Shown: positions 1 to 64,000 of the stretch, piece after piece
Layout: every line of letters starts with the position of its first letter
How positions within the stretch are numbered: the stretch's first letter is position 1
Source of the DNA: Pseudanabaena sp. UWO311
GTDB lineage: Bacteria > Cyanobacteriota > Cyanobacteriia > Pseudanabaenales > Pseudanabaenaceae
Direction: 5' to 3'
Length of the DNA: 64,000 nucleotides
Assembly: GCF_006937785.1 (NCBI RefSeq)
Contig: NZ_SJEE01000001.1
Span: forward strand, 186,001 to 250,000
Made by a program: the position numbers and the translations under genes
Notes under the pieces: generated by a model
Databases searched by the model: none
What the model saw: the letters and a program-made list of their open reading frames with translations, nothing else
What the model was told of the DNA's origin: nothing

Positions 1-229
1 AGCCCAAAGTAATATAAGTGATTTGCGACAAGAGCGCCGCGTAACGTCCACCAAGACAACCTGTGAGGAGAACAGCACCAATTTGCATAGTCACACTAAT
101 CGATTCGATCGCAACATTATTTCCCTGACCCGCAAGGGTCGGTAGGAGCATAGATGGTTGAACGAAGGTACTAGCAATTGTCAGCAACAGTCCAGACAAT
201 GCCCACATTAGCTGTAGCGGTTTTGGCAC
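1..229 (-). CDS. bioY: BioY-family biotin transporter, N-terminal part (runs off left edge)
   Basis: Reading the minus strand from about 229 to 1 gives an open frame with no stop. It holds a hydrophobic segment (WALSGLLLTIAS), a loop, then IGAVLLTGCLGG and AALLSQITYITLG. This pattern (hydrophobic helix, variable loop, then LLTGCLGGR and LSQIxYLxLG) is typical of cyanobacterial BioY, the substrate-binding membrane component of biotin ECF transporters. Only about 75 residues are present and the C-terminal part lies outside the window. The start is uncertain: a GTG at 229-227 is possible, the frame stays open upstream to about 282, and the first ATG in frame (about 208) would cut into the first helix. 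No clear ribosome-binding site is seen. The family call rests on motif memory only. Confidence 0.6.
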   Translation of the reverse strand, partial: MPKPLQLMWALSGLLLTIASTFVQPSMLLPTLAGQGNNVAIESISVTMQIGAVLLTGCLGGRYAALLSQITYITLG

Positions 230-290
230 AGGTGTCTCAGTCAGAAAAATAGATGCAATATAGAATCGTACATGAATTATGACTCAAAAA

Positions 291-321
291 TTGAGATGCA
301 GCGCTTTGCGCCGCATCTCAA
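291..321. terminator. Palindrome, about 13-bp arms
   Basis: The arms TTGAGATGC and GCATCTCAA flank a GCGC-TTT-GCGC core with one mismatched pair. It abuts a second, longer palindrome (320-378). It lies between the 3' end of the VOC gene and the 5' end of the bioY-like gene, both on the minus strand. Confidence 0.6.
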
Positions 322-378
322 TCACATCTTAATTAGGGTTGCACGGCTTCACCGCGTAACCCTAATTAAGATGTGATT
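320..378 (-). terminator. Long palindrome overlapping the VOC gene 3' end
   Basis: 21-bp perfect arms (320-340 and 358-378) surround a partly paired GC-rich loop. The right arm contains the stop codon (362-364) and the last codons of the VOC gene, so the gene end is duplicated in inverted orientation downstream. Probably forms the 3' end of that transcript. Confidence 0.7.
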
Positions 379-754
379 GGACAATTTCGAGCATATTGCC
401 ATCAGGATCGCTTAAAAATAAAATTCTTTGTCCCCAAGGCATCAAAGTTGGCGGAGAAATCATATCTACGACAATATTTGTCTGCTGATCGCATATTTCC
501 TGATAAACCTGATCGAGATTATCAACGGTCATTGATAGCAAAAATGGATTGCCACTGATAATCTGCTTACCGCGATCGCCAAATAATTTTGGCAACCAAC
601 TGCGATCGTAAATCCCAATTTTTAGTTTGCCGCTATATCCTTCTGCGCCATCAGGTTTAGCAGGTTTTTCAAATATAAAGCCCAAAACATCACGATAAAA
701 AATCAGCGATCGCGCTACATCGGAAACAAATAGAGCAATGTAATCGATTTCCAT
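362..754 (-). CDS. VOC (glyoxalase/bleomycin-resistance) family protein
   Basis: A single-domain vicinal-oxygen-chelate protein of 130 residues. It starts MEIDYIALFVSDVARSL, has FYRDVLGF of the first beta-alpha-beta-beta-beta unit, and ends with a second unit carrying the family pattern LSDPDGNMLEIVQ. The Glu of the final ..EIVQ strand is the usual metal ligand, while the first-strand His of classical glyoxalases is not obvious (IDYIALFV). I chose ATG 754. The frame is open to 793, but the 13 extra residues are encoded by the palindrome at 762-802 and by AT-rich spacer. It lies downstream of trpD on the same strand with a hairpin between, so it is probably a separate unit. The substrate cannot be deduced. 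Confidence 0.8.
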   Translation of the reverse strand: MEIDYIALFVSDVARSLIFYRDVLGFIFEKPAKPDGAEGYSGKLKIGIYDRSWLPKLFGDRGKQIISGNPFLLSMTVDNLDQVYQEICDQQTNIVVDMISPPTLMPWGQRILFLSDPDGNMLEIVQSHLN

Positions 755-761
755 AAATTTA

Positions 762-802
762 AAATAATAATTGGTGGCGCTTCGCGCCGCCAATTATTAT
801 TT
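762..802 (-). terminator. Palindrome between trpD and the VOC gene
   Basis: Arms at about 762-780 and 784-802 around a TTC loop with a GGCGC-TTC-GCGCC core and one mismatch. It sits 2 nt after the trpD stop codon (804-806) and fits a trpD terminator. The VOC gene must be expressed through it or from its own promoter. Confidence 0.7.
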
Positions 803-803
803 G

Positions 804-1850
804 CTATTGCAAGAATTTTACCAATGCTTCTGCTTTTGACCATGCTGCACCACTTTTAAGGATTTCTGAGGCAAGGATCACACCTTCTGCCCAAGTACTC
901 GCAGCACCACCAATTCGTAATGCTAAGCCACTATTGAGGGCGACACAATCAGCTTGAGCTTGGCTGCCTTTACCTTGCAAAACTGCACGTAAAATATCCG
1001 CATTTTCCTGAATATTGCCTCCCTTTAGACTCTCAAGCGGTGCAGAAGTTAATCCTAATTCTTGAGGTGCGATCGCCTCTTCAGTTACGATACCGTTGCG
1101 CAAAAATGAAATGTCAGTAAGATCGCCCAAGCCTGCTTCATCCATGCCTTCGCGACTATGTAAAACTACAGCTTGCTGGCGATCAAGTAACCGTAGAGAT
1201 TCAGCGACAGTATGCGTTAAGGACTTACTATAAACTCCTAAAACTTGAGCTGTAGGATGAAGAGGATTCACCAGAGGTCCAATCAAGTTAAATACAGTAC
1301 GCACACCTAAGCTACGACGGATTGCTCCAACTGCTTTCATCGCAGGATGCCAACTCGGGGCAAATAGAAAGGTGATTCCCACCGCAGGCAAAGCTTCATA
1401 AATCTTTTCTGTGGACGTACTCAGGTGAATACCGATCGCTTCTAAAACATCCGCCGAGCCAGAGCGACTAGAAACCGCCCGATTTCCATGTTTCGCCACA
1501 GGAATTCCCGCTGCTGCCACCACAAAAGCTACAGAAGTAGAAATATTAAAAGTCGAAGCACCATCGCCACCAGTGCCACAGGTGTCAATCAAAGGTTTTG
1601 ATCGATCAACAATATGACCAAATTGATCTTTAAGCTTTTGCCCTTCACTTTGAGATTGCAACACATTTGCCATGGCAGCTAATTCAGAAGCTTCGATCCC
1701 TTTAAATTGCAGAGCGGTCAAGATCGCCCCCGACAACTCAGGTGCGATCGCTCCTTCTAACCAACCCTGCATCAGCGCCGTAGCCTGTTCGCTCAATAAG
1801 GTCTGTCTATCCATAAGCTGCTTTAGCAGTTGAGACCAATTATGTTCCAT
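804..1850 (-). CDS. trpD: Anthranilate phosphoribosyltransferase
   Basis: Transfers the phosphoribosyl group of PRPP to anthranilate, the second step of the tryptophan branch in the cytoplasm. The product is 348 residues, normal for the family. It has the PRPP-binding glycine loop (DTCGTGGDG), the [19 protein letters not shown] segment and the [18 protein letters not shown] region, all hallmarks of TrpD. ATG 1850 was chosen because AGAAGAG precedes it at good spacing. The frame stays open 19 codons further to 1907, but that leader has no homology features. No other trp gene is adjacent, as usual in cyanobacteria where trp genes are dispersed. The identification is secure. Confidence 0.95.
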
Positions 1851-1912
1851 AATCTCTTCTATATGACACTGTGTATTGCTTACAAGAATACAATGCTTTG
1901 CGTTCAAACCCG

Positions 1913-1962
1913 AATCAAAAAAATAAAAGTGTTGCGAAGCAACACTTTTATTTTTTTTGATT
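1913..1962 (-). terminator. Terminator-like palindrome after the polysaccharide fusion gene
   Basis: 23-bp arms (1913-1935, 1939-1962) with loop GAA. The A-rich/T-rich outer stem would give a U-tract on either strand. It lies 26 nt beyond the stop codon of the 1988-4123 gene and upstream of trpD. Confidence 0.75.
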
Positions 1963-1987
1963 CTTTATAATGAAAATCGCTAATACG

Positions 1988-4123
1988 TTACACTGCCTTA
2001 TTCTTTCTATCAAATAGAACTAAAAAAGTTTGGACAATCAACTTGAGATCATACCAAATACTCCAATTTTTACGATATTCAATATCGTAATTTACGACCT
2101 CACCAAAAGTTCTCACATTAGAACGCCCATTCACTTGCCATACGCCAGTAATTCCTGGTCTCACATCTAGGCGATTCCACTCTGTATAGCGCTCATCATG
2201 ATATTCAACTTCCAATTCATAGGAGTTGATCTCATCAAAGGTAGGCGGACGAGTTCCGACCAAACTCATATCTCCGATCAAAACATTCCAAAATTGGGGG
2301 AATTCATCAAGACTAGTTTTTCTCAAAAATTTACCAACTTTAGTAACTCTTGGATCATCGGCATTCTTAAAAAATTTGCCACTCATAGTCGTATCATCTC
2401 CATCCGCAATAGGCACATTTGAAGTTGCCTCAACCTGATTCTCGACTTTTACTTTAAGCTGCTCAGCATTTTTAACCATTGATCTAAATTTCCAAATTCG
2501 GAATGGTTTGCTTAATAGACCACAACGAATTTGTCCAAACAGAACATTACCTTTGCTCTCAACCATAATCGCGATCGCGATCGGAATAAATAAAACAGCA
2601 GTGAAACTTAAGCCAATTAATGAACCAACTATATCTATTAGCCTTTTAATAGGGTTCCGAACTGACGGATGTACAGGTACGCTGGGATCGATGTCAATAA
2701 AAGGGAAGAAAAATTTAAGGATTGGATAAAAGATCCTGAGAACAGGGATTTTCTTGAGTAATTGTTGTGTCCGAAATAGCAACAACCCAGACATCGTAAT
2801 GTTTTTAACTTTAGTCCTTTGGATTGAATTAGAGAATCGGAATGTATTACTAGTTGGCTCAGTAATGAACAAATTACTAATAGAAGATAGTTTAATCAAA
2901 TCACCAACAGCGTCACTCACACTCCACAAAGCCAATTTAGTGTCATTTGCTGTAGCCATCCTAAGACAATTGGTTAAAGCCCCTAAGCCAGCACTATCCA
3001 TAACCGTAGTGTGACTCATATCGATCACAATCTTTTTATAGGTTTCATCAGTATTGCAAAGAGTTTGAAAATCAACCAAAAATTCTCTTGCCGTAGAAAA
3101 CACTAATCTTTCAGGACTAAAGATAAATGCAACCTCATCAAAAGTCACAATTGAAGCCTGTTTATAGTCTCTATTTTGAGTTATTTCTCGGTTACTTCCA
3201 TCACTAACAGGAATGTAAACAGACTTGGGATATCTATTTGCGATCGCTCTACTTCTGACGACCATTAGGTCGAGCACGTTTAATTTCATGAGTAACCATG
3301 CTGGTAACCCAATATCTTGGAAGCGAGTCTTTGATTCTACGAAAACAACTTTACTACCAAAAAAACATCTGGCAATAAATAGATAAGGAAGGGAAAACCC
3401 AGAGCCCGTACAAACAACGAGATCAGGCTTCTGAATAGGTAAAACCTTAAAAGCTAGAAATACATTGCGGATGAAATTTATGAGGTTGTCTTTTACAGGA
3501 GCATATCCCCAATAGCGAATAACATTCTCAATTTCTCTTTCAGTTGTAATCGTACGTACAGATATCCATGAACGATCGCTATAATTTTCCCAAAAGCCCT
3601 TAAGGGTTTGCATATAACGAAAATACCCCCCAGCAGCGCAGATAAGCATTAATTTCTGTGATGGATATCGATCTTTTAAGTATTCACATAATTGAGTCTC
3701 ATTAAGATTAGGATTTATCGTTGATTGTTGTAACTTAATAAACTTAACTAAATCTCCAGGGGATCTAGCAATAGCAACTCCTCTATGCTCAAATTCGTCG
3801 GCTATCTCCATTTGCCGATTATCGATGTATTCTCGAAATCGCTGTAAACGAGGGACGAGGACATATGGGGTATCTTTGTCTTCTAAAAGCTGAGCAATAT
3901 TTTCGTCGCAATGACTAATAATTAAATTAGCTCGATCAACAAAGTTCAAAAAATCTTGCTCAGATAAATTGCGATAAGCTGTAGAACCATCAGGTAAATG
4001 CGTTGAAAAACCGTACTGGACTAACACATCTTCATTAATTAGTTGGTACTTAATTAACAACTCTATCCAATGCATTAGAGCGTTAAATTGGTATTGTTCT
4101 GTCCCAACTGTGATTAAAAGCAT
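1988..4123 (-). CDS. Alg13-like / Alg14-like / STAS / sugar-phosphate transferase fusion
   Basis: A 711-residue protein with four recognisable parts. Residues 1-140 resemble Alg13/PssE glycosyltransferase halves (MLLITVGTEQYQFN). Residues 155-305 resemble Alg14/PssD (LMLICAAGGYFRY, DLVVCTGSG). Residues 325-428 are a STAS domain with the conserved DSAGLGAL loop at 376-383, whose Ser is the usual phosphorylation site of anti-sigma-factor antagonists. Residues 490-711 are a polyprenol-phosphate hexose-1-phosphate transferase with one membrane segment (501-521), KFRSM, SLDEFPQFWNVLIGDMSLVGTRP (shown in part) and the ending GVWQVNGRS. By family knowledge the last domain starts lipid-linked polysaccharide synthesis and the first two together add the next sugar. 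The STAS domain suggests control by a partner-switching kinase and phosphatase. It is followed by a strong palindrome and appears monocistronic. Confidence 0.85.
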   Translation of the reverse strand: MLLITVGTEQYQFNALMHWIELLIKYQLINEDVLVQYGFSTHLPDGSTAYRNLSEQDFLNFVDRANLIISHCDENIAQLLEDKDTPYVLVPRLQRFREYIDNRQMEIADEFEHRGVAIARSPGDLVKFIKLQQSTINPNLNETQLCEYLKDRYPSQKLMLICAAGGYFRYMQTLKGFWENYSDRSWISVRTITTEREIENVIRYWGYAPVKDNLINFIRNVFLAFKVLPIQKPDLVVCTGSGFSLPYLFIARCFFGSKVVFVESKTRFQDIGLPAWLLMKLNVLDLMVVRSRAIANRYPKSVYIPVSDGSNREITQNRDYKQASIVTFDEVAFIFSPERLVFSTAREFLVDFQTLCNTDETYKKIVIDMSHTTVMDSAGLGALTNCLRMATANDTKLALWSVSDAVGDLIKLSSISNLFITEPTSNTFRFSNSIQRTKVKNITMSGLLLFRTQQLLKKIPVLRIFYPILKFFFPFIDIDPSVPVHPSVRNPIKRLIDIVGSLIGLSFTAVLFIPIAIAIMVESKGNVLFGQIRCGLLSKPFRIWKFRSMVKNAEQLKVKVENQVEATSNVPIADGDDTTMSGKFFKNADDPRVTKVGKFLRKTSLDEFPQFWNVLIGDMSLVGTRPPTFDEINSYELEVEYHDERYTEWNRLDVRPGITGVWQVNGRSNVRTFGEVVNYDIEYRKNWSIWYDLKLIVQTFLVLFDRKNKAV

Positions 4124-4270
4124 GTCTCAAGCCTTATTACATCAAAACTAAACAATTTCTAGGATATCTAGTATTTTATGCCTAGAGAATTATAGTAACG
4201 CTAAAGTTGACTAGCTGAGTCTATCAAACATTACAATAACAAATAAAATAATTGCAAAATTCTAAAATTT

Positions 4271-4555
4271 ATGACAAAAGCTATTTGGAATGGTGTTGTG
4301 CTTGCGGAAAGTGATCGCTGTGAAGTCGTGGATGGCAATCAGTACTTCCCTGCTGATGCTCTGAATATGGAATATTTCAAGCCTAGCAATACTCATACAA
4401 CTTGTGGCTGGAAAGGAGTGGCGAGTTATTACAGTGTTGAGGTTAATGGCGAAACTAACAAAGATGCAGCTTGGTACTATCCTGAGCCAAAGGACGCTGC
4501 AAAGCAGATCAAAGGTCTTATTGCATTTTGGCGTGGTGTAAAAGTCCAACCATAA
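4271..4555 (+). CDS. DUF427 domain protein
   Basis: A 94-residue soluble protein, the usual length for DUF427 (KAIWNGVVLAES, YFPADAL, TTCGWKGVASYYSV, AAWYYPEPKDAAKQIKG). These Trp, Tyr and Gly positions are the family signature. The biochemical function of the family is not established. It is a single-gene unit between the divergently transcribed polysaccharide enzyme and the convergent PilB-like ATPase. Its stop codon and last six codons lie inside a 34-bp-arm palindrome. Confidence 0.85.
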   Translation: MTKAIWNGVVLAESDRCEVVDGNQYFPADALNMEYFKPSNTHTTCGWKGVASYYSVEVNGETNKDAAWYYPEPKDAAKQIKGLIAFWRGVKVQP

Positions 4556-4606
4556 ATAATAAGCCGCGCAAAGCGCGGCTTATTATTTATGGTTGGACTT
4601 TTACAC
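4536..4606. terminator. 34-bp-arm perfect palindrome over the DUF427 gene end
   Basis: Arms 4536-4569 and 4573-4606 match perfectly around an AAA loop with GCGC flanks. The left arm includes 17 nt of coding sequence and the stop codon (4553-4555). It sits between convergent genes and could stop transcription in both directions. It partly overlaps the start of the interspersed repeat at 4603-4698. Confidence 0.8.
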
Positions 4607-4698
4607 AAAATGGCTACGCCATTTTGTGTTTTTAAAACCCTCACAGAGTTTGGTTTTTAATTTACAGAAGTGTTGTCACACTTTTGTGAATTGGTATT
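4603..4698 (-). repeat. Interspersed repeat, copy 1 (second copy 29941-30023)
   Basis: On the minus strand this reads ATACCAATTCACAAAAGTGT, a stem-loop, then CCAAACTCTGTGAGGG, TTTTAAAAACACAAAATGGC and a closing hairpin (4603-4629, loop TAC). The first about 83 positions match 29941-30023 with about nine differences by eye. The repeat supplies the stop codon and last 13 codons of the PilB-like gene. Confidence 0.8.
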
Positions 4699-6381
4699 AA
4701 CAGCCTTAATATGGGCTTGTCGGGAAATGGGGGAATTGACTCGGTAGATAGCACTACGGGGTAAGACGCGCAAAATCTCTTCGGTTGTAGTTATGCCGAC
4801 ATTGAGCTTATCGATCGCTGCAAGTCGAAATGAATTAAAGTCAATTTCATTAAGATAACGATTCATTTGGGTAATTGTGCCTTCATAAATCATTTGGCGA
4901 AAAGCATCATCAATATCGATCAATTCGACCACAGCTTCGCGTCCAATATATCCAGTGAAAAAGCATTTTTCACAACCTTTGCCTTTACGCCAACGACTGG
5001 GATCAATATCTTCGCGATCGAGTTTAAGAGATTGCAGCTCTAATAAAGATGGATGATGAAGCGCTGAGCAATGAGGGCAGTTTTTACGAATTAGCCGCTG
5101 AGCGACCACACCCAATAAAGCGTCACTAATCAGTCCTGGATCGGGTCCTAGATCTTTGAGGCGAGGAATCGCACTAGCAGCATCATTCGTATGCATTGTC
5201 GATAGAACTAAATGTCCTGTTAGAGCGGCTCTTACAACGGTTTCAGCGGTTTCAGGATCTCTAACTTCTCCCACCATCACAATGTCGGGATCTTGTCGTA
5301 AAATAGCCCGTAACCCTGCGGCGAAGGTCATGCCTGCGGGTTCGCAAACTTGAGTTTGGGTGATATTTGGCAAGATATATTCGACAGGATCTTCAACGGT
5401 GATCACGTTTACATGTTCTTGAGCGATCGCTTGCAAACTTGTATAAAGGGTACTAGTTTTGCCCGAACCCGTGGGGCCAGTCATGATGATCAGGCCTTGG
5501 GGCTGTCGTAACCAACTGTCGTAAATTTTTAGAGTGCGATCGCTAAATCCTAAATTTTCTAAATGATTCGAGAAAGGATTGTCGCGAGGCAAAAGCCTAA
5601 TTACTGCTTTTTCACCGCAGACACAGGGCAATGTGCTCACGCGCATATCGAGATTACGATGCAGACTCTCATCGCTGGTATATTCTTTGCCAATGCGTCC
5701 GTCTTGAGGACGGCGACTATCGGCGATATCCATATCGGACATCACTTTCAGGGCGACAATAATTTTGCGGCTAATTTCGAGGGGCAAGGTTTTGATATCG
5801 CGCAAAATGCCATCAATGCGAAAGCGGACTCTTAAACCTGTGGGAGTTGGCTCTAGATGAATGTCACTGGCGCGATGTTGCAAGGCGATCGACATTAAGG
5901 CATTAATTCGCCTTGTCTGATCAACGGCTTGAGATAAATAAAGATCCGTAGCCTCGACAATATCAACTTGCTCAGTCTCCCCTGTGAGCGGATTGATCGC
6001 CTGTGCTGAATGGATCTCGTTAGGATTAGGAATATTTTGGCGACGAAACCATGTACGGTAGCTCGTCGTAGTAATTTTGATCGTTTTGATGTCAGTCAAG
6101 GTGCGATCGCTGATCAATTTGATATGGTCATCATTTAAAGGCTTGGGACTTCCAATATAAAAACAGTTGCGCCACAGTAAAAGAGGAATTACTGGTGGCA
6201 AGATACTACGATCTTCAAATTCCCGAAAGAAACGGTGCGTTAGCTCTTGGTCAAGCCAAGATAAATGCACATTGCCTTCAATATCTACTAAAAAATTCAA
6301 TGCTTCTTCGCAGGTCGCGATGTTGCCATGTCGCAGCCTTTTCCAGACTGATTCCCCTACATGCCCCGATGTTTCATTCAT
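4657..6381 (-). CDS. PilB/GspE-family secretion ATPase
   Basis: A 574-residue hexameric ATPase of the type IV pilus/type II secretion class. Visible motifs are Walker A GPTGSGKT (302-309), the Asp box with EDPVEY (330-335), Walker B region RQDPDIVMVGEVRD (362-375), the His box TGHLVLSTMHTND (388-400), and the tetracysteine zinc site CPHC (435-438) and CEKC (470-473). The N-terminal about 120 residues do not match the longer N-terminus of typical cyanobacterial PilB, so this may be a second paralogue (PilB2/GspE-like) rather than the main pilus motor. No pilT or pilC is adjacent. The last 13 residues (NTNSQKCDNTSVN) are encoded by an interspersed repeat, so the native C-terminus was probably altered. 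Confidence 0.85.
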   Translation of the reverse strand: MNETSGHVGESVWKRLRHGNIATCEEALNFLVDIEGNVHLSWLDQELTHRFFREFEDRSILPPVIPLLLWRNCFYIGSPKPLNDDHIKLISDRTLTDIKTIKITTTSYRTWFRRQNIPNPNEIHSAQAINPLTGETEQVDIVEATDLYLSQAVDQTRRINALMSIALQHRASDIHLEPTPTGLRVRFRIDGILRDIKTLPLEISRKIIVALKVMSDMDIADSRRPQDGRIGKEYTSDESLHRNLDMRVSTLPCVCGEKAVIRLLPRDNPFSNHLENLGFSDRTLKIYDSWLRQPQGLIIMTGPTGSGKTSTLYTSLQAIAQEHVNVITVEDPVEYILPNITQTQVCEPAGMTFAAGLRAILRQDPDIVMVGEVRDPETAETVVRAALTGHLVLSTMHTNDAASAIPRLKDLGPDPGLISDALLGVVAQRLIRKNCPHCSALHHPSLLELQSLKLDREDIDPSRWRKGKGCEKCFFTGYIGREAVVELIDIDDAFRQMIYEGTITQMNRYLNEIDFNSFRLAAIDKLNVGITTTEEILRVLPRSAIYRVNSPISRQAHIKAVNTNSQKCDNTSVN

Positions 6382-6423
6382 AATTTGGTAAGCTCCGCGT
6401 CAGAACTTGAGCATATCTTTCGT

Positions 6424-6478
6424 CAAATGAATTGAGAAGAATGAACCTCTAAGAGGTTCATTCTTCTCAATTCATTTG
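6424..6478 (-). terminator. 27-bp-arm perfect palindrome over the PCP-reductase-family gene end
   Basis: Arms 6424-6450 and 6452-6478 are perfectly complementary with a one-base centre. The right arm includes the stop (6467-6469) and the last three codons of the small gene. It lies between two minus-strand genes. Confidence 0.75.
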
Positions 6479-6655
6479 ATCGTATTTTTTATTGAACATT
6501 TTTTTAGCTTGATCATAAACATCGACAGTGATTGGCGAGAAGCTATTATCCTGAGCATATTTTTCAATCTTTTTACGCGCAAATGGGCGCACAAAGAAGG
6601 GAATATCTTTCAGTTTGGCTTCGGCTTCAGCCGTCCATACGATCTTTTCACTCAT
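6467..6655 (-). CDS. Small PCP-reductase-domain protein
   Basis: A 62-residue protein consisting almost only of the short domain found at the C-terminus of the B subunit of light-independent protochlorophyllide reductase (PCP_red). The tell-tale stretch is EAKLKDIPFFVRPFARKKIEKYAQD followed by ITVDVYDQAK; the run of aromatic and basic residues FFVRPFAR is the core of the family. Free-standing copies are common in cyanobacteria and their role is not known to me. It is transcribed toward the PilB-like gene, with a palindrome at its 3' end. Confidence 0.75.
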   Translation of the reverse strand: MSEKIVWTAEAEAKLKDIPFFVRPFARKKIEKYAQDNSFSPITVDVYDQAKKMFNKKYDQMN

Positions 6656-6724
6656 TGATTTTTAGAATTTATTTGTATTTTTTGTTTTACTTGTTGCTTT
6701 ACAAAGTTTAACCTAGAGACACCA

Positions 6725-6757
6725 AAAAAGTAGCGGGGCAAAGCAACGCTACTTTTT
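6725..6757 (-). terminator. Hairpin after the SH3 gene
   Basis: AAAAAGTAGCG and CGCTACTTTTT pair around a GGGCAAAGCAA-type loop, giving an 11-bp stem with a run of T on the minus strand. It overlaps the stop codon of the SH3 gene (6756-6758) by two bases. Confidence 0.7.
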
Positions 6758-7100
6758 ACCTGCTACATTGCTGAGCAAGAAAGTCTTCCCGGATCCATCC
6801 CCTAGTGCCACTTGGTCTGTACTCCACATAGTACCAAGTATTTCCTTCAGTATCTTGATCTTCAACTCTCTTACCAGAATCGTTATTGAGCATGTTTACA
6901 TACTGCCCAACCAACAAGTACGAACGACTTCTAAACTGAGTACCAGCGTCATCTCTCAGATTCACCCGCGAACCCGTTGTTCTTCCGACGATTTGCACAT
7001 AACAATCACTCAATGACTGCGCTGATGCGCTGGGAGTAGGCTGCATAGACAATGCCAAAAATGGCGCGATCGCAGTTACAAGAATTTTTTTAATTTTCAT
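6756..7100 (-). CDS. Secreted SH3-domain protein
   Basis: A 114-residue protein with a typical signal peptide (MKIKKILVTAIAPFLALSMQ...SASAQS, probable cleavage near residue 27). It is followed by one bacterial SH3-like domain (VNLRDDAGTQFRSRSYLLVGQYVNML, WYYVEYRPSGTRGWIREDFL). Such domains bind peptidoglycan or peptides in the periplasm. The two Cys (DCYVQIVG, QQCSR) bracket the domain and could form a disulphide. It stands alone between the PadR gene and the PCP-reductase-family gene. The exact ligand is unknown. Confidence 0.75.
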   Translation of the reverse strand: MKIKKILVTAIAPFLALSMQPTPSASAQSLSDCYVQIVGRTTGSRVNLRDDAGTQFRSRSYLLVGQYVNMLNNDSGKRVEDQDTEGNTWYYVEYRPSGTRGWIREDFLAQQCSR

Positions 7101-7217
7101 CGAATTTAAAGAGATCTGTTGACTCTAAAGAAGATGTATAAATCTTACCCATTTACAATCTAGATGCTATCTAGGTAAAAGCCAAATGACGTATCGCGAT
7201 GATATTGGGCTTTTGGA

Positions 7218-7757
7218 CTATTCCCAAGCAGCTACAAGCTCCAAGGCTTCATCACACCAATCAATCCAGCCTTGTTCAAAGTTGATCCCTCGGCGGAGCG
7301 TTAAATAGGCAAAACGAGACTCTTTGGGACAATCTTGAGTCGAACTAAAAAAGTTCCGTTCGATCGCTTGATAAGTTTCTAGTTGTTGCTGATGTAGTTG
7401 GCGATGGTGTTTGATCTTTTGGGTGATCGCTTCTTCAGGAATGAGATAACCCGCATAGATTTTAAGTAAAAATTCATCTTTAACGGTTGCAACTTCGCTA
7501 GATTGCAGCAGCCATGTTTTCAGATGTGCTAGCCCAGTATCAGAAACTGAGAATATTTTTTTGTCGGGTCGTCCTTCTTGGGCGATCACTTCAGCCACGA
7601 TCAAACTTTGCTGCTCTAGCTTAGTTAACTCACGATAAATCTGTTGGTGTGTGGCTTGCCAGAAAAATCCCACCGTACCATCAAATTGTTTGGCGAGGTC
7701 ATAACCGCTTTTTGGTTCGCAAATCAATGAAACCAAGATGGCGTAAGCAAGGGTCAT
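7218..7757 (-). CDS. PadR-family transcriptional regulator
   Basis: A 179-residue winged-helix regulator. The N-terminal PadR domain is clear (AILVSLICEPKSGYDLAKQFD, FWQATHQQIYRELTKLEQQSLI, GRPDKKIFSVSDTGLAHLKTWL). It is followed by the C-terminal helical dimerisation domain of the Vir/AphA type, rich in Gln and His. By family knowledge such proteins are dimeric repressors that sense small, often aromatic molecules. The gene is divergent from the epimerase-cupin-carotenoid oxygenase operon. The shared 136-bp gap holds a long dyad (7790-7841), so it most likely represses that operon and itself. The effector is unknown. Confidence 0.9.
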   Translation of the reverse strand: MTLAYAILVSLICEPKSGYDLAKQFDGTVGFFWQATHQQIYRELTKLEQQSLIVAEVIAQEGRPDKKIFSVSDTGLAHLKTWLLQSSEVATVKDEFLLKIYAGYLIPEEAITQKIKHHRQLHQQQLETYQAIERNFFSSTQDCPKESRFAYLTLRRGINFEQGWIDWCDEALELVAAWE

Positions 7758-7789
7758 ATTTTTGAAAATTATCTAGACTTGAGATTGAC

Positions 7790-7857
7790 ATATGCACTTA
7801 GTTGAGTATATATTATCTTTTGTATTCAATTAAGTGCATATTAGCTTAGTTGAATAT
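7790..7857. promoter_or_regulatory. Candidate PadR operator: long dyad plus a third half-site
   Basis: ATATGCACTTAGTTGA at 7790-7805 is the inverted repeat of TCAATTAAGTGCATAT at 7826-7841, with 15 of 16 positions matching. The motif CTTAGTTGAgTATA (7797-7810) recurs as CTTAGTTGAaTATA at 7844-7857. It sits between the divergent padR-like gene and the epimerase operon and upstream of the operon's ribosome-binding site. Assignment to the neighbouring PadR protein is inference. Confidence 0.7.
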
Positions 7858-7893
7858 AGAAGAACAAACCAGCTATCTATAGGAGACAGAATA

Positions 7894-8910
7894 ATGAATA
7901 CTTCTCAACAAGATTTTCAAGTTATTTTTGGCACAGGTACTTTAGGTAAGATGATTGCGCAGCAACTTGTCGCACAGGGCAAGCAAGTCAGGATGGTAAG
8001 TCGCAGTGATCGGACGAATTTGCCACAAGGTGTGGAATTGCTTCTCGGTGATGCTGCCGATCCACAATTCACGCAGAAAGTTTGCCAAGGAGCAGAAGTG
8101 ATTTATCACTGCGCGGGACCAAAGTACAATTTCAAAGCTTGGGTAAAAGAATTTCCTCCCTTGCAGCAGGGTATTCTCGCTGGTGCGATCGCTAGTGGTG
8201 CAAAGCTGATTTACGGCGATAGTCTCTATGGCTATGGCAAAGTCAAAGAAACGATGCGCGAAGATATGCCCTATGACGCAACTACAAATAAGGGTAAGAT
8301 CCGCGCTCAACTTGCGGAAACCTTAATGACTGCTCATCGCGCAGGAAAGGCACAGGTAGCGATCGCCAGATCTTCTGATTTCTATGGTGAGGGCGTTCAC
8401 AATTCTGTATTTAGCGATCGCGTGTTTATTCCTGCCCTGCAAGGTAAGCCTGCCGAAGCGATCGGTAACTTGGATCTACTTCATACCTATACCTACATTC
8501 GAGATTTTGCTAGAGCGATGATCATTTTGGGAGAGCACGAGGAAGCGCTCGGGCAAGTCTGGCATGTTCCCAACGCGCCCACGATTTCCACAAGAGAAAT
8601 GTTGAATATTCTTTTTGAAGAATTGGGACTACCCGCAAAAATGAATGGCATGGGTAAATTGATGATGCGAATTGGTGGATTCTTTATTCCTGAAGCCGCT
8701 GAATCGGTAGAGATGATGTATCAATATGAGAATTCATTTGTTGTTGACAGTTCTAAGTTTGTCAGGGCTTTTGGCGATATTGCCACACCTCATCGCGAAG
8801 CAATTCGCAATACAATTGCATGGTATCAGCAATATTTACAAACTCAAGCTGAACAAGATTCTGTAAAAAATGAAGTTCGTAAATCCATGAAGAATGTTGC
8901 AGCAACCTAG
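7894..8910 (+). CDS. NAD-dependent epimerase/dehydratase family protein
   Basis: A 338-residue extended short-chain dehydrogenase. The N-terminal Rossmann fold has GTGTLGKMIAQQLVAQG, slightly different from the usual GxxGxxG. It is followed by the acidic turn (GDAADPQ), AEVIYHCAGPKYN and the YGYGK region that replaces the catalytic YxxxK. C-terminal segments (GNLDLLHTYTYIRDFARAM, WHVPNAPTIS) are those of epimerases/NmrA-like reductases. ATG 7894 was chosen because AGGAGA (7881-7886) sits at correct spacing. The open frame begins 20 codons earlier, inside the operator. It is the first gene of an operon with the cupin and carotenoid oxygenase, facing the PadR gene. The substrate is unknown, and a carbonyl product of the downstream oxygenase is one possibility. 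Confidence 0.8.
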   Translation: MNTSQQDFQVIFGTGTLGKMIAQQLVAQGKQVRMVSRSDRTNLPQGVELLLGDAADPQFTQKVCQGAEVIYHCAGPKYNFKAWVKEFPPLQQGILAGAIASGAKLIYGDSLYGYGKVKETMREDMPYDATTNKGKIRAQLAETLMTAHRAGKAQVAIARSSDFYGEGVHNSVFSDRVFIPALQGKPAEAIGNLDLLHTYTYIRDFARAMIILGEHEEALGQVWHVPNAPTISTREMLNILFEELGLPAKMNGMGKLMMRIGGFFIPEAAESVEMMYQYENSFVVDSSKFVRAFGDIATPHREAIRNTIAWYQQYLQTQAEQDSVKNEVRKSMKNVAAT

Positions 8911-8931
8911 AGAAATCTCAATCCTAAATCT

Positions 8932-9396
8932 ATGACTATCATCGATCCTAATCAAGTTCCCATCCGCACAGGCAGTAGCTATCCCGATCGCTTTAAACCC
9001 GTAGTTGAAGGACGCGAGAAAAAACGTTTAGGTGATGCCGCAGGATTGAAAAACTTTGGTGTAAATTTAACCACACTTCAACCAAAATCGCGATCGGCAC
9101 TCTGTCATTGGCATACAAAACAAGATGAATTTATCTATGTTCTATCAGGTGCATTAACCTTGATTACCGATGAAGGCGAATCGATTTTATCAGCAGGACA
9201 AGCGGCGGGATTCCCTGCGGGTGAGCCCATTGGGCATTGTCTTTATAATCACACCGAACAAGTAGCTACTTATCTAGAAATCGGCGATCGCACTCCCAAC
9301 GATCAAGGACATTATCCCGATGACGATCTTGTTGCCATAGCAACCGAACAAGGTTGGCAATTTACCCATAAAGACGGAACAATCTATTCTTCTTAG
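8932..9396 (+). CDS. Cupin-domain protein
   Basis: A 154-residue single-domain cupin. Motif 1 is seen as CHWHTKQDEFIYVLSGALTLI with two His and one Glu as metal ligands. Motif 2 appears as GFPAGEPIGHCLYNHT with its His. The N-terminal segment (IRTGSSYPDRF) and C-terminal HYPDDDLVA are typical of a cyanobacterial/proteobacterial cupin subgroup annotated as XRE or sugar-isomerase-like cupins without assigned activity. It is the second gene of the PadR-linked operon, starting 21 bp after the epimerase and ending 20 bp before the carotenoid oxygenase. Confidence 0.85.
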   Translation: MTIIDPNQVPIRTGSSYPDRFKPVVEGREKKRLGDAAGLKNFGVNLTTLQPKSRSALCHWHTKQDEFIYVLSGALTLITDEGESILSAGQAAGFPAGEPIGHCLYNHTEQVATYLEIGDRTPNDQGHYPDDDLVAIATEQGWQFTHKDGTIYSS

Positions 9397-9416
9397 AATC
9401 CATTAAAGAGAAAATC

Positions 9417-10847
9417 ATGACTACAACTATTCACAAGCATTCACAGCAAGCATCTTGGGCAAAGGTGATCGCTAAACCAGCTAGCGAATTTCCTCTCACT
9501 CAACTCTCGACAATCTCTGGTCAAATCCCCGAAAATCTCAAAGGTTCTCTCTATCGCAATGGACCCGCAAGATTAGAACGTGGTGAATTTCATGTGGGAC
9601 ATTGGTTTGATGGTGATGGCGCAATTCTGGCGGTACATTTTGCTGAAGGACAAGCGCGTGCAACCTATCGCTATGTCCAAACAGCAGGATATCTCGAAGA
9701 GGAAAATGCTGGCAAATTGATTTATGGCAACTATGGCATGAACGCCACAGGCAAATGGTGGCAACGTTTCGGCAAGACTTCTAAGAATGTGGCAAATACT
9801 TCTGTTCTCGCTTTGCCTGACAAACTTCTCGCATTATGGGAAGGTGGCTTACCGCATTCTCTAGACTTGGAAACATTGGAAACAAATGGTTTAGAAAATC
9901 TCGAAGGTTTGGAAAATCGACTTCCCTATTCGGCTCATCCTAAGCGTGATGCCAATACTGGTGAGATTTTTAACTTTGGGGTTTCCTATGGTAAGAATGC
10001 GATTTTGCATCTTTATCGCAGCGATCGCAATGGCAACCTGATCAAAAAGAATCAGGCAACTTTGGCAGGACTATCAATGATTCATGATTTTGTCCTCGCT
10101 GGGGATTATTTAATTTTCTGTGTACCACCTCTGCGGATGAATCCATTTCCTCTGCTCCTGAATTTAAAGAGTTATAGCGATTCATTAGCTTGGAAACCTG
10201 AAGAAGGAACAGAAATTTTAGTATTTGATCGCCATAATCTCGAATTAGTCAGTCGCAATGTCGTTGAGCCTTGGTATCAATGGCATTTTGGTAATGGCTA
10301 TAGCGATGGCGATGGCAATCTTGTCTTTGATTTAGTTCGCTATTCAGATTTTACTACCAATCAATATCTCAAAGAAATTGCCTCTGGCAAAACTAAAACC
10401 GAGGCAAAAGGCACTCTCTGGCAAATGCGCCTCAATCCAAACACAGGCATATTTCTGGAATCTTCGCAATTATGCGATCGCGGTTCTGAATTTCCTACTG
10501 TTGCCCCTTCGCAAGTTGGACAAAACTCTCGCTATACCTATCTTTCGATTCATCGACCTGATGCTGTCATCAATCAAGAACTATTTGGTGCGATCGCTCG
10601 TTATGACAACCAAACTCATACTCTCACCGAAGCCAATCTCGGCACAAATCGCTATCCGATGGAGCCAATTTTTGCACCTGATCCATCCAATCCTGACAAT
10701 GGCTATGTGATCACTGTTGTATTTGATGGCGATCGCGAATGTTCAGAAGTCTGGGTATTTGATAGCGATCGCCTTGAACAAGAACCAGTTTGTCGTCTAG
10801 ATATGCCCAGTATTGTACCAATGGGGTTTCATGGTACTTGGCGATAA
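9417..10847 (+). CDS. Carotenoid oxygenase (RPE65/CCD family)
   Basis: A 476-residue seven-bladed propeller oxygenase that cleaves double bonds of carotenoids, apocarotenoids or stilbenes using Fe(II). All four iron-ligand His are present in recognisable context: H174 (YSAHPKRD), H223 (MIHDFVLA), H290 (YQWHFGNGYSDGDG) and H472 (GFHGTWR). The N-terminal SLYRNGPARLERG and HWFDGDGAI motifs are classical. It is the last gene of the operon, 20 bp after the cupin. Family knowledge does not separate an apocarotenoid-type from a lignostilbene-type enzyme from sequence alone. The PadR partner, a class that often senses aromatics, makes an aromatic or apocarotenoid substrate plausible. Confidence 0.9.
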   Translation: MTTTIHKHSQQASWAKVIAKPASEFPLTQLSTISGQIPENLKGSLYRNGPARLERGEFHVGHWFDGDGAILAVHFAEGQARATYRYVQTAGYLEEENAGKLIYGNYGMNATGKWWQRFGKTSKNVANTSVLALPDKLLALWEGGLPHSLDLETLETNGLENLEGLENRLPYSAHPKRDANTGEIFNFGVSYGKNAILHLYRSDRNGNLIKKNQATLAGLSMIHDFVLAGDYLIFCVPPLRMNPFPLLLNLKSYSDSLAWKPEEGTEILVFDRHNLELVSRNVVEPWYQWHFGNGYSDGDGNLVFDLVRYSDFTTNQYLKEIASGKTKTEAKGTLWQMRLNPNTGIFLESSQLCDRGSEFPTVAPSQVGQNSRYTYLSIHRPDAVINQELFGAIARYDNQTHTLTEANLGTNRYPMEPIFAPDPSNPDNGYVITVVFDGDRECSEVWVFDSDRLEQEPVCRLDMPSIVPMGFHGTWR

Positions 10848-10854
10848 AAAATCG

Positions 10855-10878
10855 AGGGACAATTCATGAATTGTCCCT
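10855..10878 (+). terminator. Hairpin after the carotenoid oxygenase operon
   Basis: A perfect 24-nt palindrome, AGGGACAATTCA followed by its complement. It lies 8 nt after the stop codon and is followed by GC-rich sequence rather than a long T run, so termination strength is uncertain. Confidence 0.5.
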
Positions 10879-10960
10879 GCGCCTAATAATTGGTATAAAA
10901 TCATTTCTGTTAGATTAACTAGTTACTTGAAAATCTAACAAATTTTTTTTATATTAAGCG

Positions 10961-11380
10961 ATGCCACCAAGGTTACAAGTCAAAACTGATGATTGCTCTC
11001 CTCTAGGGCTATATGTTCTTCAATATTTAGAAGAGCAAGACATTAGTATGAATCACCTTGCCGAATTAACAGGCGTACCACAACCAAGACTCAGAGGAGC
11101 TTGCTTTAAAGGAACTTGTCCAACTCCTGAGACTTTAAGGAAATTGGCAAAAATAATGGGTAAGCATCATTTAGAGCTTTATACCTTGGCATATCAGGGC
11201 AGGATCGAGCAGGCTCCTGACGATGTAGATGACAACTTGCTAGATATTTTAATCAGGCAAATGTTAGAAACATCTCGTGAGTTTAATCTTGCTATGCCAA
11301 AAGTTCAACCTTCTAAAGCAAAGATTCGCAAAGCTTTAATCGAGTTAGGTTTTCGAGAAAAACGCGAAGAGATTAATTAA
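10961..11380 (+). CDS. Small helix-turn-helix protein
   Basis: A 139-residue protein. Residues 14-75 look like a Cro/XRE-type helix-turn-helix domain (GLYVLQYLEEQDISMNHLAEL, TGVPQPRLRG, TPETLRKLAKIMGKHHLELYTLA). The remainder is a short charged, mostly helical tail. It would bind DNA in the cytoplasm, but its target is unknown. It stands upstream of the SpoIIE-type phosphatase on the same strand with a 99-bp gap, and co-transcription is possible but not shown. No obvious toxin partner is next to it. Confidence 0.65.
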   Translation: MPPRLQVKTDDCSPLGLYVLQYLEEQDISMNHLAELTGVPQPRLRGACFKGTCPTPETLRKLAKIMGKHHLELYTLAYQGRIEQAPDDVDDNLLDILIRQMLETSREFNLAMPKVQPSKAKIRKALIELGFREKREEIN

Positions 11381-11479
11381 AAAGCAGAAATTTATACTGG
11401 CTATGAGACTTTACAAACACACTCTAAGTGATACACATAATTAGTGAATGATAATTTCATCTTTTTTATACACTAATAT

Positions 11480-13045
11480 ATGCAGATATTAAAGCTCAAG
11501 AGTAGCCCAAAAATGAATAGTCCTAAAAAAACAAAAAAAGTGACTTCAGGCTCTCACCTCATAGCTTTTATCAGTCTTTCCTTAGGATTTAGTGGACTAT
11601 TATTTGGAGCCTCCGCATGGAATGTTTGGTCAACGTATCAAGCCTTTGACAAAGCGATCGCCAATCAATTTAAATTACAAAATTTGAGCAACCAAATCAT
11701 CTACTACGATGAAGTGTTAACCATGTCTGCGCGAATGTATGCTGGAACAGGCGATTCTAAATGGGAATCTCGATACAATCAATTTGTGTCGCAGCTAGAA
11801 ATTACAATCAAGCAAATTATCGAACAAACTCCTAATACTTATAATGCCAATGCCAAAAAGACTGATGAGGCTAATCTCAAGCTTGTTGATTTGGAGACAA
11901 AATCGTTTGAATTAGTCCACCAAGGCAAATCGTCAGAGGCAATGCGTATTTTATCGGGGACTGAGTATGAATCTCTAAAACAAATCTATGCCGATGGCAT
12001 ACTAACAACTCGAAATGCGATATTACTAGAAACTGAGAGTAGTCTTGATCGCTATCGCCAGTTTTTGTTCCAATCGTTGTTACTTGCAGGATTGAGTTTT
12101 CCGATTTTATTAGTAACAGCCACGATCATTATTTTGCGAGTTAAAGGTTTTGTAAGGGAACGCAGACTAGCCCAATTATCTTTGCAAGAGTTAAATCAAC
12201 ATCTAGAAATTCGCGTTGAACAAAGAACTCAAGATTTAAAGTCTGCTAACGCAGAAATTACCTATTTGAACGAGCGATTGCAGGAAGAAAACCTGCGAAT
12301 GAGCTCTGAACTGGATGTGACACGCCGTTTGCAACAGATGATGCTACCTCTAGATGAGGAACTGGAAACCATCAAGGAGCTTGATATTGCGGGATTTATG
12401 GAGCCATCAAATGAAGTTGGTGGGGATTATTACGATGTTTTACATCACTATGGACGGGTCAAAATTGGCATTGGCGATGTCACTGGACATGGATTAGAAA
12501 GTGGTGTTTTGATGATCATGGCACAAACAGCAGTGCTAACTATGAGCGTTTTACAGGAAAAAGATCCCATTCGGGTTCTTAAAGCTTTGAACACTGTACT
12601 GTATGAAAATGTTACAAGGATGAATTCTGACAAAAATATGACGCTTCTGTTGATTGATTATTTTCAAGGACAACTGAGTTTAGTTGGACAACATGAAGAG
12701 GTAATTGTCGTCAGAGCAGATGGTACTGTAGAGCGAATCGATACTAATGATTTGGGCTTTCCCCTCGGATTAGAGGCTGATATTAGTGCATTTATCATGC
12801 AAGCTCAAATTAAACTTAACCCAGAAGATATTGTCGTGCTCTATACAGATGGTATTACAGAAGCAGAAAATCCAAATCGTCAGTTTTATGGACTAGAACG
12901 TTTATGCCAGCTTGTTCAAAATCATCGCCAAGAATCCGCTCAGTTAATTTGTGAAGCTATTATTCAGAACCTTAAGACTTTTATCGGCTTAAGTCGAGTT
13001 TATGACGATATAACTCTACTCGTGATCAAACAGCTTCAATATTAG
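11480..13045 (+). CDS. Membrane-bound SpoIIE/RsbU-type PP2C phosphatase
   Basis: A 521-residue protein. It has a membrane helix (about 27-49), an extracytoplasmic helical sensor region (50-196), a second membrane helix (197-220), a coiled coil (225-285) and a PPM/SpoIIE phosphatase domain (300-520). Metal-binding acids are visible in GGDYYD (314-319), GIGDVTGHG (330-338), DGITEAEN (457-464) and YDDITLLV (508-515). Such enzymes dephosphorylate STAS-domain antagonists in partner-switching circuits, and in cyanobacteria related phosphatases influence motility and polysaccharide secretion. No kinase or free STAS gene is adjacent. A STAS domain does occur in the polysaccharide enzyme 7 kb away. 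An alternative start is Met12. Confidence 0.9.
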   Translation: MQILKLKSSPKMNSPKKTKKVTSGSHLIAFISLSLGFSGLLFGASAWNVWSTYQAFDKAIANQFKLQNLSNQIIYYDEVLTMSARMYAGTGDSKWESRYNQFVSQLEITIKQIIEQTPNTYNANAKKTDEANLKLVDLETKSFELVHQGKSSEAMRILSGTEYESLKQIYADGILTTRNAILLETESSLDRYRQFLFQSLLLAGLSFPILLVTATIIILRVKGFVRERRLAQLSLQELNQHLEIRVEQRTQDLKSANAEITYLNERLQEENLRMSSELDVTRRLQQMMLPLDEELETIKELDIAGFMEPSNEVGGDYYDVLHHYGRVKIGIGDVTGHGLESGVLMIMAQTAVLTMSVLQEKDPIRVLKALNTVLYENVTRMNSDKNMTLLLIDYFQGQLSLVGQHEEVIVVRADGTVERIDTNDLGFPLGLEADISAFIMQAQIKLNPEDIVVLYTDGITEAENPNRQFYGLERLCQLVQNHRQESAQLICEAIIQNLKTFIGLSRVYDDITLLVIKQLQY

Positions 13046-13050
13046 GATTT

Positions 13051-13109
13051 ATCAAAAAACAAGAGAGAGTTACAGCGTAAAGCGCTGTAACTCTCTCTTG
13101 TTTTTTGAT
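13051..13109. terminator. 27-bp-arm palindrome between convergent genes
   Basis: Arms 13051-13077 and 13083-13109 are perfect, with an internal CAGCG...CGCTG core. It lies between the phosphatase gene and cpcF, which converge, and fits a bidirectional terminator. Confidence 0.8.
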
Positions 13110-13142
13110 TGGTGAAACGGTGCGAAGCGTCGCCTCACCAAT
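13108..13142 (-). terminator. Second hairpin next to the cpcF stop codon
   Basis: ATTGGTGA (13108-13115) pairs with TCACCAAT (13135-13142), and the loop contains a partly paired GGTGCGAAGCGTCGCC. It directly abuts the cpcF stop (13143-13145). Confidence 0.6.
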
Positions 13143-13994
13143 TTAATTGTGTAGCTTATCTTTTATCGCTGCGGCTAAGTCCTGAAAACGGCGTGGATCT
13201 CCCTCGCTAACGGCACTAAGCCGTTCTTCGTTCTTCATTTCATAAAGATGATTGAGAATATTCTGCCAATCATCCGATGTTAAAGGAGATTCTTTTTCTT
13301 GAACTGCTGAGATTTTTTGAGAAATATCAAAATTACTTGTATAAGTTTGTTGGAGCCTCTGCTGCAACCTTTGTTGAGCTAGCCAGACACGAGCACGAAT
13401 CGCCAACACCTCATCGTTACATCCCATTAGATTAAATTGCACTTGAATTTCCGATCGCCATGTGGGAAGTTTATTAGCGATCGTAATCGCTAAAGCCTCT
13501 AAACCTACCACAGCCGCATAGCGCACGACCCATTCTTCATCTTGTTGTGCTACAAACAATAATGCATCTAAAGCTTCTTCCTGCGCCATTTCACGGAGTT
13601 CATCAGGAAACCAACGCCATTTCATCATCCCTAGCCCTTTGACCGCAGCACGACGAACACTCATCGCAAAGTCGGCAGTCGCCACACCAAGCAAAGTTAT
13701 CAAACCTCTAGGATCGCCTATGCCAGCTAAAGCGCGGATCGCCCACGATCGCGCTGTGTAGTTGTGCATATCCAATAGCTCTAGCAAAGCAGGTACGGCA
13801 GGATTTCCTAACTTGATTAATCCATCCACCGAAGCAACAGCAGCACCAGGATTGTTGTAGCTCAGAGCCTCAATCAAAATGGGAATAGCACCTACTAATT
13901 GAGCATCAGCTAGATTTTGAACAGCTTCAAGTAAAAGCTTAGAAGAATCTGCTTCTTCTACAGCCTGTATTAGTTGAGTAAGGCGATCAGTCAT
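13143..13994 (-). CDS. cpcF: Phycocyanobilin lyase subunit, CpcF type (HEAT repeats)
   Basis: A 283-residue HEAT-repeat protein, last gene of the phycocyanin operon. CpcE and CpcF together attach phycocyanobilin to Cys84 of CpcA. The repeats are visible (VGAIPILIEALS, PAVPALLELLD, ARSWAIRALAGIGDPRGLITLL, MSVRRAAVKGLGMMKW), and the last two are the CpcF signature. The protein is longer than the CpcF I know (about 200-215 residues). Beyond about residue 215 it has a Gln-rich stretch (QRLQQRLQQ) and a charged tail of unknown role. A small palindrome separates it from cpcE. The assignment depends on context as well as sequence, because other E/F-type lyases look similar. Confidence 0.85.
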   Translation of the reverse strand: MTDRLTQLIQAVEEADSSKLLLEAVQNLADAQLVGAIPILIEALSYNNPGAAVASVDGLIKLGNPAVPALLELLDMHNYTARSWAIRALAGIGDPRGLITLLGVATADFAMSVRRAAVKGLGMMKWRWFPDELREMAQEEALDALLFVAQQDEEWVVRYAAVVGLEALAITIANKLPTWRSEIQVQFNLMGCNDEVLAIRARVWLAQQRLQQRLQQTYTSNFDISQKISAVQEKESPLTSDDWQNILNHLYEMKNEERLSAVSEGDPRRFQDLAAAIKDKLHN

Positions 13995-14002
13995 AGGTTT
14001 AA

Positions 14003-14035
14003 AAAGTAGGGAAGCGCAAAGCGCTTCTCTACTTT
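14003..14035 (-). terminator. Palindrome between cpcE and cpcF
   Basis: 15-bp arms with a single G/T-type imperfection and the core GCGC-AAA-GCGC. It lies in the 39-bp gap between two operon genes, so it may reduce read-through or protect the upstream mRNA rather than end transcription fully. Confidence 0.55.
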
Positions 14036-14849
14036 ACAATAAATCATCCATCAGAGCCATGACTCTCACCGCACCTTCTGTAAGTTCTGGAGGTATCGCA
14101 AGAGGAATTTGTTTTTCTAACAATCCTTTCAGGCAAATTAGTTTGAGGCTATTTTCCGCAAGCGTATCGCCGATCGCTTCCGCCGCAGCCAAATAACCGA
14201 TCGCGCCCAAATCTGAAAGAACCGTGCGCCGCAATTGCAAATCGTCATTAGACAGAGCCATGATTAAGCGTTCGCCATATTGGTTAGCCACCTCCGACTC
14301 CGAAAGTTGATACATCGCTCTTGCGGCAGCATATTGCACTTTAGGGATTGGATGCTCTAAAAATGGCAAGATATCAGGAATCGCTCCTACAGCTCTTAAT
14401 GTTCCTAAGGCTTCTAAGAAAGCATCATAAGGGTGTTCTGGTTCTGCGTCAGCACTAACTTTAAAATTAGGATTTTTGATTAACTCGAATATATATGGTA
14501 CGCAGGAATCATCACCCAACATTTCTAAGGATTGAGCAGCAGCTTCACGAACATAAAAGTCATTGCATTCTAACGACTTGATTAATGCTGGAACTGCCCT
14601 GCGATCGCCCAGTTTCCCCAAAGCCCTTGCCGCGTTGCGCCGTAATGGATACCCTCCCGCTTCAGTGCGATCGGCTTCATCAGCCAAAGCTAAAATTAGT
14701 AGGTCAATCGCTTCTGGCAAATTCACTCGAAAACGTCCTAACCACCAAGCTGCATAAACTCGCAATCCCAAGTCTTCGCTCTGGAGATTGATTAGAGCTT
14801 GTTCGATTGTTAATTGATTGTCGTCTGGAATGCCAGATTCTTCGTTCAT
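14034..14849 (-). CDS. cpcE: Phycocyanobilin lyase subunit, CpcE type (HEAT repeats)
   Basis: A 271-residue HEAT-repeat protein that acts with CpcF as the alpha-phycocyanin-specific chromophore lyase. Typical elements are LTIEQALINLQSEDLGLRVYAAWWLGRF near the N-terminus (shown in part as EQALINL, YAAWWLGRF), RRNAARALGKLGDRRAVPALI, VREAAAQSLEMLGD and YAAARAMYQL. The length is normal for CpcE. ATG 14849 was taken; the frame is open to 14897, but the extra residues run into the hairpin that follows cpcA. The gene lies 90 bp downstream of cpcA, behind that hairpin, which would explain weaker expression of the lyase than of the abundant subunits. Confidence 0.9.
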   Translation of the reverse strand: MNEESGIPDDNQLTIEQALINLQSEDLGLRVYAAWWLGRFRVNLPEAIDLLILALADEADRTEAGGYPLRRNAARALGKLGDRRAVPALIKSLECNDFYVREAAAQSLEMLGDDSCVPYIFELIKNPNFKVSADAEPEHPYDAFLEALGTLRAVGAIPDILPFLEHPIPKVQYAAARAMYQLSESEVANQYGERLIMALSNDDLQLRRTVLSDLGAIGYLAAAEAIGDTLAENSLKLICLKGLLEKQIPLAIPPELTEGAVRVMALMDDLL

Positions 14850-14895
14850 AATTTTAATTTGGTCGTAATAAATGGCTCTCGCTCCATTAAAAAGC

Positions 14896-14923
14896 AAAAA
14901 GCACCCCCGAAGAGGTGCTTTTT
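14896..14923 (-). terminator. Intra-operon terminator/attenuator after cpcA
   Basis: AAAAAGCACC and GGTGCTTTTT form a 10-bp stem around CCCGAAGA, followed on the minus strand by TTTTT. It lies just after the cpcA stop and before cpcE. It fits the usual strong drop in transcript between cpcBA and the downstream lyase genes. Confidence 0.8.
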
Positions 14924-14939
14924 ATTTTAAAGCGAAGAA

Positions 14940-15428
14940 TTAGCTAAGAGCATTGATTGCATAATCGATGTAGGAGTTAGCTTCAACAGCAGAGTCTCCA
15001 GACAAACCATGGTTAGCCTTAACATACTTAAGAGCTTCAACATACCAGCTAGGAGAAAGATCAAAGGTGCGGTTGATTTCAGCAATACCAGCAACCAAGT
15101 AATCATCCATTGGACCTGTACCACCAACTACGCAGCAGTATGTAACCATACGGATGTAGTAGCCAATGTCACGTACACACTTGTCTTTGCCAGTTTGGCT
15201 AGAAGCATAGTTAGGACCAGACATCGAGGTGGTGTAAGGGAACTTGCTGTAAACTGCATTAGCAGCGCCAGAAGCCAAGCCAGAAGCCTTTTCGCTCAAT
15301 GCTTTAGCAGCAGCTAGACCAGCAGTTGCTTGACGGAAACGACCAAAAGCAACTTGGGTTTCGGTCGAGCTAAGGAAACGACCTTGAGAATCGGCGGCGG
15401 ATACTGCTTCGGTTAAAGGGGTTTTCAT
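14940..15428 (-). CDS. cpcA: C-phycocyanin alpha subunit
   Basis: The alpha chain of phycocyanin, 162 residues as usual. It forms the alpha-beta unit of phycobilisome rods on the thylakoid surface. The sequence [31 protein letters not shown] and [22 protein letters not shown] (shown in part) is diagnostic. The chromophore-attachment Cys lies in [17 protein letters not shown] precedes the ATG at good spacing. It is the second gene of the operon, 151 bp after cpcB. Rod-linker genes (cpcC, cpcD), which often follow cpcA, are absent here. Codon use is clean, as expected of a highly expressed gene. Confidence 0.98.
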
Positions 15429-15579
15429 TGTGGGATGTTCTCCAAAATAATCTTGTTAAGGTAAATACGATCTGCTGAAAAATTCATTAATTCAGTCAGA
15501 AAGAAATGGAATCAATCAAAAAACTTAAATTATTCAGTCTTTAGTCCAGTCTATAAAAGTCAAGACTAAGAAACTAAAA

Positions 15580-16098
15580 CTAAGCAACAGAAGCAGCAGC
15601 TTTATCAAAGTAGCTACCGATTTCACTCATTAGAGCTGAGCAATCGCCACGGGTAATACCATTGGAATCGTTAGCGATCGCGATTGCAGCATCCTTCATT
15701 TTGCCGATACCAGCAGCAACGGAAGTACCAGGAGTACCAAGAGCCAAGTAGGTTTCTTTCAAACCATTGAGGCAACGATCTTCCAAGATGCTTGCATCGC
15801 CAGAATAGATAGCATAGGTAACATAGCGCAATACGATTTCCATGTCACGTAGGCAAGCAGCCATACGACGGCTGGTGTATGCATTTCCACCAGGAGCGAT
15901 CAAAGCAGGCTGTTCAGCGAACAAAGCACGAGCAGCATTAGCAACGATTGCAGAAGAGTTGCTGGTGATGCGGTTTACAGCATCCAAGCGCTTGTTGCCA
16001 TCGGCAACCATTGCACTTAGAGCATCAATTTGGGAAGCACTGATATAAGCGCCTCTGGAATCGGCTTGGGATACTACCTTTGCAAATGCGTCGTACAT
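15580..16098 (-). CDS. cpcB: C-phycocyanin beta subunit
   Basis: The beta chain of phycocyanin, 172 residues, carrying two bilins. The first attachment Cys is in [12 protein letters not shown] and the second in [29 protein letters not shown]-type (here [12 protein letters not shown]) and [19 protein letters not shown] match CpcB and not phycoerythrin or phycoerythrocyanin beta. The conserved Asn methylation-site region ([11 protein letters not shown]) is also present. The ATG is preceded by TGGAGAT. It is the first gene of the cpcB-cpcA-cpcE-cpcF operon, with a 535-bp gene-free region upstream that must hold its promoter. Confidence 0.98.
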
Positions 16099-16633
16099 AA
16101 TACTGTTATCTCCAGTTTTGTAATTATCTTTTATTTTTTATGTCATCCTCAAACTAATTAAAGTCTGATGGACGATTGACCAATCTAAACCTTATCTGAT
16201 TTTTATTTCAGAAAACCTTAGAAAAATCTTTGTTTTAAATAGTTGGGAAAGCTGACTCAATTAGATAAATACTTTGTTTCTATCAATCTCGCTCAGTTCA
16301 ATTTCCTACCTATTTGTTTATACTATGTCGTTGGATCGTTTTTCATTACAGATTGTCACAATTTATAACGGGTTGTTTCAAAATCTCGTTTTTTTGATCG
16401 CGATCAGCAGTCAGATCAAGATCCTAAAACCAGAAATTGTTTTCAGGAATTCACTCTGGGAAAGCTTTCTAGGTTTTTGATCTTAAATGACATTGTGGCG
16501 ATCGCATTTAGCTAAATTTCTGAGAGATTAGGGTATGAGGATATTCAGAAACCCCTTTGCCTTAATGGTTATAAGCTTTGCTGTATAGCAACTAGCAATT
16601 ACTTGAGCTTTGCAAGCCAGCATCGCTAAATCA
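16099..16633 (-). promoter_or_regulatory. Gene-free region upstream of cpcB (promoter and long leader expected)
   Basis: 535 bp without a convincing gene, AT-rich on both strands, as is common upstream of strongly expressed phycobiliprotein operons. It contains the cpcB ribosome-binding site (TGGAGAT near 16108), a weak stem TCTGA...TCAGA around 16197-16214, and on the minus strand a TATAAA-like box near 16312-16325. No -35 match is convincing. A 68-codon plus-strand frame at 16274-16480 has no protein-like features. Promoter placement is unproven. Confidence 0.45.
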
Positions 16634-17008
16634 TTATGATGTGCCGACCAATCGCAAAGGCACAATTCTTTCTAAAACTTGCTCTGCCGACAATAATCGG
16701 GTAATACGTACCTGAGCGATCGCGGGTTTACTATCACTAGAGTCGCTACTTCTTGGTAATTCTTCTGGAATCACTTCTATAGCTTGGATCACTTCTTCAA
16801 CTTTATAGAGAATCATTTCCTCTTTTCCATCAACAAGGTAAATCCCAACGGGAATGATGATCGGCTTGCGTCGCCATGCCATGTCATTCCATAACCCAGT
16901 GACCTCCCATACTCTTCTTAGTCGCCAACCTTGAGACAGAAAAAAATATTTCACGCGAGCTTCTCTCTTTTCAAAATATTGTTCTTCAAACTTCGCTCTT
17001 AGCGACAA
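16634..17008 (-). CDS. Uncharacterised protein between pebB and the cpc operon
   Basis: A 124-residue soluble protein I do not recognise. It has a basic, aromatic-rich core (VKYFFLSQGWRLRRVWEVTGLW, shown in part, then MAWRRKPIIIPVGIYLVDGKEEMILYKVEEV) and an acidic Ser-rich stretch before a C-terminal RITRLLSAEQVLERIVPLRL. The sequence is clearly protein-like. The only nearby start is a TTG at 17008, preceded by an in-frame stop and by a 26-bp-arm palindrome, so the authentic 5' end may have been reshaped. It shares its strand with pebAB directly upstream and could belong to that unit. Function unknown. Confidence 0.6.
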   Translation of the reverse strand: MSLRAKFEEQYFEKREARVKYFFLSQGWRLRRVWEVTGLWNDMAWRRKPIIIPVGIYLVDGKEEMILYKVEEVIQAIEVIPEELPRSSDSSDSKPAIAQVRITRLLSAEQVLERIVPLRLVGTS

Positions 17009-17010
17009 CT

Positions 17011-17065
17011 ATAGCTAAGAAAGAATAAGGTGGTGCAAAGCACCACCTTATTCTTTCTTAGCTAT
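17011..17065 (-). terminator. 26-bp-arm palindrome over the pebB gene end
   Basis: Arms 17011-17036 and 17040-17065 match perfectly around an AAA loop. The right arm contains the pebB stop codon (17058-17060) and its last codon. The downstream gene begins 2 nt beyond the other arm. Confidence 0.8.
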
Positions 17066-17804
17066 GTTCCAATTTGCGCTCTAAGTCAAACAGAAATCCG
17101 TGAATGTATTCTTCAGTCCATTCCGAACCGTAGAATCGATTAAACATTCCCCTTGCAGGATCTTTCTCAGCTCGATAACGTAAATATCTCAGCTGGGCTT
17201 CTTTAATTTCAGCTAATCTCTGTTCATTAGTGATGGGCTCAGCGCGATCGCAAAAGTCTAAATAAGCCTGAAGATAATCTTTAAAAGCATGGAACACATG
17301 AGTTTCTACCACTTCATTTTCTTTTGGTCTAGTCCATAAGAAAGCAGGAGAGAAAAACTGACTTGCTTCTTCAGGAAAATCACCACCCCAAGTTAAATGT
17401 TGTTGATAGGACTCAAAAATCGGCAAAATTGGCTTGGTATATTTATCTTGATAGTCTGGATCGTCCCGAAACAATGGTTGCATATCCAATGCAATCAGAT
17501 GTCCCCCAGGGAGCGTGACTAAGTCACCCCCAAAAAATGGCAAGTCATAGTTTAAATGCGGAAAAATGACAAAATTTAAAACTTGAAGTGAGCTTCCACC
17601 TTGGACATGGGCTGCCCGAATTTGACGAAGCTTAGATGACTGATAGCCAAAACTGGTAGTCAAGACTTCATTCTGGTGACTTCCCTTGCCAACGATCGCC
17701 GATTTGGACTCGAATCCTTCAGGAATTGGATATGGCTGCAAATCAGGCAATCGTTCTTTTAAATAAGCGATCGCATGATCCAAGAAAGGTTGATATAGAG
17801 TCAT
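17058..17804 (-). CDS. pebB: Phycoerythrobilin:ferredoxin oxidoreductase
   Basis: A 248-residue ferredoxin-dependent bilin reductase that converts 15,16-dihydrobiliverdin to phycoerythrobilin. Family features include [24 protein letters not shown] (shown in part), [27 protein letters not shown], the terminal [18 protein letters not shown] and FLFDLERKL. The start ATG directly follows the pebA stop (TAAATG), so the two are translationally linked. PebB rather than PcyA or HY2 is supported by position directly after pebA. It provides the chromophore for phycoerythrin, whose genes are not in the window. Confidence 0.92.
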
Positions 17805-18530
17805 TTAAGCCGTCACTGCCAAAGGCTTAGCATCTTCAAACAAAAATTCGTACAAAAACTTCTCAGACCAATCATGCCCAAAGTAACTGCTGAATAGCCC
17901 AGAGGCAGGATCGCGATCGGCACTATATTGGTCATAGTCTTTCTGAGCTTTAACGATTCGCTGAATATCGGACTGATCCAATAGAGGCGTTGCATCCGCA
18001 AGCATTGACCAATAGAGATTCAAATAATCTTTGAATGCTTCTAGCACTCTGGTTTTGACGGTTTCAGAATCTGTTTTGGCAAACAATAAATATTTGGAGA
18101 AGTATTGATTGGCATCATAAAACTTCATTTCCAAATTTTGCGCTAAGTCTGGATACTTATCGTGTAACGTTTTGAGGGGATAAATATATTTCTCAAGATA
18201 AGCAGCATCTTGAAATAATGGCTGAAAGTCCATCACAATCAAGTTCTTGACCGATCCAAATGACAAAAAATCAATTCCCAATAGTGGCAAGTCATAGTTA
18301 TGGCTTGGATAAATGACGCTATTAAAAATTTGGGCGCTTGCACCTGCATCAATGTATGTGTAGCGAATTTTGCGAAATTCCGAACATTGATAGCACCAAC
18401 TCCGAATCGTTGCAGGGTTACGGCCGCGATCGCTAACACAAGACTCTAAACCTTCTGGTATCAAGCGGCTTTGCAAGTCAAACCTTTGAAATAGCGACTG
18501 TTCTAGATAGTCAAGAAAAGGTTTATACAT
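17805..18530 (-). CDS. pebA: 15,16-dihydrobiliverdin:ferredoxin oxidoreductase
   Basis: A 241-residue ferredoxin-dependent bilin reductase carrying out the first step from biliverdin toward phycoerythrobilin. It shares the family core with its neighbour: FRKIRYTYIDAGASAQIFNSVIYPSHNYDLPLLGIDFLSF (seen in parts), VMDFQPLFQD, SADRDPASGLFSSYFGHDW and the FLFE C-terminus. The start MYKPFLDYL is the usual PebA start. It forms a tight two-gene unit with pebB and precedes the cpc region, so pigment synthesis and phycobiliprotein genes are clustered. Confidence 0.92.
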   Translation of the reverse strand: MYKPFLDYLEQSLFQRFDLQSRLIPEGLESCVSDRGRNPATIRSWCYQCSEFRKIRYTYIDAGASAQIFNSVIYPSHNYDLPLLGIDFLSFGSVKNLIVMDFQPLFQDAAYLEKYIYPLKTLHDKYPDLAQNLEMKFYDANQYFSKYLLFAKTDSETVKTRVLEAFKDYLNLYWSMLADATPLLDQSDIQRIVKAQKDYDQYSADRDPASGLFSSYFGHDWSEKFLYEFLFEDAKPLAVTA

Positions 18531-18662
18531 GAATTTTATGTAAAATCAGATATTTATAAAAGTTTCTTTTGAGTTCTTAAATCACAACAATACGAGATCG
18601 GTTCTTTATCTAAGGTGAATATGAGAAACTAGTTAATAATCCTTAATACAGCCATTACGAAT

Positions 18663-18705
18663 CAAATAAATAAAGGCAGCGCTTCGCGCCGCCTTTATTT
18701 ATTTG
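18663..18705. terminator. Palindrome upstream of pebA / downstream of glyQ
   Basis: 20-bp arms with one mismatch around TTC and the core GCAGCGC-TTC-GCGCCGC. It lies 40 nt beyond the glyQ stop codon (both genes on the minus strand), so it probably terminates glyQ. Confidence 0.7.
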
Positions 18706-18744
18706 TGGTTTTATTTACCCTAGATATAGTTGTCTGAGCTTTTT

Positions 18745-19659
18745 TTAAGTAGTTAGCGCAGCTTCAGAAACTAAAGGAAATCCTAGTGCTTCCCTCTGAG
18801 CGTAATAAAGCTTGGCAACTTGACGTGCTAAGTTGCGAATTCGGCCAATATAGCGCACCCGCTCTGTTACCGAAATTACACCCCGCGCATCTAACAAATT
18901 AAAGGAATGTGAACATTTCAAAACATAATCAAAGGCTGGTAATACAAGTTCAGCTTCTAATAAATGTCCTGCTTCTTTCTCGTATTGTAAGAACAATTCA
19001 AAGAGCAAATCTGAATCCTGTGGCTTGCCGCCATAGTTACCAAAGTTATAGCCACTATGCTCGACTTCGCCTTGGTGATGTACTTGTCCATATTTGATGT
19101 CGCCTAACTGTGGGTGCGATCGCCACACAATGTCGTAAACCGAATCCACCCCTTGCAGGTACATGACTAGACGCTCTAGACCATAGGTAATTTCCGCAGA
19201 AACAGGGCGACAGTCTAAGCCCCCAACCTGTTGAAAATAGGTGAATTGGGTGACTTCCATTCCATCTAGCCAAACTTCCCAACCAACACCCCATGCGCCG
19301 AGGGTCGGTGATTCCCAATCATCTTCGACGAAGCGGACATCATGATCGTCGGGATCGATGCCGAGATGCTTAAGGCTGTTTAGATATAGATCCAGCACGT
19401 CATCGGGCGATGGCTTGAGAATTACCTGAAATTGATAATAATGTTGCAAGCGATTAGGATTTTGTCCATAGCGTCCATCGGTGGGGCGGCGGCATGGCTC
19501 AACATAGGCTACGCTCCATGGTTCTGGGCCGATCGCTCTCAAAAATGTATGCGGACTCATTGTGCCAGCACCCTTCTCGATGTCGTAGGGTTGAGCAATC
19601 AAACATCCGCGATCGCTCCAATATTTTTGCAACGCCAAAATAACCGACTGAAAATCCAT
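18745..19659 (-). CDS. glyQ: Glycyl-tRNA synthetase alpha subunit
   Basis: The 304-residue catalytic subunit of the alpha2-beta2 glycyl-tRNA synthetase. The sequence is highly typical: [43 protein letters not shown] (shown in part), [21 protein letters not shown], and the C-terminal [22 protein letters not shown]. The beta subunit gene (glyS) is not adjacent, as is common in cyanobacteria. It lies downstream of purE on the same strand, with a palindrome between them. Confidence 0.97.
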
Positions 19660-19755
19660 GCTGTACTAGGCAATAACACTTTAGCCTTTTATCCTATCAG
19701 CGATCGTGTCGAAAATCCTCTAGATTCAGGTCTTGACAGCAATTCTCATTGTGCA

Positions 19756-19786
19756 GGGTTTTCACCGCCTGCGGCGGTGAAAACCC
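19756..19786 (-). terminator. Hairpin after purE
   Basis: 14-bp perfect arms GGGTTTTCACCGCC and GGCGGTGAAAACCC around TGC, placed in the purE-glyQ gap. Confidence 0.7.
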
Positions 19787-19827
19787 AAGACTGGTTTGTG
19801 CTCAAAATTGCAAGCCGCACAAATAAA

Positions 19828-20346
19828 TCACATTTGCAGCAAATATTTTTCGCTTCCTAATTCGTCTAGCTTATCTTGCTTCTCCATCACCATATCTGCC
19901 AAAGATTGACGATATGTTATTACCTGTTGGAGAAGATCAGGGTTGTGACTAGCTAGAATCTGCACTGCTAGTAGCCCTGCATTGTCAGCATTACCGATCG
20001 CTACGGTCGCCACAGGGATTCCCTTAGGCATTTGCACAATCGAATAGAGAGAGTCAACACCACTAAGTTGTCTGGTAGAAACTGGTACACCGATTACAGG
20101 CAAAGGTGAAAGCGCCGCTACCATACCAGGTAAATGAGCTGCACCACCTGCTCCTGCAATAATGACCTTAATGCCACGAGTATGCGCTGTTTTGGCAAAT
20201 TCCACCATTCTTTCGGGTGTGCGATGAGCAGAGATAATCGCAACTTCATGGGAGATTTCAAATTTTTGGCAAATTGCGATCGCGCCTTGCATGGTGGGTA
20301 GGTCAGAGTCACTGCCCATGATGATGCTAACTTGTGGATTTTGCAT
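19828..20346 (-). CDS. purE: N5-carboxyaminoimidazole ribonucleotide mutase
   Basis: A 172-residue class I PurE that moves the carboxyl group from N5 to C4 of the imidazole ribonucleotide in purine synthesis. It shows the N-terminal SIIMGSDSDLPTMQGA phosphate-binding loop, SAHRTPERMVEFA with the conserved His, AGAGGAAHLPGMVAA and GVPVSTRQLSGVDSLYSIVQMP (shown in part). Its size is normal. It is transcribed with the flow of smc toward glyQ. A frame on the other strand over this region is an artefact. Confidence 0.96.
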   Translation of the reverse strand: MQNPQVSIIMGSDSDLPTMQGAIAICQKFEISHEVAIISAHRTPERMVEFAKTAHTRGIKVIIAGAGGAAHLPGMVAALSPLPVIGVPVSTRQLSGVDSLYSIVQMPKGIPVATVAIGNADNAGLLAVQILASHNPDLLQQVITYRQSLADMVMEKQDKLDELGSEKYLLQM

Positions 20347-20374
20347 ATTTTGATTTTTTATATAGCTATAGCAT

Positions 20375-20463
20375 TAGTAGGGTGCGTTACGCTGCGCTAA
20401 CGCACCATTGTCAACAAAATTAGAGGGTGCGTTACGCTATGGCTAACGCACCCTACGGTAAAT
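20375..20463. repeat. Interspersed repeat built on GGGTGCGTTACGCT
   Basis: Two partially overlapping palindromic units, GGTGCGTTACGCTGCGCTAACGCACC and then GGGTGCGTTACGCTATGGCTAACGCACCC, separated by a short spacer. It fills most of the smc-purE gap. A related copy is at 55289-55373 and a shorter relative at about 47411-47445. This class is widespread in cyanobacterial intergenic DNA. Confidence 0.75.
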
Positions 20464-20511
20464 CTGTTAATACATACGAGTGATAGCGCGAAGCGCCGCC
20501 TCTCGTGTTTA

Positions 20512-23500
20512 TCAACTCGATCGCAGTTCTAAGCCCAAAACTTGAGTATGTTCTCCACGCGCTTGAGTTACGCCGATGGTGCGTTCTGATGCTTCGATCA
20601 TCGGGCGGCGGAGACTGACGACGATAAATTGAGCAAGGTTTGCTTGCTTACGAACCATTTTTGAAAGGCGCTCCACGTTGGAACCATCAAGGAACATATC
20701 GACTTCATCGAAAGCGTAGAAAGGCGAAGGGCGATAGCGTTGCAGCGCGAAGATAAAACTAAGCGCAGTAAGAGATTTTTCGCCTCCAGACATTGATGAG
20801 AGATTCTGCACTTGTTTGCCTTTGGGGTGAGCAACAAGGGTTAATCCGCCACTGAGAGGCGCATTAGGATTTTCAAGTTGTAAATAACCGTCACCATCTG
20901 AGAGTTCGTTAAAGATTTCTTTGAAATGTCCATTTACTGCATCAAAGGCTTGCATGAAGGCACGTTGACGCAGGGTCGTGAAATTCTCAATGCGGATTAA
21001 GAGTTCAGTACGTTCTTGATTGAGGGTTTCCAGACGGCTACTGAGTTCGTCGAGGCGTTGCGATGTGGCTTCGTACTCAGCGATCGCCATCATATTGACT
21101 GGTTCCATTGACTGAATGCGCTTGAGTAAGCGGCGTTGCTCTAGTTGCAACTGCTCAAGGGTCATGGTTTCGGGAACTTCAGGCACAATGTCAGGAAGTT
21201 CAATTTGGGCAAGTTGCTCTGTAAATTGAGCAATTTGCTGTTCCAGTTCGGTTTGACGTTCGCGATTTTTTTGTAACTGCCATTCTTGTTGTTGAAGTTG
21301 TTGCTGTTGAGCACGCAGCGATCGCTCACAGGCATCACGCTCTTGTTTTGCAGCGCCAATGGTTTGTTCAAGCACATCAAGACGAGCCTGATAGGAGACG
21401 ATCGCTGCTTCAGTTTGTTTGATTTGATGCTGAATTTGCGATGTACTATTCATCAGCTCTGCTTGAGTGCCTCGTAGCTCTTGGAGACGAACTTGGCGCT
21501 GAGCCATTTTCTCTAAGGCGAGTTTATGTTTGTTCTCTAACTCACCTAGTTGTTGCTTGGCGGTGCGCAGTTCGATTTCTGCACTATTTAGCAGCGCTTC
21601 TTGTCCTTGCATTGCATCTTGTGCTTGCAGCCAACGGGTGTGAGTTCCCGATTTTTCTAGTTCTGTCAGTTCGGCGCGTTTGACTAGTAGCTTAGCTTCC
21701 AGTTCGGCAATATTGCCATCGAGTGTACTCAGTTGTGATTGCCCGATTTCGATCGCAGCGCGAGTTTGTTGAATTTGATCTTGTAGACGAGTGCGATCGC
21801 GACTATTGCGTTCGATTTGTTCGTAGATGCGATCGCGCTTGAGTTGGGATTCCCGATGAGTAGTTCTTGCTGATTGTAGTTGCTCTTCATACTTGGCAAT
21901 GCCCGTTAATGCGCCACGCAAACGGTGATTTAGGCTGGCTAGCATCTGGTCAATTTCTAAGAGGCGATCGCGCAGTTGTTTGGTTTCCGAAGATTCGGCA
22001 GGCTTAGCATTACCAAAATGCAGACTGCTATGTAGAGGAGCGCTGCCGCCAGTCATTGCGCCAGATGTTTCAAGAATTTCACCTTCCAATGTCACCATAC
22101 GATGCTTGCCGATATGAAACCTCGCTTGAGTGAGGTTCTCGAATACGAGGGTGTTCCCAAACACAAAGGAGAATACATCTTGATAGCGGTCTTCGTAGGT
22201 GACGAGATTAAAGGCATAGTCGATCGCGCCAAGTCTCTGAGCTTCGGTGCGCGAAGGAAACTTAGCAGCATTTAGTTTGTTCAACGGTAAGAATGTAGCG
22301 CGTCCTGCTCTCTCACGTTTGAGTAAGGCGATCGCTTCTGATGCAACTTCATCATTATCCACAACCAGATTGCCTAAGCGGCCACCAGCACAAATTTCTA
22401 AAGCTAATTGATAACGAGGCTCAACTAATCCTAACTGAGCGACCAAGCCGTATACACCTGACATATTTGCTTCGATTACGACTTGAGAAGCTCTGGTTCC
22501 TTGGACTTCTCGGCTTGCTTGGACTTGGGCTTCGAGTTTGTCAAGTTGTCGCGTTTTCACTCGCTGCTCTTGAGTAATGCGATCAATCGTTTCATTTTGA
22601 AGTTGTACTTCTAACTGCGCTTCTGCGAGATTTTTCGCTAAGGTTTGAACCAAAGCCTCAGCACCACTGACTTCTGCTTCTTGCAATCGCAAAGCATCTT
22701 CTAATGACTGATTGGAGAGCATGTCAACAGCATAACGTCCTTCACCTGCCTGAATCTCTTTGAGTTCCTTTTCTTGTGATTCTAATTGGAGCGATCGCTG
22801 ATTGAGGACCTCTCTAAGTCTTGTTTGCTCTTGCTTTTGCGGATCGAGAGATGCTTGAGCGCTATCAACATCTTGACGAAGTTGTGTTTGCTGACGTACC
22901 CATTCTGAGGAAGCTGATGCGATCGCTTGCACTTCCTTGCGATATTGGGAAACAATCGATGACTGTTGATCGCGAGCTTTCTCAGCAGTAGCCGCTGATT
23001 CTTCTTTAAATTGCTTCTGTGATTCTAATTCTTCAGACTCGCGTAAGAGTTGATCGATTTCTTCTTGGGTGCTGACAATATGATTTTGATTGTTTTGATA
23101 GGAACTAGTTAGTGACTGCTGCTGACGCTGCAAACCGCGCAATTCCGCCTGTTGCCCAGACAAATTGCTAGAAACCGAGAGATATTCTTCTTCACCGAGA
23201 GTATGGACGCGATCGCTAAGTTCGTTAAGCTGAACTGTCCCCGTCTCGATTACCTGCGAGAGTTCTGCTAATGACTTCTCAATATTGCCGCATTGTTCGC
23301 GATTATTAACTAATTCAACATTACGCAATGATTGCTGATAAGTAATCTCCCGCTGTTGCAGCACCGCCTCCGATGCTTCCATGCGCTCATATTCCAGCCT
23401 TAGCGCCTTATATTTCTCTGCCTTAACGCGATCGCTCTTTAGTTTCTCTTTATTGGCAATCAGTTCCTGCTCAACAATCCTAAACCTCTCTTCTTGAGCT

Positions 23501-24108
23501 TTAACATCATCTAATTTATCTTTGGCGGTCGAAATTTTGCGATCGAACTCGCCTACACCCGCCAATTCATCAATGATCTCCCGCCGCTCCCGCGAATTCA
23601 TGGAGATAATGCCCGTAACATCCCCTTGCAATACGACGTTATAACCTTCAGGATAAATACGGAACTTAGCTAATTGCTCATGCAATTCGCTCAAGTTACA
23701 TGGTGTTCCATTAATATAATAAGTAGATGTATAAGTCCCCTGTGTAGTAACACGCAACTTGCGCATCACCGTCCATTCGCCAATAGTTTGCCCTTCCGCA
23801 GTAGGAATCTCTACCCCTTCACTTTGTAATGCTGCCATTTCTGCCTCTTCAAGGGCAAAGGTCACGGTGACGATCGCTTCGACCATCCGCCCCTTTTTAC
23901 TATGGGCTTGGTTCACCAAGTCTGGCAAGCGATCGGCCCTCATGCCCTTAGAGCCTGCCAGCCCCAGCGCAAATAGCAGTGCATCGAGAATATTCGACTT
24001 ACCCGAACCATTGGGACCCGAAACCACTGTAAACCCAGTCAGTAGTGGGATTGACACGGTCGAGCCAAAGGATTTAAATCTGGTGAGTTCTACATTTTTA
24101 ATGTACAT
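20512..24108 (-). CDS. smc: Chromosome segregation protein SMC
   Basis: A 1198-residue SMC ATPase that organises and segregates the chromosome as a dimer. The N-terminal head has Walker A GPNGSGKS (31-38). Two long heptad coiled coils rich in Gln and Glu flank the hinge, which spans roughly residues 520-680 (GVYGLVAQLGLVEPRY, GRLGNLVVDN). The C-terminal head has the ABC signature SSMSGGEKSL and the FYAFDEVDMFLDGSN Walker B/D-loop. Length and order are normal for a full bacterial SMC. ScpA and ScpB genes are not adjacent. It is divergent from the AbiEi-like gene. Confidence 0.97.
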   Translation of the reverse strand: MYIKNVELTRFKSFGSTVSIPLLTGFTVVSGPNGSGKSNILDALLFALGLAGSKGMRADRLPDLVNQAHSKKGRMVEAIVTVTFALEEAEMAALQSEGVEIPTAEGQTIGEWTVMRKLRVTTQGTYTSTYYINGTPCNLSELHEQLAKFRIYPEGYNVVLQGDVTGIISMNSRERREIIDELAGVGEFDRKISTAKDKLDDVKAQEERFRIVEQELIANKEKLKSDRVKAEKYKALRLEYERMEASEAVLQQREITYQQSLRNVELVNNREQCGNIEKSLAELSQVIETGTVQLNELSDRVHTLGEEEYLSVSSNLSGQQAELRGLQRQQQSLTSSYQNNQNHIVSTQEEIDQLLRESEELESQKQFKEESAATAEKARDQQSSIVSQYRKEVQAIASASSEWVRQQTQLRQDVDSAQASLDPQKQEQTRLREVLNQRSLQLESQEKELKEIQAGEGRYAVDMLSNQSLEDALRLQEAEVSGAEALVQTLAKNLAEAQLEVQLQNETIDRITQEQRVKTRQLDKLEAQVQASREVQGTRASQVVIEANMSGVYGLVAQLGLVEPRYQLALEICAGGRLGNLVVDNDEVASEAIALLKRERAGRATFLPLNKLNAAKFPSRTEAQRLGAIDYAFNLVTYEDRYQDVFSFVFGNTLVFENLTQARFHIGKHRMVTLEGEILETSGAMTGGSAPLHSSLHFGNAKPAESSETKQLRDRLLEIDQMLASLNHRLRGALTGIAKYEEQLQSARTTHRESQLKRDRIYEQIERNSRDRTRLQDQIQQTRAAIEIGQSQLSTLDGNIAELEAKLLVKRAELTELEKSGTHTRWLQAQDAMQGQEALLNSAEIELRTAKQQLGELENKHKLALEKMAQRQVRLQELRGTQAELMNSTSQIQHQIKQTEAAIVSYQARLDVLEQTIGAAKQERDACERSLRAQQQQLQQQEWQLQKNRERQTELEQQIAQFTEQLAQIELPDIVPEVPETMTLEQLQLEQRRLLKRIQSMEPVNMMAIAEYEATSQRLDELSSRLETLNQERTELLIRIENFTTLRQRAFMQAFDAVNGHFKEIFNELSDGDGYLQLENPNAPLSGGLTLVAHPKGKQVQNLSSMSGGEKSLTALSFIFALQRYRPSPFYAFDEVDMFLDGSNVERLSKMVRKQANLAQFIVVSLRRPMIEASERTIGVTQARGEHTQVLGLELRSS

Positions 24109-24285
24109 ATTCGATATACGCAGTGGCGATCGGGGGGCATACTCAGCAAAAAAGTAGCGTAGCTATTTTCTTGCTGTCTCTAGGATGTCAATTTTTGACA
24201 GCACGAAAGTGCAAATACGTTATCACATCTTGTCAAAAATGGCATAGGTATCCTCAAGATTTTTTGCAGGTTATAATTAGTTTCA

Positions 24286-25392
24286 ATGAATTTAGACAAA
24301 AATTTCATGTATCCCAAAACTCCTCTCTTCCAGAAATGCCTCCTGTTTTTGGAATCACTACCCAATATTAAGGCGACTATTCAAGGCGAGCCTTATTTTT
24401 CTAGTGAGGTTTTAGCTGATGGAGAGTTAATAATTAGTACATCTAATAAGACGGCTAATTATATATGTGAGATTAAAACAGGGATAACAAATGACATAGT
24501 TGAGCAAGTTGCTGAATATTTTGCCAATTTAGCGAAAAGACTGAATGATAAACAAAGACCTTTATTAGTTACTCGTAATTTATCTAGTCTGGTTGTAGAT
24601 CAACTAATAGAGAGAAACATTGAATTTATTGATATTGATGGAAATATCTATCTCAATAGTCCAGAGATTTATATAGTAGTTCGCAATCAAACTTCAAAAG
24701 AAAATACAAATAAATCTTTAGAGATCACCGTTCCTGTATTGCAAGTAATATATTTCATTCTTAAAGATCCGTCAATTATTGCAAGTGACGGAATTAATGG
24801 AAGTTATGAAAAAATTGATTGTCTTCTTGGAAGTGGTATTACCCCTAAGACAGTAAAAAATACACTGGAAAAACTTCAAGAACTTGATTACATTAAACGT
24901 ACTAGTGAAGGATATAAAATCATTGACTACATTAAACTCCTTGAAAGATGGGAGTTAGGATATGCTGAAAGATTACGTTCAAAATTGTTAATAGGAACAT
25001 TTAGATATATAGGGAAACAAAACTTTTGGGAGATCGAAAATAAACTTAAGCTATATGCTCAGAAATATGGCTATTTAATTGGTGGCGAACTTGCCGCTTC
25101 AATAATGACTCAATATCTTCGTCCTGTAGGAGCTACACTACACATTCACAAAGATCATTATTACTTTCCGCTAGTAGTCGATCTAAGGCTAAAACCCGAT
25201 CCTGATGGAAATATAGAAATCCATCAAAGACTTGACAGACAAAGTGATCAGCACGATCACAACGGAGAATTAAATAATCTTATTAATCCACTACTCGTTC
25301 ATGCTGAACTAGTTCGTACTGGGGATAGTCGTTTGAAAGAAACAGCCCAACTTATTTTCGATAAATATATTGCGGAACTAGCGCAAAAGTGA
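24286..25392 (+). CDS. AbiEi-type antitoxin (type IV toxin-antitoxin system)
   Basis: A 368-residue protein resembling the AbiEi antitoxin group. The first half is an alpha/beta region (YICEIKTGITNDIVEQVAEYF, RPLLVTRNLSSLVVDQLIERNIEFIDIDGNIY, seen in parts). The middle has a winged-helix motif (GITPKTVKNTLEKLQELDYIKRTSEGYKIIDY) and the C-terminal domain includes IGGELAASIMTQYLRPVGATLHI. Such proteins repress their operon and counteract the nucleotidyltransferase toxin. The gene overlaps the next one by 1 nt (TGATG) or 4 nt. Base composition is visibly more AT-rich than in neighbours, in keeping with acquisition by transfer. Confidence 0.8.
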   Translation: MNLDKNFMYPKTPLFQKCLLFLESLPNIKATIQGEPYFSSEVLADGELIISTSNKTANYICEIKTGITNDIVEQVAEYFANLAKRLNDKQRPLLVTRNLSSLVVDQLIERNIEFIDIDGNIYLNSPEIYIVVRNQTSKENTNKSLEITVPVLQVIYFILKDPSIIASDGINGSYEKIDCLLGSGITPKTVKNTLEKLQELDYIKRTSEGYKIIDYIKLLERWELGYAERLRSKLLIGTFRYIGKQNFWEIENKLKLYAQKYGYLIGGELAASIMTQYLRPVGATLHIHKDHYYFPLVVDLRLKPDPDGNIEIHQRLDRQSDQHDHNGELNNLINPLLVHAELVRTGDSRLKETAQLIFDKYIAELAQK

Positions 25393-26171
25393 TGATTGAT
25401 TCTAGAGAGAGGAAGGTTTTAGCCGATCTAATAGCCATTGTCAAAACACTTGATTTACCAATGATTTTGGTTGGTGCGGGAGCTAGGTTGATAATATTCG
25501 ATCAAAAGTTCGGAGAAGGAAGAGGAACGAAAGACTGGGACGTAGCAATATCTATAGATAGTTGGGAATCCTATCAAACCCTACGTGAAGCTCTTATCAA
25601 TGCTGATCTTCCACGCTTTAAGTCTACGAAAACTCCTCATAGATTTAGACATATTGAAACTGATATTGATGTTGATATAGTTCCTTTTGGTACAATTGGT
25701 GAGCCAGACAAACAAATTATTTGGGCTGATAGTGGCAATCCCATGAGTGTTTTGGGTTTTGAAGAAGCACTATCTTATGCCACAATCACGAATATTGATG
25801 ATTTGGAAATTCAAGTCATTGATATCCCCTCTTTTATAGTCCTTAAAGTTTTTGCTTGGGGCGATCGTGGAGAAAGAACCAACAAAGATTTAGAAGATAT
25901 TGAATTCATTCTATCGAAGTATGAAGATGATGATCGAGTTTACAATGAATTAGAAGAAGAGCTTTCTAGTGGGGATGTTGACTTTCTTGATGCCAATATT
26001 TATCTACTTGGACAAGATATTTACAGAATGCTCCAAGACAAAACTATGGTTGAGCTAAATAAATTATTGGAGGAAATGATTAAAAAGTTTGATTATGCTG
26101 AAGAAAGATCTTTTGGCTATATGCTACAAGTCTTGCACAAAGGCATTTTCTCGCTAAACCCAAAAGCGTGA
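25392..26171 (+). CDS. AbiEii-like nucleotidyltransferase (putative toxin)
   Basis: A 259-residue nucleotidyltransferase-fold protein paired with the AbiEi-like gene. The fold signature is MILVGAGARLIIFDQKFG, then RGTKDWDVAIS with the two catalytic-type Asp, and a third acidic strand DIDVDIVPFG. Related toxins (AbiEii, MenT) transfer nucleotides to RNA targets such as tRNA. The target here is unknown, and the C-terminal half differs from the classical AbiEii I know. The start is either ATG 25392, overlapping the upstream stop by 1 nt, or the GTG one codon earlier. The pair probably forms a single mRNA. Confidence 0.75.
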   Translation: MIDSRERKVLADLIAIVKTLDLPMILVGAGARLIIFDQKFGEGRGTKDWDVAISIDSWESYQTLREALINADLPRFKSTKTPHRFRHIETDIDVDIVPFGTIGEPDKQIIWADSGNPMSVLGFEEALSYATITNIDDLEIQVIDIPSFIVLKVFAWGDRGERTNKDLEDIEFILSKYEDDDRVYNELEEELSSGDVDFLDANIYLLGQDIYRMLQDKTMVELNKLLEEMIKKFDYAEERSFGYMLQVLHKGIFSLNPKA

Positions 26172-26341
26172 AAATTTCGGGGTATTTTTGATGAGATCGC
26201 TGTGTCTTAAAGTCTGATTGAGATTTTGGGTTTTGTGAGGTGTAGCGATCGCAGGTTACAAAGTAGGTGACGAAGATGGGTCTATTATGCTAAACGAAAC
26301 CTTAGCTTTTACCTTTACCTAATCTATTCAGCCAAAACCCT

Positions 26342-27403
26342 ATGAAAGTTGACGTATATAAGCTTCCTCAAAATAGTCCAGATGATCTCACAGCGCTAGA
26401 AGCAGCGATCGCATCTAGCGAAATTAATCCGCAACAGATTGTAGCAATTTTGGGTAAGACAGAAGGAAATGGCTGCGTCAATGACTTCACACGCGGCTTT
26501 GCGGTACAAACCTTAAAGAACTATCTTGCTAATTTTGTTGGGAAAGAAAAATCTGCATCGATTGTTTATGTGATGTCTGGTGGGACTGAAGGAGCTATAA
26601 GTCCCCATTTGACAATTTTCACTAGTCAGCCTTCTCAACCACATAGCCCAACCCGTAAGGCTTTGACCTTGGGAGTGATTCATACCCGTGATTTTACCTC
26701 TGCGGAAATCGGCTCATTAACAATGGTCAAGGAAGTGGCTCTGGCAGTTCATCAAGCGATCGTATCCGCAGGAATAGCCAAAGATGACGTACATTTTGTC
26801 CAGATTAAATGCCCACTTGTCACCAGTCGCGATCGCTTGCTAGATGATATTCAATCTACGAGTAAATCCGTAAGTAGCTATCAGTCAATGGGCTACTCAC
26901 GAGGAGCCTCAGCCCTAGGGGTCGCAGTAGCATTAGGTGAAGTTCAACTAGAAGATCTCACCTCAGATGATATTTGCCAAAATTATGCTTTGTATTCCAC
27001 TGTGGCTTCCACTTCCGCAGGAGTAGAGCTACGCAACTGCGAAATTTTAGTATTGGGAAATGCACCGACATCAACCAGTAATTTTGTCATTGGTCATAGT
27101 GTGATGCAACATGCCCTAGATATCCAAGCCATAACTAATGCGATCGCCTCAACAGGTCAAAAAAGCGATCGGATTGTAAATATATTTGCTAAAGCTGAAG
27201 CTGATCCATCTGGAGAGCTGTTGGGAAGAAGACATACGATGATGGATGATTCAGATATTAACCACACAAGGATGGCTAGGGCTGTAGTTGTTGCAGTAGT
27301 TGCCTCAATCGTCCAAGATCCAATGGTCTATGTATCAGGAGGTAGCGAGCATCAGGGACCATCAGGGGGCGGACCTGTTGCTGCGATCGCCCGTATTGAC
27401 TAA
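26342..27403 (+). CDS. Ring-opening amidohydrolase (cyanuric acid hydrolase/barbiturase family)
   Basis: A 353-residue member of the AtzD/barbiturase family, close to the family length (about 360). The three-fold domain structure is visible through recurring Ser/Lys dyads and Gly loops: KTEGNGCVNDFTRGF and VMSGGTEGAISPH in the first unit, IKCPLVTSRD and SMGYSRGASALGVAVALGE in the second, and FAKAEADPSGELLGRRH and VSGGSEHQGPSGGGPVAAI in the third. These enzymes open cyanuric acid or barbituric acid rings. The true substrate in cyanobacteria is not settled. It is preceded by a 170-bp gap with nothing recognisable and followed by a kinase-tail fragment. Confidence 0.9.
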   Translation: MKVDVYKLPQNSPDDLTALEAAIASSEINPQQIVAILGKTEGNGCVNDFTRGFAVQTLKNYLANFVGKEKSASIVYVMSGGTEGAISPHLTIFTSQPSQPHSPTRKALTLGVIHTRDFTSAEIGSLTMVKEVALAVHQAIVSAGIAKDDVHFVQIKCPLVTSRDRLLDDIQSTSKSVSSYQSMGYSRGASALGVAVALGEVQLEDLTSDDICQNYALYSTVASTSAGVELRNCEILVLGNAPTSTSNFVIGHSVMQHALDIQAITNAIASTGQKSDRIVNIFAKAEADPSGELLGRRHTMMDDSDINHTRMARAVVVAVVASIVQDPMVYVSGGSEHQGPSGGGPVAAIARID

Positions 27404-27430
27404 TGGGCATCTCTAAAAATAGATCTAGGC

Positions 27431-27721
27431 ATGACAAAGATTTTGATAATTTTAGGTCAATTGTCTGACAATATTTTATTAATAGCTAGACTAGGTATTG
27501 TAGATTCATTGAATGCAGTTTTTGTAAAAGCAATGATTGAAAAATCTGGACAAAGTATAATGGGACTTGTTATTAATGGAGTACTTCCTAATCATGATCC
27601 AGAGAGCAAGAAGTACTTCGATAATGCATATTATAAAGATAAGATTTCTTTGAATTCTAACGCTACTAATACCACTAATGAGTCTCCACAAGCTGATTCA
27701 TCCGAATTCTCAAATATATAG
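27431..27721 (+). pseudogene. C-terminal fragment of a polysaccharide tyrosine kinase (Wzc-like)
   Basis: A 96-residue frame whose first 70 residues resemble the extreme C-terminus of cyanobacterial bacterial-tyrosine-kinase/chain-length proteins: LSDNILLIARLGIVDS, then MIEKSGQSIMGLVINGVLP and the Tyr-containing tail YFDNAYYKDK. The Walker A and B regions that should precede it are missing, because the amidohydrolase gene lies directly upstream and an in-frame stop occurs at about 27401. It is followed by a polar Asn/Ser tail. Most likely it is a remnant, possibly still translated from ATG 27431. Confidence 0.55.
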
Positions 27722-27733
27722 CCACACAAACGA

Positions 27734-27786
27734 TTAAAATAGGTAGGATGGGCGGCGCTTAGCGCCGCCCATCCTACCTATTTTAA
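27734..27786 (+). terminator. 26-bp-arm perfect palindrome
   Basis: Arms 27734-27759 and 27761-27786 match perfectly, with a GGCGGCGCT core and a one-base centre. It lies between the kinase fragment and purT. Confidence 0.75.
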
Positions 27787-27814
27787 AACACACTCAAAAC
27801 GCAAGAGAAATTTA

Positions 27815-28978
27815 ATGGCGATCGCATTACCAAAAAAAATCATGCTTCTTGGCTCTGGTGAACTAGGTAAAGAGGTTGTTATTGCTGCCCAAAGACTTGG
27901 TAATACAGTGATTGCAGTTGATCGCTATGACAATGCGCCTGCGATGCAAGTAGCCGATTATCGAGAAATTATTTCGATGTTGGATGGTGATGCTCTTGAG
28001 GCAGTCGTGAAAAAACATCAACCTGATCTGATCGTGCCAGAAGTAGAAGCTATCCGTACCGAGAAACTGCTTGACCTCGAAGCGCAGGGTTATACCGTCA
28101 TTCCTACTGCCGCCGCCACTAACTTCACCATGAACCGCGATCGCATTCGGGATTTAGCAAGTAACGAATTGGGCTTACGTACTGCCAAATACTCCTACGC
28201 CACAAGCCTTGATGAACTGAAAAGCGTTGCTGTCGAAATTGGGTTCCCAAACGTGATCAAGCCTGTTATGTCTTCCTCTGGCAAAGGTCAATCCGTTGTG
28301 CGAAATGCCGATGAATTGGAAAAAGCTTGGGATTATGCGATCGCTGGAGCGCGAGGTGATACTGCCAAAATTATTATCGAAGAATTTATCAACTTTGAAG
28401 TCGAAATCACCCTATTAACAATCCGTCAATGGCAGGGAGAGACTTTATTTTGTGAAGCGATCGGGCATCGTCAGGAACGAGGTGACTATCAAGAATCGTG
28501 GCAACCCGTCGGCTTAACCAGTGCCCAAGTCAAGGATTCACAGGACATTGCCCGCAAAGTTACCGATAAACTTGGTGGCGCAGGGCTCTTCGGTGTGGAA
28601 TTTTTCATCACCAAAGATGAAGTAATTTTTTCTGAACTGTCTCCCCGTCCCCATGACACAGGAATGGTTACTCTTATCTCCCAAAACCTTAACGAATTTG
28701 AACTTCATTTACGTGCAATTTTAGGCTTGCCTATTCCCACGATTGAATTGCTCAGTCCGTCGGCAAGCGCAGTCATTCTTGCCAGTGAAACCAGTGACAA
28801 TATTTCTTTTGCAGGTGTAGAAGAAGCTCTTGCGATTCCTAACACCGAAATCCGTTTGTTTGGTAAACCAGATTCTCGACCCTACCGCCGCATGGGTGTC
28901 GCTTTGGCTAAAGGGAAAGATGCTATAGAGTCCCGTCAAAAGGCAACAGAAGCTGCCGCCAAAGTCAAAATCATCTAA
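27815..28978 (+). CDS. purT: Formate-dependent phosphoribosylglycinamide formyltransferase
   Basis: A 387-residue ATP-grasp enzyme that formylates GAR with formate and ATP, the folate-independent version of purine step three. Visible features are the N-terminal [52 protein letters not shown] of the ATP-grasp domain, [23 protein letters not shown] (shown in part) and the terminal [11 protein letters not shown]. Length is normal. It stands alone, preceded by a palindromic terminator. Confidence 0.96.
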
Positions 28979-29009
28979 TTGACACAGGGGATTATAAGGT
29001 GAAAAGCCT

Positions 29010-29927
29010 TCATACCTCATTCAAAAACTCACGCATCATTTGATTAACCAACTGCGGTTGTTCCTGCTGCACCCAATGACTGCAATTAGGAATATAGCGA
29101 ATCTGCAAATCCTGCACATACTCCTCTGTACCATAGGTTAATTCCTTACCCAAAGCCCGATCCTCCTCACCCCAAATCATCAAAGTCGGAATTTTGAGAA
29201 TACCCCACACTTTCTTTTGGGATAAATAGTTAGGTAGATTTCGATAGTAATTAATCGCACCAGTCAAAGCTCCGCGCTTAGCAAAAGCATTCTTATACTG
29301 CTCGATATCCGCATCCGTAAATGCACTCTGATCGATCGCCATCCCTCGAAAAGCCTCCCCAATTAGTCGATAGTCATCTAACTGAATCAAGAACTCAGGC
29401 AAAAATGGAATTTGAAAGAACGCAATATACCAACTCTTGAGCATCTGCTGCGGTGTCTTTAGCCCAGACGCAAACATAGCAGGATGAGGCAAATTCATCA
29501 CAATCAAACGATTCACCAATTCAGGATAGGCATAGGCAAAAGACCATGCGATCGCTCCTCCCCAATCATGTCCAACGAGAATACAGCTCTCATAGCCCAA
29601 ACCTTTGATCACGCCTTTGATATCTTCCACAAACTCGGACATCACATAAGCAGTTTGATCTTGAGGCTTATCGCTATCGTTATAACCCCGCAAATCAACA
29701 GCCACAACCTTATAATCCTTAGCAAATTCAGGGATTTGATGTCGCCATGAGTACCAGAATTCAGGAAATCCATGCAGGAATAACATCAGCGTACCTTTGC
29801 CTTGAGTAACATAGTGCAGTTTTATGCCATTCGTATCAATAGCGTCGTGATGCCAAGTTTGGTCGCTCATAGGTATGCAGTTATTCGCGTTGTGGCTAAG
29901 TCCAGCCTGACTATTATAGACACTCAT
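29010..29927 (-). CDS. Alpha/beta hydrolase, epoxide-hydrolase/dehalogenase type
   Basis: A 305-residue alpha/beta hydrolase. The oxyanion region LFLHGFPEFWYSWRHQIP, the nucleophile elbow VGHDWGGAIAW with Asp, the acidic residue in IWGEEDRALG and the base in NCSHWVQQEQP form the Asp-Asp/Glu-His set of epoxide hydrolases and haloalkane dehalogenases. The WYSW segment and cap domain fit soluble epoxide hydrolases better. The frame starts at 29927 with a weak AGAG upstream. An internal ATG at 29870 (MSDQTWHHD) is an equally good start. It converges on purT with only 31 bp between, and no terminator hairpin is seen there. Confidence 0.85.
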   Translation of the reverse strand: MSVYNSQAGLSHNANNCIPMSDQTWHHDAIDTNGIKLHYVTQGKGTLMLFLHGFPEFWYSWRHQIPEFAKDYKVVAVDLRGYNDSDKPQDQTAYVMSEFVEDIKGVIKGLGYESCILVGHDWGGAIAWSFAYAYPELVNRLIVMNLPHPAMFASGLKTPQQMLKSWYIAFFQIPFLPEFLIQLDDYRLIGEAFRGMAIDQSAFTDADIEQYKNAFAKRGALTGAINYYRNLPNYLSQKKVWGILKIPTLMIWGEEDRALGKELTYGTEEYVQDLQIRYIPNCSHWVQQEQPQLVNQMMREFLNEV

Positions 29928-29940
29928 TACTCTGTGATTT

Positions 29941-30023
29941 ATACCAATTCACAAAAGTGTCGTCACACTTTTGTGAATTAAAGACCAAACTATGTAAGGG
30001 TTTTAAAAACACAAAATGGCGTA
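29941..30023 (+). repeat. Interspersed repeat, copy 2
   Basis: Begins ATACCAATTCACAAAAGTGT, forms a 15-bp hairpin with ACACTTTTGTGAATT, then CCAAACTATGTAAGGG and TTTTAAAAACACAAAATGGC. It matches the inverted copy at 4603-4698 over about 83 positions. It lies in the 252-bp gap between two minus-strand hydrolase/peptidase genes, where nothing else is recognisable. Confidence 0.8.
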
Positions 30024-30179
30024 CATTTAGTGTTTTGGTATTATCCTCCCATCGTGAAATTGTGCGATCGCTTAGCTAACCAATCAGAGGATCATTAACA
30101 GTATCCCCATACCAATTAACAATAAGAGTCCTTCTGCAGTGCTACGCATCCCTGTAACATTGGCAAATAGGAATTGCTA

Positions 30180-31250
30180 TTATCCAGATAGAGCTTGCTT
30201 GCAAATTTCGATCCCCTGAACTAGGGATTGCGCTCTCCATTTATGAGAGGCTGGCGTAAAACATTCTACTAATTGATGTTTCGTCCATTCATAATTTTGG
30301 TGAGAATTTCCCCAGTGATGAGCGCGATTTTCAGCCCGAAGTGCTTGCAAGACTTTAATTGCTAGATAAGTCCCAAACTCTGCCGTTAGTATATTATAGC
30401 GACATTCTGGTAAAAGATTTTGACACCAAGTTCCTAAACCGCCGCGAATCTGATATGACACGCCTTCTGTACTAGAAATTTCAACTACATCTGCTCCAAA
30501 TCTTTCTGCTAATCTTTGAGAAGATGTGGGTTGTGTCAATCCCAGCAAAAGTTTATAAGTTCCCCACTTTCCCAGCCCTGTATGGAAATCAATATGCAAT
30601 ACTTCTGATGCTTTACCAATCCATTGAGGCAAATTAGCAGCAAGAATTTCTTGGGTTTTCGAGGGTCTGTTGCCACCAAAGAAAAGCCCTTTTGGAAAAT
30701 CATACTGTCCTACGGGAAGAGTATTCCTTAAGCTAGTCATGCTATGTTTCAAGATTAGCCAAATAGCATGCAATATATAGGGTTCAAATTTTGATGGTGG
30801 TGAAGTTGGATTTAGGAAAGCATTAAATTTAGAGTAATTCTTAGGACTATCCGTAAACTCTTCTTCAGGCAGTAAAAAGTTGCAATTTAAGTCCACATTG
30901 TCTTCATTCCAACGCCTTCGCCATGCAAAGCCATAGGGATTTAGGGCATGAATGAGTACTACTCTCGTATCAGGAGATCGGGAAGCGAGGATTTGCTGTT
31001 GTTCTAGCAAGGCTAATTGAATTGCTGATCCTAAGAATCCCTCAACCCCATGTAATCCACTGGAAATTACTATGGTTCTTTTTGGGTTGGATGTAACAGA
31101 AATCGCTACATCAATAGTTAATTCTTCACCAGTTGGACTAACTTGATCGATTGGATAGGCTGTGCAATCGTAACCACAAGCTAAAGACTTTGCTCGAAAA
31201 CGCTCTCGTGCGATCGCATAGTTTGGTGAAAATGCTTCTAAATAGTTCAC
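30180..31250 (-). CDS. DUF2817 (M14-like) zinc carboxypeptidase
   Basis: A 356-residue protein of the DUF2817 group, related to M14 metallocarboxypeptidases. Putative zinc residues appear in SSGLHGVEGFLGSA (His and Glu), followed by IHALNPYGFAWRRRWNEDNVDLNCNF (seen in parts) and the third ligand in LHIDFHTGLGKWG. The C-terminal AEFGTYLAIKVLQALRAENRAHH holds the probable catalytic Glu. There is no signal peptide, so it is cytoplasmic. The substrate is not known. It starts from ATG 31250, 49 bp after the preceding hydrolase gene on the same strand, and the two may be co-transcribed. Confidence 0.85.
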   Translation of the reverse strand: MNYLEAFSPNYAIARERFRAKSLACGYDCTAYPIDQVSPTGEELTIDVAISVTSNPKRTIVISSGLHGVEGFLGSAIQLALLEQQQILASRSPDTRVVLIHALNPYGFAWRRRWNEDNVDLNCNFLLPEEEFTDSPKNYSKFNAFLNPTSPPSKFEPYILHAIWLILKHSMTSLRNTLPVGQYDFPKGLFFGGNRPSKTQEILAANLPQWIGKASEVLHIDFHTGLGKWGTYKLLLGLTQPTSSQRLAERFGADVVEISSTEGVSYQIRGGLGTWCQNLLPECRYNILTAEFGTYLAIKVLQALRAENRAHHWGNSHQNYEWTKHQLVECFTPASHKWRAQSLVQGIEICKQALSG

Positions 31251-31299
31251 AAATTTTGCCTCAAAATAATAAGATTAAAAAAATTCGTTGAAGCAAATG

Positions 31300-32196
31300 C
31301 TATTTCAGGTTCTGGTTAAAGAAATCAGAGACTTTTCTAATGTAAATTTGAGGATTTGTATTGTAGCTTTCGGCATGTTTAGTCGCTGAAGTCTCCCAAT
31401 AAATTGATAGAGGATTTGCCGATTTCAAAGCATAGGCTTGATTTACAGGGGTGAAGGGGTCAGATCTGCTATGAATAATCAACATAGGACGAGGAGCAAT
31501 CTTTCCAATTTCGTTAACTGGCTTAGACTGGGTGAGATTGTAACCAGTGAGCCAACTTCCAAACATCATTGTTGATGGCAAAAAAATATTGGGAAGTCCT
31601 GAAACATTGCTCCAATTCTGTTGCATCACTGGGTAGACTTCGGCATAGGCGCTATCCGTAACTAAGGCTCCAATATCAGAGTCTTCTGCGGTTGCGCCGA
31701 TCGCAGTTGATGCTCCCATAGAAACACCAATTACGCCTATTGATTTAGGCTGATAGCCTCTACTTTTCAACCAATTCACTGCCGCAATCACATCTCGTCT
31801 TTCGGTGATCCCAAAGGTAAATCTGGCACTATCGCTTTGTCCGTGACCGCGCAAGTCAATCATTAAAATCGTAAAGCCCTCACGATTCAATCCCGCCGCA
31901 AATCCTGGGAAGTGACCATCAAATTCTACTGTACGACTGGAATTCATCCCATGTACGAGGATGATCGCCTTCTGATTAAGTTTTGAAGGAAGAAACCATC
32001 CTGCGATTTCTACTCCATCAGCAGCTAGTAAATGAACGTCTTCAGGAGGTTTACTAAAGACTGAGACTGCTTGGGGATCAAAAATCCTGCTAGGAGTTGA
32101 GAGGATATTTGCAGCAATCACAGAGATTCCTATGTATGCTGTCAATAGAGATGCGAAGATGCCAATCGTAATCTTGACAATATTCTTTTTAAACAC
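31300..32196 (-). CDS. Membrane-anchored alpha/beta hydrolase (S33-like)
   Basis: A 298-residue hydrolase with an N-terminal membrane anchor or signal (residues 8-30, ITIGIFASLLTAYIGISVIAA). The hydrolase core is AIILVHGMNSSRTVEF, DLRGHGQSD, the nucleophile elbow IGVSMGASTAIG with Ser, the acid in IHSRSDPFTPVNQ and the terminal His in TKHAESYN. This arrangement is typical of periplasmic serine hydrolases of the Bem46/S33 type. It lies upstream of the DUF2817 gene and may share a transcript with it. The substrate is unknown. Confidence 0.85.
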   Translation of the reverse strand: MFKKNIVKITIGIFASLLTAYIGISVIAANILSTPSRIFDPQAVSVFSKPPEDVHLLAADGVEIAGWFLPSKLNQKAIILVHGMNSSRTVEFDGHFPGFAAGLNREGFTILMIDLRGHGQSDSARFTFGITERRDVIAAVNWLKSRGYQPKSIGVIGVSMGASTAIGATAEDSDIGALVTDSAYAEVYPVMQQNWSNVSGLPNIFLPSTMMFGSWLTGYNLTQSKPVNEIGKIAPRPMLIIHSRSDPFTPVNQAYALKSANPLSIYWETSATKHAESYNTNPQIYIRKVSDFFNQNLK

Positions 32197-32249
32197 ATTA
32201 TTAATTTAGGCTGCATCAAATTGGAATAGTATTTTTTCTAGAACCGTAT

Positions 32250-32435
32250 TTACCAATGCCAGCGCATTGCATTGGCTAGGTCGGCGATTGAGTAGGAATA
32301 AGCATGTACGTCAGGAGTAGCATTGGCTTGCCGATCGCCATAGGTTTGTGCCATGACGACGACTGGTAAGGCTAACGATAGCGAGATGATAATTGCTTTA
32401 ACTTGAAAACCCTTGAGCCAAAAATTCTTGTTCAT
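32250..32435 (-). CDS. Small secreted protein of unknown function
   Basis: A 61-residue protein with a good signal peptide (basic start, then IIISLSLALPVVVMAQT, cleavage probably after AMA-like VMA). The mature part of about 30 residues is YGDRQANATPDVHAYSYSIADLANAMRWHW. GGAG stands eight bases before the ATG, which supports translation. It precedes the alpha/beta hydrolase on the same strand by 54 bp. I do not recognise a family. Confidence 0.55.
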   Translation of the reverse strand: MNKNFWLKGFQVKAIIISLSLALPVVVMAQTYGDRQANATPDVHAYSYSIADLANAMRWHW

Positions 32436-32579
32436 GTCTAACTCCGATTAGATGTAGATAACGCTTGTCTAATAGGATGCCTGAGTTAATTTGGGCGAAA
32501 GACTCACTTTTAGGATCAGTTGCAGGATCGTCAATAGGATCGACATTTTGCGATCGCTATTGCCGCGATCTGTAAAATA

Positions 32580-32603
32580 GGGCTAGCAAAGCTTGCTAGC
32601 CCT
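32580..32603. terminator. Short palindrome upstream of the NB-ARC/WD40 gene
   Basis: GGGCTAGCAA and TTGCTAGCCC pair around a short AGC centre. It lies 20 bp before the ATG of the STAND gene. Because it is in a divergent gap it is more likely a regulatory or leader hairpin than a terminator. Confidence 0.5.
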
Positions 32604-32624
32604 TCAAAACTATGGCGAGAAACT

Positions 32625-35600
32625 ATGGCAAAAGCGTCTAAACGAGGACAGCAAATACTCAAGGACAAATTACGTCAGCTTGGACTGTCCCAGACTGCTA
32701 GCCAAGTCCTAGAAAGGGCTGGATCGATTGGTGTGGCTAAGCGTTTTTTTCAGGGGGATGATATTCGTCAAGATACCTTCATGCAGATCTGTGAATTTTT
32801 GGGTGTGGATTGGCAAGAAGCGATCGCAAGGACTCCTCAAATCGATTTAAAAGAGGCGCAGCAAGTTCGTAATTTCTATGGGCGTACTGGTGAACTGCAA
32901 CAGTTAGAACAATGGGTAATGGGCGATCGCTACCAAATTGTCACCATTTTGGGCATGGGTGGCATGGGCAAAACGACCTTAGCATCGCAACTCGCCCATC
33001 AATTAAAAGAAGAATTTGAATTTACGATTTGGCGATCGCTCCGCAATGCCCCATCTTTCGAGAGCATCCTCACGGATATTTTGCAGTTTCTCTCCCATCC
33101 GCAACCGCTTGAACTTCCCGATCATTTACCCGCCCAGCTTGACCTCCTGATTCGCTATCTAGATGCGCGGCGATGTTTGCTGGTAATTGATAACTGGGAA
33201 TCGATTCTGAGCGATCGCTATTACTATAGGTCTGGCTATGAAGACTATGGCGATTTGATTAGATATATCGGCGAACGTAGCCATCAAAGCTGTTTGGTGA
33301 TGACCAGTCGCGAAGCACCACCCGAACTATCGCGATTGATGGGTGACAAAGTGCGATCGCTACCTTTATCGGGCTTATCGCAACAGGATGGATTGCAGAT
33401 ATTCGAGCGAGAATCGATTGCGGCAAACGAGGCGGAATGGCAGGAAATCATCACCCACTATGCGGGTAATCCCCTCGCTCTTAAAATTGTTGCCGCAGGG
33501 ATTCGCGATTTACTGGGCGGTGATGTTGCTCAAATGCTAGCCTTGATGCGGGAAGGAGGACTGACCTTTGGCGATATTCAGGATTTGCTGCATCGGCAAT
33601 TTTTGAGGCTATCGGAAGCGGAGCAGGAGGTGATGTATTGGCTAGCGATCGCCCGTGAACCTATTTTGGCAATCAGTTTAAAAGAGAATCTACTATCGCG
33701 AGAATCAAAACTAAGACTAATCACGACTCTGGAATTGTTGAAAAAGCGATCGCTAATTGAAGTTACGGCTAATGGATTTACCCTTCAGCCTGTGGTAATG
33801 GAATATGTCAATTATCAATTCATCGAAAAGATTTGTCAGGAGATTGACTGCGCTGAACAGAAGCTGAATTTACTCCATAGTCATGCTCTCATTGAAGCCA
33901 CTGCCAAAGACTATATTCGTGATGCTCAGACTCGCTTTATCCTCCAATCTGTTGCGGATAAGGCAGACTCTCAAGCGATCGCCTTGGCGTTAACGAGACT
34001 AAAGGCAGAAATCCAACCTAAGCAAGGCTATGCAGGGGGTAATTTGTTGAATCTTCTCTGCTATCTGCATATCGACCTGACGGGTTATGATTTCTCTAAT
34101 CTATCGATTTGGCAAGCTGATCTTAGAGAAGTGGAACTGCATCGAGTAAATTTCTCTAACTGCGATCTAGCTAAATCCGCTTTCCGAGTCACCTTTAGCA
34201 GTGTGATGGCGACTGCCTTTAGTCCCGATGGCAAAATTTTAGCTACTAGCGATGTCAGGGGCTGGATTTATTTTTGGCTCGTGGCGGATGGCAGTCAACT
34301 CTTCAAAACTCAAGCCCATAGCGAATTTATATTTGCACTTTCCTTCAGTCATGATGGTCAGATGATGGCTAGTGGTAGCCTCGATCGCAAAATTAAGCTG
34401 TGGAATGTGCAGACAGGAGAATGTGTCTTTGCAATGGAAGCCCATGCTATTGGAGTTGCGAGTCTTGCTTTTAGTCCTGACGATCGCCTGATTGCTAGTT
34501 GTGGTGGCGATCGTACAGTCAAGTTAACTGAAGTCAAGACGGGCAAATGCTTGATGACCTTAGAGGGACATGAGCAGATCGTGCGATCGGTTACCTTTAG
34601 CCCTGATGGTCAAATGGTTGCTAGTTGCAGCTTGGATCGCACCATTAAGCTATGGAGCGTGCAAACTGGAGAATGTCTGCGAACCATTGTCGATGCTAGT
34701 GCGGTCTATGCCCTCGCCTTTGCGCCCCAAAGCGTAGCCCATAGTTCAGAAGCACAGCTTGCTAGTGCTGGTGAAGATTGCCTGATCAAGATTTGGGATG
34801 TTCATACGGGACAAATCGTGAGTGCGATCGCAGGACATCAAAAACAGATTTGGGCGATCGCTTTTAGTTCCGACGGTCAAATGCTGGCGAGTGCAGGTGA
34901 TGATGAAACTGTGAAGCTTTGGTCAATGAGTACAGGTGAAGTAATTAGAACTCTGTATGGTCACAAAAATCGCATTTGGTCGGTTGCCTTTAGTCCCGAT
35001 GCGAAGGCGTTAGTGAGTGGCAGCGACGATCGGATTGTGAAGTTATGGGATGTGGAGACGGGGCAATGTATTAGAACGATTCAGGGCTATCACAGAGCCA
35101 CGAAGCCTGTTGTCTTTAGTCATGATAGCAATACTCTCTTCTCCTTTAGTTATGAAGAACAGAGCGTCAGAGTTTGGGATATTGAGAGGGCAAAATGTTT
35201 GAAAAATTTCGATCTGGGTACATCGGGAGTGATGCAAGTCGCCTTTAGCCCTGACCAGCAAACCTTTGCCTGTGGCAACTATGACCATACGATCAAGATT
35301 TTTGACGCTAAAAATGGAACCTGTTCTCAAATCCTCCAAGAACATTCGACTTGGGTGAGATTTGTGATTTTCGCTCCTAATGGCGAGATGTTGATTTCAG
35401 GAAGTGGCGATCGCACGATTAAGCTTTGGCATTTGCCAACGGGAGAATGCTTACATACTTTGTACGGTCATACCAGTCCTGTTCAATCCCTCGCGATTCA
35501 TGCCAATGGTGAAATCCTTGCTAGTGGCAGTTGGGATGGCGTGATTAAAATTTGGGATCTGCGATCGCATAAATGTCTAATGACTTTAGCGGGACATAGC

Positions 35601-36083
35601 GATCGGGTGGAAAGTTTAGCCTTTAGTAAAGATGGGATGTTGATTAGTGGTAGTATGGATTACACGGTTAAGTTCTGGGATCTGGCAACTTTTGATTGCG
35701 TGAGAACTCTGCAAAGTCAATTTCCTGTTTGGACAATTGCCCTAAGTCCAACTTCGCCGATTCTAGGGATAAGTGGCAATACTTCAGAGATAAAGCTGTG
35801 GAATTGGAACACTAATAGTTATTTGGAACATTTAGATGGAGAGTTCGGGATTGGCTACATGGGCGATCTGATTTTTAGTGCTGATGGTCAGCTTTTAGCC
35901 AGTGGCGGCGAGGATGGGACGAATCGACTTTGGGATATGCAAACTGGCAAGAGTTTAAAATTGCTGAAAATTCCTAAGCCCTATGAAGATACTAATATTG
36001 CTAAGGTAAAGGGATTGACTGAGGCACAAAAATCTACACTCAAAGCATTAGGTGCAATTGAAAGTTTTTGTACGAATAATTAG
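32625..36083 (+). CDS. STAND-class NB-ARC ATPase with two WD40 propellers
   Basis: A 1152-residue signalling protein. Residues 1-70 form an XRE-like helical domain (ILKDKLRQLGLSQTASQVLE, FMQICEFLGVDWQEA). Residues 85-420 are an NB-ARC ATPase with P-loop GMGGMGKT (110-117), Walker B CLLVIDNWE (184-192) and a winged-helix segment. A short pentapeptide-like linker (DFSNLSIWQADLREVEL) leads to 14 WD40 repeats (about residues 505-1130), enough for two seven-bladed propellers. In this class the repeats sense a ligand and the ATPase oligomerises. Related proteins act in programmed death or anti-phage defence, but no nuclease, protease or TIR effector is fused here. The last codons and stop are mirrored in a palindrome. 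Confidence 0.9.
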   Translation: MAKASKRGQQILKDKLRQLGLSQTASQVLERAGSIGVAKRFFQGDDIRQDTFMQICEFLGVDWQEAIARTPQIDLKEAQQVRNFYGRTGELQQLEQWVMGDRYQIVTILGMGGMGKTTLASQLAHQLKEEFEFTIWRSLRNAPSFESILTDILQFLSHPQPLELPDHLPAQLDLLIRYLDARRCLLVIDNWESILSDRYYYRSGYEDYGDLIRYIGERSHQSCLVMTSREAPPELSRLMGDKVRSLPLSGLSQQDGLQIFERESIAANEAEWQEIITHYAGNPLALKIVAAGIRDLLGGDVAQMLALMREGGLTFGDIQDLLHRQFLRLSEAEQEVMYWLAIAREPILAISLKENLLSRESKLRLITTLELLKKRSLIEVTANGFTLQPVVMEYVNYQFIEKICQEIDCAEQKLNLLHSHALIEATAKDYIRDAQTRFILQSVADKADSQAIALALTRLKAEIQPKQGYAGGNLLNLLCYLHIDLTGYDFSNLSIWQADLREVELHRVNFSNCDLAKSAFRVTFSSVMATAFSPDGKILATSDVRGWIYFWLVADGSQLFKTQAHSEFIFALSFSHDGQMMASGSLDRKIKLWNVQTGECVFAMEAHAIGVASLAFSPDDRLIASCGGDRTVKLTEVKTGKCLMTLEGHEQIVRSVTFSPDGQMVASCSLDRTIKLWSVQTGECLRTIVDASAVYALAFAPQSVAHSSEAQLASAGEDCLIKIWDVHTGQIVSAIAGHQKQIWAIAFSSDGQMLASAGDDETVKLWSMSTGEVIRTLYGHKNRIWSVAFSPDAKALVSGSDDRIVKLWDVETGQCIRTIQGYHRATKPVVFSHDSNTLFSFSYEEQSVRVWDIERAKCLKNFDLGTSGVMQVAFSPDQQTFACGNYDHTIKIFDAKNGTCSQILQEHSTWVRFVIFAPNGEMLISGSGDRTIKLWHLPTGECLHTLYGHTSPVQSLAIHANGEILASGSWDGVIKIWDLRSHKCLMTLAGHSDRVESLAFSKDGMLISGSMDYTVKFWDLATFDCVRTLQSQFPVWTIALSPTSPILGISGNTSEIKLWNWNTNSYLEHLDGEFGIGYMGDLIFSADGQLLASGGEDGTNRLWDMQTGKSLKLLKIPKPYEDTNIAKVKGLTEAQKSTLKALGAIESFCTNN

Positions 36084-36119
36084 TGGAGCACGTCTTCGCT
36101 ACGCACCACTAATTATTCG
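36073..36119 (+). terminator. Palindrome over the STAND gene end
   Basis: 14-bp perfect arms (36073-36086 and 36106-36119) around an interior CTTCGCTACG loop. The left arm contains the last codons and stop (36081-36083). Confidence 0.7.
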
Positions 36120-36284
36120 ATGGGAAGGGGGTAGTTTTTACAGTTTCCAAATTGTCAATTGTAACTTGAAAACTTTATCATCACACTTTTATGCAATGGC
36201 AAAAGAACGCCAATTGTCACGATATAATAGTAAATCTGAAGAAGCGATCGATGGAGTCCTCCTCAGTTTAGGATCAACCTTAAT

Positions 36285-36653
36285 ATGCTTACTTACTCAT
36301 TGTTAGAACAGATCTTAATCAAGCTGGGATATGCTGTAGATTTTAATCTTCGTTATCATGCGAAATTAACGGCTTTTATTCCCGTTGATGGTTATGACTC
36401 AGATATAGAGCTTGAATTTCGAGAAGGCTATAGCAGCGAATTAGGTGATCGCGAAGCGTTACTCCAACTTGAATGGTTGATGGCTGATGGCGAAAGTTGT
36501 CTAGTTTTAGATAGTCACTCGTTGGATGATGTCGATGAAGTTCCCTATGTGTTTACCACTGAAAAGCTGATCTTAAGGAAAGTGTTTGACCAGATATTAC
36601 AGGAAATTGCTCAAGTTTCTGATAGTGCTTTACTCTCAACCCCAAACCAATAA
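36285..36653 (+). CDS. Uncharacterised 122-residue protein
   Basis: An acidic soluble protein I do not recognise. Leu-rich start (MLTYSLLEQILIKLGYAVDF), followed by HAKLTAFIPVDGYDSDIELEF, LLQLEWLMADGESCLVLDS and a helical C-terminus (KLILRKVFDQILQEIAQ). The pattern suggests a small alpha/beta domain. The ATG at 36285 has AGGATCA about 10 bases upstream. It lies between the STAND gene and the injection-system block, converging with the latter, and a palindrome separates them. Membership of either system is unproven. Confidence 0.5.
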   Translation: MLTYSLLEQILIKLGYAVDFNLRYHAKLTAFIPVDGYDSDIELEFREGYSSELGDREALLQLEWLMADGESCLVLDSHSLDDVDEVPYVFTTEKLILRKVFDQILQEIAQVSDSALLSTPNQ

Positions 36654-36676
36654 ATTTTTATATAGCAAAACCCAGC

Positions 36677-36726
36677 AATAATATCCAAGAACAAAATGGT
36701 ACACCATTTTGTTCTTGGATATTATT
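36677..36726. terminator. 24-bp-arm perfect palindrome between convergent genes
   Basis: Arms 36677-36700 and 36703-36726 match perfectly. The inner core ACAAAATGGT...ACCATTTTGT resembles the closing hairpin of the repeat at 4603-4629. It probably terminates both the small gene and the injection-system operon. Confidence 0.75.
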
Positions 36727-36733
36727 GTTATTA

Positions 36734-37060
36734 CTACAGCGATCGCAATTGACCATGAACGGCTAACCAGATACAAGCTGGCTCAATGCTAGTATATTCA
36801 ACCCGATGTTTTTGATGAGCTGAGATCATCAGATAATCTCCTGCTTTAAGCCTTGCCACAGATCTATCTCCATAGGATATCACTGCTTCGCCTTGCAACA
36901 AAACCACCCATCCATCTGCATCCTGATCGTACCATTGCCCTTCGGGAGTAGTTTGTCCAATGGAGAAAATCCTCTCAATACGAATATTTTGACCAGTTTC
37001 TATTGGCTCAAATTGCTCTGCTTGATTTATGCCTAGGGGTAGCTCGTAGATATTGGGCAT
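36734..37060 (-). CDS. Cupin protein at the end of the injection-system operon
   Basis: A 108-residue single-domain cupin. Motif 1 is degenerate (EGQWYDQDADGWVVLLQGEAVI, lacking the usual HxH). Motif 2 is good (LKAGDYLMISAHQKHRVEYT, with His). Its ATG lies only 4 nt beyond the stop codon of the tail-assembly gene, so it is the last cistron of the operon. A ligand-binding or accessory role is possible. Nothing in the sequence proves that it takes part in the injection machine, and cupins of this small type also occur on their own. Confidence 0.8.
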   Translation of the reverse strand: MPNIYELPLGINQAEQFEPIETGQNIRIERIFSIGQTTPEGQWYDQDADGWVVLLQGEAVISYGDRSVARLKAGDYLMISAHQKHRVEYTSIEPACIWLAVHGQLRSL

Positions 37061-37064
37061 GGTT

Positions 37065-37394
37065 CTAGTTTTCTGTCTCTTCAGATAAACCAGTCCATCC
37101 AGTATCTTCTAACTCATTAATCTGACGATAAAACTTTTGTAAATAACTGAGATCGCTAGCAAATAAATTTTCGATTACCGTCGAGCTAATCTCTTCTAGT
37201 CCTCCTAATTTAGTAATTACCCTAGCTAAAATAATTACAGTCGCATAAGCAGGATTACTCCTTACTCGCGGATCACGCATTGGGACAATCTCATCGATCG
37301 CTCTAGACAAACGCATTACACCTTTGCGATGCAGATTTCCATCTCCATCGACATAGCCCTTGGGTAGAGTAAATTCAAACTCTGTTTGAATCAT
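37065..37394 (-). CDS. Tail-assembly protein of a contractile injection system
   Basis: A 109-residue protein with the pattern I associate with small tail-assembly proteins in extracellular contractile injection loci: FEFTLPKGYVDGDGNLHRKGVMRLS, then DPRVRSNPAYATVIILARVITKLG and FASDLSYLQKFYRQINE (seen in parts). In phages such proteins act as tail chaperones during tube and tape-measure assembly. It follows the third tube gene by 40 bp and is nearly fused to the cupin. The assignment rests on motif and context; the name is functional inference. Confidence 0.75.
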   Translation of the reverse strand: MIQTEFEFTLPKGYVDGDGNLHRKGVMRLSRAIDEIVPMRDPRVRSNPAYATVIILARVITKLGGLEEISSTVIENLFASDLSYLQKFYRQINELEDTGWTGLSEETEN

Positions 37395-37434
37395 ATTTGA
37401 ACCATATGTTAATCATAAGCGTTTAAATAATCTA

Positions 37435-37926
37435 TTAATTAATCCGTAAAAAGTCGCTAACGCATAACTCTACTTCAGTAATCGCAAATTCACTAGCATC
37501 AGCTTTAAATTCGGAAACTTTGTAACGCATCGGCCAAGCGCCATTAAATCGAAACCTTGCTTTTTCTGTAGCAGATTGGTCATAAACAGTAATGTCCCCA
37601 TCTCGGAGTTGTTGCGCCCAGTTACCATCTTCCACTGCTTTTAACCATTTCCACATGGTCATGGAAATATTCAGCCCTTGTTTGAGAGTAATATTCTCGC
37701 TTTTGACATTTCCTGGAAGCTTTGTGCGGATAACCCGTCCTTTTGTCGAACCACTCCTCCCCCATACTTGCGGAGTAACTTCAACAATTTCAATTGCTTC
37801 TTGACTTCGCGACAATCCGCTACATTCCATAAAGTAGCCATCAATTTTTTCTAGACTACCTTGTAAAGTAATTTCTACATAAAATCTAGACTTAGCTAAA
37901 AATTCTATTTGCTGTTCGTCTGCCAT
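37435..37926 (-). CDS. Tail-tube-like protein 3 (gp19 family)
   Basis: A 163-residue protein of the T4 gp19-like tube family. Family features are the N-terminal SRFYVEITLQGSLEKIDGYFMECSGLS (seen in parts), the central LKQGLNISMTMWKWLKAVEDG and the C-terminal ARFRFNGAWPMRYKVSEFKADASEFAITEVEL. The ATG at 37926 is chosen because AAGGTGA precedes it, although the frame opens six codons earlier. It is the most divergent of the three tube paralogues and probably fills the junction between tube and spike or baseplate, by analogy with the secondary tube proteins of other injection systems. Confidence 0.88.
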   Translation of the reverse strand: MADEQQIEFLAKSRFYVEITLQGSLEKIDGYFMECSGLSRSQEAIEIVEVTPQVWGRSGSTKGRVIRTKLPGNVKSENITLKQGLNISMTMWKWLKAVEDGNWAQQLRDGDITVYDQSATEKARFRFNGAWPMRYKVSEFKADASEFAITEVELCVSDFLRIN

Positions 37927-37985
37927 CAAATCACCTTCTTGCAAATTTTAGTATGAGTGGTGCTGAGCACCACTCACAACTCTTC

Positions 37986-38459
37986 TTAAGTTTTGCGGTG
38001 CAAAGTCTCATATACAAATTCAATTGTCTCAGTGGCTAGTCCTTCAGAACCAGCTTCTAGCTTAATTGATTTATAGCTAGAAGGCATAACCCCAGTCACT
38101 TCCCAAGTAGCAGCAGCTTCGCCGCCCTGATTGTAAAGAGTGATTGTGCCAGTTTTGCGCTCGCCTTTGGTTTGAGTTCCACCACCTGCGAACGGTTCGG
38201 AATGTGAGGAACTATACCATTTGATTAAGCGATCGTCTCCAACGGTACAGACAAACTCAACAGTAAGCTTACTGTTAGTTGCACCTGTAACAGTAGCTTG
38301 AATTACTGATGCACCCTTTTTTGTTACTCCATAGGACTTGCTATCTCCAGCTGTTTGGAGAGTGGAACCAATACCACTGACTTTTTTTACAACCAAGTCC
38401 TCCAGCCCCGTTAAGCTAAAGTAATATTTAGAAGAGGCTAAAATTTCACCTGCTGCCAT
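37986..38459 (-). CDS. Tail-tube protein 2 (gp19 family)
   Basis: A 157-residue gp19-like tube protein, equal in length to the neighbour upstream. Recognisable parts are SKYYFSLTGLEDLVVKKVSGIG, KLTVEFVCTVGDDRLIKWYSS, GTITLYNQGGEAAATWEV and the ending PSSYKSIKLEAGSEGLATETIEFVYE. The hydrophobic/polar alternation fits the beta-barrel that stacks into the inner tube. It sits 49 bp after tube 1 and 42 bp before the spacer of tube 3. Which of the three builds the main tube cannot be told from sequence. Confidence 0.88.
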   Translation of the reverse strand: MAAGEILASSKYYFSLTGLEDLVVKKVSGIGSTLQTAGDSKSYGVTKKGASVIQATVTGATNSKLTVEFVCTVGDDRLIKWYSSSHSEPFAGGGTQTKGERKTGTITLYNQGGEAAATWEVTGVMPSSYKSIKLEAGSEGLATETIEFVYETLHRKT

Positions 38460-38508
38460 ATTTTTGTGCCCTCAAAATTTTGATAATGCGATAAACATGT
38501 GAGCGAAT

Positions 38509-38982
38509 CTACTTCACTCGATTGATTTGCTCAGCGATAATTTCATAGGTTTCAACAGCCAAATCTTTGCTTTCAGAGCTGAAATCACTTACTTTATAAG
38601 ACTTAGGCCAACAGTTGATAAGATCCCAACGAATTACCTCATTATCGCCACTATCATATGCAGTGATTGAACCATTCTTCCGATTTGCTGCCCATTCCCC
38701 TTTGCCTCCTTCGCTTTTAGGCATAACAGCTAGGAACCAATTATAAAATGCCATGTCTCCTTCGGCGACATAGACTTCAATGGTGACATTGGGGTTTTCT
38801 TCAAAACCTGCCGATGTACTTTGCCAAATAGTTTTGCCGCCTTTGGTGGATGCTAGTGGCTTTTCATGTCCTGCGGTTTGACCCGTAAAAGTAACTTCAG
38901 AGACACTTTTAATTAGTTTTTCTTCCAACCCAGCAAATTCTACATAGTATCGACTAGTAGGAATTGGTTTAAGTTCTGCCAT
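38509..38982 (-). CDS. Tail-tube protein 1 (gp19 family)
   Basis: A 157-residue gp19-like tube protein, first tube gene after the sheath. It shows TSRYYVEFAGLEEKLIKSVSEV, GHEKPLASTKGGKTIWQS, NVTIEVYVAEGDMAFYNWFLAVMP (seen in parts) and the typical C-terminus IRWDLINCWPKSYKVSDFSSESKDLAVETYEI. AAGGAGGAA stands just before the ATG (38984-38994 on the minus strand), a strong ribosome-binding site that suits a highly expressed structural protein. It follows the sheath by 168 bp with a hairpin between. Confidence 0.9.
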   Translation of the reverse strand: MAELKPIPTSRYYVEFAGLEEKLIKSVSEVTFTGQTAGHEKPLASTKGGKTIWQSTSAGFEENPNVTIEVYVAEGDMAFYNWFLAVMPKSEGGKGEWAANRKNGSITAYDSGDNEVIRWDLINCWPKSYKVSDFSSESKDLAVETYEIIAEQINRVK

Positions 38983-39109
38983 TCTTCCTCCTTGAAAGCT
39001 GATTTACAGGTTTGCGATGATAAATAACTATTTTAAAATCTAAAGCTATCAATCGGTAAGATTCACAGCATAAATCTTAAAATAGGGATGAATAATTTTA
39101 GGGATTTAT

Positions 39110-39142
39110 ATAAGAAGAACACCCATAGGGTGTTCTTCTTAT
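39110..39142 (-). terminator. Hairpin between the sheath and tube genes
   Basis: 15-bp arms ATAAGAAGAACACCC and GGGTGTTCTTCTTAT with loop ATA. Located 8 nt after the sheath stop codon. It may uncouple sheath and tube expression or act as an mRNA 3' end with read-through. Confidence 0.7.
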
Positions 39143-39150
39143 AAAAATAG

Positions 39151-40860
39151 TTAACTGTTAGGTGACCATTGGCTGACGCGGAAGATCACAAATTCAGCAG
39201 GACGGACAGGGCAAATACCGACCTCGATGTATAAGCGACCCATCATCATGGTTTCGTGGGTATTTAGAGTGGCATCACATTTGACATAAAACGCTTCTGA
39301 GGAAGCGCCGCCAAATAATGCGCCATTCCGCCAAAGCCCTTCTAGGAAGTTATTGACAGTACGAGATACTCTTGCCCATAGATCTGTGTCGTTGGGTTCA
39401 AAGACAACCCATTGAGTACCTATTTCAATCGATTTCTCGATATAGCTAATCAAGCGGCGGACACTGATGTAGCGCCATTGAATGTTGTCTGGTTCGACCA
39501 AAGTACGTGCGCCCCATACTTTAAAGCCACGATTGTAGCTAGCAAAGTTGCGGATGCAATTGATGCCGATGGGGTTCAGCATTTCTTGCTCACGCATGTT
39601 GGTTTCATAGGCTAAACCAAGCACGCCTCTGGGGGTGTCGTTAGCAGGAGCTTTGAAAATACCGCGTGATTGGTCGGTGCGACACCAAAGACCCATAACA
39701 TGACCACAGGGTGGAACGTAGGATGGTTTGCCGCCCTTACGAGGATTGGCGACTTTGATCCAAGGATAATAGAGAGCGCCAAACATGGAGCGACGGTTGA
39801 ACATGCTCAACCATTGGGCTACGTCTTGAGGCTTTTGCCGATCAGGTGGTACGGCTTCCATGCCTTTGGAGGGCTTGATCGGTGGTGGATCGATTACAGC
39901 CATGCGGAATGCGGGACCGGGAAAAGCGTTTTCGCACATGCTGAGCATCATTTCCATGACACCATGTACTTGATCGATGTCGATGAGTCCTGCTTCATAG
40001 ACGCGCATTAGGTCTGGGCAAGCAATCATCGCTGTTTCATCGATTTCAAACATGCCTTGAATGCCAGTGCGATCGTCTCTCTGTCCTAGCAGGTCACGAG
40101 CAAAGCGATCAACGCTGGAAATGTAAGGAGGAGGTGCAATTTCGTAAGCACCATTGGCGGGACGACGGGAGAGAGGCTGTCCGCTAGTGGAGATGTCAGC
40201 GATGGTGACATATTCTGAATCAGCGATCGCAGTTACAACATAGTCAGCAACATCTGTAGCTACCTGTGGATTCATCGAGACATGCTCGTATTTTTCCAGT
40301 TCTTGCCCACCTTGGACAACGACTACGTTGAAAAATTCACCAGTATTTAGGGGTGGCTCGGCATCGGCAGGAGCATCTTCAGGCAAAGGTTTGGGAGTGC
40401 TTTCTTGAATGATGACCTTGATGCGATCGCCTGTTGAAGGTAACGCTAACTGGCTCTCAGAAGCTGCGGCTGGCTTGATGTTAAACATCAAGGTAGGCTT
40501 GTTGTTCGATGTGCCAATGCGAAGTGCAGTTGCCTCAGGGGCTGGAGGCTCAGATCCAGGAAGTCTAGTGCCAATGCTTGTTACCCAGCAGCGTCCCCCG
40601 CCATTAACAAACCAACCATTAACTGCGAAGGGCAAGTAAGCATCAAAGTCGGTGTATCCATCCGAGCCTGGGGCTGCGAAATATTCGCGATATTGATCCC
40701 AAGATGTAACCATCATTGGTTTGAAAAGATCAGCATCACCGCGTACGTCTTCGGTAAATCCGATAAAACCTGCCACACTGAGGCTGATGCCTTCAATGGG
40801 ACGACTGCCTTTATCAACCTCTTCGACGTATACGCCCGGGGCGAAGTAGTCTAGTGCCAT
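39151..40860 (-). CDS. Contractile tail sheath protein
   Basis: A 569-residue sheath subunit, the signature protein of contractile injection systems and myophage tails. The N-terminus ALDYFAPGVYVEEVDKGSRPIEG and VAGFIGFTEDVRGD are diagnostic. The C-terminal domain has INCIRNFASYNRGFKVWGARTLVEP, WRYISVRRLISYIEKSIEIGTQWVVFEPND and LWRNGALFGG (all seen in parts), which form the conserved sheath core. ATG 40860 gives the standard MALDYFAPGVYVEEV start. The frame continues 17 codons further through a small palindrome at 40878-40893. In the cell the sheath surrounds the tube and contracts to fire it. Sheath and tubes share a strand, in the usual order. Confidence 0.95.
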   Translation of the reverse strand: MALDYFAPGVYVEEVDKGSRPIEGISLSVAGFIGFTEDVRGDADLFKPMMVTSWDQYREYFAAPGSDGYTDFDAYLPFAVNGWFVNGGGRCWVTSIGTRLPGSEPPAPEATALRIGTSNNKPTLMFNIKPAAASESQLALPSTGDRIKVIIQESTPKPLPEDAPADAEPPLNTGEFFNVVVVQGGQELEKYEHVSMNPQVATDVADYVVTAIADSEYVTIADISTSGQPLSRRPANGAYEIAPPPYISSVDRFARDLLGQRDDRTGIQGMFEIDETAMIACPDLMRVYEAGLIDIDQVHGVMEMMLSMCENAFPGPAFRMAVIDPPPIKPSKGMEAVPPDRQKPQDVAQWLSMFNRRSMFGALYYPWIKVANPRKGGKPSYVPPCGHVMGLWCRTDQSRGIFKAPANDTPRGVLGLAYETNMREQEMLNPIGINCIRNFASYNRGFKVWGARTLVEPDNIQWRYISVRRLISYIEKSIEIGTQWVVFEPNDTDLWARVSRTVNNFLEGLWRNGALFGGASSEAFYVKCDATLNTHETMMMGRLYIEVGICPVRPAEFVIFRVSQWSPNS

Positions 40861-40877
40861 ATGCCACCCGTAATAAC

Positions 40878-40938
40878 TATGTCTATAGACATATACAGTA
40901 GGGATAATCAAAATTAAGGGTTATTAGACTTTAGTCTA
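40878..40938. promoter_or_regulatory. Pair of GTCTA palindromes upstream of the sheath gene
   Basis: TATGTCTATAGACATA (40878-40893) is a perfect 16-bp palindrome. TAGACTTTAGTCTA (40925-40938) repeats the GTCTA/TAGAC half-sites. Both lie just upstream of the sheath start in the divergent gap with the response regulator. They could be operators, but no known binding motif is matched. Confidence 0.4.
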
Positions 40939-40989
40939 TACTTCTAAATAAGTAACTCAGCATAATTAAAAAAACAAAGTCAAAGCCTA

Positions 40990-41012
40990 TATCGCCCACT
41001 AAGTGGGCGATA
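40990..41012. other. Palindrome in the divergent injection-system promoter region
   Basis: ATCGCCCACT and AGTGGGCGAT form a perfect stem with a one-base centre. It is placed about midway between the divergent sheath and response-regulator genes, so a terminator role is unlikely unless for upstream noise transcription. Confidence 0.5.
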
Positions 41013-41070
41013 CGGATTTTGGGTCTTTTTAGCTACTTACTTCTAAACAAAGATCTATAGCAAATGATCT

Positions 41071-41769
41071 ATGACAACAACGGCTCAGATAGTATCGGTT
41101 TTATTGGTAGAAGATGACTCCAATTTTCGGCGCGGTTTACATACACTGCTGAGTTTTTATAGTGACGATTGTTATCTACAGTTTAAAATTGTCGGGGAAG
41201 CGACATCTTGTGAGCAAGCAATTAAACTGGTAGTCGAGCAGAAGCCTTCTTTAATTCTTTTAGATGTCAAACTGGATTTAAAATCTCCCGAAGATAGTGG
41301 ACTAAAAGTGCTAATGGATCTCAAAAAATTAGATTATCATGGCAAAGTTTTAATTTTGTCGGCGCATCGTGAAGATGAATTAGTATTTAGAGCAATGCAA
41401 TTGGGAGCAAGAGGATATGTGGCAAAAGATCGCATTGGCAGTCAACTTTATGAGGCAATTTCAACGGTTATGAATGATGAAATTTTCTTGCCGCCTGATA
41501 TTGCCACCAGCTTCTTTCGGATTTTTCATTTTTATGCAGGGCGATCGCTACAAGGGCATTCCACCATCCATCTTACCGAGCGCGAACAGGAGGTATTGAA
41601 CTGGCTAATTAAAGGAGCCTCAAACGAAGATATTTCTCGCTATCTCCATGTGACGATCGCTACCGTCAAAGCGCATCTCACTAGTGTATTTGAGAAGTTA
41701 GGTGTGGCTAGCCGCACTCAGGCAATCGTTAGAGCGTTGAAATTAGGTTTGGTGAGTGGAGATGAGTAA
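41071..41769 (+). CDS. NarL/LuxR-type response regulator linked to the injection system
   Basis: A 232-residue two-component regulator. Receiver domain residues 1-130 carry the acidic pair (VEDDSNFR), the phosphoacceptor Asp in LILLDVKLDL, the Ser/Thr in ILSAHREDE and the Lys in YVAKDRIG. The C-terminal LuxR-type helix-turn-helix (LTEREQEVLNWLIKGASNEDISRYL, TIATVKAHLTSVFEKLGV) binds DNA. It overlaps the following DUF4255 gene by 8 nt, so the two are translationally coupled, and it faces the sheath gene across a 210-bp gap. A cognate kinase is not in the window. It is a strong candidate regulator of the injection genes. Confidence 0.9.
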   Translation: MTTTAQIVSVLLVEDDSNFRRGLHTLLSFYSDDCYLQFKIVGEATSCEQAIKLVVEQKPSLILLDVKLDLKSPEDSGLKVLMDLKKLDYHGKVLILSAHREDELVFRAMQLGARGYVAKDRIGSQLYEAISTVMNDEIFLPPDIATSFFRIFHFYAGRSLQGHSTIHLTEREQEVLNWLIKGASNEDISRYLHVTIATVKAHLTSVFEKLGVASRTQAIVRALKLGLVSGDE

Positions 41770-43024
41770 TTATTTGGCGATCGCGACGGTAACGGCTACA
41801 TTGCAGAGGGTCTTGCAGTCAGTCATTCAACAGGATATCGAAGGGGCACGAGCCACTACCTTAGCGCCTGGAAGTATCTCTACTGGTGCGCCAGAGGTAG
41901 GAGTCAATATCTTTTTATACCAAGTAACCAGCAATCCTTCCTTGGCGAACTATGACTCTACTCCTAATCGCACAAAGGGGAATCCTCTCAATCGTCAAGT
42001 AGCGGTGGATCTTTGCTACATGATGAGTTGTTATGGTAATGATGCTGAACTACAACCACAAAGAGTATTGGGAAGCGTAGTAAGCACCCTTGCAGACAAA
42101 AGAATTCTTACGACAGAAATGATTCGTTCGACATGTAATGACTCAACATTTCCATTCCTATTAGATTCCGATCTGGCTGATCAGATTCAACAGATCAATA
42201 TTGTGCCCATAGATATCTCGTTGGAAGATCTATCTAAGGCTTGGTCAGTATTTTATCAAGTTCCCTATGTGTTATCGGTTGCCTATCGAGCTTGCCTTGT
42301 GGTTGTCGAAGGTCGAGAAAACTTCCAGAGAGCTTTGCCGATTCGCGATGCTTCACCCGTAGGATTGGTTCCATTTCCAGCATCTCCCTATATTGAGAAA
42401 GTTGTGGCTCAGGGTAGCCAATTTGAGCCGATTGTAATCGGTAGTTTGATGATCATTCGTGGGCGATCTCTCCAGAGTCAGACTGTAGAAATCCATGTCG
42501 GGGATTTGGTAATTACGCCAACTTCAGTGCAAGATCGCGAAATCACTTTTTCTCTTGCGAATATGTCTTTACCACAAATCCAAGCTGGTGTGCAGAGTTT
42601 GCAAGTCATTCATCGCATTAATAGTACTTCGTCGTTGATCACCAATACGATCGCATCGAATGTGATGCCATTTGTCCTATGTCCGACGGTTGTGAATGTG
42701 ACTGTAACTCAACTAGAAGCGATTGAGGAAGATTTGCGATCGGCAGTGGTGGTGGTGCAGTTAGATGTGCTGGTGAGGGAGAAGCAGAAAGTAGTTTTAG
42801 CTTTGAATGAATGGACTACTGATAGTCCTTCTGTCTATCTATTTGATCGTCCACCTTTACCTCAGACTAGTTCTACAGTCGAGATTCCAATTACGAATGT
42901 TAAGGCTGGTGAGTATTTAGTGCGAATGCGAATTGATGGAGCTGAGAGTAAGCTAGGCGTTGATGACGATCCTGATAGTCCAACTTACAATTGGTACAAC
43001 AGCCCTAAAATCACGATTACGTGA
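41762..43024 (+). CDS. DUF4255 (Pvc16/Afp16-type) cap protein
   Basis: A 420-residue protein whose first about 190 residues match the DUF4255/Pvc16 N-terminal family: NYLAIATVTATLQRVLQ, PEVGVNIFLYQVTSNPSLANYD, RQVAVDLCYMMSCYG and VPYVLSVAYRACLVVVEG (seen in parts). In PVC and Afp particles the related protein ends tube and sheath assembly at the distal cap. The C-terminal half is rich in beta strands (IPT/Ig-like, PYIEKVVAQGSQFEPIVIG), longer than the short form I know. The ATG at 41762 overlaps the response-regulator stop; a GTG two codons upstream is also in frame. It ends before a strong palindrome. Confidence 0.85.
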   Translation: MSNYLAIATVTATLQRVLQSVIQQDIEGARATTLAPGSISTGAPEVGVNIFLYQVTSNPSLANYDSTPNRTKGNPLNRQVAVDLCYMMSCYGNDAELQPQRVLGSVVSTLADKRILTTEMIRSTCNDSTFPFLLDSDLADQIQQINIVPIDISLEDLSKAWSVFYQVPYVLSVAYRACLVVVEGRENFQRALPIRDASPVGLVPFPASPYIEKVVAQGSQFEPIVIGSLMIIRGRSLQSQTVEIHVGDLVITPTSVQDREITFSLANMSLPQIQAGVQSLQVIHRINSTSSLITNTIASNVMPFVLCPTVVNVTVTQLEAIEEDLRSAVVVVQLDVLVREKQKVVLALNEWTTDSPSVYLFDRPPLPQTSSTVEIPITNVKAGEYLVRMRIDGAESKLGVDDDPDSPTYNWYNSPKITIT

Positions 43025-43034
43025 TGCAATCTCA

Positions 43035-43089
43035 AAACCCCAAAAAAGAAACGCATCCGCTACGCGGATGCGTTTCTTTTTTGGGGTTT
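43035..43089 (+). terminator. 26-bp-arm perfect palindrome after the DUF4255 gene
   Basis: Arms 43035-43060 and 43064-43089 with loop TAC and a run of T in the right arm. It lies 10 nt after the stop codon and shows that the following nuclease gene is a separate unit. Confidence 0.8.
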
Positions 43090-43134
43090 AAGCTCTCTCG
43101 TGCTAAATTTATACTGCGAAGTTTTTTAGGCAGT

Positions 43135-45048
43135 ATGTCTCACCCTATTTATCTAACGAAATCCGATCTTAAGACTGCCCGCAGTTGTACAACCAAACTT
43201 TACTACAAGAAGTTGGGCTATCCTACTGTCGATCGCGTTGATGGGTATACCAGAATATTAGCCGATGGCAATTTTATAGTTAGTAAAATTGCCCACTTGC
43301 TTTATCCAGACGGGATCTATATTTCGGCAAATCTCAAGACTGAGGAAAGTCTGATAAATGCTGCCCAAGAAACGATCGCGTATTTACAACAAGATAATGT
43401 AATTCTTTTTGAGCCTGTGCTCTATCACAATCATAAGCTTGCCCGTGCCGATATTCTGGTGAAACAGGGCGATCGCACTGAGATTATTGAAATTAGAGCT
43501 AAGGGATTTGATAGTAAGGCTCACGAAGACTTAATCAGATATCGCAAGCTTTCCTACTTTCGCAATAAACGCACTGGTAAAGTCGGCGGTGAATGGAGAT
43601 ACATCATTGAGGATGTCGCTTATCAAGTTGGGATTTTGCAAGAAATGCTGGCTCAACATTTACCAGATCTCCAAATTGAGATTGCTCCTTACTTGCTTGT
43701 ACCTGATCGTGCAAAAACCACATCAATTGACAATCTTGCCTCCTATTTCCAAATACAGCGCTTATCTACCCATCGCAATTCCTTCTCTAAATTTAATGGT
43801 ATCGCCGTTAATTTTACTGGAGATGTTCAAGAAATAGAAAAAGATCAATTTCTCACCAAGGTCAGTATCGAAACTGAAGTTGCTGAATTAATCGAGCCAA
43901 CGCTCACTTCTGCTCAAAAATATCTAGATTACTTAATTGAGCAGTCGTCTGAAATCTTTGCGCCGATTAGTAAGGGCTGCAAAAGCTGCGAATATCGGGC
44001 TAGCGATCGCGATGATCGAGATGGATTTAGGCAATGTTGGGGCGATCTGGCGGATGTAGAACCCCATGTCTTGGATCTCTATCAAATGGGTAGAATTGGT
44101 GGACATGAAACGCCTCTAGTCAATGAGATGATTTTGCAAGGGAAGGCAAGTATGTTTGACGTTCCCTTAGAAGTACTCGATGATGATACTTATAGCTATC
44201 GTCAGTTGATTCAGATTGAATATACCCAAAAGAACAAAGAATGGGTTTCTGAACAACTTCCGACAATCCTCAAACAGATTGAATATCCGATTCATTTTAT
44301 TGATTTTGAAACCTCGCGGATGGTAATCCCCTATCGGGCAGGGATGCAAACGTACGAGCAAGTGGCTTTTCAGTGGAGTTGTCACACGATCGCAGAGCCA
44401 GAAGCCCCTGCAATTCAAACAGAGTGGCTTGATTTAGAAAATACTTTCCCAAATTTCCAGTTTGCAGAATCATTGATGGAAGTTCTTGGCGATCGCGGTA
44501 CTATTTTGACATGGGCAACCCATGAGAATAGTGTGTTGCGTGATATCTACTATCAAATGCAGGTCTATGGATATCACAATCCTCAGTTACAAACATGGCT
44601 TGCTAATACTGCCAAATTAGGAACTAAGGGCAAATCCAATTTAGTCGATATGAATGCTCTCACCCTTAAGCATTACTTCCATCCATTAATGAAGGGGCGG
44701 ACTTCTCTTAAATGTGTGTTGCCTGCCATTTGGAAAACGAATCCCTATTTGCATGAAATTCCAGATTTTCAGCAATACTATCGAGAAGTAGATGGCGAAA
44801 TCCTCAGTCCCTATGATGTGTTGCCGCAATTGCAAATAGGCGATCGCATTCAAGTTGTGAATGAGGGTGCTGGCGCAATGCTAGCCTATCAGGACTTAAT
44901 GTTTGGCGAAAATCGTAATCTGGGGATTGATAATCAAGCTATGCGATCGCAATGGGAAGAATTGCTCTATCAATATTGTCGCCTCGACACGATGGCAATG
45001 GTGATCATTTGGAAGCATTGGCAAAAATTATGCGCTGAGGTGCTTTAG
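43135..45048 (+). CDS. DUF2779 protein: Cas4/RecB-like nuclease plus DEDD-like domain
   Basis: A 637-residue protein. The N-terminal half resembles the RecB/Cas4 family of PD-(D/E)xK nucleases: an early Cys (ARSCTTKLYY), RADILVKQGDRTEIIEIRAKG with the E-x-K element, and Cys residues in KGCKSCEY and FRQCWGD, as in Cas4 iron-sulphur clusters. The C-terminal half is DUF2779, with IHFIDFETSRM (D-E pair), ATHENSVLRD and YCRLDTMAM, which looks like a DEDD-type exonuclease. ATG 43135 is used because AGG precedes it and the upstream frame runs through the palindrome. No CRISPR array or cas genes lie nearby, so it is not evidently an adaptation protein. Function unproven. Confidence 0.8.
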   Translation: MSHPIYLTKSDLKTARSCTTKLYYKKLGYPTVDRVDGYTRILADGNFIVSKIAHLLYPDGIYISANLKTEESLINAAQETIAYLQQDNVILFEPVLYHNHKLARADILVKQGDRTEIIEIRAKGFDSKAHEDLIRYRKLSYFRNKRTGKVGGEWRYIIEDVAYQVGILQEMLAQHLPDLQIEIAPYLLVPDRAKTTSIDNLASYFQIQRLSTHRNSFSKFNGIAVNFTGDVQEIEKDQFLTKVSIETEVAELIEPTLTSAQKYLDYLIEQSSEIFAPISKGCKSCEYRASDRDDRDGFRQCWGDLADVEPHVLDLYQMGRIGGHETPLVNEMILQGKASMFDVPLEVLDDDTYSYRQLIQIEYTQKNKEWVSEQLPTILKQIEYPIHFIDFETSRMVIPYRAGMQTYEQVAFQWSCHTIAEPEAPAIQTEWLDLENTFPNFQFAESLMEVLGDRGTILTWATHENSVLRDIYYQMQVYGYHNPQLQTWLANTAKLGTKGKSNLVDMNALTLKHYFHPLMKGRTSLKCVLPAIWKTNPYLHEIPDFQQYYREVDGEILSPYDVLPQLQIGDRIQVVNEGAGAMLAYQDLMFGENRNLGIDNQAMRSQWEELLYQYCRLDTMAMVIIWKHWQKLCAEVL

Positions 45049-45060
45049 GAACCGAACAAG

Positions 45061-45245
45061 CCAAAGAACTCAAGTTCTAGGCTAAAAGCTTAAGTCCACT
45101 GAAGTTGACTACAGAAGACTTTCAAGTGCCTTGTGCAACCCTTGTCAACGGGTTTTATCTTTGAGCATCGCACTTGAAAGCAGGGCTTTTGCGCAACCCG
45201 TTTCAACGGGTTTTAGCTCTTAGCCCGCACTTGAGTGCAGGGCTT
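45061..45245. repeat. Interspersed repeat with AACCCGTTTCAACGGGTT core
   Basis: Contains AACTCAAGTTCTAGGCTAAAAGCT, then two diverged units each with CAACCC..TCAACGGGTTTTA and GCACTTGA..GCAGGGCTT. A relative in inverted orientation is at 55760-55876. The whole gap between the DUF2779 gene and the convergent 45246-46865 gene is occupied by it, and nothing else is recognisable. Confidence 0.7.
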
Positions 45246-46865
45246 CTATCTAAATTTTCCGTAACGGATGGAATTAATTAAGCGTTTTGGAAAACTGATT
45301 AATCCTTTCCATAGTTTAATAATTAAGTTTTCGATTTTGGCAACGATCGCATCAATCCAAATGAGCAATCTCATCACAGGATTATTGGAGTAGCCCCAAA
45401 GACTTGCTTTTGCCTCAATCCATGCTCGTAAAGGGCGATCGCTCTCGTATTCAGGACTTTGTGATTGATACATCTGTAATTCTTCTTCAAAAACTAGGCT
45501 GCCATCAAGTTGATCTTGGGAGAGCTGAGTGGTGGTGGTTTCAAAATTTTGTAACTCGCTGGATGAATGGATTGCTGTCCGATCTGGTGATTTGCTGAAT
45601 GCAATGGATTCATATTCCAATGGAAGCGGCCAGGGCCCGTTATCATCGCCAAATAAATCTTCCATCGTTAACCAAGCCTCAGTGCTAGGCGTGATATCCG
45701 AGGTTTCATCTAGAGTTGGTTGCGATTTACTAAAGAAATAGGCGATCGCATCTTCGATTAACTTTTGTAGGCGTTCGAGTTGATTGTCGAGTTTGAGCGC
45801 ATCAGAAAATTCTGACTCAATATTTGGATCGTTACTGGGGTAACTATTCGCTCTGGGCTGAAGGGTATCATTTGTTTTTGCTTTCAGGAAGTCGGGCTGG
45901 GTTCCGCTGATAACATCGGAATTGATGTCAGGATTACCATCTAGCGATCGCTTGCCAATGAAATAATCTATGGCGGCGGCGATGAGATCGCGTAGCCGAT
46001 CAAGATTGTTAGTTTCGGCTAGTGGGGGTTGTTCTTTGATACTTCCAGATTTTGCGGCATTCACCCGTCTCCTTCTTAACTTGGGGCTATCGGGTAATGC
46101 TTCTGCATCTGAGGATTCTGTACCGAATATTTCTGCAACTTCTTCGTTGCTCTCTAAACTCTGATCTTGAGGCTGAGTTTGGTTACCAAAGAAGTAGGCG
46201 ATCGCAGCTTCGATCAAGCGGCGTAATTGCTCTAGTCTTTTGTTTTTGCCTAGAGCGACATTTTCAGATAGCCCGTTATTTTCTTTTAATGAGTTTTGTT
46301 CTGCTTGGGCTTGGTCTATCTGTTGCCGCCAGATTTCGGCAAGGAGACGATTGGCGATTAGTTTTGGTTCTAGTTCTGAGGTTTCGGTGGTTGAGAGGTT
46401 TTCTGGCTGTCGCTTGACGATCGCAGATATTTTGCGATCTAGTTGCGTTTTGGTGCGATCGATCCAGTCTAAAAATTTGGCTAATGGACGAAAAAATAAT
46501 GGGATTTCAGGCTTGGGTAGGTCATTAGTTGGCTCTACTTTTTGATCTGTTGTTTGATCTAGTTCTTGCTTTACAGACTTTGGTAATAGCCCTGTTGTTT
46601 CTGGTTGCGATCGCAGTTTTTCTTTGGGATCAATTTTGCTGCGATCGAGAGTGGGGAAAATGCGTTTGGTGGTCGAGGTGAGGAGGTATATAGGATATAG
46701 GGCTGCTTTGGCTACTTGATAGGCGAGCAAGCGCGGTAATTCTTGGATGGGGAGTCCTGAGAGTTGGCGAATTTTTTGATCGAGCGATCGCCTTACGCTG
46801 CGTCCGAGTTGGGCGGGTAAGGATGTATCAATCCAATTAAAAAGTCGGCTTTGAAATCTTGGCAT
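45246..46865 (-). CDS. Uncharacterised protein with three copies of an amphipathic LRxLIxxAIxYF repeat
   Basis: A 539-residue protein of unknown function. The N-terminus (PRFQSRLFNWIDTSLPAQLGRSV) and the segment LPRLLAYQVAKAALYPIYLLTS are basic and hydrophobic, suggesting membrane association. A helical motif recurs three times, EQLRRLIEAAIAYFFGNQ, DRLRDLIAAAIDYFIGKRS and ERLQKLIEDAIAYFFSKSQ, joined by long acidic, disordered spacers. Another basic helical section ends the protein. ATG 46865 is used, as the four upstream codons overlap a palindrome. It is monocistronic and convergent to the DUF2779 gene. I cannot assign a role. Confidence 0.7.
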   Translation of the reverse strand: MPRFQSRLFNWIDTSLPAQLGRSVRRSLDQKIRQLSGLPIQELPRLLAYQVAKAALYPIYLLTSTTKRIFPTLDRSKIDPKEKLRSQPETTGLLPKSVKQELDQTTDQKVEPTNDLPKPEIPLFFRPLAKFLDWIDRTKTQLDRKISAIVKRQPENLSTTETSELEPKLIANRLLAEIWRQQIDQAQAEQNSLKENNGLSENVALGKNKRLEQLRRLIEAAIAYFFGNQTQPQDQSLESNEEVAEIFGTESSDAEALPDSPKLRRRRVNAAKSGSIKEQPPLAETNNLDRLRDLIAAAIDYFIGKRSLDGNPDINSDVISGTQPDFLKAKTNDTLQPRANSYPSNDPNIESEFSDALKLDNQLERLQKLIEDAIAYFFSKSQPTLDETSDITPSTEAWLTMEDLFGDDNGPWPLPLEYESIAFSKSPDRTAIHSSSELQNFETTTTQLSQDQLDGSLVFEEELQMYQSQSPEYESDRPLRAWIEAKASLWGYSNNPVMRLLIWIDAIVAKIENLIIKLWKGLISFPKRLINSIRYGKFR

Positions 46866-46877
46866 GACTACCATCAT

Positions 46878-46911
46878 AAAAAAGAAAGGCGCGATCGCGC
46901 TTTTCTTTTTT
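46878..46911. terminator. Palindrome with GCGCGATCGCGC core
   Basis: AAAAAGAAA arms with one mismatch around GCGCGATCGCGC, between two minus-strand genes and 9 nt after the stop of the upstream 149-codon frame. Confidence 0.6.
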
Positions 46912-46919
46912 TGTTCTAA

Positions 46920-47354
46920 CTACGCACCAAGTTCTAAAATATCTGCAAATGGCAGATCTTTAGCAACTTCTATGACAGTGATTTTGCCATTTTCTACTAC
47001 AGTATTGCCCATAATTGTGTCGTGCATTGCTTCAAATTTCGATGCTGCGTCAATAGTGCATTCAAAATGAAGTGTTACATGGTAGAGCTTGCTAATTGCT
47101 TCGCCATCATGCGATCGCTCTACCGTCAGCATATCTACATTTTGCTGATCTTCTGCAATTTGGCGATACCGATCGGCTAACTGTTCAAGGGCGATCGCGA
47201 TCGCGTGTTCTTGGGTTTTACCGTAGGAATTAATGGTGTTTTGGGATGGATCTGGTGATGGGTTTGATAAGTGGCAAAGATAGTAACCGTTATCTTCAAG
47301 GGTTACATTAATGGAAATATTTTCATTAATCAGTTTGGGACTGGTTTCACTCAT
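46920..47354 (-). CDS. Uncharacterised acidic protein
   Basis: A 144-residue acidic protein that I do not recognise. It has a beta-rich start (ISINVTLEDNGYYLCHLS) and a helical middle (AIAIALEQLADRYRQIAED). It ends with a strand-helix part (LYHVTLHFECTIDAASKFEAMHD, GKITVIEVAKDLPFADILELG). ATG 47354 is chosen; a TTG five codons upstream is also open. It lies between the Roco-CHAT gene and the repeat protein, all on one strand, with hairpins on both sides, so it is probably an independent small gene. Confidence 0.55.
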   Translation of the reverse strand: MSETSPKLINENISINVTLEDNGYYLCHLSNPSPDPSQNTINSYGKTQEHAIAIALEQLADRYRQIAEDQQNVDMLTVERSHDGEAISKLYHVTLHFECTIDAASKFEAMHDTIMGNTVVENGKITVIEVAKDLPFADILELGA

Positions 47355-47410
47355 ATATATTTTTTTCAAAGGGATATTTTGCTTTCATCGATAAATTGGA
47401 GCTGCGTTGT

Positions 47411-47445
47411 GAGGTTGATGGGTTACGCGATCGCTAACCCATCCT
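47411..47445. repeat. Short copy of the GGGTTACGC...GCTAACCC repeat
   Basis: GATGGGTTACGCGATCGCTAACCCATC is a palindrome built around HIP1, related in layout to the repeats at 20375 and 55289. Located just after the Roco-CHAT stop codon. Confidence 0.6.
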
Positions 47446-47449
47446 ACAT

Positions 47450-50400
47450 TTATTTCTTCAAAAGCTGAGGAGTTGTATATTCCTTAATTCCTGCTAGGCG
47501 AATGGCGTTGCAGCCTAGTTTAAAGGCAAACTCGTAGGGTTCTCCTGCACCGATCGCTGCATAAAAACCAACGGCAAACTCAATGGCGGCGCGATCGCCA
47601 ATAGTTTGACTCATCCCGATTACATATTGAATTTTTTGGCGGATTGCTTCGGCTTGAGTTTCGCTATAGCAAGCATTGAGGACAACGCATTCAATGCGAT
47701 CGCCGAATATATCAAAGAGATCGGCTAGGTCTTCTCCACCAATTAATTTAAATTGTCCATTGATATCTTCAAATACTAATCCATCTTCATCGGCTCCATG
47801 CCCTGAGAAATGAATGATTTGCGGTTTGAAGTCTAGCATGGCTTGCTGGATATCTCTAGGACGAACAGCCACAGCAGTTTTGATGGGTTCTGTGCCATAA
47901 CCTGCAAGACGCAAGCGTTCTTTGATGTCGCGTTCTTCTTGTTGCAGTCGCAAAGAGACGGAATTTTGAGGATTTGCGGCAAGCATGAGGATCGTTTTCA
48001 TGGGTGTAGCCTCGTCTTTTAATTTATTGATTTGTGGTGATGCAGACTCTACGTTTTGATTGAGGCTAGTGTTTTGTATCCCAGTATTTGTGCCTTGGGT
48101 TTTCAAATCACCTGCAATCATCTGTCCTGTTGGTGCGTAGAAGTTATAGGTGTTGCCTCGGCTTTCAGCTTTTTCATTGCGCGACCGTCTATCTTCGATA
48201 CTACTAATGTCATCGCCTATGTAATCAACTCTGATCACTTTTTGACGTAACTCTAGCGATTCATAACCATCCAGTAATTGACGGATATTGATAGTTATGT
48301 TGAGTTTCCCGATAGGATAGTCCTGAATACCCATTGCTTCAAGTCCAAGTAATTCTTGATAGTCGAGGGGTGGATGTTGGAGATGGTTGGGAACGGGAAC
48401 CCATTTAGTGATTTCAAGGTTAGGGAGTGAAGAGTGAATTCTTTTGAAAGTATCGCGAAGGATACCAAGAAATAAGCGGCGAGTTTCTTTGCGTCCGCTA
48501 ATAGTGATAAAGATTTTTTTGTCTTCAGAATCGGCTTTGATACGAGTAATATTATAGATTTCATTGTTTTCTTTGTAATGCAACATTACACCACTGCGCC
48601 AGTAGATTTGATTATGAATTTTTTCATGAGTAAGAACGATAAAGCGGGAAATAATGCTTTCAGGGAGGACTCGGTAATGGTATTGAAATTCGAGGGTTTC
48701 GCCTTGAAGCCTCGTTTCGTCTGGCTGATCTTTGGGTAGAAGTCCTGCGATCAGGAATTGGGGTGGACGATAATCTAGTTCAAAACAAAGCTCAAATTCT
48801 TTCATTAGCCCGATGAGATAGCTATGGCGCTTAGTGGGATAGCGTTCTGGATCGAGGATACGAGTCAGATCAGAAGAGGTAAAGACACCTTTGGTTTTAG
48901 TTTTAAGGATTTCGTCGCTGAGCATGGCATAGATACCTTCTGTCACCCATTGAGGTTTGAGAACATTAGTATCTTTGAGAATGGGATGGTCTCGGAAACT
49001 GAGAACTAAGCCGAGGCGATGTAGAAGGTCGATCAGTTGTTCTTGATTGTGTTCTTCGGGAATTTTATTCTCATTGCAAATGCTGAGATAACGGCTATGA
49101 GTAATAAAGTCTTCGGGCATGGATTCGAGTTGTTGTTTTACTTCAAACCACGAAAGAGGAATGAGATCGTAGACTTCTTTCAGGTTCCCAACTTGCTTTA
49201 TAATTGCAGTGCGAAGATCATCAATGCCAATATTGTCTTGGCAAGAGGTTTCGATTATGTCTTGGATATTGGGATATTTTTCGCGCAGTGCCTTGCGGTT
49301 GATGTCCAGTGGTTGTTCATCTTTTTTATTGCCAACGATAATTACAGGGGACTGTCCACCAAAGCTTTCAATCAGTTTTAGCCAATATTCAATTCGATTT
49401 TCTTCTTCGCTGGTGCGACAGTTGCAGACGAGGAGATAGAGGCTACGTTTGGTTAAGAAGAATTGATGGGTGGCATGATAAATTTCTTGCCCTCCAAAGT
49501 CCCAAACATTGAGTCGAATATCATTGGCATTGATCTTCACATTCCAAGTCTCCACATTAAGACCGTCAGTTTGAGGCTGATTTTTATCAAACTTATTGCG
49601 AAGTAAGCGCTCAATGAGAGATGTTTTGCCTACACTGCCTTGTCCAATGAGTAGGAGTTTAGCTTCATGAAGTGGACGGCTTTTATGAAGCAGACGGAAG
49701 TAATTGAAAATTTTTGCCGCATCTTTTGAATCAAGTACTTCTGGAGAGATCGCAAGAAGATTATTACTCAAGTCGAGTTTTTTTAAGTTAGTTAAACTTT
49801 GAATCCCATCTGGTAGTTTTTTGATTTTGTTGTTTGAGAGATCAAAATAAGTGAGCTTGGTTAAACTAGCTATGTACAAAGGAATTCTTTGGATTTTATT
49901 TTTAGAAACGTTAAATGAAGTTAGATTAGTTAAGTTGAAGATCTCAGATGGTATATCCTGAATCTGGTTATGAGAGAAGTCAAGCAAAGTTAGATTGGTT
50001 AAATTGAAGATCTCAAATGGTATATCCTGAATCTGGTTATGAGAGAGATCAAGCGAAGTTAGATTTTTTAGATTTGAGATCTCAAATGAGAGATGATTAA
50101 TGAAGTTGTTTGACAGATCAAGCGATTTTAGTGATGTTAAGCTTGTGAAACTAGGAATTTTCGAGATATTATTGTTTGAAAGATTAAGCGAAGTTAAGTT
50201 GTTTAGGTTTGAGATCTCAAATGGGATATCATGAATCTGATTATGAGAGAGATCAAGCGAAATTAGATTAACTAGGTTGAAGATCTCAGATGAAAGATGG
50301 TTAATAAAGTTGTTTGACAGGTCAATCGATTTTAGTGATGTTAAGCTTGTGAAACTAGGAATTTTTGAGATATTGTTGCTTGAGAGGTTGAGCGAAATAA

Positions 50401-50536
50401 GCTCTGCTAAGAAAACTATATTCGCAGGAATTTCAAGCAATCCCATGTCTGATAGGTCTAGTTCCTTTACATCGCTGCGGTATTTCCCACAGTGATCTAT
50501 AAATTTTTCTAGTGATCCAATTTGATCCCATCTCAT
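47450..50536 (-). CDS. Roco GTPase (LRR-ROC-COR) fused to a CHAT protease domain
   Basis: A 1028-residue protein. Residues 1-265 are about ten leucine-rich repeats. Residues 290-450 are a Ras-of-complex GTPase with P-loop GQGSVGKT (298-305), WDFGGQE (345-351) and NKKD (403-406). Residues 455-775 are COR. A linker with NTYNFYAPTGQMIAGD (795-810) leads to a C-terminal CHAT caspase-like domain (845-1028) with the catalytic His in HFSGHGADEDG (H913) and Cys in VVLNACYS (C956). By family knowledge Roco proteins are nucleotide-driven switches and CHAT is a protease used in cell-death and defence systems. The fusion suggests GTP-controlled proteolysis. Its substrate and neighbours are unknown. Confidence 0.93.
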   Translation of the reverse strand: MRWDQIGSLEKFIDHCGKYRSDVKELDLSDMGLLEIPANIVFLAELISLNLSSNNISKIPSFTSLTSLKSIDLSNNFINHLSSEIFNLVNLISLDLSHNQIHDIPFEISNLNNLTSLNLSNNNISKIPSFTSLTSLKSLDLSNNFINHLSFEISNLKNLTSLDLSHNQIQDIPFEIFNLTNLTLLDFSHNQIQDIPSEIFNLTNLTSFNVSKNKIQRIPLYIASLTKLTYFDLSNNKIKKLPDGIQSLTNLKKLDLSNNLLAISPEVLDSKDAAKIFNYFRLLHKSRPLHEAKLLLIGQGSVGKTSLIERLLRNKFDKNQPQTDGLNVETWNVKINANDIRLNVWDFGGQEIYHATHQFFLTKRSLYLLVCNCRTSEEENRIEYWLKLIESFGGQSPVIIVGNKKDEQPLDINRKALREKYPNIQDIIETSCQDNIGIDDLRTAIIKQVGNLKEVYDLIPLSWFEVKQQLESMPEDFITHSRYLSICNENKIPEEHNQEQLIDLLHRLGLVLSFRDHPILKDTNVLKPQWVTEGIYAMLSDEILKTKTKGVFTSSDLTRILDPERYPTKRHSYLIGLMKEFELCFELDYRPPQFLIAGLLPKDQPDETRLQGETLEFQYHYRVLPESIISRFIVLTHEKIHNQIYWRSGVMLHYKENNEIYNITRIKADSEDKKIFITISGRKETRRLFLGILRDTFKRIHSSLPNLEITKWVPVPNHLQHPPLDYQELLGLEAMGIQDYPIGKLNITINIRQLLDGYESLELRQKVIRVDYIGDDISSIEDRRSRNEKAESRGNTYNFYAPTGQMIAGDLKTQGTNTGIQNTSLNQNVESASPQINKLKDEATPMKTILMLAANPQNSVSLRLQQEERDIKERLRLAGYGTEPIKTAVAVRPRDIQQAMLDFKPQIIHFSGHGADEDGLVFEDINGQFKLIGGEDLADLFDIFGDRIECVVLNACYSETQAEAIRQKIQYVIGMSQTIGDRAAIEFAVGFYAAIGAGEPYEFAFKLGCNAIRLAGIKEYTTPQLLKK
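49780..50420 (-). repeat. Near-identical tandem DNA repeats coding the Roco LRRs
   Basis: Segments with AAGATCTCAxATGxTATATCCTGAATCTG and GTTTGACAGATCAAGCGATTTTAG recur several times, with 69-bp spacing (23 codons) and a higher-order unit of about 138 bp. Such similarity at DNA level suggests recent copying. Confidence 0.7.
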
Positions 50537-50606
50537 AACTTACTCCATTTCCTTCAGAAACATCTCTGCATCACCCAAAAATCTTGTAGCGGCTTGATTT
50601 TTATGA

Positions 50607-50990
50607 CTAATTATAAACTAGTGATCGGTCAGTAGGTTTAGAGATAGGCATCGCGTCTGGTATCGCCGTGATTCGGTTGCCAGAGAGGTCAAGCGAAGTC
50701 AGATTTGCTAATTGGGCGATCTCGTCTGGTATCGCCGTGATTTGGTTGTATGCAATATGAAGTTCTTTGAGATTGGTTAATTGAAAAATCTCTCGGGGAA
50801 TAGCAGTTAAAAAATTTCCTCCAATCGTTCTTTCTTCGTGGCCATACTTTCCTAAAATCAACTTTTCCAGACTTTGCAACCGTCCAATTTCGCTCGGCAA
50901 TCCTTCCAGATCATTCCCCGACAGATCGAGTTCCGTCCAGCCCTCTCGTTCTGCTTGTGCGATTATTGCCAATAACTCTGCATCGTTCAT
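50607..50990 (-). pseudogene. Truncated Roco-type LRR protein (N-terminal remnant)
   Basis: A 127-residue frame beginning like a full Roco protein (ELLAIIAQAEREGWTELDLSGNDLEGLPSEIG, seen in parts). It carries four or five LRRs and then stops after ITAIPDAMPISKPTDRSLVYN, without ROC or COR domains. It lies 70 bp upstream of the complete Roco-CHAT gene on the same strand. A truncated sister copy is the simplest reading. It may still be translated as an LRR-only peptide. Confidence 0.6.
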
Positions 50991-51065
50991 AAGGAAAAAG
51001 TAGAAAGGAAAAAGGAAAAATTGGGATTTCGAGAATTATAAACAATTTTGAGCTTTAGGATTGTT

Positions 51066-51401
51066 CTATCCAACGGCAAAATCTGTAAACTGGCGCATAT
51101 AGCTTGAATGAAAACCATTAACGATATTCTGCTTAGGAATCCCCATCTCCGCAAGCCTAAGAGAAATATCAAATTCTGTTCCATTATGTTGCACCCAAAT
51201 TTTTCCATCCTTGATATCTAAATGCACCACACAGCCATAGATACGACGATGATTGCGCCAACCAACATGGACTAATTGATAATGATCGCGTTCTACATCA
51301 AAAATCAACTGCGACTCAACCTCACCATTTGCCGAACCATAACTTGCCAACTCCGTCAGCAAATCTTGAATCTTTTGCCGATACTCATCTAGTTTTGCCA
51401 T
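51066..51401 (-). CDS. xisI: XisI family protein (fdxN excision controlling factor)
   Basis: A 111-residue protein of the XisI family. Diagnostic segments are KLDEYRQKIQDLLTELASY, ESQLIFDVERDHYQLVHVGW, RIYGCVVHLDIKDGKIWVQHNGTE and IVNGFHSSYMRQFTDFAVG. XisH and XisI were first described as needed for excision of the Nostoc fdxN element, but pairs are widespread in cyanobacteria without that element and their general role is unclear. Its start overlaps the xisH end by 13 nt, so the two are translationally coupled. Confidence 0.92.
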   Translation of the reverse strand: MAKLDEYRQKIQDLLTELASYGSANGEVESQLIFDVERDHYQLVHVGWRNHRRIYGCVVHLDIKDGKIWVQHNGTEFDISLRLAEMGIPKQNIVNGFHSSYMRQFTDFAVG

Positions 51402-51805
51402 TTTATAATCTCCTGCTGCTCTGGCATATAAACCACTAGTTTTAGTTGATACTGTTCAATTGTAGTTTGCACAAAAGGTAATTGAAAAAAAGAATCATAA
51501 GCACTTAATGGAATAGCTAAATACAGTGTATATTCTGGATACTGCCCCTGCATTAATAGACGATAGTTGAGATACTGCCCCAACGCTGTATGAAATTCCG
51601 ACACAGCCGATCCACTAAGAAAGCTTTTTATTTCTACGGCAATTTTTTCGTTTCTGCGCTCTGCGGCAATTATTCGCTCTGCCCCCAAATCCACATACAA
51701 AGAGCCCAATCCAAACTCTAGAGCCAGAGGATCGTGAGTTATCTGCCAATTGTCTCTTTCTAAAGCTATTTTGACAGCATCATGAAAAATATCGCGTGCA
51801 GACAT
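51389..51805 (-). CDS. xisH: XisH family protein (PD-(D/E)xK-like)
   Basis: A 138-residue XisH protein: SARDIFHDAVKIALERDNWQITHDPLAL (seen in parts), YVDLGAERIIAAERRNEKIAVEIKSF and SAVSEFHTALGQYLNYRLLM. The D..E-x-K arrangement (DLGAERIIAAE, VEIKSF) is that of a restriction-endonuclease-like fold. ATG 51805 was chosen because the family starts MSARDIFH; the frame is open 18 codons further but overlaps the small upstream gene. It is the second cistron of a three-gene unit with the small upstream protein and XisI. Confidence 0.92.
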   Translation of the reverse strand: MSARDIFHDAVKIALERDNWQITHDPLALEFGLGSLYVDLGAERIIAAERRNEKIAVEIKSFLSGSAVSEFHTALGQYLNYRLLMQGQYPEYTLYLAIPLSAYDSFFQLPFVQTTIEQYQLKLVVYMPEQQEIIKWQN

Positions 51806-51809
51806 ATGA

Positions 51810-51950
51810 TTATTGTGGACTCTCTGATTCCTGATTAACTTGGCGATCGCCCAACTCAAACGTCAGAAAATCAATAAAGTGTAGTACCTGCTGCTGTTGC
51901 GCAGTTGGCAATTTCTGCATTTTACTCAAAGCCTTTTCTAATATCGTCAT
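51810..51950 (-). CDS. Small DUF2281/VapB-like protein upstream of xisH
   Basis: A 46-residue frame, MTILEKALSKMQKLPTAQQQ then QVLHFIDFLTFELGD and a polar tail. The ILEKALSKMQKLPTxQQQQVLHFIDFL pattern resembles short DUF2281/antitoxin-type proteins that often stand in front of toxin or nuclease genes. GCAGGAGGA lies ten bases before the ATG, the best ribosome-binding site in this stretch. The stop codon is 4 nt before the xisH start, so the three genes probably form one operon. It could be an antitoxin-like partner of XisH; that is inference. Confidence 0.7.
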   Translation of the reverse strand: MTILEKALSKMQKLPTAQQQQVLHFIDFLTFELGDRQVNQESESPQ

Positions 51951-52058
51951 TCTTTGAATCCTCCTGCATACTTAATCTAACAACATTTAACATTTTACAA
52001 GATTTTTTAGATAGGCGGTCGGCGGATGTTTATTTGCATAATTTCTAAAGAATAAGCA

Positions 52059-52105
52059 TTTTGTGTATGGTTTAAGAGATTGCCCCTCTTAAACCATACA
52101 CAAAA
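52059..52105 (-). terminator. 20-bp-arm palindrome after the GH94 gene
   Basis: Arms 52059-52078 and 52086-52105 match perfectly, 4 nt from the GH94 stop codon (52110-52112). Confidence 0.75.
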
Positions 52106-52109
52106 AACT

Positions 52110-54506
52110 CTACAGGTTAACTGCGATCGCAATCTCATCACTCGCATAAAGTGCAAGATCAATGAAGTTTCCTTCCACAACTTGACCATTAACCGTCATC
52201 TGCTTAGCATCACTATGATTAACCACAGTTAGCGAGAGAACCTTACCGCGAAACTTGCGTTTAGCCGTAAAACCAGACCATTCGGCAGGAATTTTCGGGT
52301 CAATGATCATGCCATTAAAAGTGGGTTGGAACCCTAAAATATGATCAAGTCCAATGCGTAACATCCAAACTGCCGTTCCAGTCAGCCAAGAATGACTTGC
52401 CTGTCCTTGAGTCTCATGGTCAGGGCTAGTCACATATTCAGGATACACATAAGGCTCAGTTTCAAAGCGATCGCATTTTGCATCCGTTGCTTGTGAAGAA
52501 TTAATCGGCATCATCCGACGATAGATTTCCCAACCAAATTCTGTATCACCATTGAGCAGAGAAGCCAGCACAAACCAAGCCGAAGCATGATTAAACACCG
52601 CGCCATTCTCTTTCTTCCCTGGGACACAACGACTGATTAAACCAACCGTATCATCGATTTCCGTAAAAGATGGCGCAACAATCTGCATTCCAAAAGGTGT
52701 AGCCAAATGTTCTCGACTACTTGCCATCGCTTTGTCTGCGCGATCCTTCGGCGCGAGTTCCGAAATCACCGCCCAAGATTGCGCGTTCAAAAAGATTTTG
52801 CCCTGTGTTGCTGACGATACGCCAATCGGTTCGCCATTATCTCGGAATGCTCGTAAATACCAATCGCCATCCCAACAGATATCATTAGTAACTTGGCGCA
52901 GATGCTCATAGAAGTTTTGAAATTTTTCTAAGGACTTGCGATCGCCTTGATGTTCACATACTGGCAGAGACTTATTCAACACATAGCCCAAAAAGAAAGC
53001 TCCCCAAGTGGTTTCGCCCTTGCCCTGTGAACCAACATGATCGAGCGTATCATTCCAATCGCCTGTAAAAATGCGCGGCATTCCCTTCTCGCCTGTATTT
53101 GCGATCGCAAAATCCAGCGCCCTGACCAAATGTTCATAGACAGTGCCTGAACTATCGTCATGATAGGGAACAACTTCTTCGAGAATCGAGAAATCTCCTG
53201 TTTCCTTGAGATATTCCACAATCCCAAAGGGAATCCAAAGCGGTGTATCGGAATGGTTAGTGCGTTCGCCAGTATTGGTCAGCACAAAATAATTATGTAA
53301 AGTGGAACCATCCTTAAACTGGAAGTTGAGAGCCTTAATTAATCTTTCGCGCACTCTCGCAGGATCGACCATCACCACACCGAGAATATCTTGGAAGCGA
53401 TCGCGCATTCCCGTCCCAAACAACAATCCGCCATGATAATAACCAGAATTTCTCGCCATATCAAAAGTAACAGCCGCCTGATACTGATTCCACACATTGA
53501 GCATCGCGTTAAATGCTTCATCGGGTGTTTGCACTTGTACACAGGATAAATGCTGATCCCATTTCTGTTTAAGTTGCATTAATTTACTGTCAGCAACCTC
53601 CACAATCTTGCCCCCCTTTACAAGGGGGGTAGGGGGGATCTCTTTCGCCGCAATCTCCAAAACCACTGCAAAATCAACAGTTCCATTTGCCGCCAACGAA
53701 ATCTTCGACTGCAAAGCCACAACAGGATCGCCAGCCGTAATTTCCGTATTCTGCATCACTCCCGTTTCTACTGCCACAGGATTTGCTTCCGATCGCCATC
53801 TGCCAATGAAAGTATCAAGACTACTATCAAAACCTGCGATCGGCAAACTTTGCGAGAAATAAATTTGATACTTCCAATCAATATTTGGCTGCTTAACGGA
53901 AACGCCTTTATTCAGCACCCAATAACGTCGTGTGGCAACCAATGCTTGCAAATCTTTGTCGAAATGAATATCCGTAAAATGCTTGTCATTAGGTTGATTG
54001 ATCTGATCATTGAGAGCATTCCCCATCAACAATTCTAAGAAAGAATAAACTTCTAAATCTCGCGCCTGTCCTGAAAGTTCCGTTAACTTCACTCGCCAAA
54101 TTTCGGCATTGGTATCTGTCGGAACGAAGTACGTGATTTCCCCACGAATTCCATTGATCTCAGTTGTGATTTTGGTGTATCCCTGTCCATGACGACATTC
54201 ATAGAAGTCATAGTTAAGATTGATAGTAGGTGACCAACTTAATGACCAATACTTCCCTGTTGCAGTATCTTTGACCATCACGTAACGTCCAGGACGATCC
54301 CAAGGGAGACAGTTATAGCGCATCCGACTGATACGGTTATCGCGTGGCGATTCCAAAAAGCTGAAGCCTCCGCCTGTATGGGAAATCAGCCCTGCATATT
54401 GGCTATTCCACATATAGTTAAACCAAGGGCGCGGGGTGCGCGGATCTGTAATCACAAATTCCCGATTATCTTCGGTGTAATAGCCGTATTGGTTTGCGAT
54501 CGCCAC
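52110..54506 (-). CDS. Glycoside hydrolase family 94 phosphorylase
   Basis: A 798-residue cytoplasmic phosphorylase of the cellobiose/chitobiose phosphorylase family. The N-terminal domain has FVITDPRTPRPWFNYMWN and GGGFSFLESPRDNRISRMRYN (seen in parts). The (alpha/alpha)6 domain contains DMARNSGYYHGGLLFGTGMRDRFQDILG and the catalytic Asp in FTGDWNDTLDHVG. The family splits beta-linked disaccharides by phosphate to a sugar 1-phosphate and free sugar. The exact disaccharide here is unknown. An in-frame PPTPLVKGG sequence (about residues 290-298) comes from an inserted interspersed repeat (53610-53640). The gene is divergent from the EndoU-like gene. Confidence 0.9.
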   Translation of the reverse strand: MAIANQYGYYTEDNREFVITDPRTPRPWFNYMWNSQYAGLISHTGGGFSFLESPRDNRISRMRYNCLPWDRPGRYVMVKDTATGKYWSLSWSPTINLNYDFYECRHGQGYTKITTEINGIRGEITYFVPTDTNAEIWRVKLTELSGQARDLEVYSFLELLMGNALNDQINQPNDKHFTDIHFDKDLQALVATRRYWVLNKGVSVKQPNIDWKYQIYFSQSLPIAGFDSSLDTFIGRWRSEANPVAVETGVMQNTEITAGDPVVALQSKISLAANGTVDFAVVLEIAAKEIPPTPLVKGGKIVEVADSKLMQLKQKWDQHLSCVQVQTPDEAFNAMLNVWNQYQAAVTFDMARNSGYYHGGLLFGTGMRDRFQDILGVVMVDPARVRERLIKALNFQFKDGSTLHNYFVLTNTGERTNHSDTPLWIPFGIVEYLKETGDFSILEEVVPYHDDSSGTVYEHLVRALDFAIANTGEKGMPRIFTGDWNDTLDHVGSQGKGETTWGAFFLGYVLNKSLPVCEHQGDRKSLEKFQNFYEHLRQVTNDICWDGDWYLRAFRDNGEPIGVSSATQGKIFLNAQSWAVISELAPKDRADKAMASSREHLATPFGMQIVAPSFTEIDDTVGLISRCVPGKKENGAVFNHASAWFVLASLLNGDTEFGWEIYRRMMPINSSQATDAKCDRFETEPYVYPEYVTSPDHETQGQASHSWLTGTAVWMLRIGLDHILGFQPTFNGMIIDPKIPAEWSGFTAKRKFRGKVLSLTVVNHSDAKQMTVNGQVVEGNFIDLALYASDEIAIAVNL
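53610..53640. repeat. CCCCCCTT interspersed repeat inserted in the GH94 gene
   Basis: GCCCCCCTTTACAAGGGGGG followed by TAGGGGGGATC reads, on the minus strand, as codons for IPPTPLVKGG. This short repeat is common in cyanobacterial genomes, where it also enters coding sequences in frame. It sits in a linker between two domains. Confidence 0.75.
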
Positions 54507-54550
54507 AGTTTAAAATATCCTTTCTTTGTATAATGAGGTTTATGCGATTT

Positions 54551-54613
54551 AATAAAGAACCAATTTTTTTATGGTGTAGCTCAGCCGCGCCATAAAAAAA
54601 TTGGTTCTTTATT
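54551..54613. other. 24-bp-arm palindrome between divergent genes
   Basis: Perfect arms 54551-54574 and 54590-54613 with a 15-nt loop. Unlike most such palindromes here it lies between divergent genes (GH94 and EndoU-like), so it cannot terminate either and may instead be regulatory or a mobile palindrome. Confidence 0.7.
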
Positions 54614-54680
54614 CTACTGATTGCGACATAGATTATCTCAATTTTTTATCTCAATTTTTAGGATAACTTCAAATAAAACT

Positions 54681-55244
54681 ATGACAAATGCAATGATTTC
54701 TAAGTTAGTAGTTGGATTTGCTTCATTGGGGGCGATATTTGGCACTGTTTTCCTGAGTCCACAAGCAACCACACCTCAAACTCAGCATTCAGCGACTATC
54801 GTCCAAAACTCCAGTTATACAACAATAGCTAAAGCTCCTGTTGCTAAAGCGCTGACTATTAATAAAGTTCATATCTTTCAGGGAGAAATTAACCGCCGAG
54901 GCTTAGCAGTTGGTTATCATCATCGTCCTAATGGCAAAGACAGCAATAATGCCAAAATGGTCAAGCTGACAGGCTTACCCAATAGACAAGGCGTTTATAT
55001 TGGTCGCGTCGAAATTCGCAACCCTGCCAATGGTCAATGGGTTAGCAAGTTGTCCAGTTCTACTTTTTTCCCAGATCAGTGGACTCAGGTTCAAGTCTTG
55101 TCAGAAATCCAAAGTGCTTTCGCCTCATCTAACAAAACTAAAGAACCTTGGCAAGGCACTTCCCCAAGTGGTTTAAAAATCGAAGGTTATTACAATAAAG
55201 CCACAAATACAATTACCACCGCTTATCCCATTTATCGCAGGTAA
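54681..55244 (+). CDS. EndoU-like nuclease with signal peptide
   Basis: A 187-residue protein with an N-terminal signal (MISKLVVGFASLGAIFGTVF) and a C-terminal domain resembling bacterial EndoU RNases: NKVHIFQGEINRRGLAVGYHHRPNG (candidate His residues, seen in parts), FFPDQWTQVQVLSEIQSAFAS, a Lys/Ser-containing SPSGLKIEGYYN and the typical ending NTITTAYPIYR. Catalytic His, His and Lys positions are plausible but not proven. ATG 54681 is used; the open frame begins with TTG in a spacer. EndoU domains act as RNA-cleaving toxins in several secretion systems. Here the protein looks secreted. Confidence 0.75.
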   Translation: MTNAMISKLVVGFASLGAIFGTVFLSPQATTPQTQHSATIVQNSSYTTIAKAPVAKALTINKVHIFQGEINRRGLAVGYHHRPNGKDSNNAKMVKLTGLPNRQGVYIGRVEIRNPANGQWVSKLSSSTFFPDQWTQVQVLSEIQSAFASSNKTKEPWQGTSPSGLKIEGYYNKATNTITTAYPIYRR

Positions 55245-55288
55245 GTAGCTAGATTCTGTCCCGCTCAATGCGTGGACTGGGATTTTAA

Positions 55289-55373
55289 TAGTAGGGTGAG
55301 TTAGCGAAGAGTAACGCACCGTCAAAGCTAGAGAGTGCGTTACGCTATGGCTAACGAACCCTACAGTAAATCT
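55289..55373. repeat. Interspersed repeat, second GTGCGTTACGCTATGGCTAACG copy
   Basis: GTAGGGTGAGTTAGCGAAGAGTAACGCACC followed by GAGTGCGTTACGCTATGGCTAACGAACCC (seen in parts), a diverged copy of the repeat at 20375-20463. It encodes the N-terminal residues of the open frame that begins at 55335, and so these are not part of the real protein. Confidence 0.7.
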
Positions 55374-55430
55374 AGTAGAAATACCAAACAAGTCACCTTC
55401 CCATTCATAATATTTCCTCCAGAGCATGAA

Positions 55431-55757
55431 ATGATCAATATCAAATTTTACCGAGATGCGGAAGGCTATTTTAAAGCTGACACTGAGCCTAAATATCAAC
55501 TCCTTAGTCAATATTTTCAATCAGAAGTGCAAGGTGTTGCTGCTGTATGTGAAGATCTTTTAGTTGCGATCGCAGAGATTGAAATAGGCGATCGCCATTT
55601 ATTGGAAGGAGTTGGTAATACATGTGGTTTGGAACTCACAGCAAATCAAGCAATGATCTGGAACGAGTTTAGTGAACATGAGCTAACTTTAAAACTTTCT
55701 CTCTCAGATTTCAAACAAACTTTAGAGGATTGCTTAAAATTTTTACAATCTGCTTAG
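55431..55757 (+). CDS. Small acidic protein, possible immunity partner of EndoU
   Basis: A 108-residue acidic protein (INIKFYRDAEGYFKADTEPKY, GNTCGLELTANQAMIWNEFSEHELTLKLSLSDFKQTLEDCLKFL, seen in parts). Its size, fold pattern and ending resemble YacL-family proteins, which have been found next to toxin genes. It starts 187 bp after the EndoU-like gene, behind a repeat. ATG 55431 is chosen with AGAG upstream; the 32 extra residues of the frame are repeat-encoded. An immunity role is inference from position and acidity. Confidence 0.5.
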   Translation: MINIKFYRDAEGYFKADTEPKYQLLSQYFQSEVQGVAAVCEDLLVAIAEIEIGDRHLLEGVGNTCGLELTANQAMIWNEFSEHELTLKLSLSDFKQTLEDCLKFLQSA

Positions 55758-55759
55758 CC

Positions 55760-55876
55760 AAGACCCTGCACTCAAGTACGGGCTAAAAGCTAAAACCCAT
55801 TGAAACGGGTTAAATTTCTTCAGTCAGTTTCAACCGACTTTAGCTTTTAGCCAAGAACTTGAACTCTTGGTTTATG
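55760..55876. repeat. Interspersed repeat, inverted relative of 45061-45245
   Basis: CCCTGCACTCAAGTACGGGCTAAAAGCTAAAACCC, ATTGAAACGGGTT, a second GTTTCAACCGACTTTAGCTTTTAGCC unit and AACTTGAACTCTTGG (seen in parts). The inverted sequence matches the repeat at 45061-45245 in order. It ends in the open frame ahead of recF, which is why the real recF start is placed at 55910. Confidence 0.7.
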
Positions 55877-55909
55877 CTAGAAAGTCTGCCAATTGGGTCA
55901 TCTGCGTGC

Positions 55910-57040
55910 ATGTATCTTAAATCTCTCCACATCAAGCAGTTTCGCAACTATATCGATCAAGAAGTTAACTTCACTGCCCCAAAAACCGTGATCGTGGGCA
56001 ACAATGCTCAGGGTAAATCTAACTTGCTCGAAGCAGTTTTGCTATTGGCGACTTTGCGATCGCATCGTGTGAGTAAAGATCGTGACTTAGTGCGAAATGG
56101 TGAGGCGATCGGTGAGATTATCGCAACTTGTCAGCGATCGCGATCGCCTGAAAGCTATCCCGTAGAATTATTGATGCGAATGCGGGCTAGTGGCAAGCGG
56201 ACTCTAAATGTGAATGGAGTAAATCAAGCAAGGCATTTGGACTTTTTGGGCAACCTAAATGCAGTCATGTTTTCGAGTTTAGATCTGGATTTGGTGCGGG
56301 GTAGTCCAGAGAGTCGGCGCAATTGGTTGGATACAGTATTAATTCAATTAGAGCCGATTTATATCAATCTTTTGCAACAATATAATCAAGTTTTACGGCA
56401 GCGCAATGCTTTATTAAAGTCTATCAAACAAGGGCAAATCCAATATGAACCCCAACAAATGTCGCTTTGGGATGCTCAACTAGTAACTGCGGGCACAAGA
56501 TTAATCAGAAGGCGATCGCGTTTATTGGAAAGATTAACGCCGATCGCCCATACATGGCATCAATCAATTAGCGGTGGTAGTGAACATTTGGAAATTAATT
56601 ACTTGCCCAAATTTGCCTTCTCACCAACAGATACCGTCGAGAATATTCAGCAATCTTTTTTTGAGGCGATTTTGCAGAAAGCAGTGATTGAGCAACATCA
56701 AGGCACAAGCTTAATTGGTCCCCATCGTGATGAGGTTGCTCTGACAATTAATGCTACGCCTGCGCGTGAATATGGCTCTCAAGGACAACAGCGCACTTTA
56801 GTACTGGCGCTAAAACTTGCTGAGTTAGAATTGCTAGAATCGGTAGTCGGAGAACCACCGTTATTGCTATTAGATGATGTGCTTGCTGAGCTTGATCTCC
56901 AAAGACAAGATCATTTATTGAATGCGATCGGCGATCGCGTTCAGACAATTATTACCACTACTCATCTTGGTTCGTTTGATGCCCAGTGGCTAAATTCCGC
57001 CCGAATTTTTCAAGTAGAAAGTGGCAGAATTTTATTTTAA
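55910..57040 (+). CDS. recF: DNA replication and repair protein RecF
   Basis: A 376-residue SMC-like ATPase that loads RecA at single-strand gaps. Typical parts are MYLKSLHIKQFRNYIDQEV, Walker A VGNNAQGKSNLLEAV, SGKRTLNVNGV, the signature region YGSQGQQRTLVLALKLAEL and Walker B LLLLDDVLAELD. ATG 55910 gives the conserved start; the earlier open frame is repeat DNA. The stop and its flanks take part in a 26-bp-arm palindrome shared with the convergent abrB gene. dnaN and gyrB are not adjacent. Confidence 0.95.
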   Translation: MYLKSLHIKQFRNYIDQEVNFTAPKTVIVGNNAQGKSNLLEAVLLLATLRSHRVSKDRDLVRNGEAIGEIIATCQRSRSPESYPVELLMRMRASGKRTLNVNGVNQARHLDFLGNLNAVMFSSLDLDLVRGSPESRRNWLDTVLIQLEPIYINLLQQYNQVLRQRNALLKSIKQGQIQYEPQQMSLWDAQLVTAGTRLIRRRSRLLERLTPIAHTWHQSISGGSEHLEINYLPKFAFSPTDTVENIQQSFFEAILQKAVIEQHQGTSLIGPHRDEVALTINATPAREYGSQGQQRTLVLALKLAELELLESVVGEPPLLLLDDVLAELDLQRQDHLLNAIGDRVQTIITTTHLGSFDAQWLNSARIFQVESGRILF

Positions 57041-57091
57041 AACAGAAAAAATACAAGCTTGCTTTGCAAGCTTGTATTTTTTCTGTTTTAA
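57037..57091. terminator. 26-bp-arm perfect palindrome between recF and abrB
   Basis: Arms 57037-57062 and 57066-57091 with loop TTT. The left arm includes the recF stop codon. It serves two convergent genes and would act in both directions. Confidence 0.8.
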
Positions 57092-57094
57092 ATA

Positions 57095-57475
57095 TTATTC
57101 TTCGTCGTCTGCACCAACTTGACGCAAATGAATATGTTTACGACCGAGGCGAATTTCTAACTCATCACCAGCTTGTAAACCCATCAATTGTGTGTATGCT
57201 GAGCCGATTAGTAGGTTGCCATTTTTTTGGACACTAACACGATAACTGGCACTACGTCCGCCTTTACCACTACCTTTCGCTTCAAGCTCCACGCCATCTG
57301 CTTCCATCAAGGCATTATAAAACTTCATCAAGTTAACACGAGCTTGATTGTTTTTAGTAATAGTGGCATACCCACAAGCTTTAGCTTTTTCTTCTTTTGA
57401 AAGATGTTCAAGTTCTTTGACTTTCTGTAGCAATGCATCACCAGAGAGTTGAACTGGTTGTTTAACTTTTGCCAT
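57095..57475 (-). CDS. Cyanobacterial AbrB-like regulator (cyAbrB)
   Basis: A 126-residue cyAbrB transcriptional regulator. The N-terminal helical part (LSGDALLQKVKELEHLSKEEKAKACGYATI, seen in parts) and RVNLMKFYNALMEADGVEL are specific to this cyanobacterial family. The C-terminal AbrB-type swapped-hairpin is SYRVSVQKNGNLLIGSAYTQLMGLQAGDELEIRLGRKHIHL. Members regulate nitrogen, carbon and hydrogenase genes in other cyanobacteria. The 259 bp upstream hold no other gene and probably its promoter. Confidence 0.93.
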   Translation of the reverse strand: MAKVKQPVQLSGDALLQKVKELEHLSKEEKAKACGYATITKNNQARVNLMKFYNALMEADGVELEAKGSGKGGRSASYRVSVQKNGNLLIGSAYTQLMGLQAGDELEIRLGRKHIHLRQVGADDEE

Positions 57476-57734
57476 TTGTTCTTAATAGTTTAATATTGAA
57501 TATTTTTACATTAGTATCTTAGATAATTGTACTACTAGTCAAACTTTTTCACGAACATATACAACCTATTTTTTTAATGCTAACTATCATCTATATCTAA
57601 ATTAACTAGCTTAATAAATAACGAGTTAGTCGCGAGATGTTTATGTGAAAGTATAAAATTTATGCTGATAGTATAGAATTCCGTGGTAACTACAAAGACA
57701 ATTTATATCAATCTGAAACCTCAAAAAATAAAGG

Positions 57735-58424
57735 CTATATGACTCCTCCGTAAATCGCAAGTTTCTCATCGCTAATCCATGCCCAAAGTTGATCGCCATA
57801 GGAAAAGTGCCACCATTCATTTGGATGCCGACGAAATCCGCTATAAGTCATTACTTGATTTAACAATTCCCGATCGCGATTAAACCTCACTGATTGCGCA
57901 TTACGAAAACTGGCAAAATAATTGGGCTCAGAGCGATCGCTAATCTCATCAATTGGCGATCCCATATCAACTTCTTGAAGATCGGCATCAAATAAAGTTA
58001 CGTCGATCGCAGCACCAGTGCTATGAGGCGGAGGCATTTTCGGATCATGACTGGGAATAGCCCAAAATTTCATCACTTCTGCCATAAGTGAATTTTTTTT
58101 CTCCTCAGTGAGATTTTTTACTTCCAAATCCTTACTTTTGGCTAACTGCGCGAAACTATAATCCACCATAAATTGCTGCACAGGAATTGGGCGATAGGCA
58201 TCAAAAATTGCGATTTGATAATTGGGGCAAATTGTTTGTAAATAGGCTTGAGATTTTAGTAATTTTTCTAAAACGCCTTGACGCACAAAAAAAGGAGAGC
58301 GATCGCCGTAGGGTGCGCCTAATGACATATATGGATGAGGATTGATTTTAAAGATGTCATCTGGAATTGCTACCAGTGGCTCATTGCACTCAGCGATCGA
58401 AATTCTTTGATATGGCTTTGACAT
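57735..58424 (-). CDS. D-Ala-D-Ala dipeptidase (VanX-type, M15D)
   Basis: A 229-residue zinc peptidase of the VanX group. Motifs are QIAIFDAYRPIPVQQFM (Arg-transition-state region), PHSTGAAIDVTLFD with the zinc His and Asp (S-x-H-x(6)-D pattern) and EWWHFSYGDQLWAW with the catalytic Glu and third zinc His. It hydrolyses D-alanyl-D-alanine, in non-resistant bacteria probably for peptidoglycan turnover. There is no signal peptide, so it acts in the cytoplasm. It is a stand-alone gene. Confidence 0.92.
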   Translation of the reverse strand: MSKPYQRISIAECNEPLVAIPDDIFKINPHPYMSLGAPYGDRSPFFVRQGVLEKLLKSQAYLQTICPNYQIAIFDAYRPIPVQQFMVDYSFAQLAKSKDLEVKNLTEEKKNSLMAEVMKFWAIPSHDPKMPPPHSTGAAIDVTLFDADLQEVDMGSPIDEISDRSEPNYFASFRNAQSVRFNRDRELLNQVMTYSGFRRHPNEWWHFSYGDQLWAWISDEKLAIYGGVI

Positions 58425-58460
58425 GATTTGTAGTAATTTTTGTTAAAAGAAAAAGTAAGG

Positions 58461-58650
58461 CTGTAGGGGCTTAGCATTTGCGCCACAATTCTTTAACGCA
58501 TCACAGAAAACCCGATCTGCAAATGCTAAACCCTTTGCGCTTTCGTAGACATATTGTCCCTGCGTTACAAGTTTTTGGGCAAAGCATTCCCAGATTAAAG
58601 TAATCTAAAAAGCATAGATTTCTGTGGGAATGCTTTGCCCCTACATCAGG
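58461..58650. repeat. MITE-like element with TGTAGGGGC terminal inverted repeats
   Basis: CTGTAGGGGCTTAGCATTTGCG at the left end is inverted at the right as GGGAATGCTTTGCCCCTACA. An internal copy GGGCAAAGCATTCCCA also pairs with the right end. No open frame inside. Elements ending in TGTAGGGGC are frequent in cyanobacteria. This looks like a non-autonomous palindromic element. Confidence 0.6.
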
Positions 58651-58823
58651 GAGCGCGAATAAATGAAGACGCTAACCGCATTATTTAGAATTACTGCATT
58701 ACTTTTGACTAAATTGCCATATACGGCTCAATCATTAATAATGAGTAAATACACTTAGCGTACAAAAGTTAACAGTTTATCGGATATACTCCGCTAAACT
58801 TTTGGCTACGTTATTTTTGATGT

Positions 58824-58841
58824 GAGGAGGACAAGGCGATC
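58824..58841 (+). promoter_or_regulatory. Strong Shine-Dalgarno before an in-frame ATC codon (murA)
   Basis: GAGGAGG (58824-58830) is followed after 8 nt by ATC (58839-58841), in frame with murA and 18 codons before the first ATG (58893). The upstream frame closes with TGA at 58818. Either translation starts at ATC or the site serves a different purpose. Confidence 0.4.
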
Positions 58842-58892
58842 GTTTACACAAACACTTCAACCAATACAACTACAACCAACAATTTACAGCCT

Positions 58893-60284
58893 ATGCAATC
58901 GACGATGGATCTCGGTAATGCTTCACAAATTGCTTCACAAATCATTGAGCCTATCGACTTAACCACGATCGAATCTTCTGAAATGGCACAAATAGAACCC
59001 AACTCTCCTGTCCTCCGTATCATTGGCAAAGCGAAATTGTCTGGGCATGTCCCCATTAGTGGTGCAAAAAATTCTATCCTTGCCCTCATGGCAGGTACAC
59101 TTTTATCGTCAGAAGGATGCCGTATTCGCAATGTCCCTAACCTCGCTGATGTTCAGCGCATGAGTGACATTCTAGAAACTCTTGGAGTAAAAATTTCTCG
59201 CAATGGCGAAGTTCTCGATCTCGATACCAGCAAATTGACGACAAACTCTGCACCTTACGAATTGGTAAGTAAGATGAGAGCGAGTTTCTTTGCAGTTGGT
59301 TCACTATTAGCAAGACTCGGATCAGCAAAAATTCCTCTCCCAGGTGGCTGTGCGATCGGTGCACGTCCTGTAGAACTACATGTGCGCGGTTTGCAATCTC
59401 TAGGAGCATTTGTGCAGATCGATCATGGCATCGTTCACGCCCATGCGATGAGTCCCAATGGACGTTTGCAAGGTGCAAAGATTTATCTTGATTACCCAAG
59501 CGTCGGTGCAACTGAGACATTGATGATGGCAGCGACACTTGCTGAAGGACAAACCATTATTGAGAATGCAGCTCTGGAGCCTGAAGTAGTCGATCTAGCC
59601 GATCTTTGCATGGCGATGGGTGCAAAGATTCGTGGTGCTGGCACAAGTACGATCATCATTGATGGTGTCGAAAAGCTTCATTTTGCTGATTTCACAGCGA
59701 TTCCCGATCGCGTTGAAGCGGCAACTTTCATGGTGGCTGCTGCGATTACGCGATCGACCTTATCAATGTCGCCTGTGATTCCTGCGCACCTTACTGCCGC
59801 AATTTCTAAACTGCAAGATATCGGTGTCACCGTGCGTCAAGATTCGGACAATATGATCACGGTTATTGGTGGCGATAACTATCGTGCTGTCGATATCGAA
59901 ACCCTGCCTTATCCTGGGTTTCCTACCGATATGCAGGCACAGTTTATGGCTTTACTGACCATCTGCGAAGGCAATGGCGTAGTCACCGAAACTGTATTTG
60001 AAAACCGCTTGCAACATGTTGCTGAACTCAATCGCATGGGCGCAAATATTCGCCTCAAAAATAATGTTGCCGTGGTGACTGGTGTGCCCCAATTGTCGGG
60101 AGCTCCTGTAATGGCGACTGATCTACGTGCTTCAGCCGCACTGGTGATCGCAGGACTAGCTGCCGACGGTGAAACCACTGTCATGGGATTGCATCACCTC
60201 GATCGCGGTTACGATCGCATTGAAGAAAAGTTACGCAATGTTGGTGCAAAGCTTTATCGTACGACTGAAGCGATTCCCGTATAA
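58893..60284 (+). CDS. murA: UDP-N-acetylglucosamine 1-carboxyvinyltransferase
   Basis: A 463-residue enzyme for the first committed step of peptidoglycan synthesis, transferring enolpyruvate from PEP to UDP-GlcNAc. The active-site Cys is in [16 protein letters not shown] (E. coli Cys115 position). The N-terminal [22 protein letters not shown] and the C-terminal [19 protein letters not shown] are conserved. The N-terminus carries about 40 extra residues ([15 protein letters not shown]) before the first strand of the fold, typical of cyanobacterial MurA. The true start may be the ATC at 58839 (18 codons earlier), where the ribosome-binding site lies. It is followed by a palindrome and folK. 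Confidence 0.96.
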
Positions 60285-60294
60285 TTCAACAGTA

Positions 60295-60345
60295 CAAGGA
60301 ATTTTTTACAAGTGTTGAGAAGCAACACTTGTAAAAAATTCCTTG
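60295..60345 (+). terminator. 23-bp-arm palindrome after murA
   Basis: Arms 60295-60317 and 60323-60345 are perfect, with an AGAAG loop and a T/A-rich section. It separates murA from folK. Confidence 0.75.
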
Positions 60346-60392
60346 GGTTTTAAGAAAGCGCAACGCGCTGTATTGTTATTTGATAAAAATTC

Positions 60393-60887
60393 ATGACCGA
60401 GCTTTGCGCGATCGCCCTAGGTAGTAACCTGAGCAGTGAAATAGGTGACTCCGAAAAAATTGTCCGTTCTGCGATCGTGCAACTTTCAAGCTTTTCCGAA
60501 ATTGAGATAATTCGTGTTTCGCGTTGGTATCGCACTAAGGCGATCACTTTGCCTAATTCTCCACCCCAGCCTGACTATATAAATGGTTGTGCGATTTTAA
60601 AAACCAGTTTGCAGCCGCTTCAACTTTTGCAATTGCTTTTCCATACAGAACAAATGTTTGGTCGTGAACGCCGCGAACGTTGGGGTGCAAGGACTCTCGA
60701 TTTAGATTTATTACTTTATGGCGATCGCCAAATTGATAATCCTGAATTAGTGATTCCACATCCCCGTATGTGCGATCGCGCTTTTGTGTTATTACCTCTA
60801 GCTGAGATTGCTGCTGATTGGATTCATCCGATCGCTGGTATTGCGATCGCTAGCCTTGCCCAAAAGCATACCGTCTTAGATTTATAG
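60393..60887 (+). CDS. folK: 2-amino-4-hydroxy-6-hydroxymethyldihydropteridine pyrophosphokinase
   Basis: A 164-residue HPPK of folate synthesis, transferring pyrophosphate from ATP to the pterin. The N-terminal ALGSNLSSEIGDSEKIV, the central VSRWYRTKAI and the signature RRERWGARTLDLDLLLYGD with the two Asp metal ligands identify it, and the ending PHPRMCDRAFVLLPLAEI is typical. It is a free-standing gene here, not fused to FolB or FolP. It starts at ATG 60393, 108 bp after murA. Confidence 0.95.
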   Translation: MTELCAIALGSNLSSEIGDSEKIVRSAIVQLSSFSEIEIIRVSRWYRTKAITLPNSPPQPDYINGCAILKTSLQPLQLLQLLFHTEQMFGRERRERWGARTLDLDLLLYGDRQIDNPELVIPHPRMCDRAFVLLPLAEIAADWIHPIAGIAIASLAQKHTVLDL

Positions 60888-60937
60888 TAAAAGTACTAGA
60901 TAAGTAAGGAGGAGGCAAAAGAAAACTATAAATGCCC

Positions 60938-61004
60938 AGATCTCCGACTTTTTGTATGCTTGTCAAAGGTAACTTATACTTTCCGAGAAAAAGTCGGAGA
61001 TCTT
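60938..61004. repeat. Small inverted-repeat element AGATCTCCGACTTTTT
   Basis: AGATCTCCGACTTTTT at the left is inverted at the right as AAAAAGTCGGAGATCT, 67 bp in all with a short interior. A GGAGGAGG nearby (about 60906) precedes a 24-codon frame that I reject as a gene. This is a common cyanobacterial palindromic repeat type. Confidence 0.65.
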
Positions 61005-61100
61005 AACTTTTAACTTTGACTTAGAAGTCTACTCAGAATATAGGAACAAAGGGTTTGTCAAAAACATCTATTTCCATAGTGTCCAAGTTATTGCTTTACT

Positions 61101-61703
61101 ATGCGCCACAAATACTCAGATTGGAGAATTAATGCTTGGGGAATGAGCATTGGTTTGCTATTTGCCTTAACCCCTAGCGCATTTGCCGTAACACCTGCAT
61201 CAGTTAGCCAAGATGCTGATGTACCTTGGTCAAGTGTTGTTGAAAATCCTTTCGACGGTAAACTTGTTTACGATAAGCACTTTACCGATAATTTTGCTTT
61301 TGTTTCCAGTTGGTCAAAGCAAGGAATTAAAGCAACCTATACTGAATATTGGTCAGATGTGGTCGGTTATCGCCGTTCTTGGAAAAGTCGTCGCGTCTGG
61401 CGACACGATCGCTACATTGATGAGCGCTATAGCGATCCAGAGCCTATTTATGAAAAAAGATCGCGGCTGCGATCGCCAAAAGCCCTCTTATTTAGCGCTC
61501 AAGGCAAAATTTACACCTACACAGGTGGCGAAGTTGGCGATGAGCTATCTGCTGCTTTAGCCAGTTTACCCGCAAGCAGTACAACTATTCGTGCTGTTTG
61601 GATTAACGATCAGACTACAGACTTTCCTGTTGGAGCAGGTACTGTGGAAGCATGGAAGACCATCTTTAAAGTTGCGCCACCACCTTCTCGTTTTGGCAAT
61701 TAG
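61101..61703 (+). CDS. Secreted protein of unknown function
   Basis: A 200-residue protein with a signal peptide (WGMSIGLLFALTPSAFAVTP, cleavage probably after AFA). The mature part is rich in Trp, Tyr and Arg (TYTEYWSDVVGYRRSWKSRRVWRHDRYIDERY, seen in parts) and ends with a globular section (ALLFSAQGKIYTYTGGEVGDELSAAL). I do not recognise the family. It follows folK on the same strand after a repeat. A normal terminator (61705-61737) closes it. Confidence 0.65.
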   Translation: MRHKYSDWRINAWGMSIGLLFALTPSAFAVTPASVSQDADVPWSSVVENPFDGKLVYDKHFTDNFAFVSSWSKQGIKATYTEYWSDVVGYRRSWKSRRVWRHDRYIDERYSDPEPIYEKRSRLRSPKALLFSAQGKIYTYTGGEVGDELSAALASLPASSTTIRAVWINDQTTDFPVGAGTVEAWKTIFKVAPPPSRFGN

Positions 61704-61704
61704 G

Positions 61705-61737
61705 AATAAAAAAGCGCCCGAAGGGCGCTTTTTTATT
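61705..61737 (+). terminator. Rho-independent terminator
   Basis: AATAAAAAAGCGCCC and GGGCGCTTTTTTATT with loop GAA, 1 nt after the stop codon (61701-61703). A classic GC stem with a T run. Confidence 0.85.
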
Positions 61738-61760
61738 AGAGCATTTTTTGGAAATCAAGA

Positions 61761-61791
61761 AAAAGAAAGCACCCTAAGGGTGCTTTCTTTT
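61761..61791. terminator. Second terminator hairpin between convergent genes
   Basis: AAAAGAAAGCACCCT pairs with AGGGTGCTTTCTTTT around a one-base centre. It overlaps the stop codon of the minus-strand gene (61791-61793) and serves it from the other side. Confidence 0.8.
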
Positions 61792-62666
61792 TAGAGAGTT
61801 TGATCGTTGTTAGGGCGTGGGCGGACACGGCTCGGAGTCGTATCTGGCTCAGGTAGAGGCGTATATTGATTGCCCGTAAAATCTTTGGTGACGCGCAAAC
61901 GCTGGCTTGTGATCGTAATGCCCGACTCGCGTACCAACACTACAGATATCCAGCGATCGCCTGAAGAAAAAGGAGCTTGACCAATTTTGAACAACCCGCC
62001 CGCACGCAAGGGACGCAGATCGATCATATTTTCATTCAAATAATTTTTAGCTTCTACAGGTTCTTCGATCGCTGCACCTAATAATAAACTTGTGCCAAGT
62101 GGTTCCGTAACGATCGCATCAAGGACATATTGACGACCCACACCAATCAGCTCAGGGATTTTGAGCTTAACAGGAGGTGGCGCATCACCAGAACTCAGCG
62201 AAGAATTTTCTGCTAACACTTGTTGAGAAACAACTTGTAATTGACCATTGGTGCTTTTGTAGGTCTGAGTAGAAATCAGTCTGGCATCCAATTTGAAGTT
62301 ATCATTCTCGGCTCCCCGTACTCCTTGGATCATCGTTACTGTTTCCGCAGTAATTAAGTCACCTTTTTTTTCCCATTTTGAAATTTCAGTGCGATAGGAA
62401 ATATTTTTATATCGTTGCCAGAGTTGGCTCAATAACTGTTTGTAGCGATCGCGGTTTAGCCCATCGGAATGATTGAAAGTCGGAGCATAATATTTCATCA
62501 CCGCTTCGATATCTTGCTTGCTGGCAGCTTTGTCTAAAGCAAATACGATATTTTCCAGCTCGGCTGGAGCAGGCTTAGATGATTGGGCTGCAAATGTAGG
62601 ATCGACGATCGGCGCGAGTGTGGCAGTTGCCGCAGCAACAAGTAACAAACTAATTCTTTTGAACAT
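61791..62666 (-). CDS. Secreted protein with an NTF2-like region
   Basis: A 291-residue protein with a signal peptide (MFKRISLLLVAAATATLAPIVDPTFA). Residues 35-150 resemble an NTF2-like/DUF4440-type fold (ALDKAASKQDIEAVMKYYAPTFNHSDGLNRDRYKQLLSQLWQRY, seen in parts). The second half is a beta-rich domain (GVGRQYVLDAIVTEPLGTSLLLGAAIEEPV, WISVVLVRESGITI) and a Pro/Arg tail. Its role is unknown. It lies downstream of pyrF-pyrE on the same strand, separated by two related hairpins. Confidence 0.65.
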   Translation of the reverse strand: MFKRISLLLVAAATATLAPIVDPTFAAQSSKPAPAELENIVFALDKAASKQDIEAVMKYYAPTFNHSDGLNRDRYKQLLSQLWQRYKNISYRTEISKWEKKGDLITAETVTMIQGVRGAENDNFKLDARLISTQTYKSTNGQLQVVSQQVLAENSSLSSGDAPPPVKLKIPELIGVGRQYVLDAIVTEPLGTSLLLGAAIEEPVEAKNYLNENMIDLRPLRAGGLFKIGQAPFSSGDRWISVVLVRESGITITSQRLRVTKDFTGNQYTPLPEPDTTPSRVRPRPNNDQTL

Positions 62667-62702
62667 GCGTAACTCTAATCAATAACCTGTAAGGATGAGC
62701 TT

Positions 62703-62739
62703 GCGAGTATAAATTTGTCTACGACAAATTTATACTCGC
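62703..62739 (-). terminator. Hairpin A of a tandem pair after pyrF-pyrE
   Basis: 17-bp perfect arms (62703-62719 and 62723-62739) around loop TAC. It pairs GCGAGTATAAATTTGTC with its complement. See hairpin B. Confidence 0.75.
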
Positions 62740-62758
62740 GATATTTAAGGATGGGATT

Positions 62759-62795
62759 GTGAGTATTAGTTGGTCTACGACCAACTAATACTCAC
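62759..62795 (-). terminator. Hairpin B of a tandem pair after pyrF-pyrE
   Basis: 17-bp perfect arms (62759-62775 and 62779-62795) around loop TAC, pairing GTGAGTATTAGTTGGTC with its complement. Relative to hairpin A four stem positions differ and all four are compensated on the other arm. It lies 5 nt after the pyrF-pyrE stop (62801-62803). Confidence 0.75.
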
Positions 62796-62800
62796 GGTAT

Positions 62801-64000
62801 TTAAGAATGCGACAAAGCAACAAATTGTTTCTCAGTTATACGCCCTGCTTGGTATAGTGTCTCATTTATTTCAGAGATTTTTAACACCGCGTGGGGTGAA
62901 TATCCACTTGCTTGAATGCGATCGCATACTCCCGACTCATGATCTATAAATACGACGATATCACGCACCTTTAATCCACAGCTTTCAATTTTTTGCGCTC
63001 CCTCGATCGCACTCTTGCCAGAAATCAAAATATCATCAACCACGACAATGGTTTCTCCTGTTTCATAATTACCCTCGATCAAGCGTCTGGCTCCATAGGC
63101 TTTCACCTCCTTACGCGGAAAAATCAATGGAAAATTTAAACGCAATGCTAAGCCTGAAGCCGTGGGCAAGGAGCCGTAGGGAATCCCTGCAATGCGATCA
63201 AATTTAAGATTTTGCAAGATTTCGGCATAAGTACCAATTACTGCATCAAATACTTGAGGATTGGAGATAATCCGCCGTAAATCGATGTAGTAGGGGAAAA
63301 TTTGACCTGAGGCCTGTACGGTTTCTTCAAAGGTAATGCAACCAATATCAAACAATTGCAAGATTAGATTCGCATGGGGATGTCCAGCTTGATCGAGCAA
63401 ACAAACATTTGGCATCCACAAATCGCAAGCAGGACGATGATGATGGGTTACCGCGATCGCCTGATTGACTTCATCCCGTAGCGATCGCACTAATTGGGCT
63501 GGTTCACCGATCGCTAGCGCGTCCTGATTGACAGGCAAAATCAAACCGCCACCATTGGCATCTAACCCCGCGTTGAGAATTTCTGCTAAATTTTCGATAC
63601 TCTGATGATTATCTTGACCACCACCTTGGCTACTTGCCCAAATACTTCTTGCTAAGATTAAGCGCTCAGGAGCTAGCGATCGCACCTTTGCCAAAGCATC
63701 AGGATTTTCTGCACCAATCTCTAGCGCTAAACCCTCTATTCCCGCCCAAGCTTGACAATTTTGCACCACATTGAGATACAAAGGCTTATCGGAATTGGGA
63801 TATTCTTGAAAAGTTTGTGCGGTTGTATTTGATGAATAGCAGCTCACAAAAATCGCCTTATCTGGATACATCAAAAATCGCGCCGCCAAATCTTGTCCAA
63901 TATAGGGACTCAAGGTAATCGCATCCACACCCCACTGCTCAAAGGCTGTCTTTGCCATGACACTGCTGCTATTTAGATCCGCGTGCTTAGCATCGAGAAT
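62801..64000 (-). CDS. Bifunctional orotidine-5'-phosphate decarboxylase / orotate phosphoribosyltransferase (5' end outside window)
   Basis: The open frame runs off the right edge: upstream of the ATG at 63958 it continues 14 codons with ILDAKHADLNSSSV, which holds the DAKxxD catalytic motif of OMP decarboxylase, so 63958 is not the real start. The N-terminal decarboxylase part shows ITLSPYIGQD and WLPNVCL-like (here WMPNVCLLDQ) segments. The C-terminal orotate phosphoribosyltransferase (last about 190 residues) has IAGIPYGSLPTASGLALRL and the PRPP loop VVVDDILISGKSA. The fusion catalyses the last two steps of UMP synthesis and is usual in cyanobacteria (pyrF-pyrE). The substrate assignment is secure. 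Confidence 0.92.
   Translation of the reverse strand: MLDAKHADLNSSSVMAKTAFEQWGVDAITLSPYIGQDLAARFLMYPDKAIFVSCYSSNTTAQTFQEYPNSDKPLYLNVVQNCQAWAGIEGLALEIGAENPDALAKVRSLAPERLILARSIWASSQGGGQDNHQSIENLAEILNAGLDANGGGLILPVNQDALAIGEPAQLVRSLRDEVNQAIAVTHHHRPACDLWMPNVCLLDQAGHPHANLILQLFDIGCITFEETVQASGQIFPYYIDLRRIISNPQVFDAVIGTYAEILQNLKFDRIAGIPYGSLPTASGLALRLNFPLIFPRKEVKAYGARRLIEGNYETGETIVVVDDILISGKSAIEGAQKIESCGLKVRDIVVFIDHESGVCDRIQASGYSPHAVLKISEINETLYQAGRITEKQFVALSHS

Follow-up and report, generated by a model that had tools for sequence, protein, structure and literature searches.

Roco proteins have been studied largely owing to LRRK2 in Parkinson's disease, and to our knowledge what the bacterial members of the family do is mostly open. 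For prokaryotes, Kaur et al. (2021) described Roco AP-GTPases with COR and rapidly evolving LRRs, whose variable C-terminal domains number at least 24, TIR, caspase, and EADs among them, and of which a genome has several paralogues (PMC8195603). The best solved relatives of the LRR-Roc-COR part of the protein described here are the CtRoco entries 6hlu ("Rab family protein") and 8r4b, and with GTP CtRoco opens and turns monomeric (PMC11052575). For the CHAT part, the closest system is the SAVED-CHAT protease (PDB code: 8tl0), which is regulated by a SAVED domain that senses cyclic oligoadenylates (PMC11417357), whereas in the present gene a GTPase takes that position. Also, in the bacterial amyloid (BASS) NLR signalosomes a short shared motif links receptor and effector, and such motifs are found with CHAT and TIR domains as well (PMC7889193).

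The gene compared here with these systems lies in the window, i.e., the whole stretch of 64,000 nucleotides that was analyzed, and presents the following features together with its two flanking reading frames.

47450..50536, minus strand: whole gene, LRR-Roc-COR-linker-CHAT, 1028 aa, ATG start, without internal stop
49733..50476, minus strand: leucine-rich repeats (putative sensor), residues 21-268, Pfam LRR_4/LRR_8
49172..49678, minus strand: Roc GTPase domain, residues 287-455, P-loop K304, from Pfam Roc and motifs
48266..49159, minus strand: COR-A and COR-B, residues 460-757, from Pfam; nearest solved structures 6hlu and 8r4b
48002..48241, minus strand: linker between COR-B and CHAT, residues 766-845 (80 residues)
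48071..48154, minus strand: NTYNFYAPTGQMIAGDLKTQGTNTGIQN motif in the linker, residues 795-822, short strands predicted with low confidence
47453..48001, minus strand: short CHAT protease domain (predicted), residues 846-1028, from an internal Met; Pfam CHAT, 8tl0 match
47798..47800, minus strand: codon of the predicted catalytic His913, CHAT motif HFSGHG
47669..47671, minus strand: codon of the predicted catalytic Cys956, CHAT motif LNACYS
46920..47354, minus strand: downstream gene, 144 aa from the first ATG, which marks the syntenic locus in L031
50607..50990, minus strand: orphan LRR open reading frame with a Roco-like N terminus, directly upstream of the Roco gene

The preliminary description had placed LRR, Roc, COR, and CHAT in one chain, and this holds: a single open reading frame of 1028 residues contains LRR, Roc, COR-A, COR-B, and CHAT, every one above its Pfam cut-off. 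The whole-protein E-values are 2.6e-37 for LRR_4, 4.5e-33 for Roc (residues 293-406), 1.1e-41 for COR-A (460-600), 5.7e-35 for COR-B (613-757), and 1.9e-8 for CHAT (PF12770, 34.5 bits against a cut-off of 24, residues 843-998), and the PADLOC model "chat" matches the protein at 8.2e-15. The GTPase motifs are intact, being the P-loop GQGSVGKT (K304), DFGGQE (346), and NKKD (403). Having both P-loop and DxGGQ in its Roc domain, and COR behind it, the protein is placed among the Rocos, as the PF12770 profile and the motifs around H913 and C956 place its C-terminal part among the CHAT domains. The match to 6hlu (phmmer, 4e-125) covers residues 41-766 and stops there; nothing in CtRoco pairs with the linker or the CHAT domain. 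With its LRR, Roc, and COR and its C-terminal effector, the gene resembles the AP-GTPases of Kaur et al. and, given that variable tails including caspase are described for them, the fusion belongs to a described kind, although the main text of that article does not use the word CHAT and whether its "caspase" covers CHAT cannot be told from it (PMC8195603).

A COR-A search of 386 cyanobacterial genomes gave 85 places in 50 genomes, 82 of which were read (80 stretches, one of them with two places, plus the window; the other three include two fragments). CHAT is present in 5 of these 82, distributed over three genomes: two in the window genome, two in G193, and one long CHAT in G376. The long CHAT of L121 (Pfam 9.4e-36) is of another family and represents a separate fusion. 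Within the genus of the window, 26 genomes were searched with CHAT, and a Roc-COR profile then singled out at least ten distinct Roco-CHAT genes, which are spread over 8 of these genomes; ten is a lower bound because the Roc-COR profile was applied to the matches assigned a locus and not to the remaining CHAT matches (at most 53% identical to the query). Thus, at least nine further genes carry the fusion, and of the two findings that would have refuted the preliminary description, a lack of such homologues and a loss of the CHAT catalytic residues (judged here by alignment), neither applies. In some relatives the short CHAT domain is instead N-terminal and other sequence follows, as in L070 (3629-4900), where it is joined to a Shedu C-terminal domain (SduA_C). 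Judged by eye, the protein encoded at L209 (1471-3546) is made of pentapeptide repeats and ends in a CHAT-like domain.

The tail of the Roco core was compared in 114 distinct proteins, for which the sequence past COR-B was put into 13 classes by eye, by clustering, and by Pfam on representatives. As in AP-GTPases, a variable C-terminal domain follows a shared LRR-Roc-COR core, being a hydrophobic helical module in 28 proteins, TIR of three types in 22, a two-helix membrane tail in 19, a short motif in 10, a helical EAD-like tail in 8, no tail in 8, a COR extension in 6, short CHAT in 5, other sequence in 5, a second helical type in 2, and long CHAT in 1. On representatives, Pfam confirms TIR in three cases (L064, L136, and L143) and gave no name for the helical classes. 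In a quick Roc-COR tree of the 114 proteins, which has 33 open forks and several long branches, lacks L220-L225, and does not distinguish gain from loss, the tail class needs 45 changes against a shuffled mean of 77.7 (0 of 200 shuffles as low); tail classes therefore cluster, yet switch often. Short CHAT takes four of these changes, even when well-supported branches alone are counted. In the tree, the nearest partner of the window core is L032 (helical module, 96% identity), that of L031 is L039 (helical module), and that of L179 is L175 (membrane tail); L061 and L146 are placed together elsewhere. Moreover, comparison of the window protein with those of L146, L061, and L220 gives identities of 91-92% in CHAT against 35-37% in Roc and 34-35% in COR, the values for L221 being 91%, 55%, and 43%. 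Effectors on the Roco core are, in short, exchanged.

The occurrence of TIR, membrane, helical, and CHAT tails on related cores (22, 19, 28, and 6 of 114) is the mix expected of immune effectors, and the gene is best read as one for an immune or cell-death sensor, consistent with the conflict role that section 15 of Kaur et al. predicts for the Roco family (PMC8195603). A housekeeping regulator, in which CHAT would cleave a regulator of development or division and the Roco switch would time the cleavage, is an unlikely alternative, although CHAT is very common in the window genome (27 matches). In this regard, cyanobacterial HetF-type CHAT proteins may cleave a regulator in development or division. 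Nonetheless, the patchy presence of the fusion in the genus, the frequent change of tail class, TIR and membrane tails included, and the low LRR identity between the window protein and the nine other Roco-CHATs (37-51%) speak against a housekeeping role.

Regarding the protease itself, the claim that the catalytic His and Cys are intact is borne out by the alignment with the solved CHAT protease 8tl0, to which both HFSGHG (H913) and LNACYS (C956) align. All ten Roco-CHAT genes that were compared retain both motifs, and the two residues are invariant across 14 of 14 aligned CHAT domains. The P-loop is likewise found in all ten genes, L220 giving no DxGGQE match. The CHAT part has 8tl0, a SAVED-CHAT protease filament, as its best match by sequence (E 6e-11). 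For the structural comparison a separate CHAT model was used because the full-length AlphaFold model is usable for the LRR and most of Roc-COR, while its CHAT part is mostly below 50 in ten-residue blocks; the separate model has a mean pLDDT of 64, with 25-34 in the linker, 48-68 in early CHAT, and 74-92 in the remainder. Its best match is again 8tl0 (Foldseek E 3.9e-9; VIA Z 13.2 over 182 residues), well ahead of the second VIA entry, DdvA (Z 8.8), and of separase and the caspases at about Z 7, which with moderate model confidence indicates a caspase-like fold. The Craspase caspase regulator (PDB code: 7zoq) and separase share this fold at VIA Z 7.7 and 7.6, values below 8 possibly reflecting a common arrangement only, according to the tool's own note, and their regulators differ. 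Below 8tl0 the Foldseek matches are mixed: numerous sugar kinases align with a high rmsd, and caspase-4 and caspase-6 do so at 6-7 Å. Finally, the dN/dS of CHAT is 0.10-0.17 in 9 of 9 comparisons, corresponding to purifying selection, and that of the linker is 0.21-0.48.

Some caspase-like domains are inactive, and the protease activity of the window protein is a prediction from its sequence, so that CHAT could conceivably act as an assembly or binding module and not as a protease; the conservation of His and Cys in every Roco-CHAT and every aligned CHAT domain makes this improbable, and we retain the reading as a protease.

At the DNA level, the window gene is a mosaic of two gene lineages and looks like the product of recombination, which would fit a bacterial immune or cell-death receptor that changes fast. 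Homology with L032 extends from 50546 to 48240 (88% over 2314 bases). When the stretch between 49700 and 48301 is read in 100-base steps, 12 of 14 are at 93-98% and two at 87-88%; the step spanning the break falls to 72%, and beyond it the similarity is at noise level. This break lies at about residue 766, which is the end of COR-B and about the start of the linker. As a yardstick, the SMC and GH94 genes of the L032 genome are 81% and 84% identical to those of the window genome. A comparison with L031 gives steps of 68-90%, mostly 77-86%, across Roc-COR, and from about 48000, near the internal Met codon of CHAT (48001), steps of 86-100% up to the gene end. Past the gene, identity stays at 88-99% as far as 46201, falls to 73-81% in the next four steps, and is 81-93% farther on, the yardstick genes (SMC and GH94) being 91% and 93% identical to those of this genome. 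High identity to L031 thus starts about the end of the linker, with breakpoints placed to about 100 bases. Based on the identity patterns with both loci, CHAT and the 3′ flank look resident, and Roc-COR with the LRR looks imported from an L032-like source, from which we infer the direction of the exchange. The LRR is just 74% identical to that of L032 in amino acids, and the close match consequently covers Roc-COR better than the sensor.

The orphan LRR reading frame upstream is read, from its similarities, as a putative stub of the replaced Roco gene. Its first 46 residues match 74 Roc-COR reading frames (some loci twice), and among the matches listed above 60% identity (25), all align to it at their own start; moreover, its DNA is 82-87% identical to the gene starts of L031, L061, L179, and L039. 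A stand-alone LRR protein is the alternative for this frame, in line with the similar LRR reading frame upstream of the Roco-CHAT gene in L220. As for the gene itself, a mosaic with a stub alongside is what a chance, non-functional recombination chimera would leave, but the open frame of 1028 codons, the low dN/dS of CHAT, the recurrence of the fusion on separate tree branches, and the full fusion in the syntenic L031 gene make it very improbable that the gene is such a non-functional chance product.

Concerning the linker, the NTYNFYAPTGQM element is present at residues 795-806, and a NTYNFYAPTGQM...G.N.G.QN version of it lies between COR-B and CHAT in 9 of 10 short-CHAT Rocos, the sole exception being L225, which also has a stop in its CHAT part. 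The preliminary description took the element as one often found before CHAT or EAD-type modules. Within this Roco subfamily it is indeed typical before CHAT, but as a general feature of such modules the claim is supported only in part, since a search of the window genome (G000, 5.2 Mb) with the motif version of its second Roco-CHAT gave three Roco proteins and one weak match, against 27 CHAT matches. The third Roco of this genome carries a version of the motif ahead of a helical module. The weak fourth match (E 0.0156) is a NACHT-HEAT protein and was put down to chance.

In relatives, a similar arrangement can be divided between two genes. Rocos with a GD-repeat tail (e.g., HQYGKGDNFAGDEVEGNKTG) have a similar GD motif in a gene shortly downstream, where it mostly sits between a DUF4926-like start and a hydrophobic helical module, the latter being the module fused onto other Rocos. 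A small DUF6883-like gene often stands between both, the Pfam names being confirmed on L046. The motif-tail loci are L038, L043, L044, L046, L048, L051, L058, L063, and L151; in most of them the DUF6883-like gene comes next, followed by the DUF4926-like/GD/helical gene (L063 excepted). Where a motif-tail locus has room downstream, the pattern detects a GD partner in 8 of 9 cases (the ninth by eye); in the 98 other loci it does so three times, each time next to a tail-less Roco. The Fisher value overstates the strength of this contrast because related loci are counted as independent. The pattern occurs in 14 of 2283 reading frames of at least 85 aa in the loci, 13 of these 14 being downstream of a Roco; among the tails themselves it caught 7 of the 9 that belong to the motif class and have room. 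The remaining two were assigned by eye, as was the class itself, and one EAD-like tail also matched without a partner. In L050 (6300-7151), L054 (6052-6885), and L062 (5905-6720), a tail-less Roco is separated from the DUF4926-like gene by a reading frame for a protein of 270-280 aa that itself ends in the GD motif and is possibly a split-off effector, those of L050 and L062 having no confident Pfam match. That one helical module is used both in trans and in cis points to a common coupling role for motif and fusion. The gene in the window is itself fused, no GD-motif partner being found downstream of it, and by analogy it would be the fused form of the motif-coupled system.

Taken jointly, these data allow a tentative scheme, doubtful in our estimation, in which cyanobacterial Rocos would be counterparts of NLRs that run on GTP. 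The switch would be coupled to its effector by a short beta-type motif located behind COR-B, either in cis, the two being fused, or in trans, the effector being encoded by a neighboring gene that bears a similar motif. Recombination around the motif would exchange the sensor-switch half and the effector half as wholes. The window gene would then be the cis form, with CHAT switched on by motif-driven assembly. The BASS receptors differ in being NLRs, and Roco does not appear in the text of that article (PMC7889193). Section 15 of Kaur et al. holds neither a DNA-level exchange nor a motif-coupled two-gene form (PMC8195603), and no report of a motif-coupled Roco operon or mosaic appears in the titles and abstract beginnings of the matches listed from the open-licence literature. 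What is added here is the exchange of effectors on the tree, the DNA mosaic, and the separate motif-sharing effector gene in relatives.

The neighborhood offers no counterpart, among the loci examined, to the conserved substrate for which the preliminary description had advised a search nearby. Two downstream genes are common to the window and the syntenic L031 locus; elsewhere in these loci, the first has one homologue (L172, E 4.6e-46) and the second one marginal match (L108, E 0.00056). For both genes nothing was found above the Pfam cut-off, nor in PADLOC and NCBIfam to E 0.01. Upstream, a XisI/XisH pair occupies window positions 51066-51859, the whole genome having 7 XisI matches. Of the 114 Roco loci, 10 have XisI no farther away than about 2.1 kb. 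XisHI pairs are near 2 of 3 Rocos of the window genome, two cases that may not be independent because they sit in similar DNA blocks (94.5% over 364 bases); XisH/XisI were accordingly dropped as Roco partners. Also, window positions 37435-43024 hold genes of a contractile injection system: besides those of three gp19-type tube proteins, there are genes for a sheath protein and a Pvc16_N protein, and a response regulator gene separates these two.

With respect to mechanism, we lean toward a one-protein immune or cell-death receptor, in which a GTP switch sensed through the LRRs would cluster and turn on the protease, and in which the halves would be exchanged near the linker. In this model, the LRR region would sense an invader or stress signal, and binding of GTP by Roc-COR would open the protein and free the linker motif. 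The opened protomers would then assemble through this motif, bringing the CHAT domains together, and their clustering would turn the protease on. Cleavage of a host or invader protein would finally stop or kill the cell, and recombination in or near the linker, by swapping the sensor-switch half and the effector half, would keep the receptor line variable. The title of entry 8tl0 refers to an activated filament, and we take that protease to be switched on by filament formation. The opening by GTP and a filament-type activation of CHAT are thus combined by analogy into what would be one mechanism, although CtRoco is monomeric with GTP and that homologue alone does not suggest assembly upon activation.

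Finally, in the window protein a predicted protease occupies the place of the kinase of LRRK2, behind a compact LRR-Roc-COR, and a recent exchange of sensor-switch and effector parts has apparently left its trace in the mosaic gene. Closely related cores with TIR or membrane tails would offer a direct route to what the Roco switch reports, the possible read-outs of a core with a swapped effector being death, cleavage, or NAD loss.
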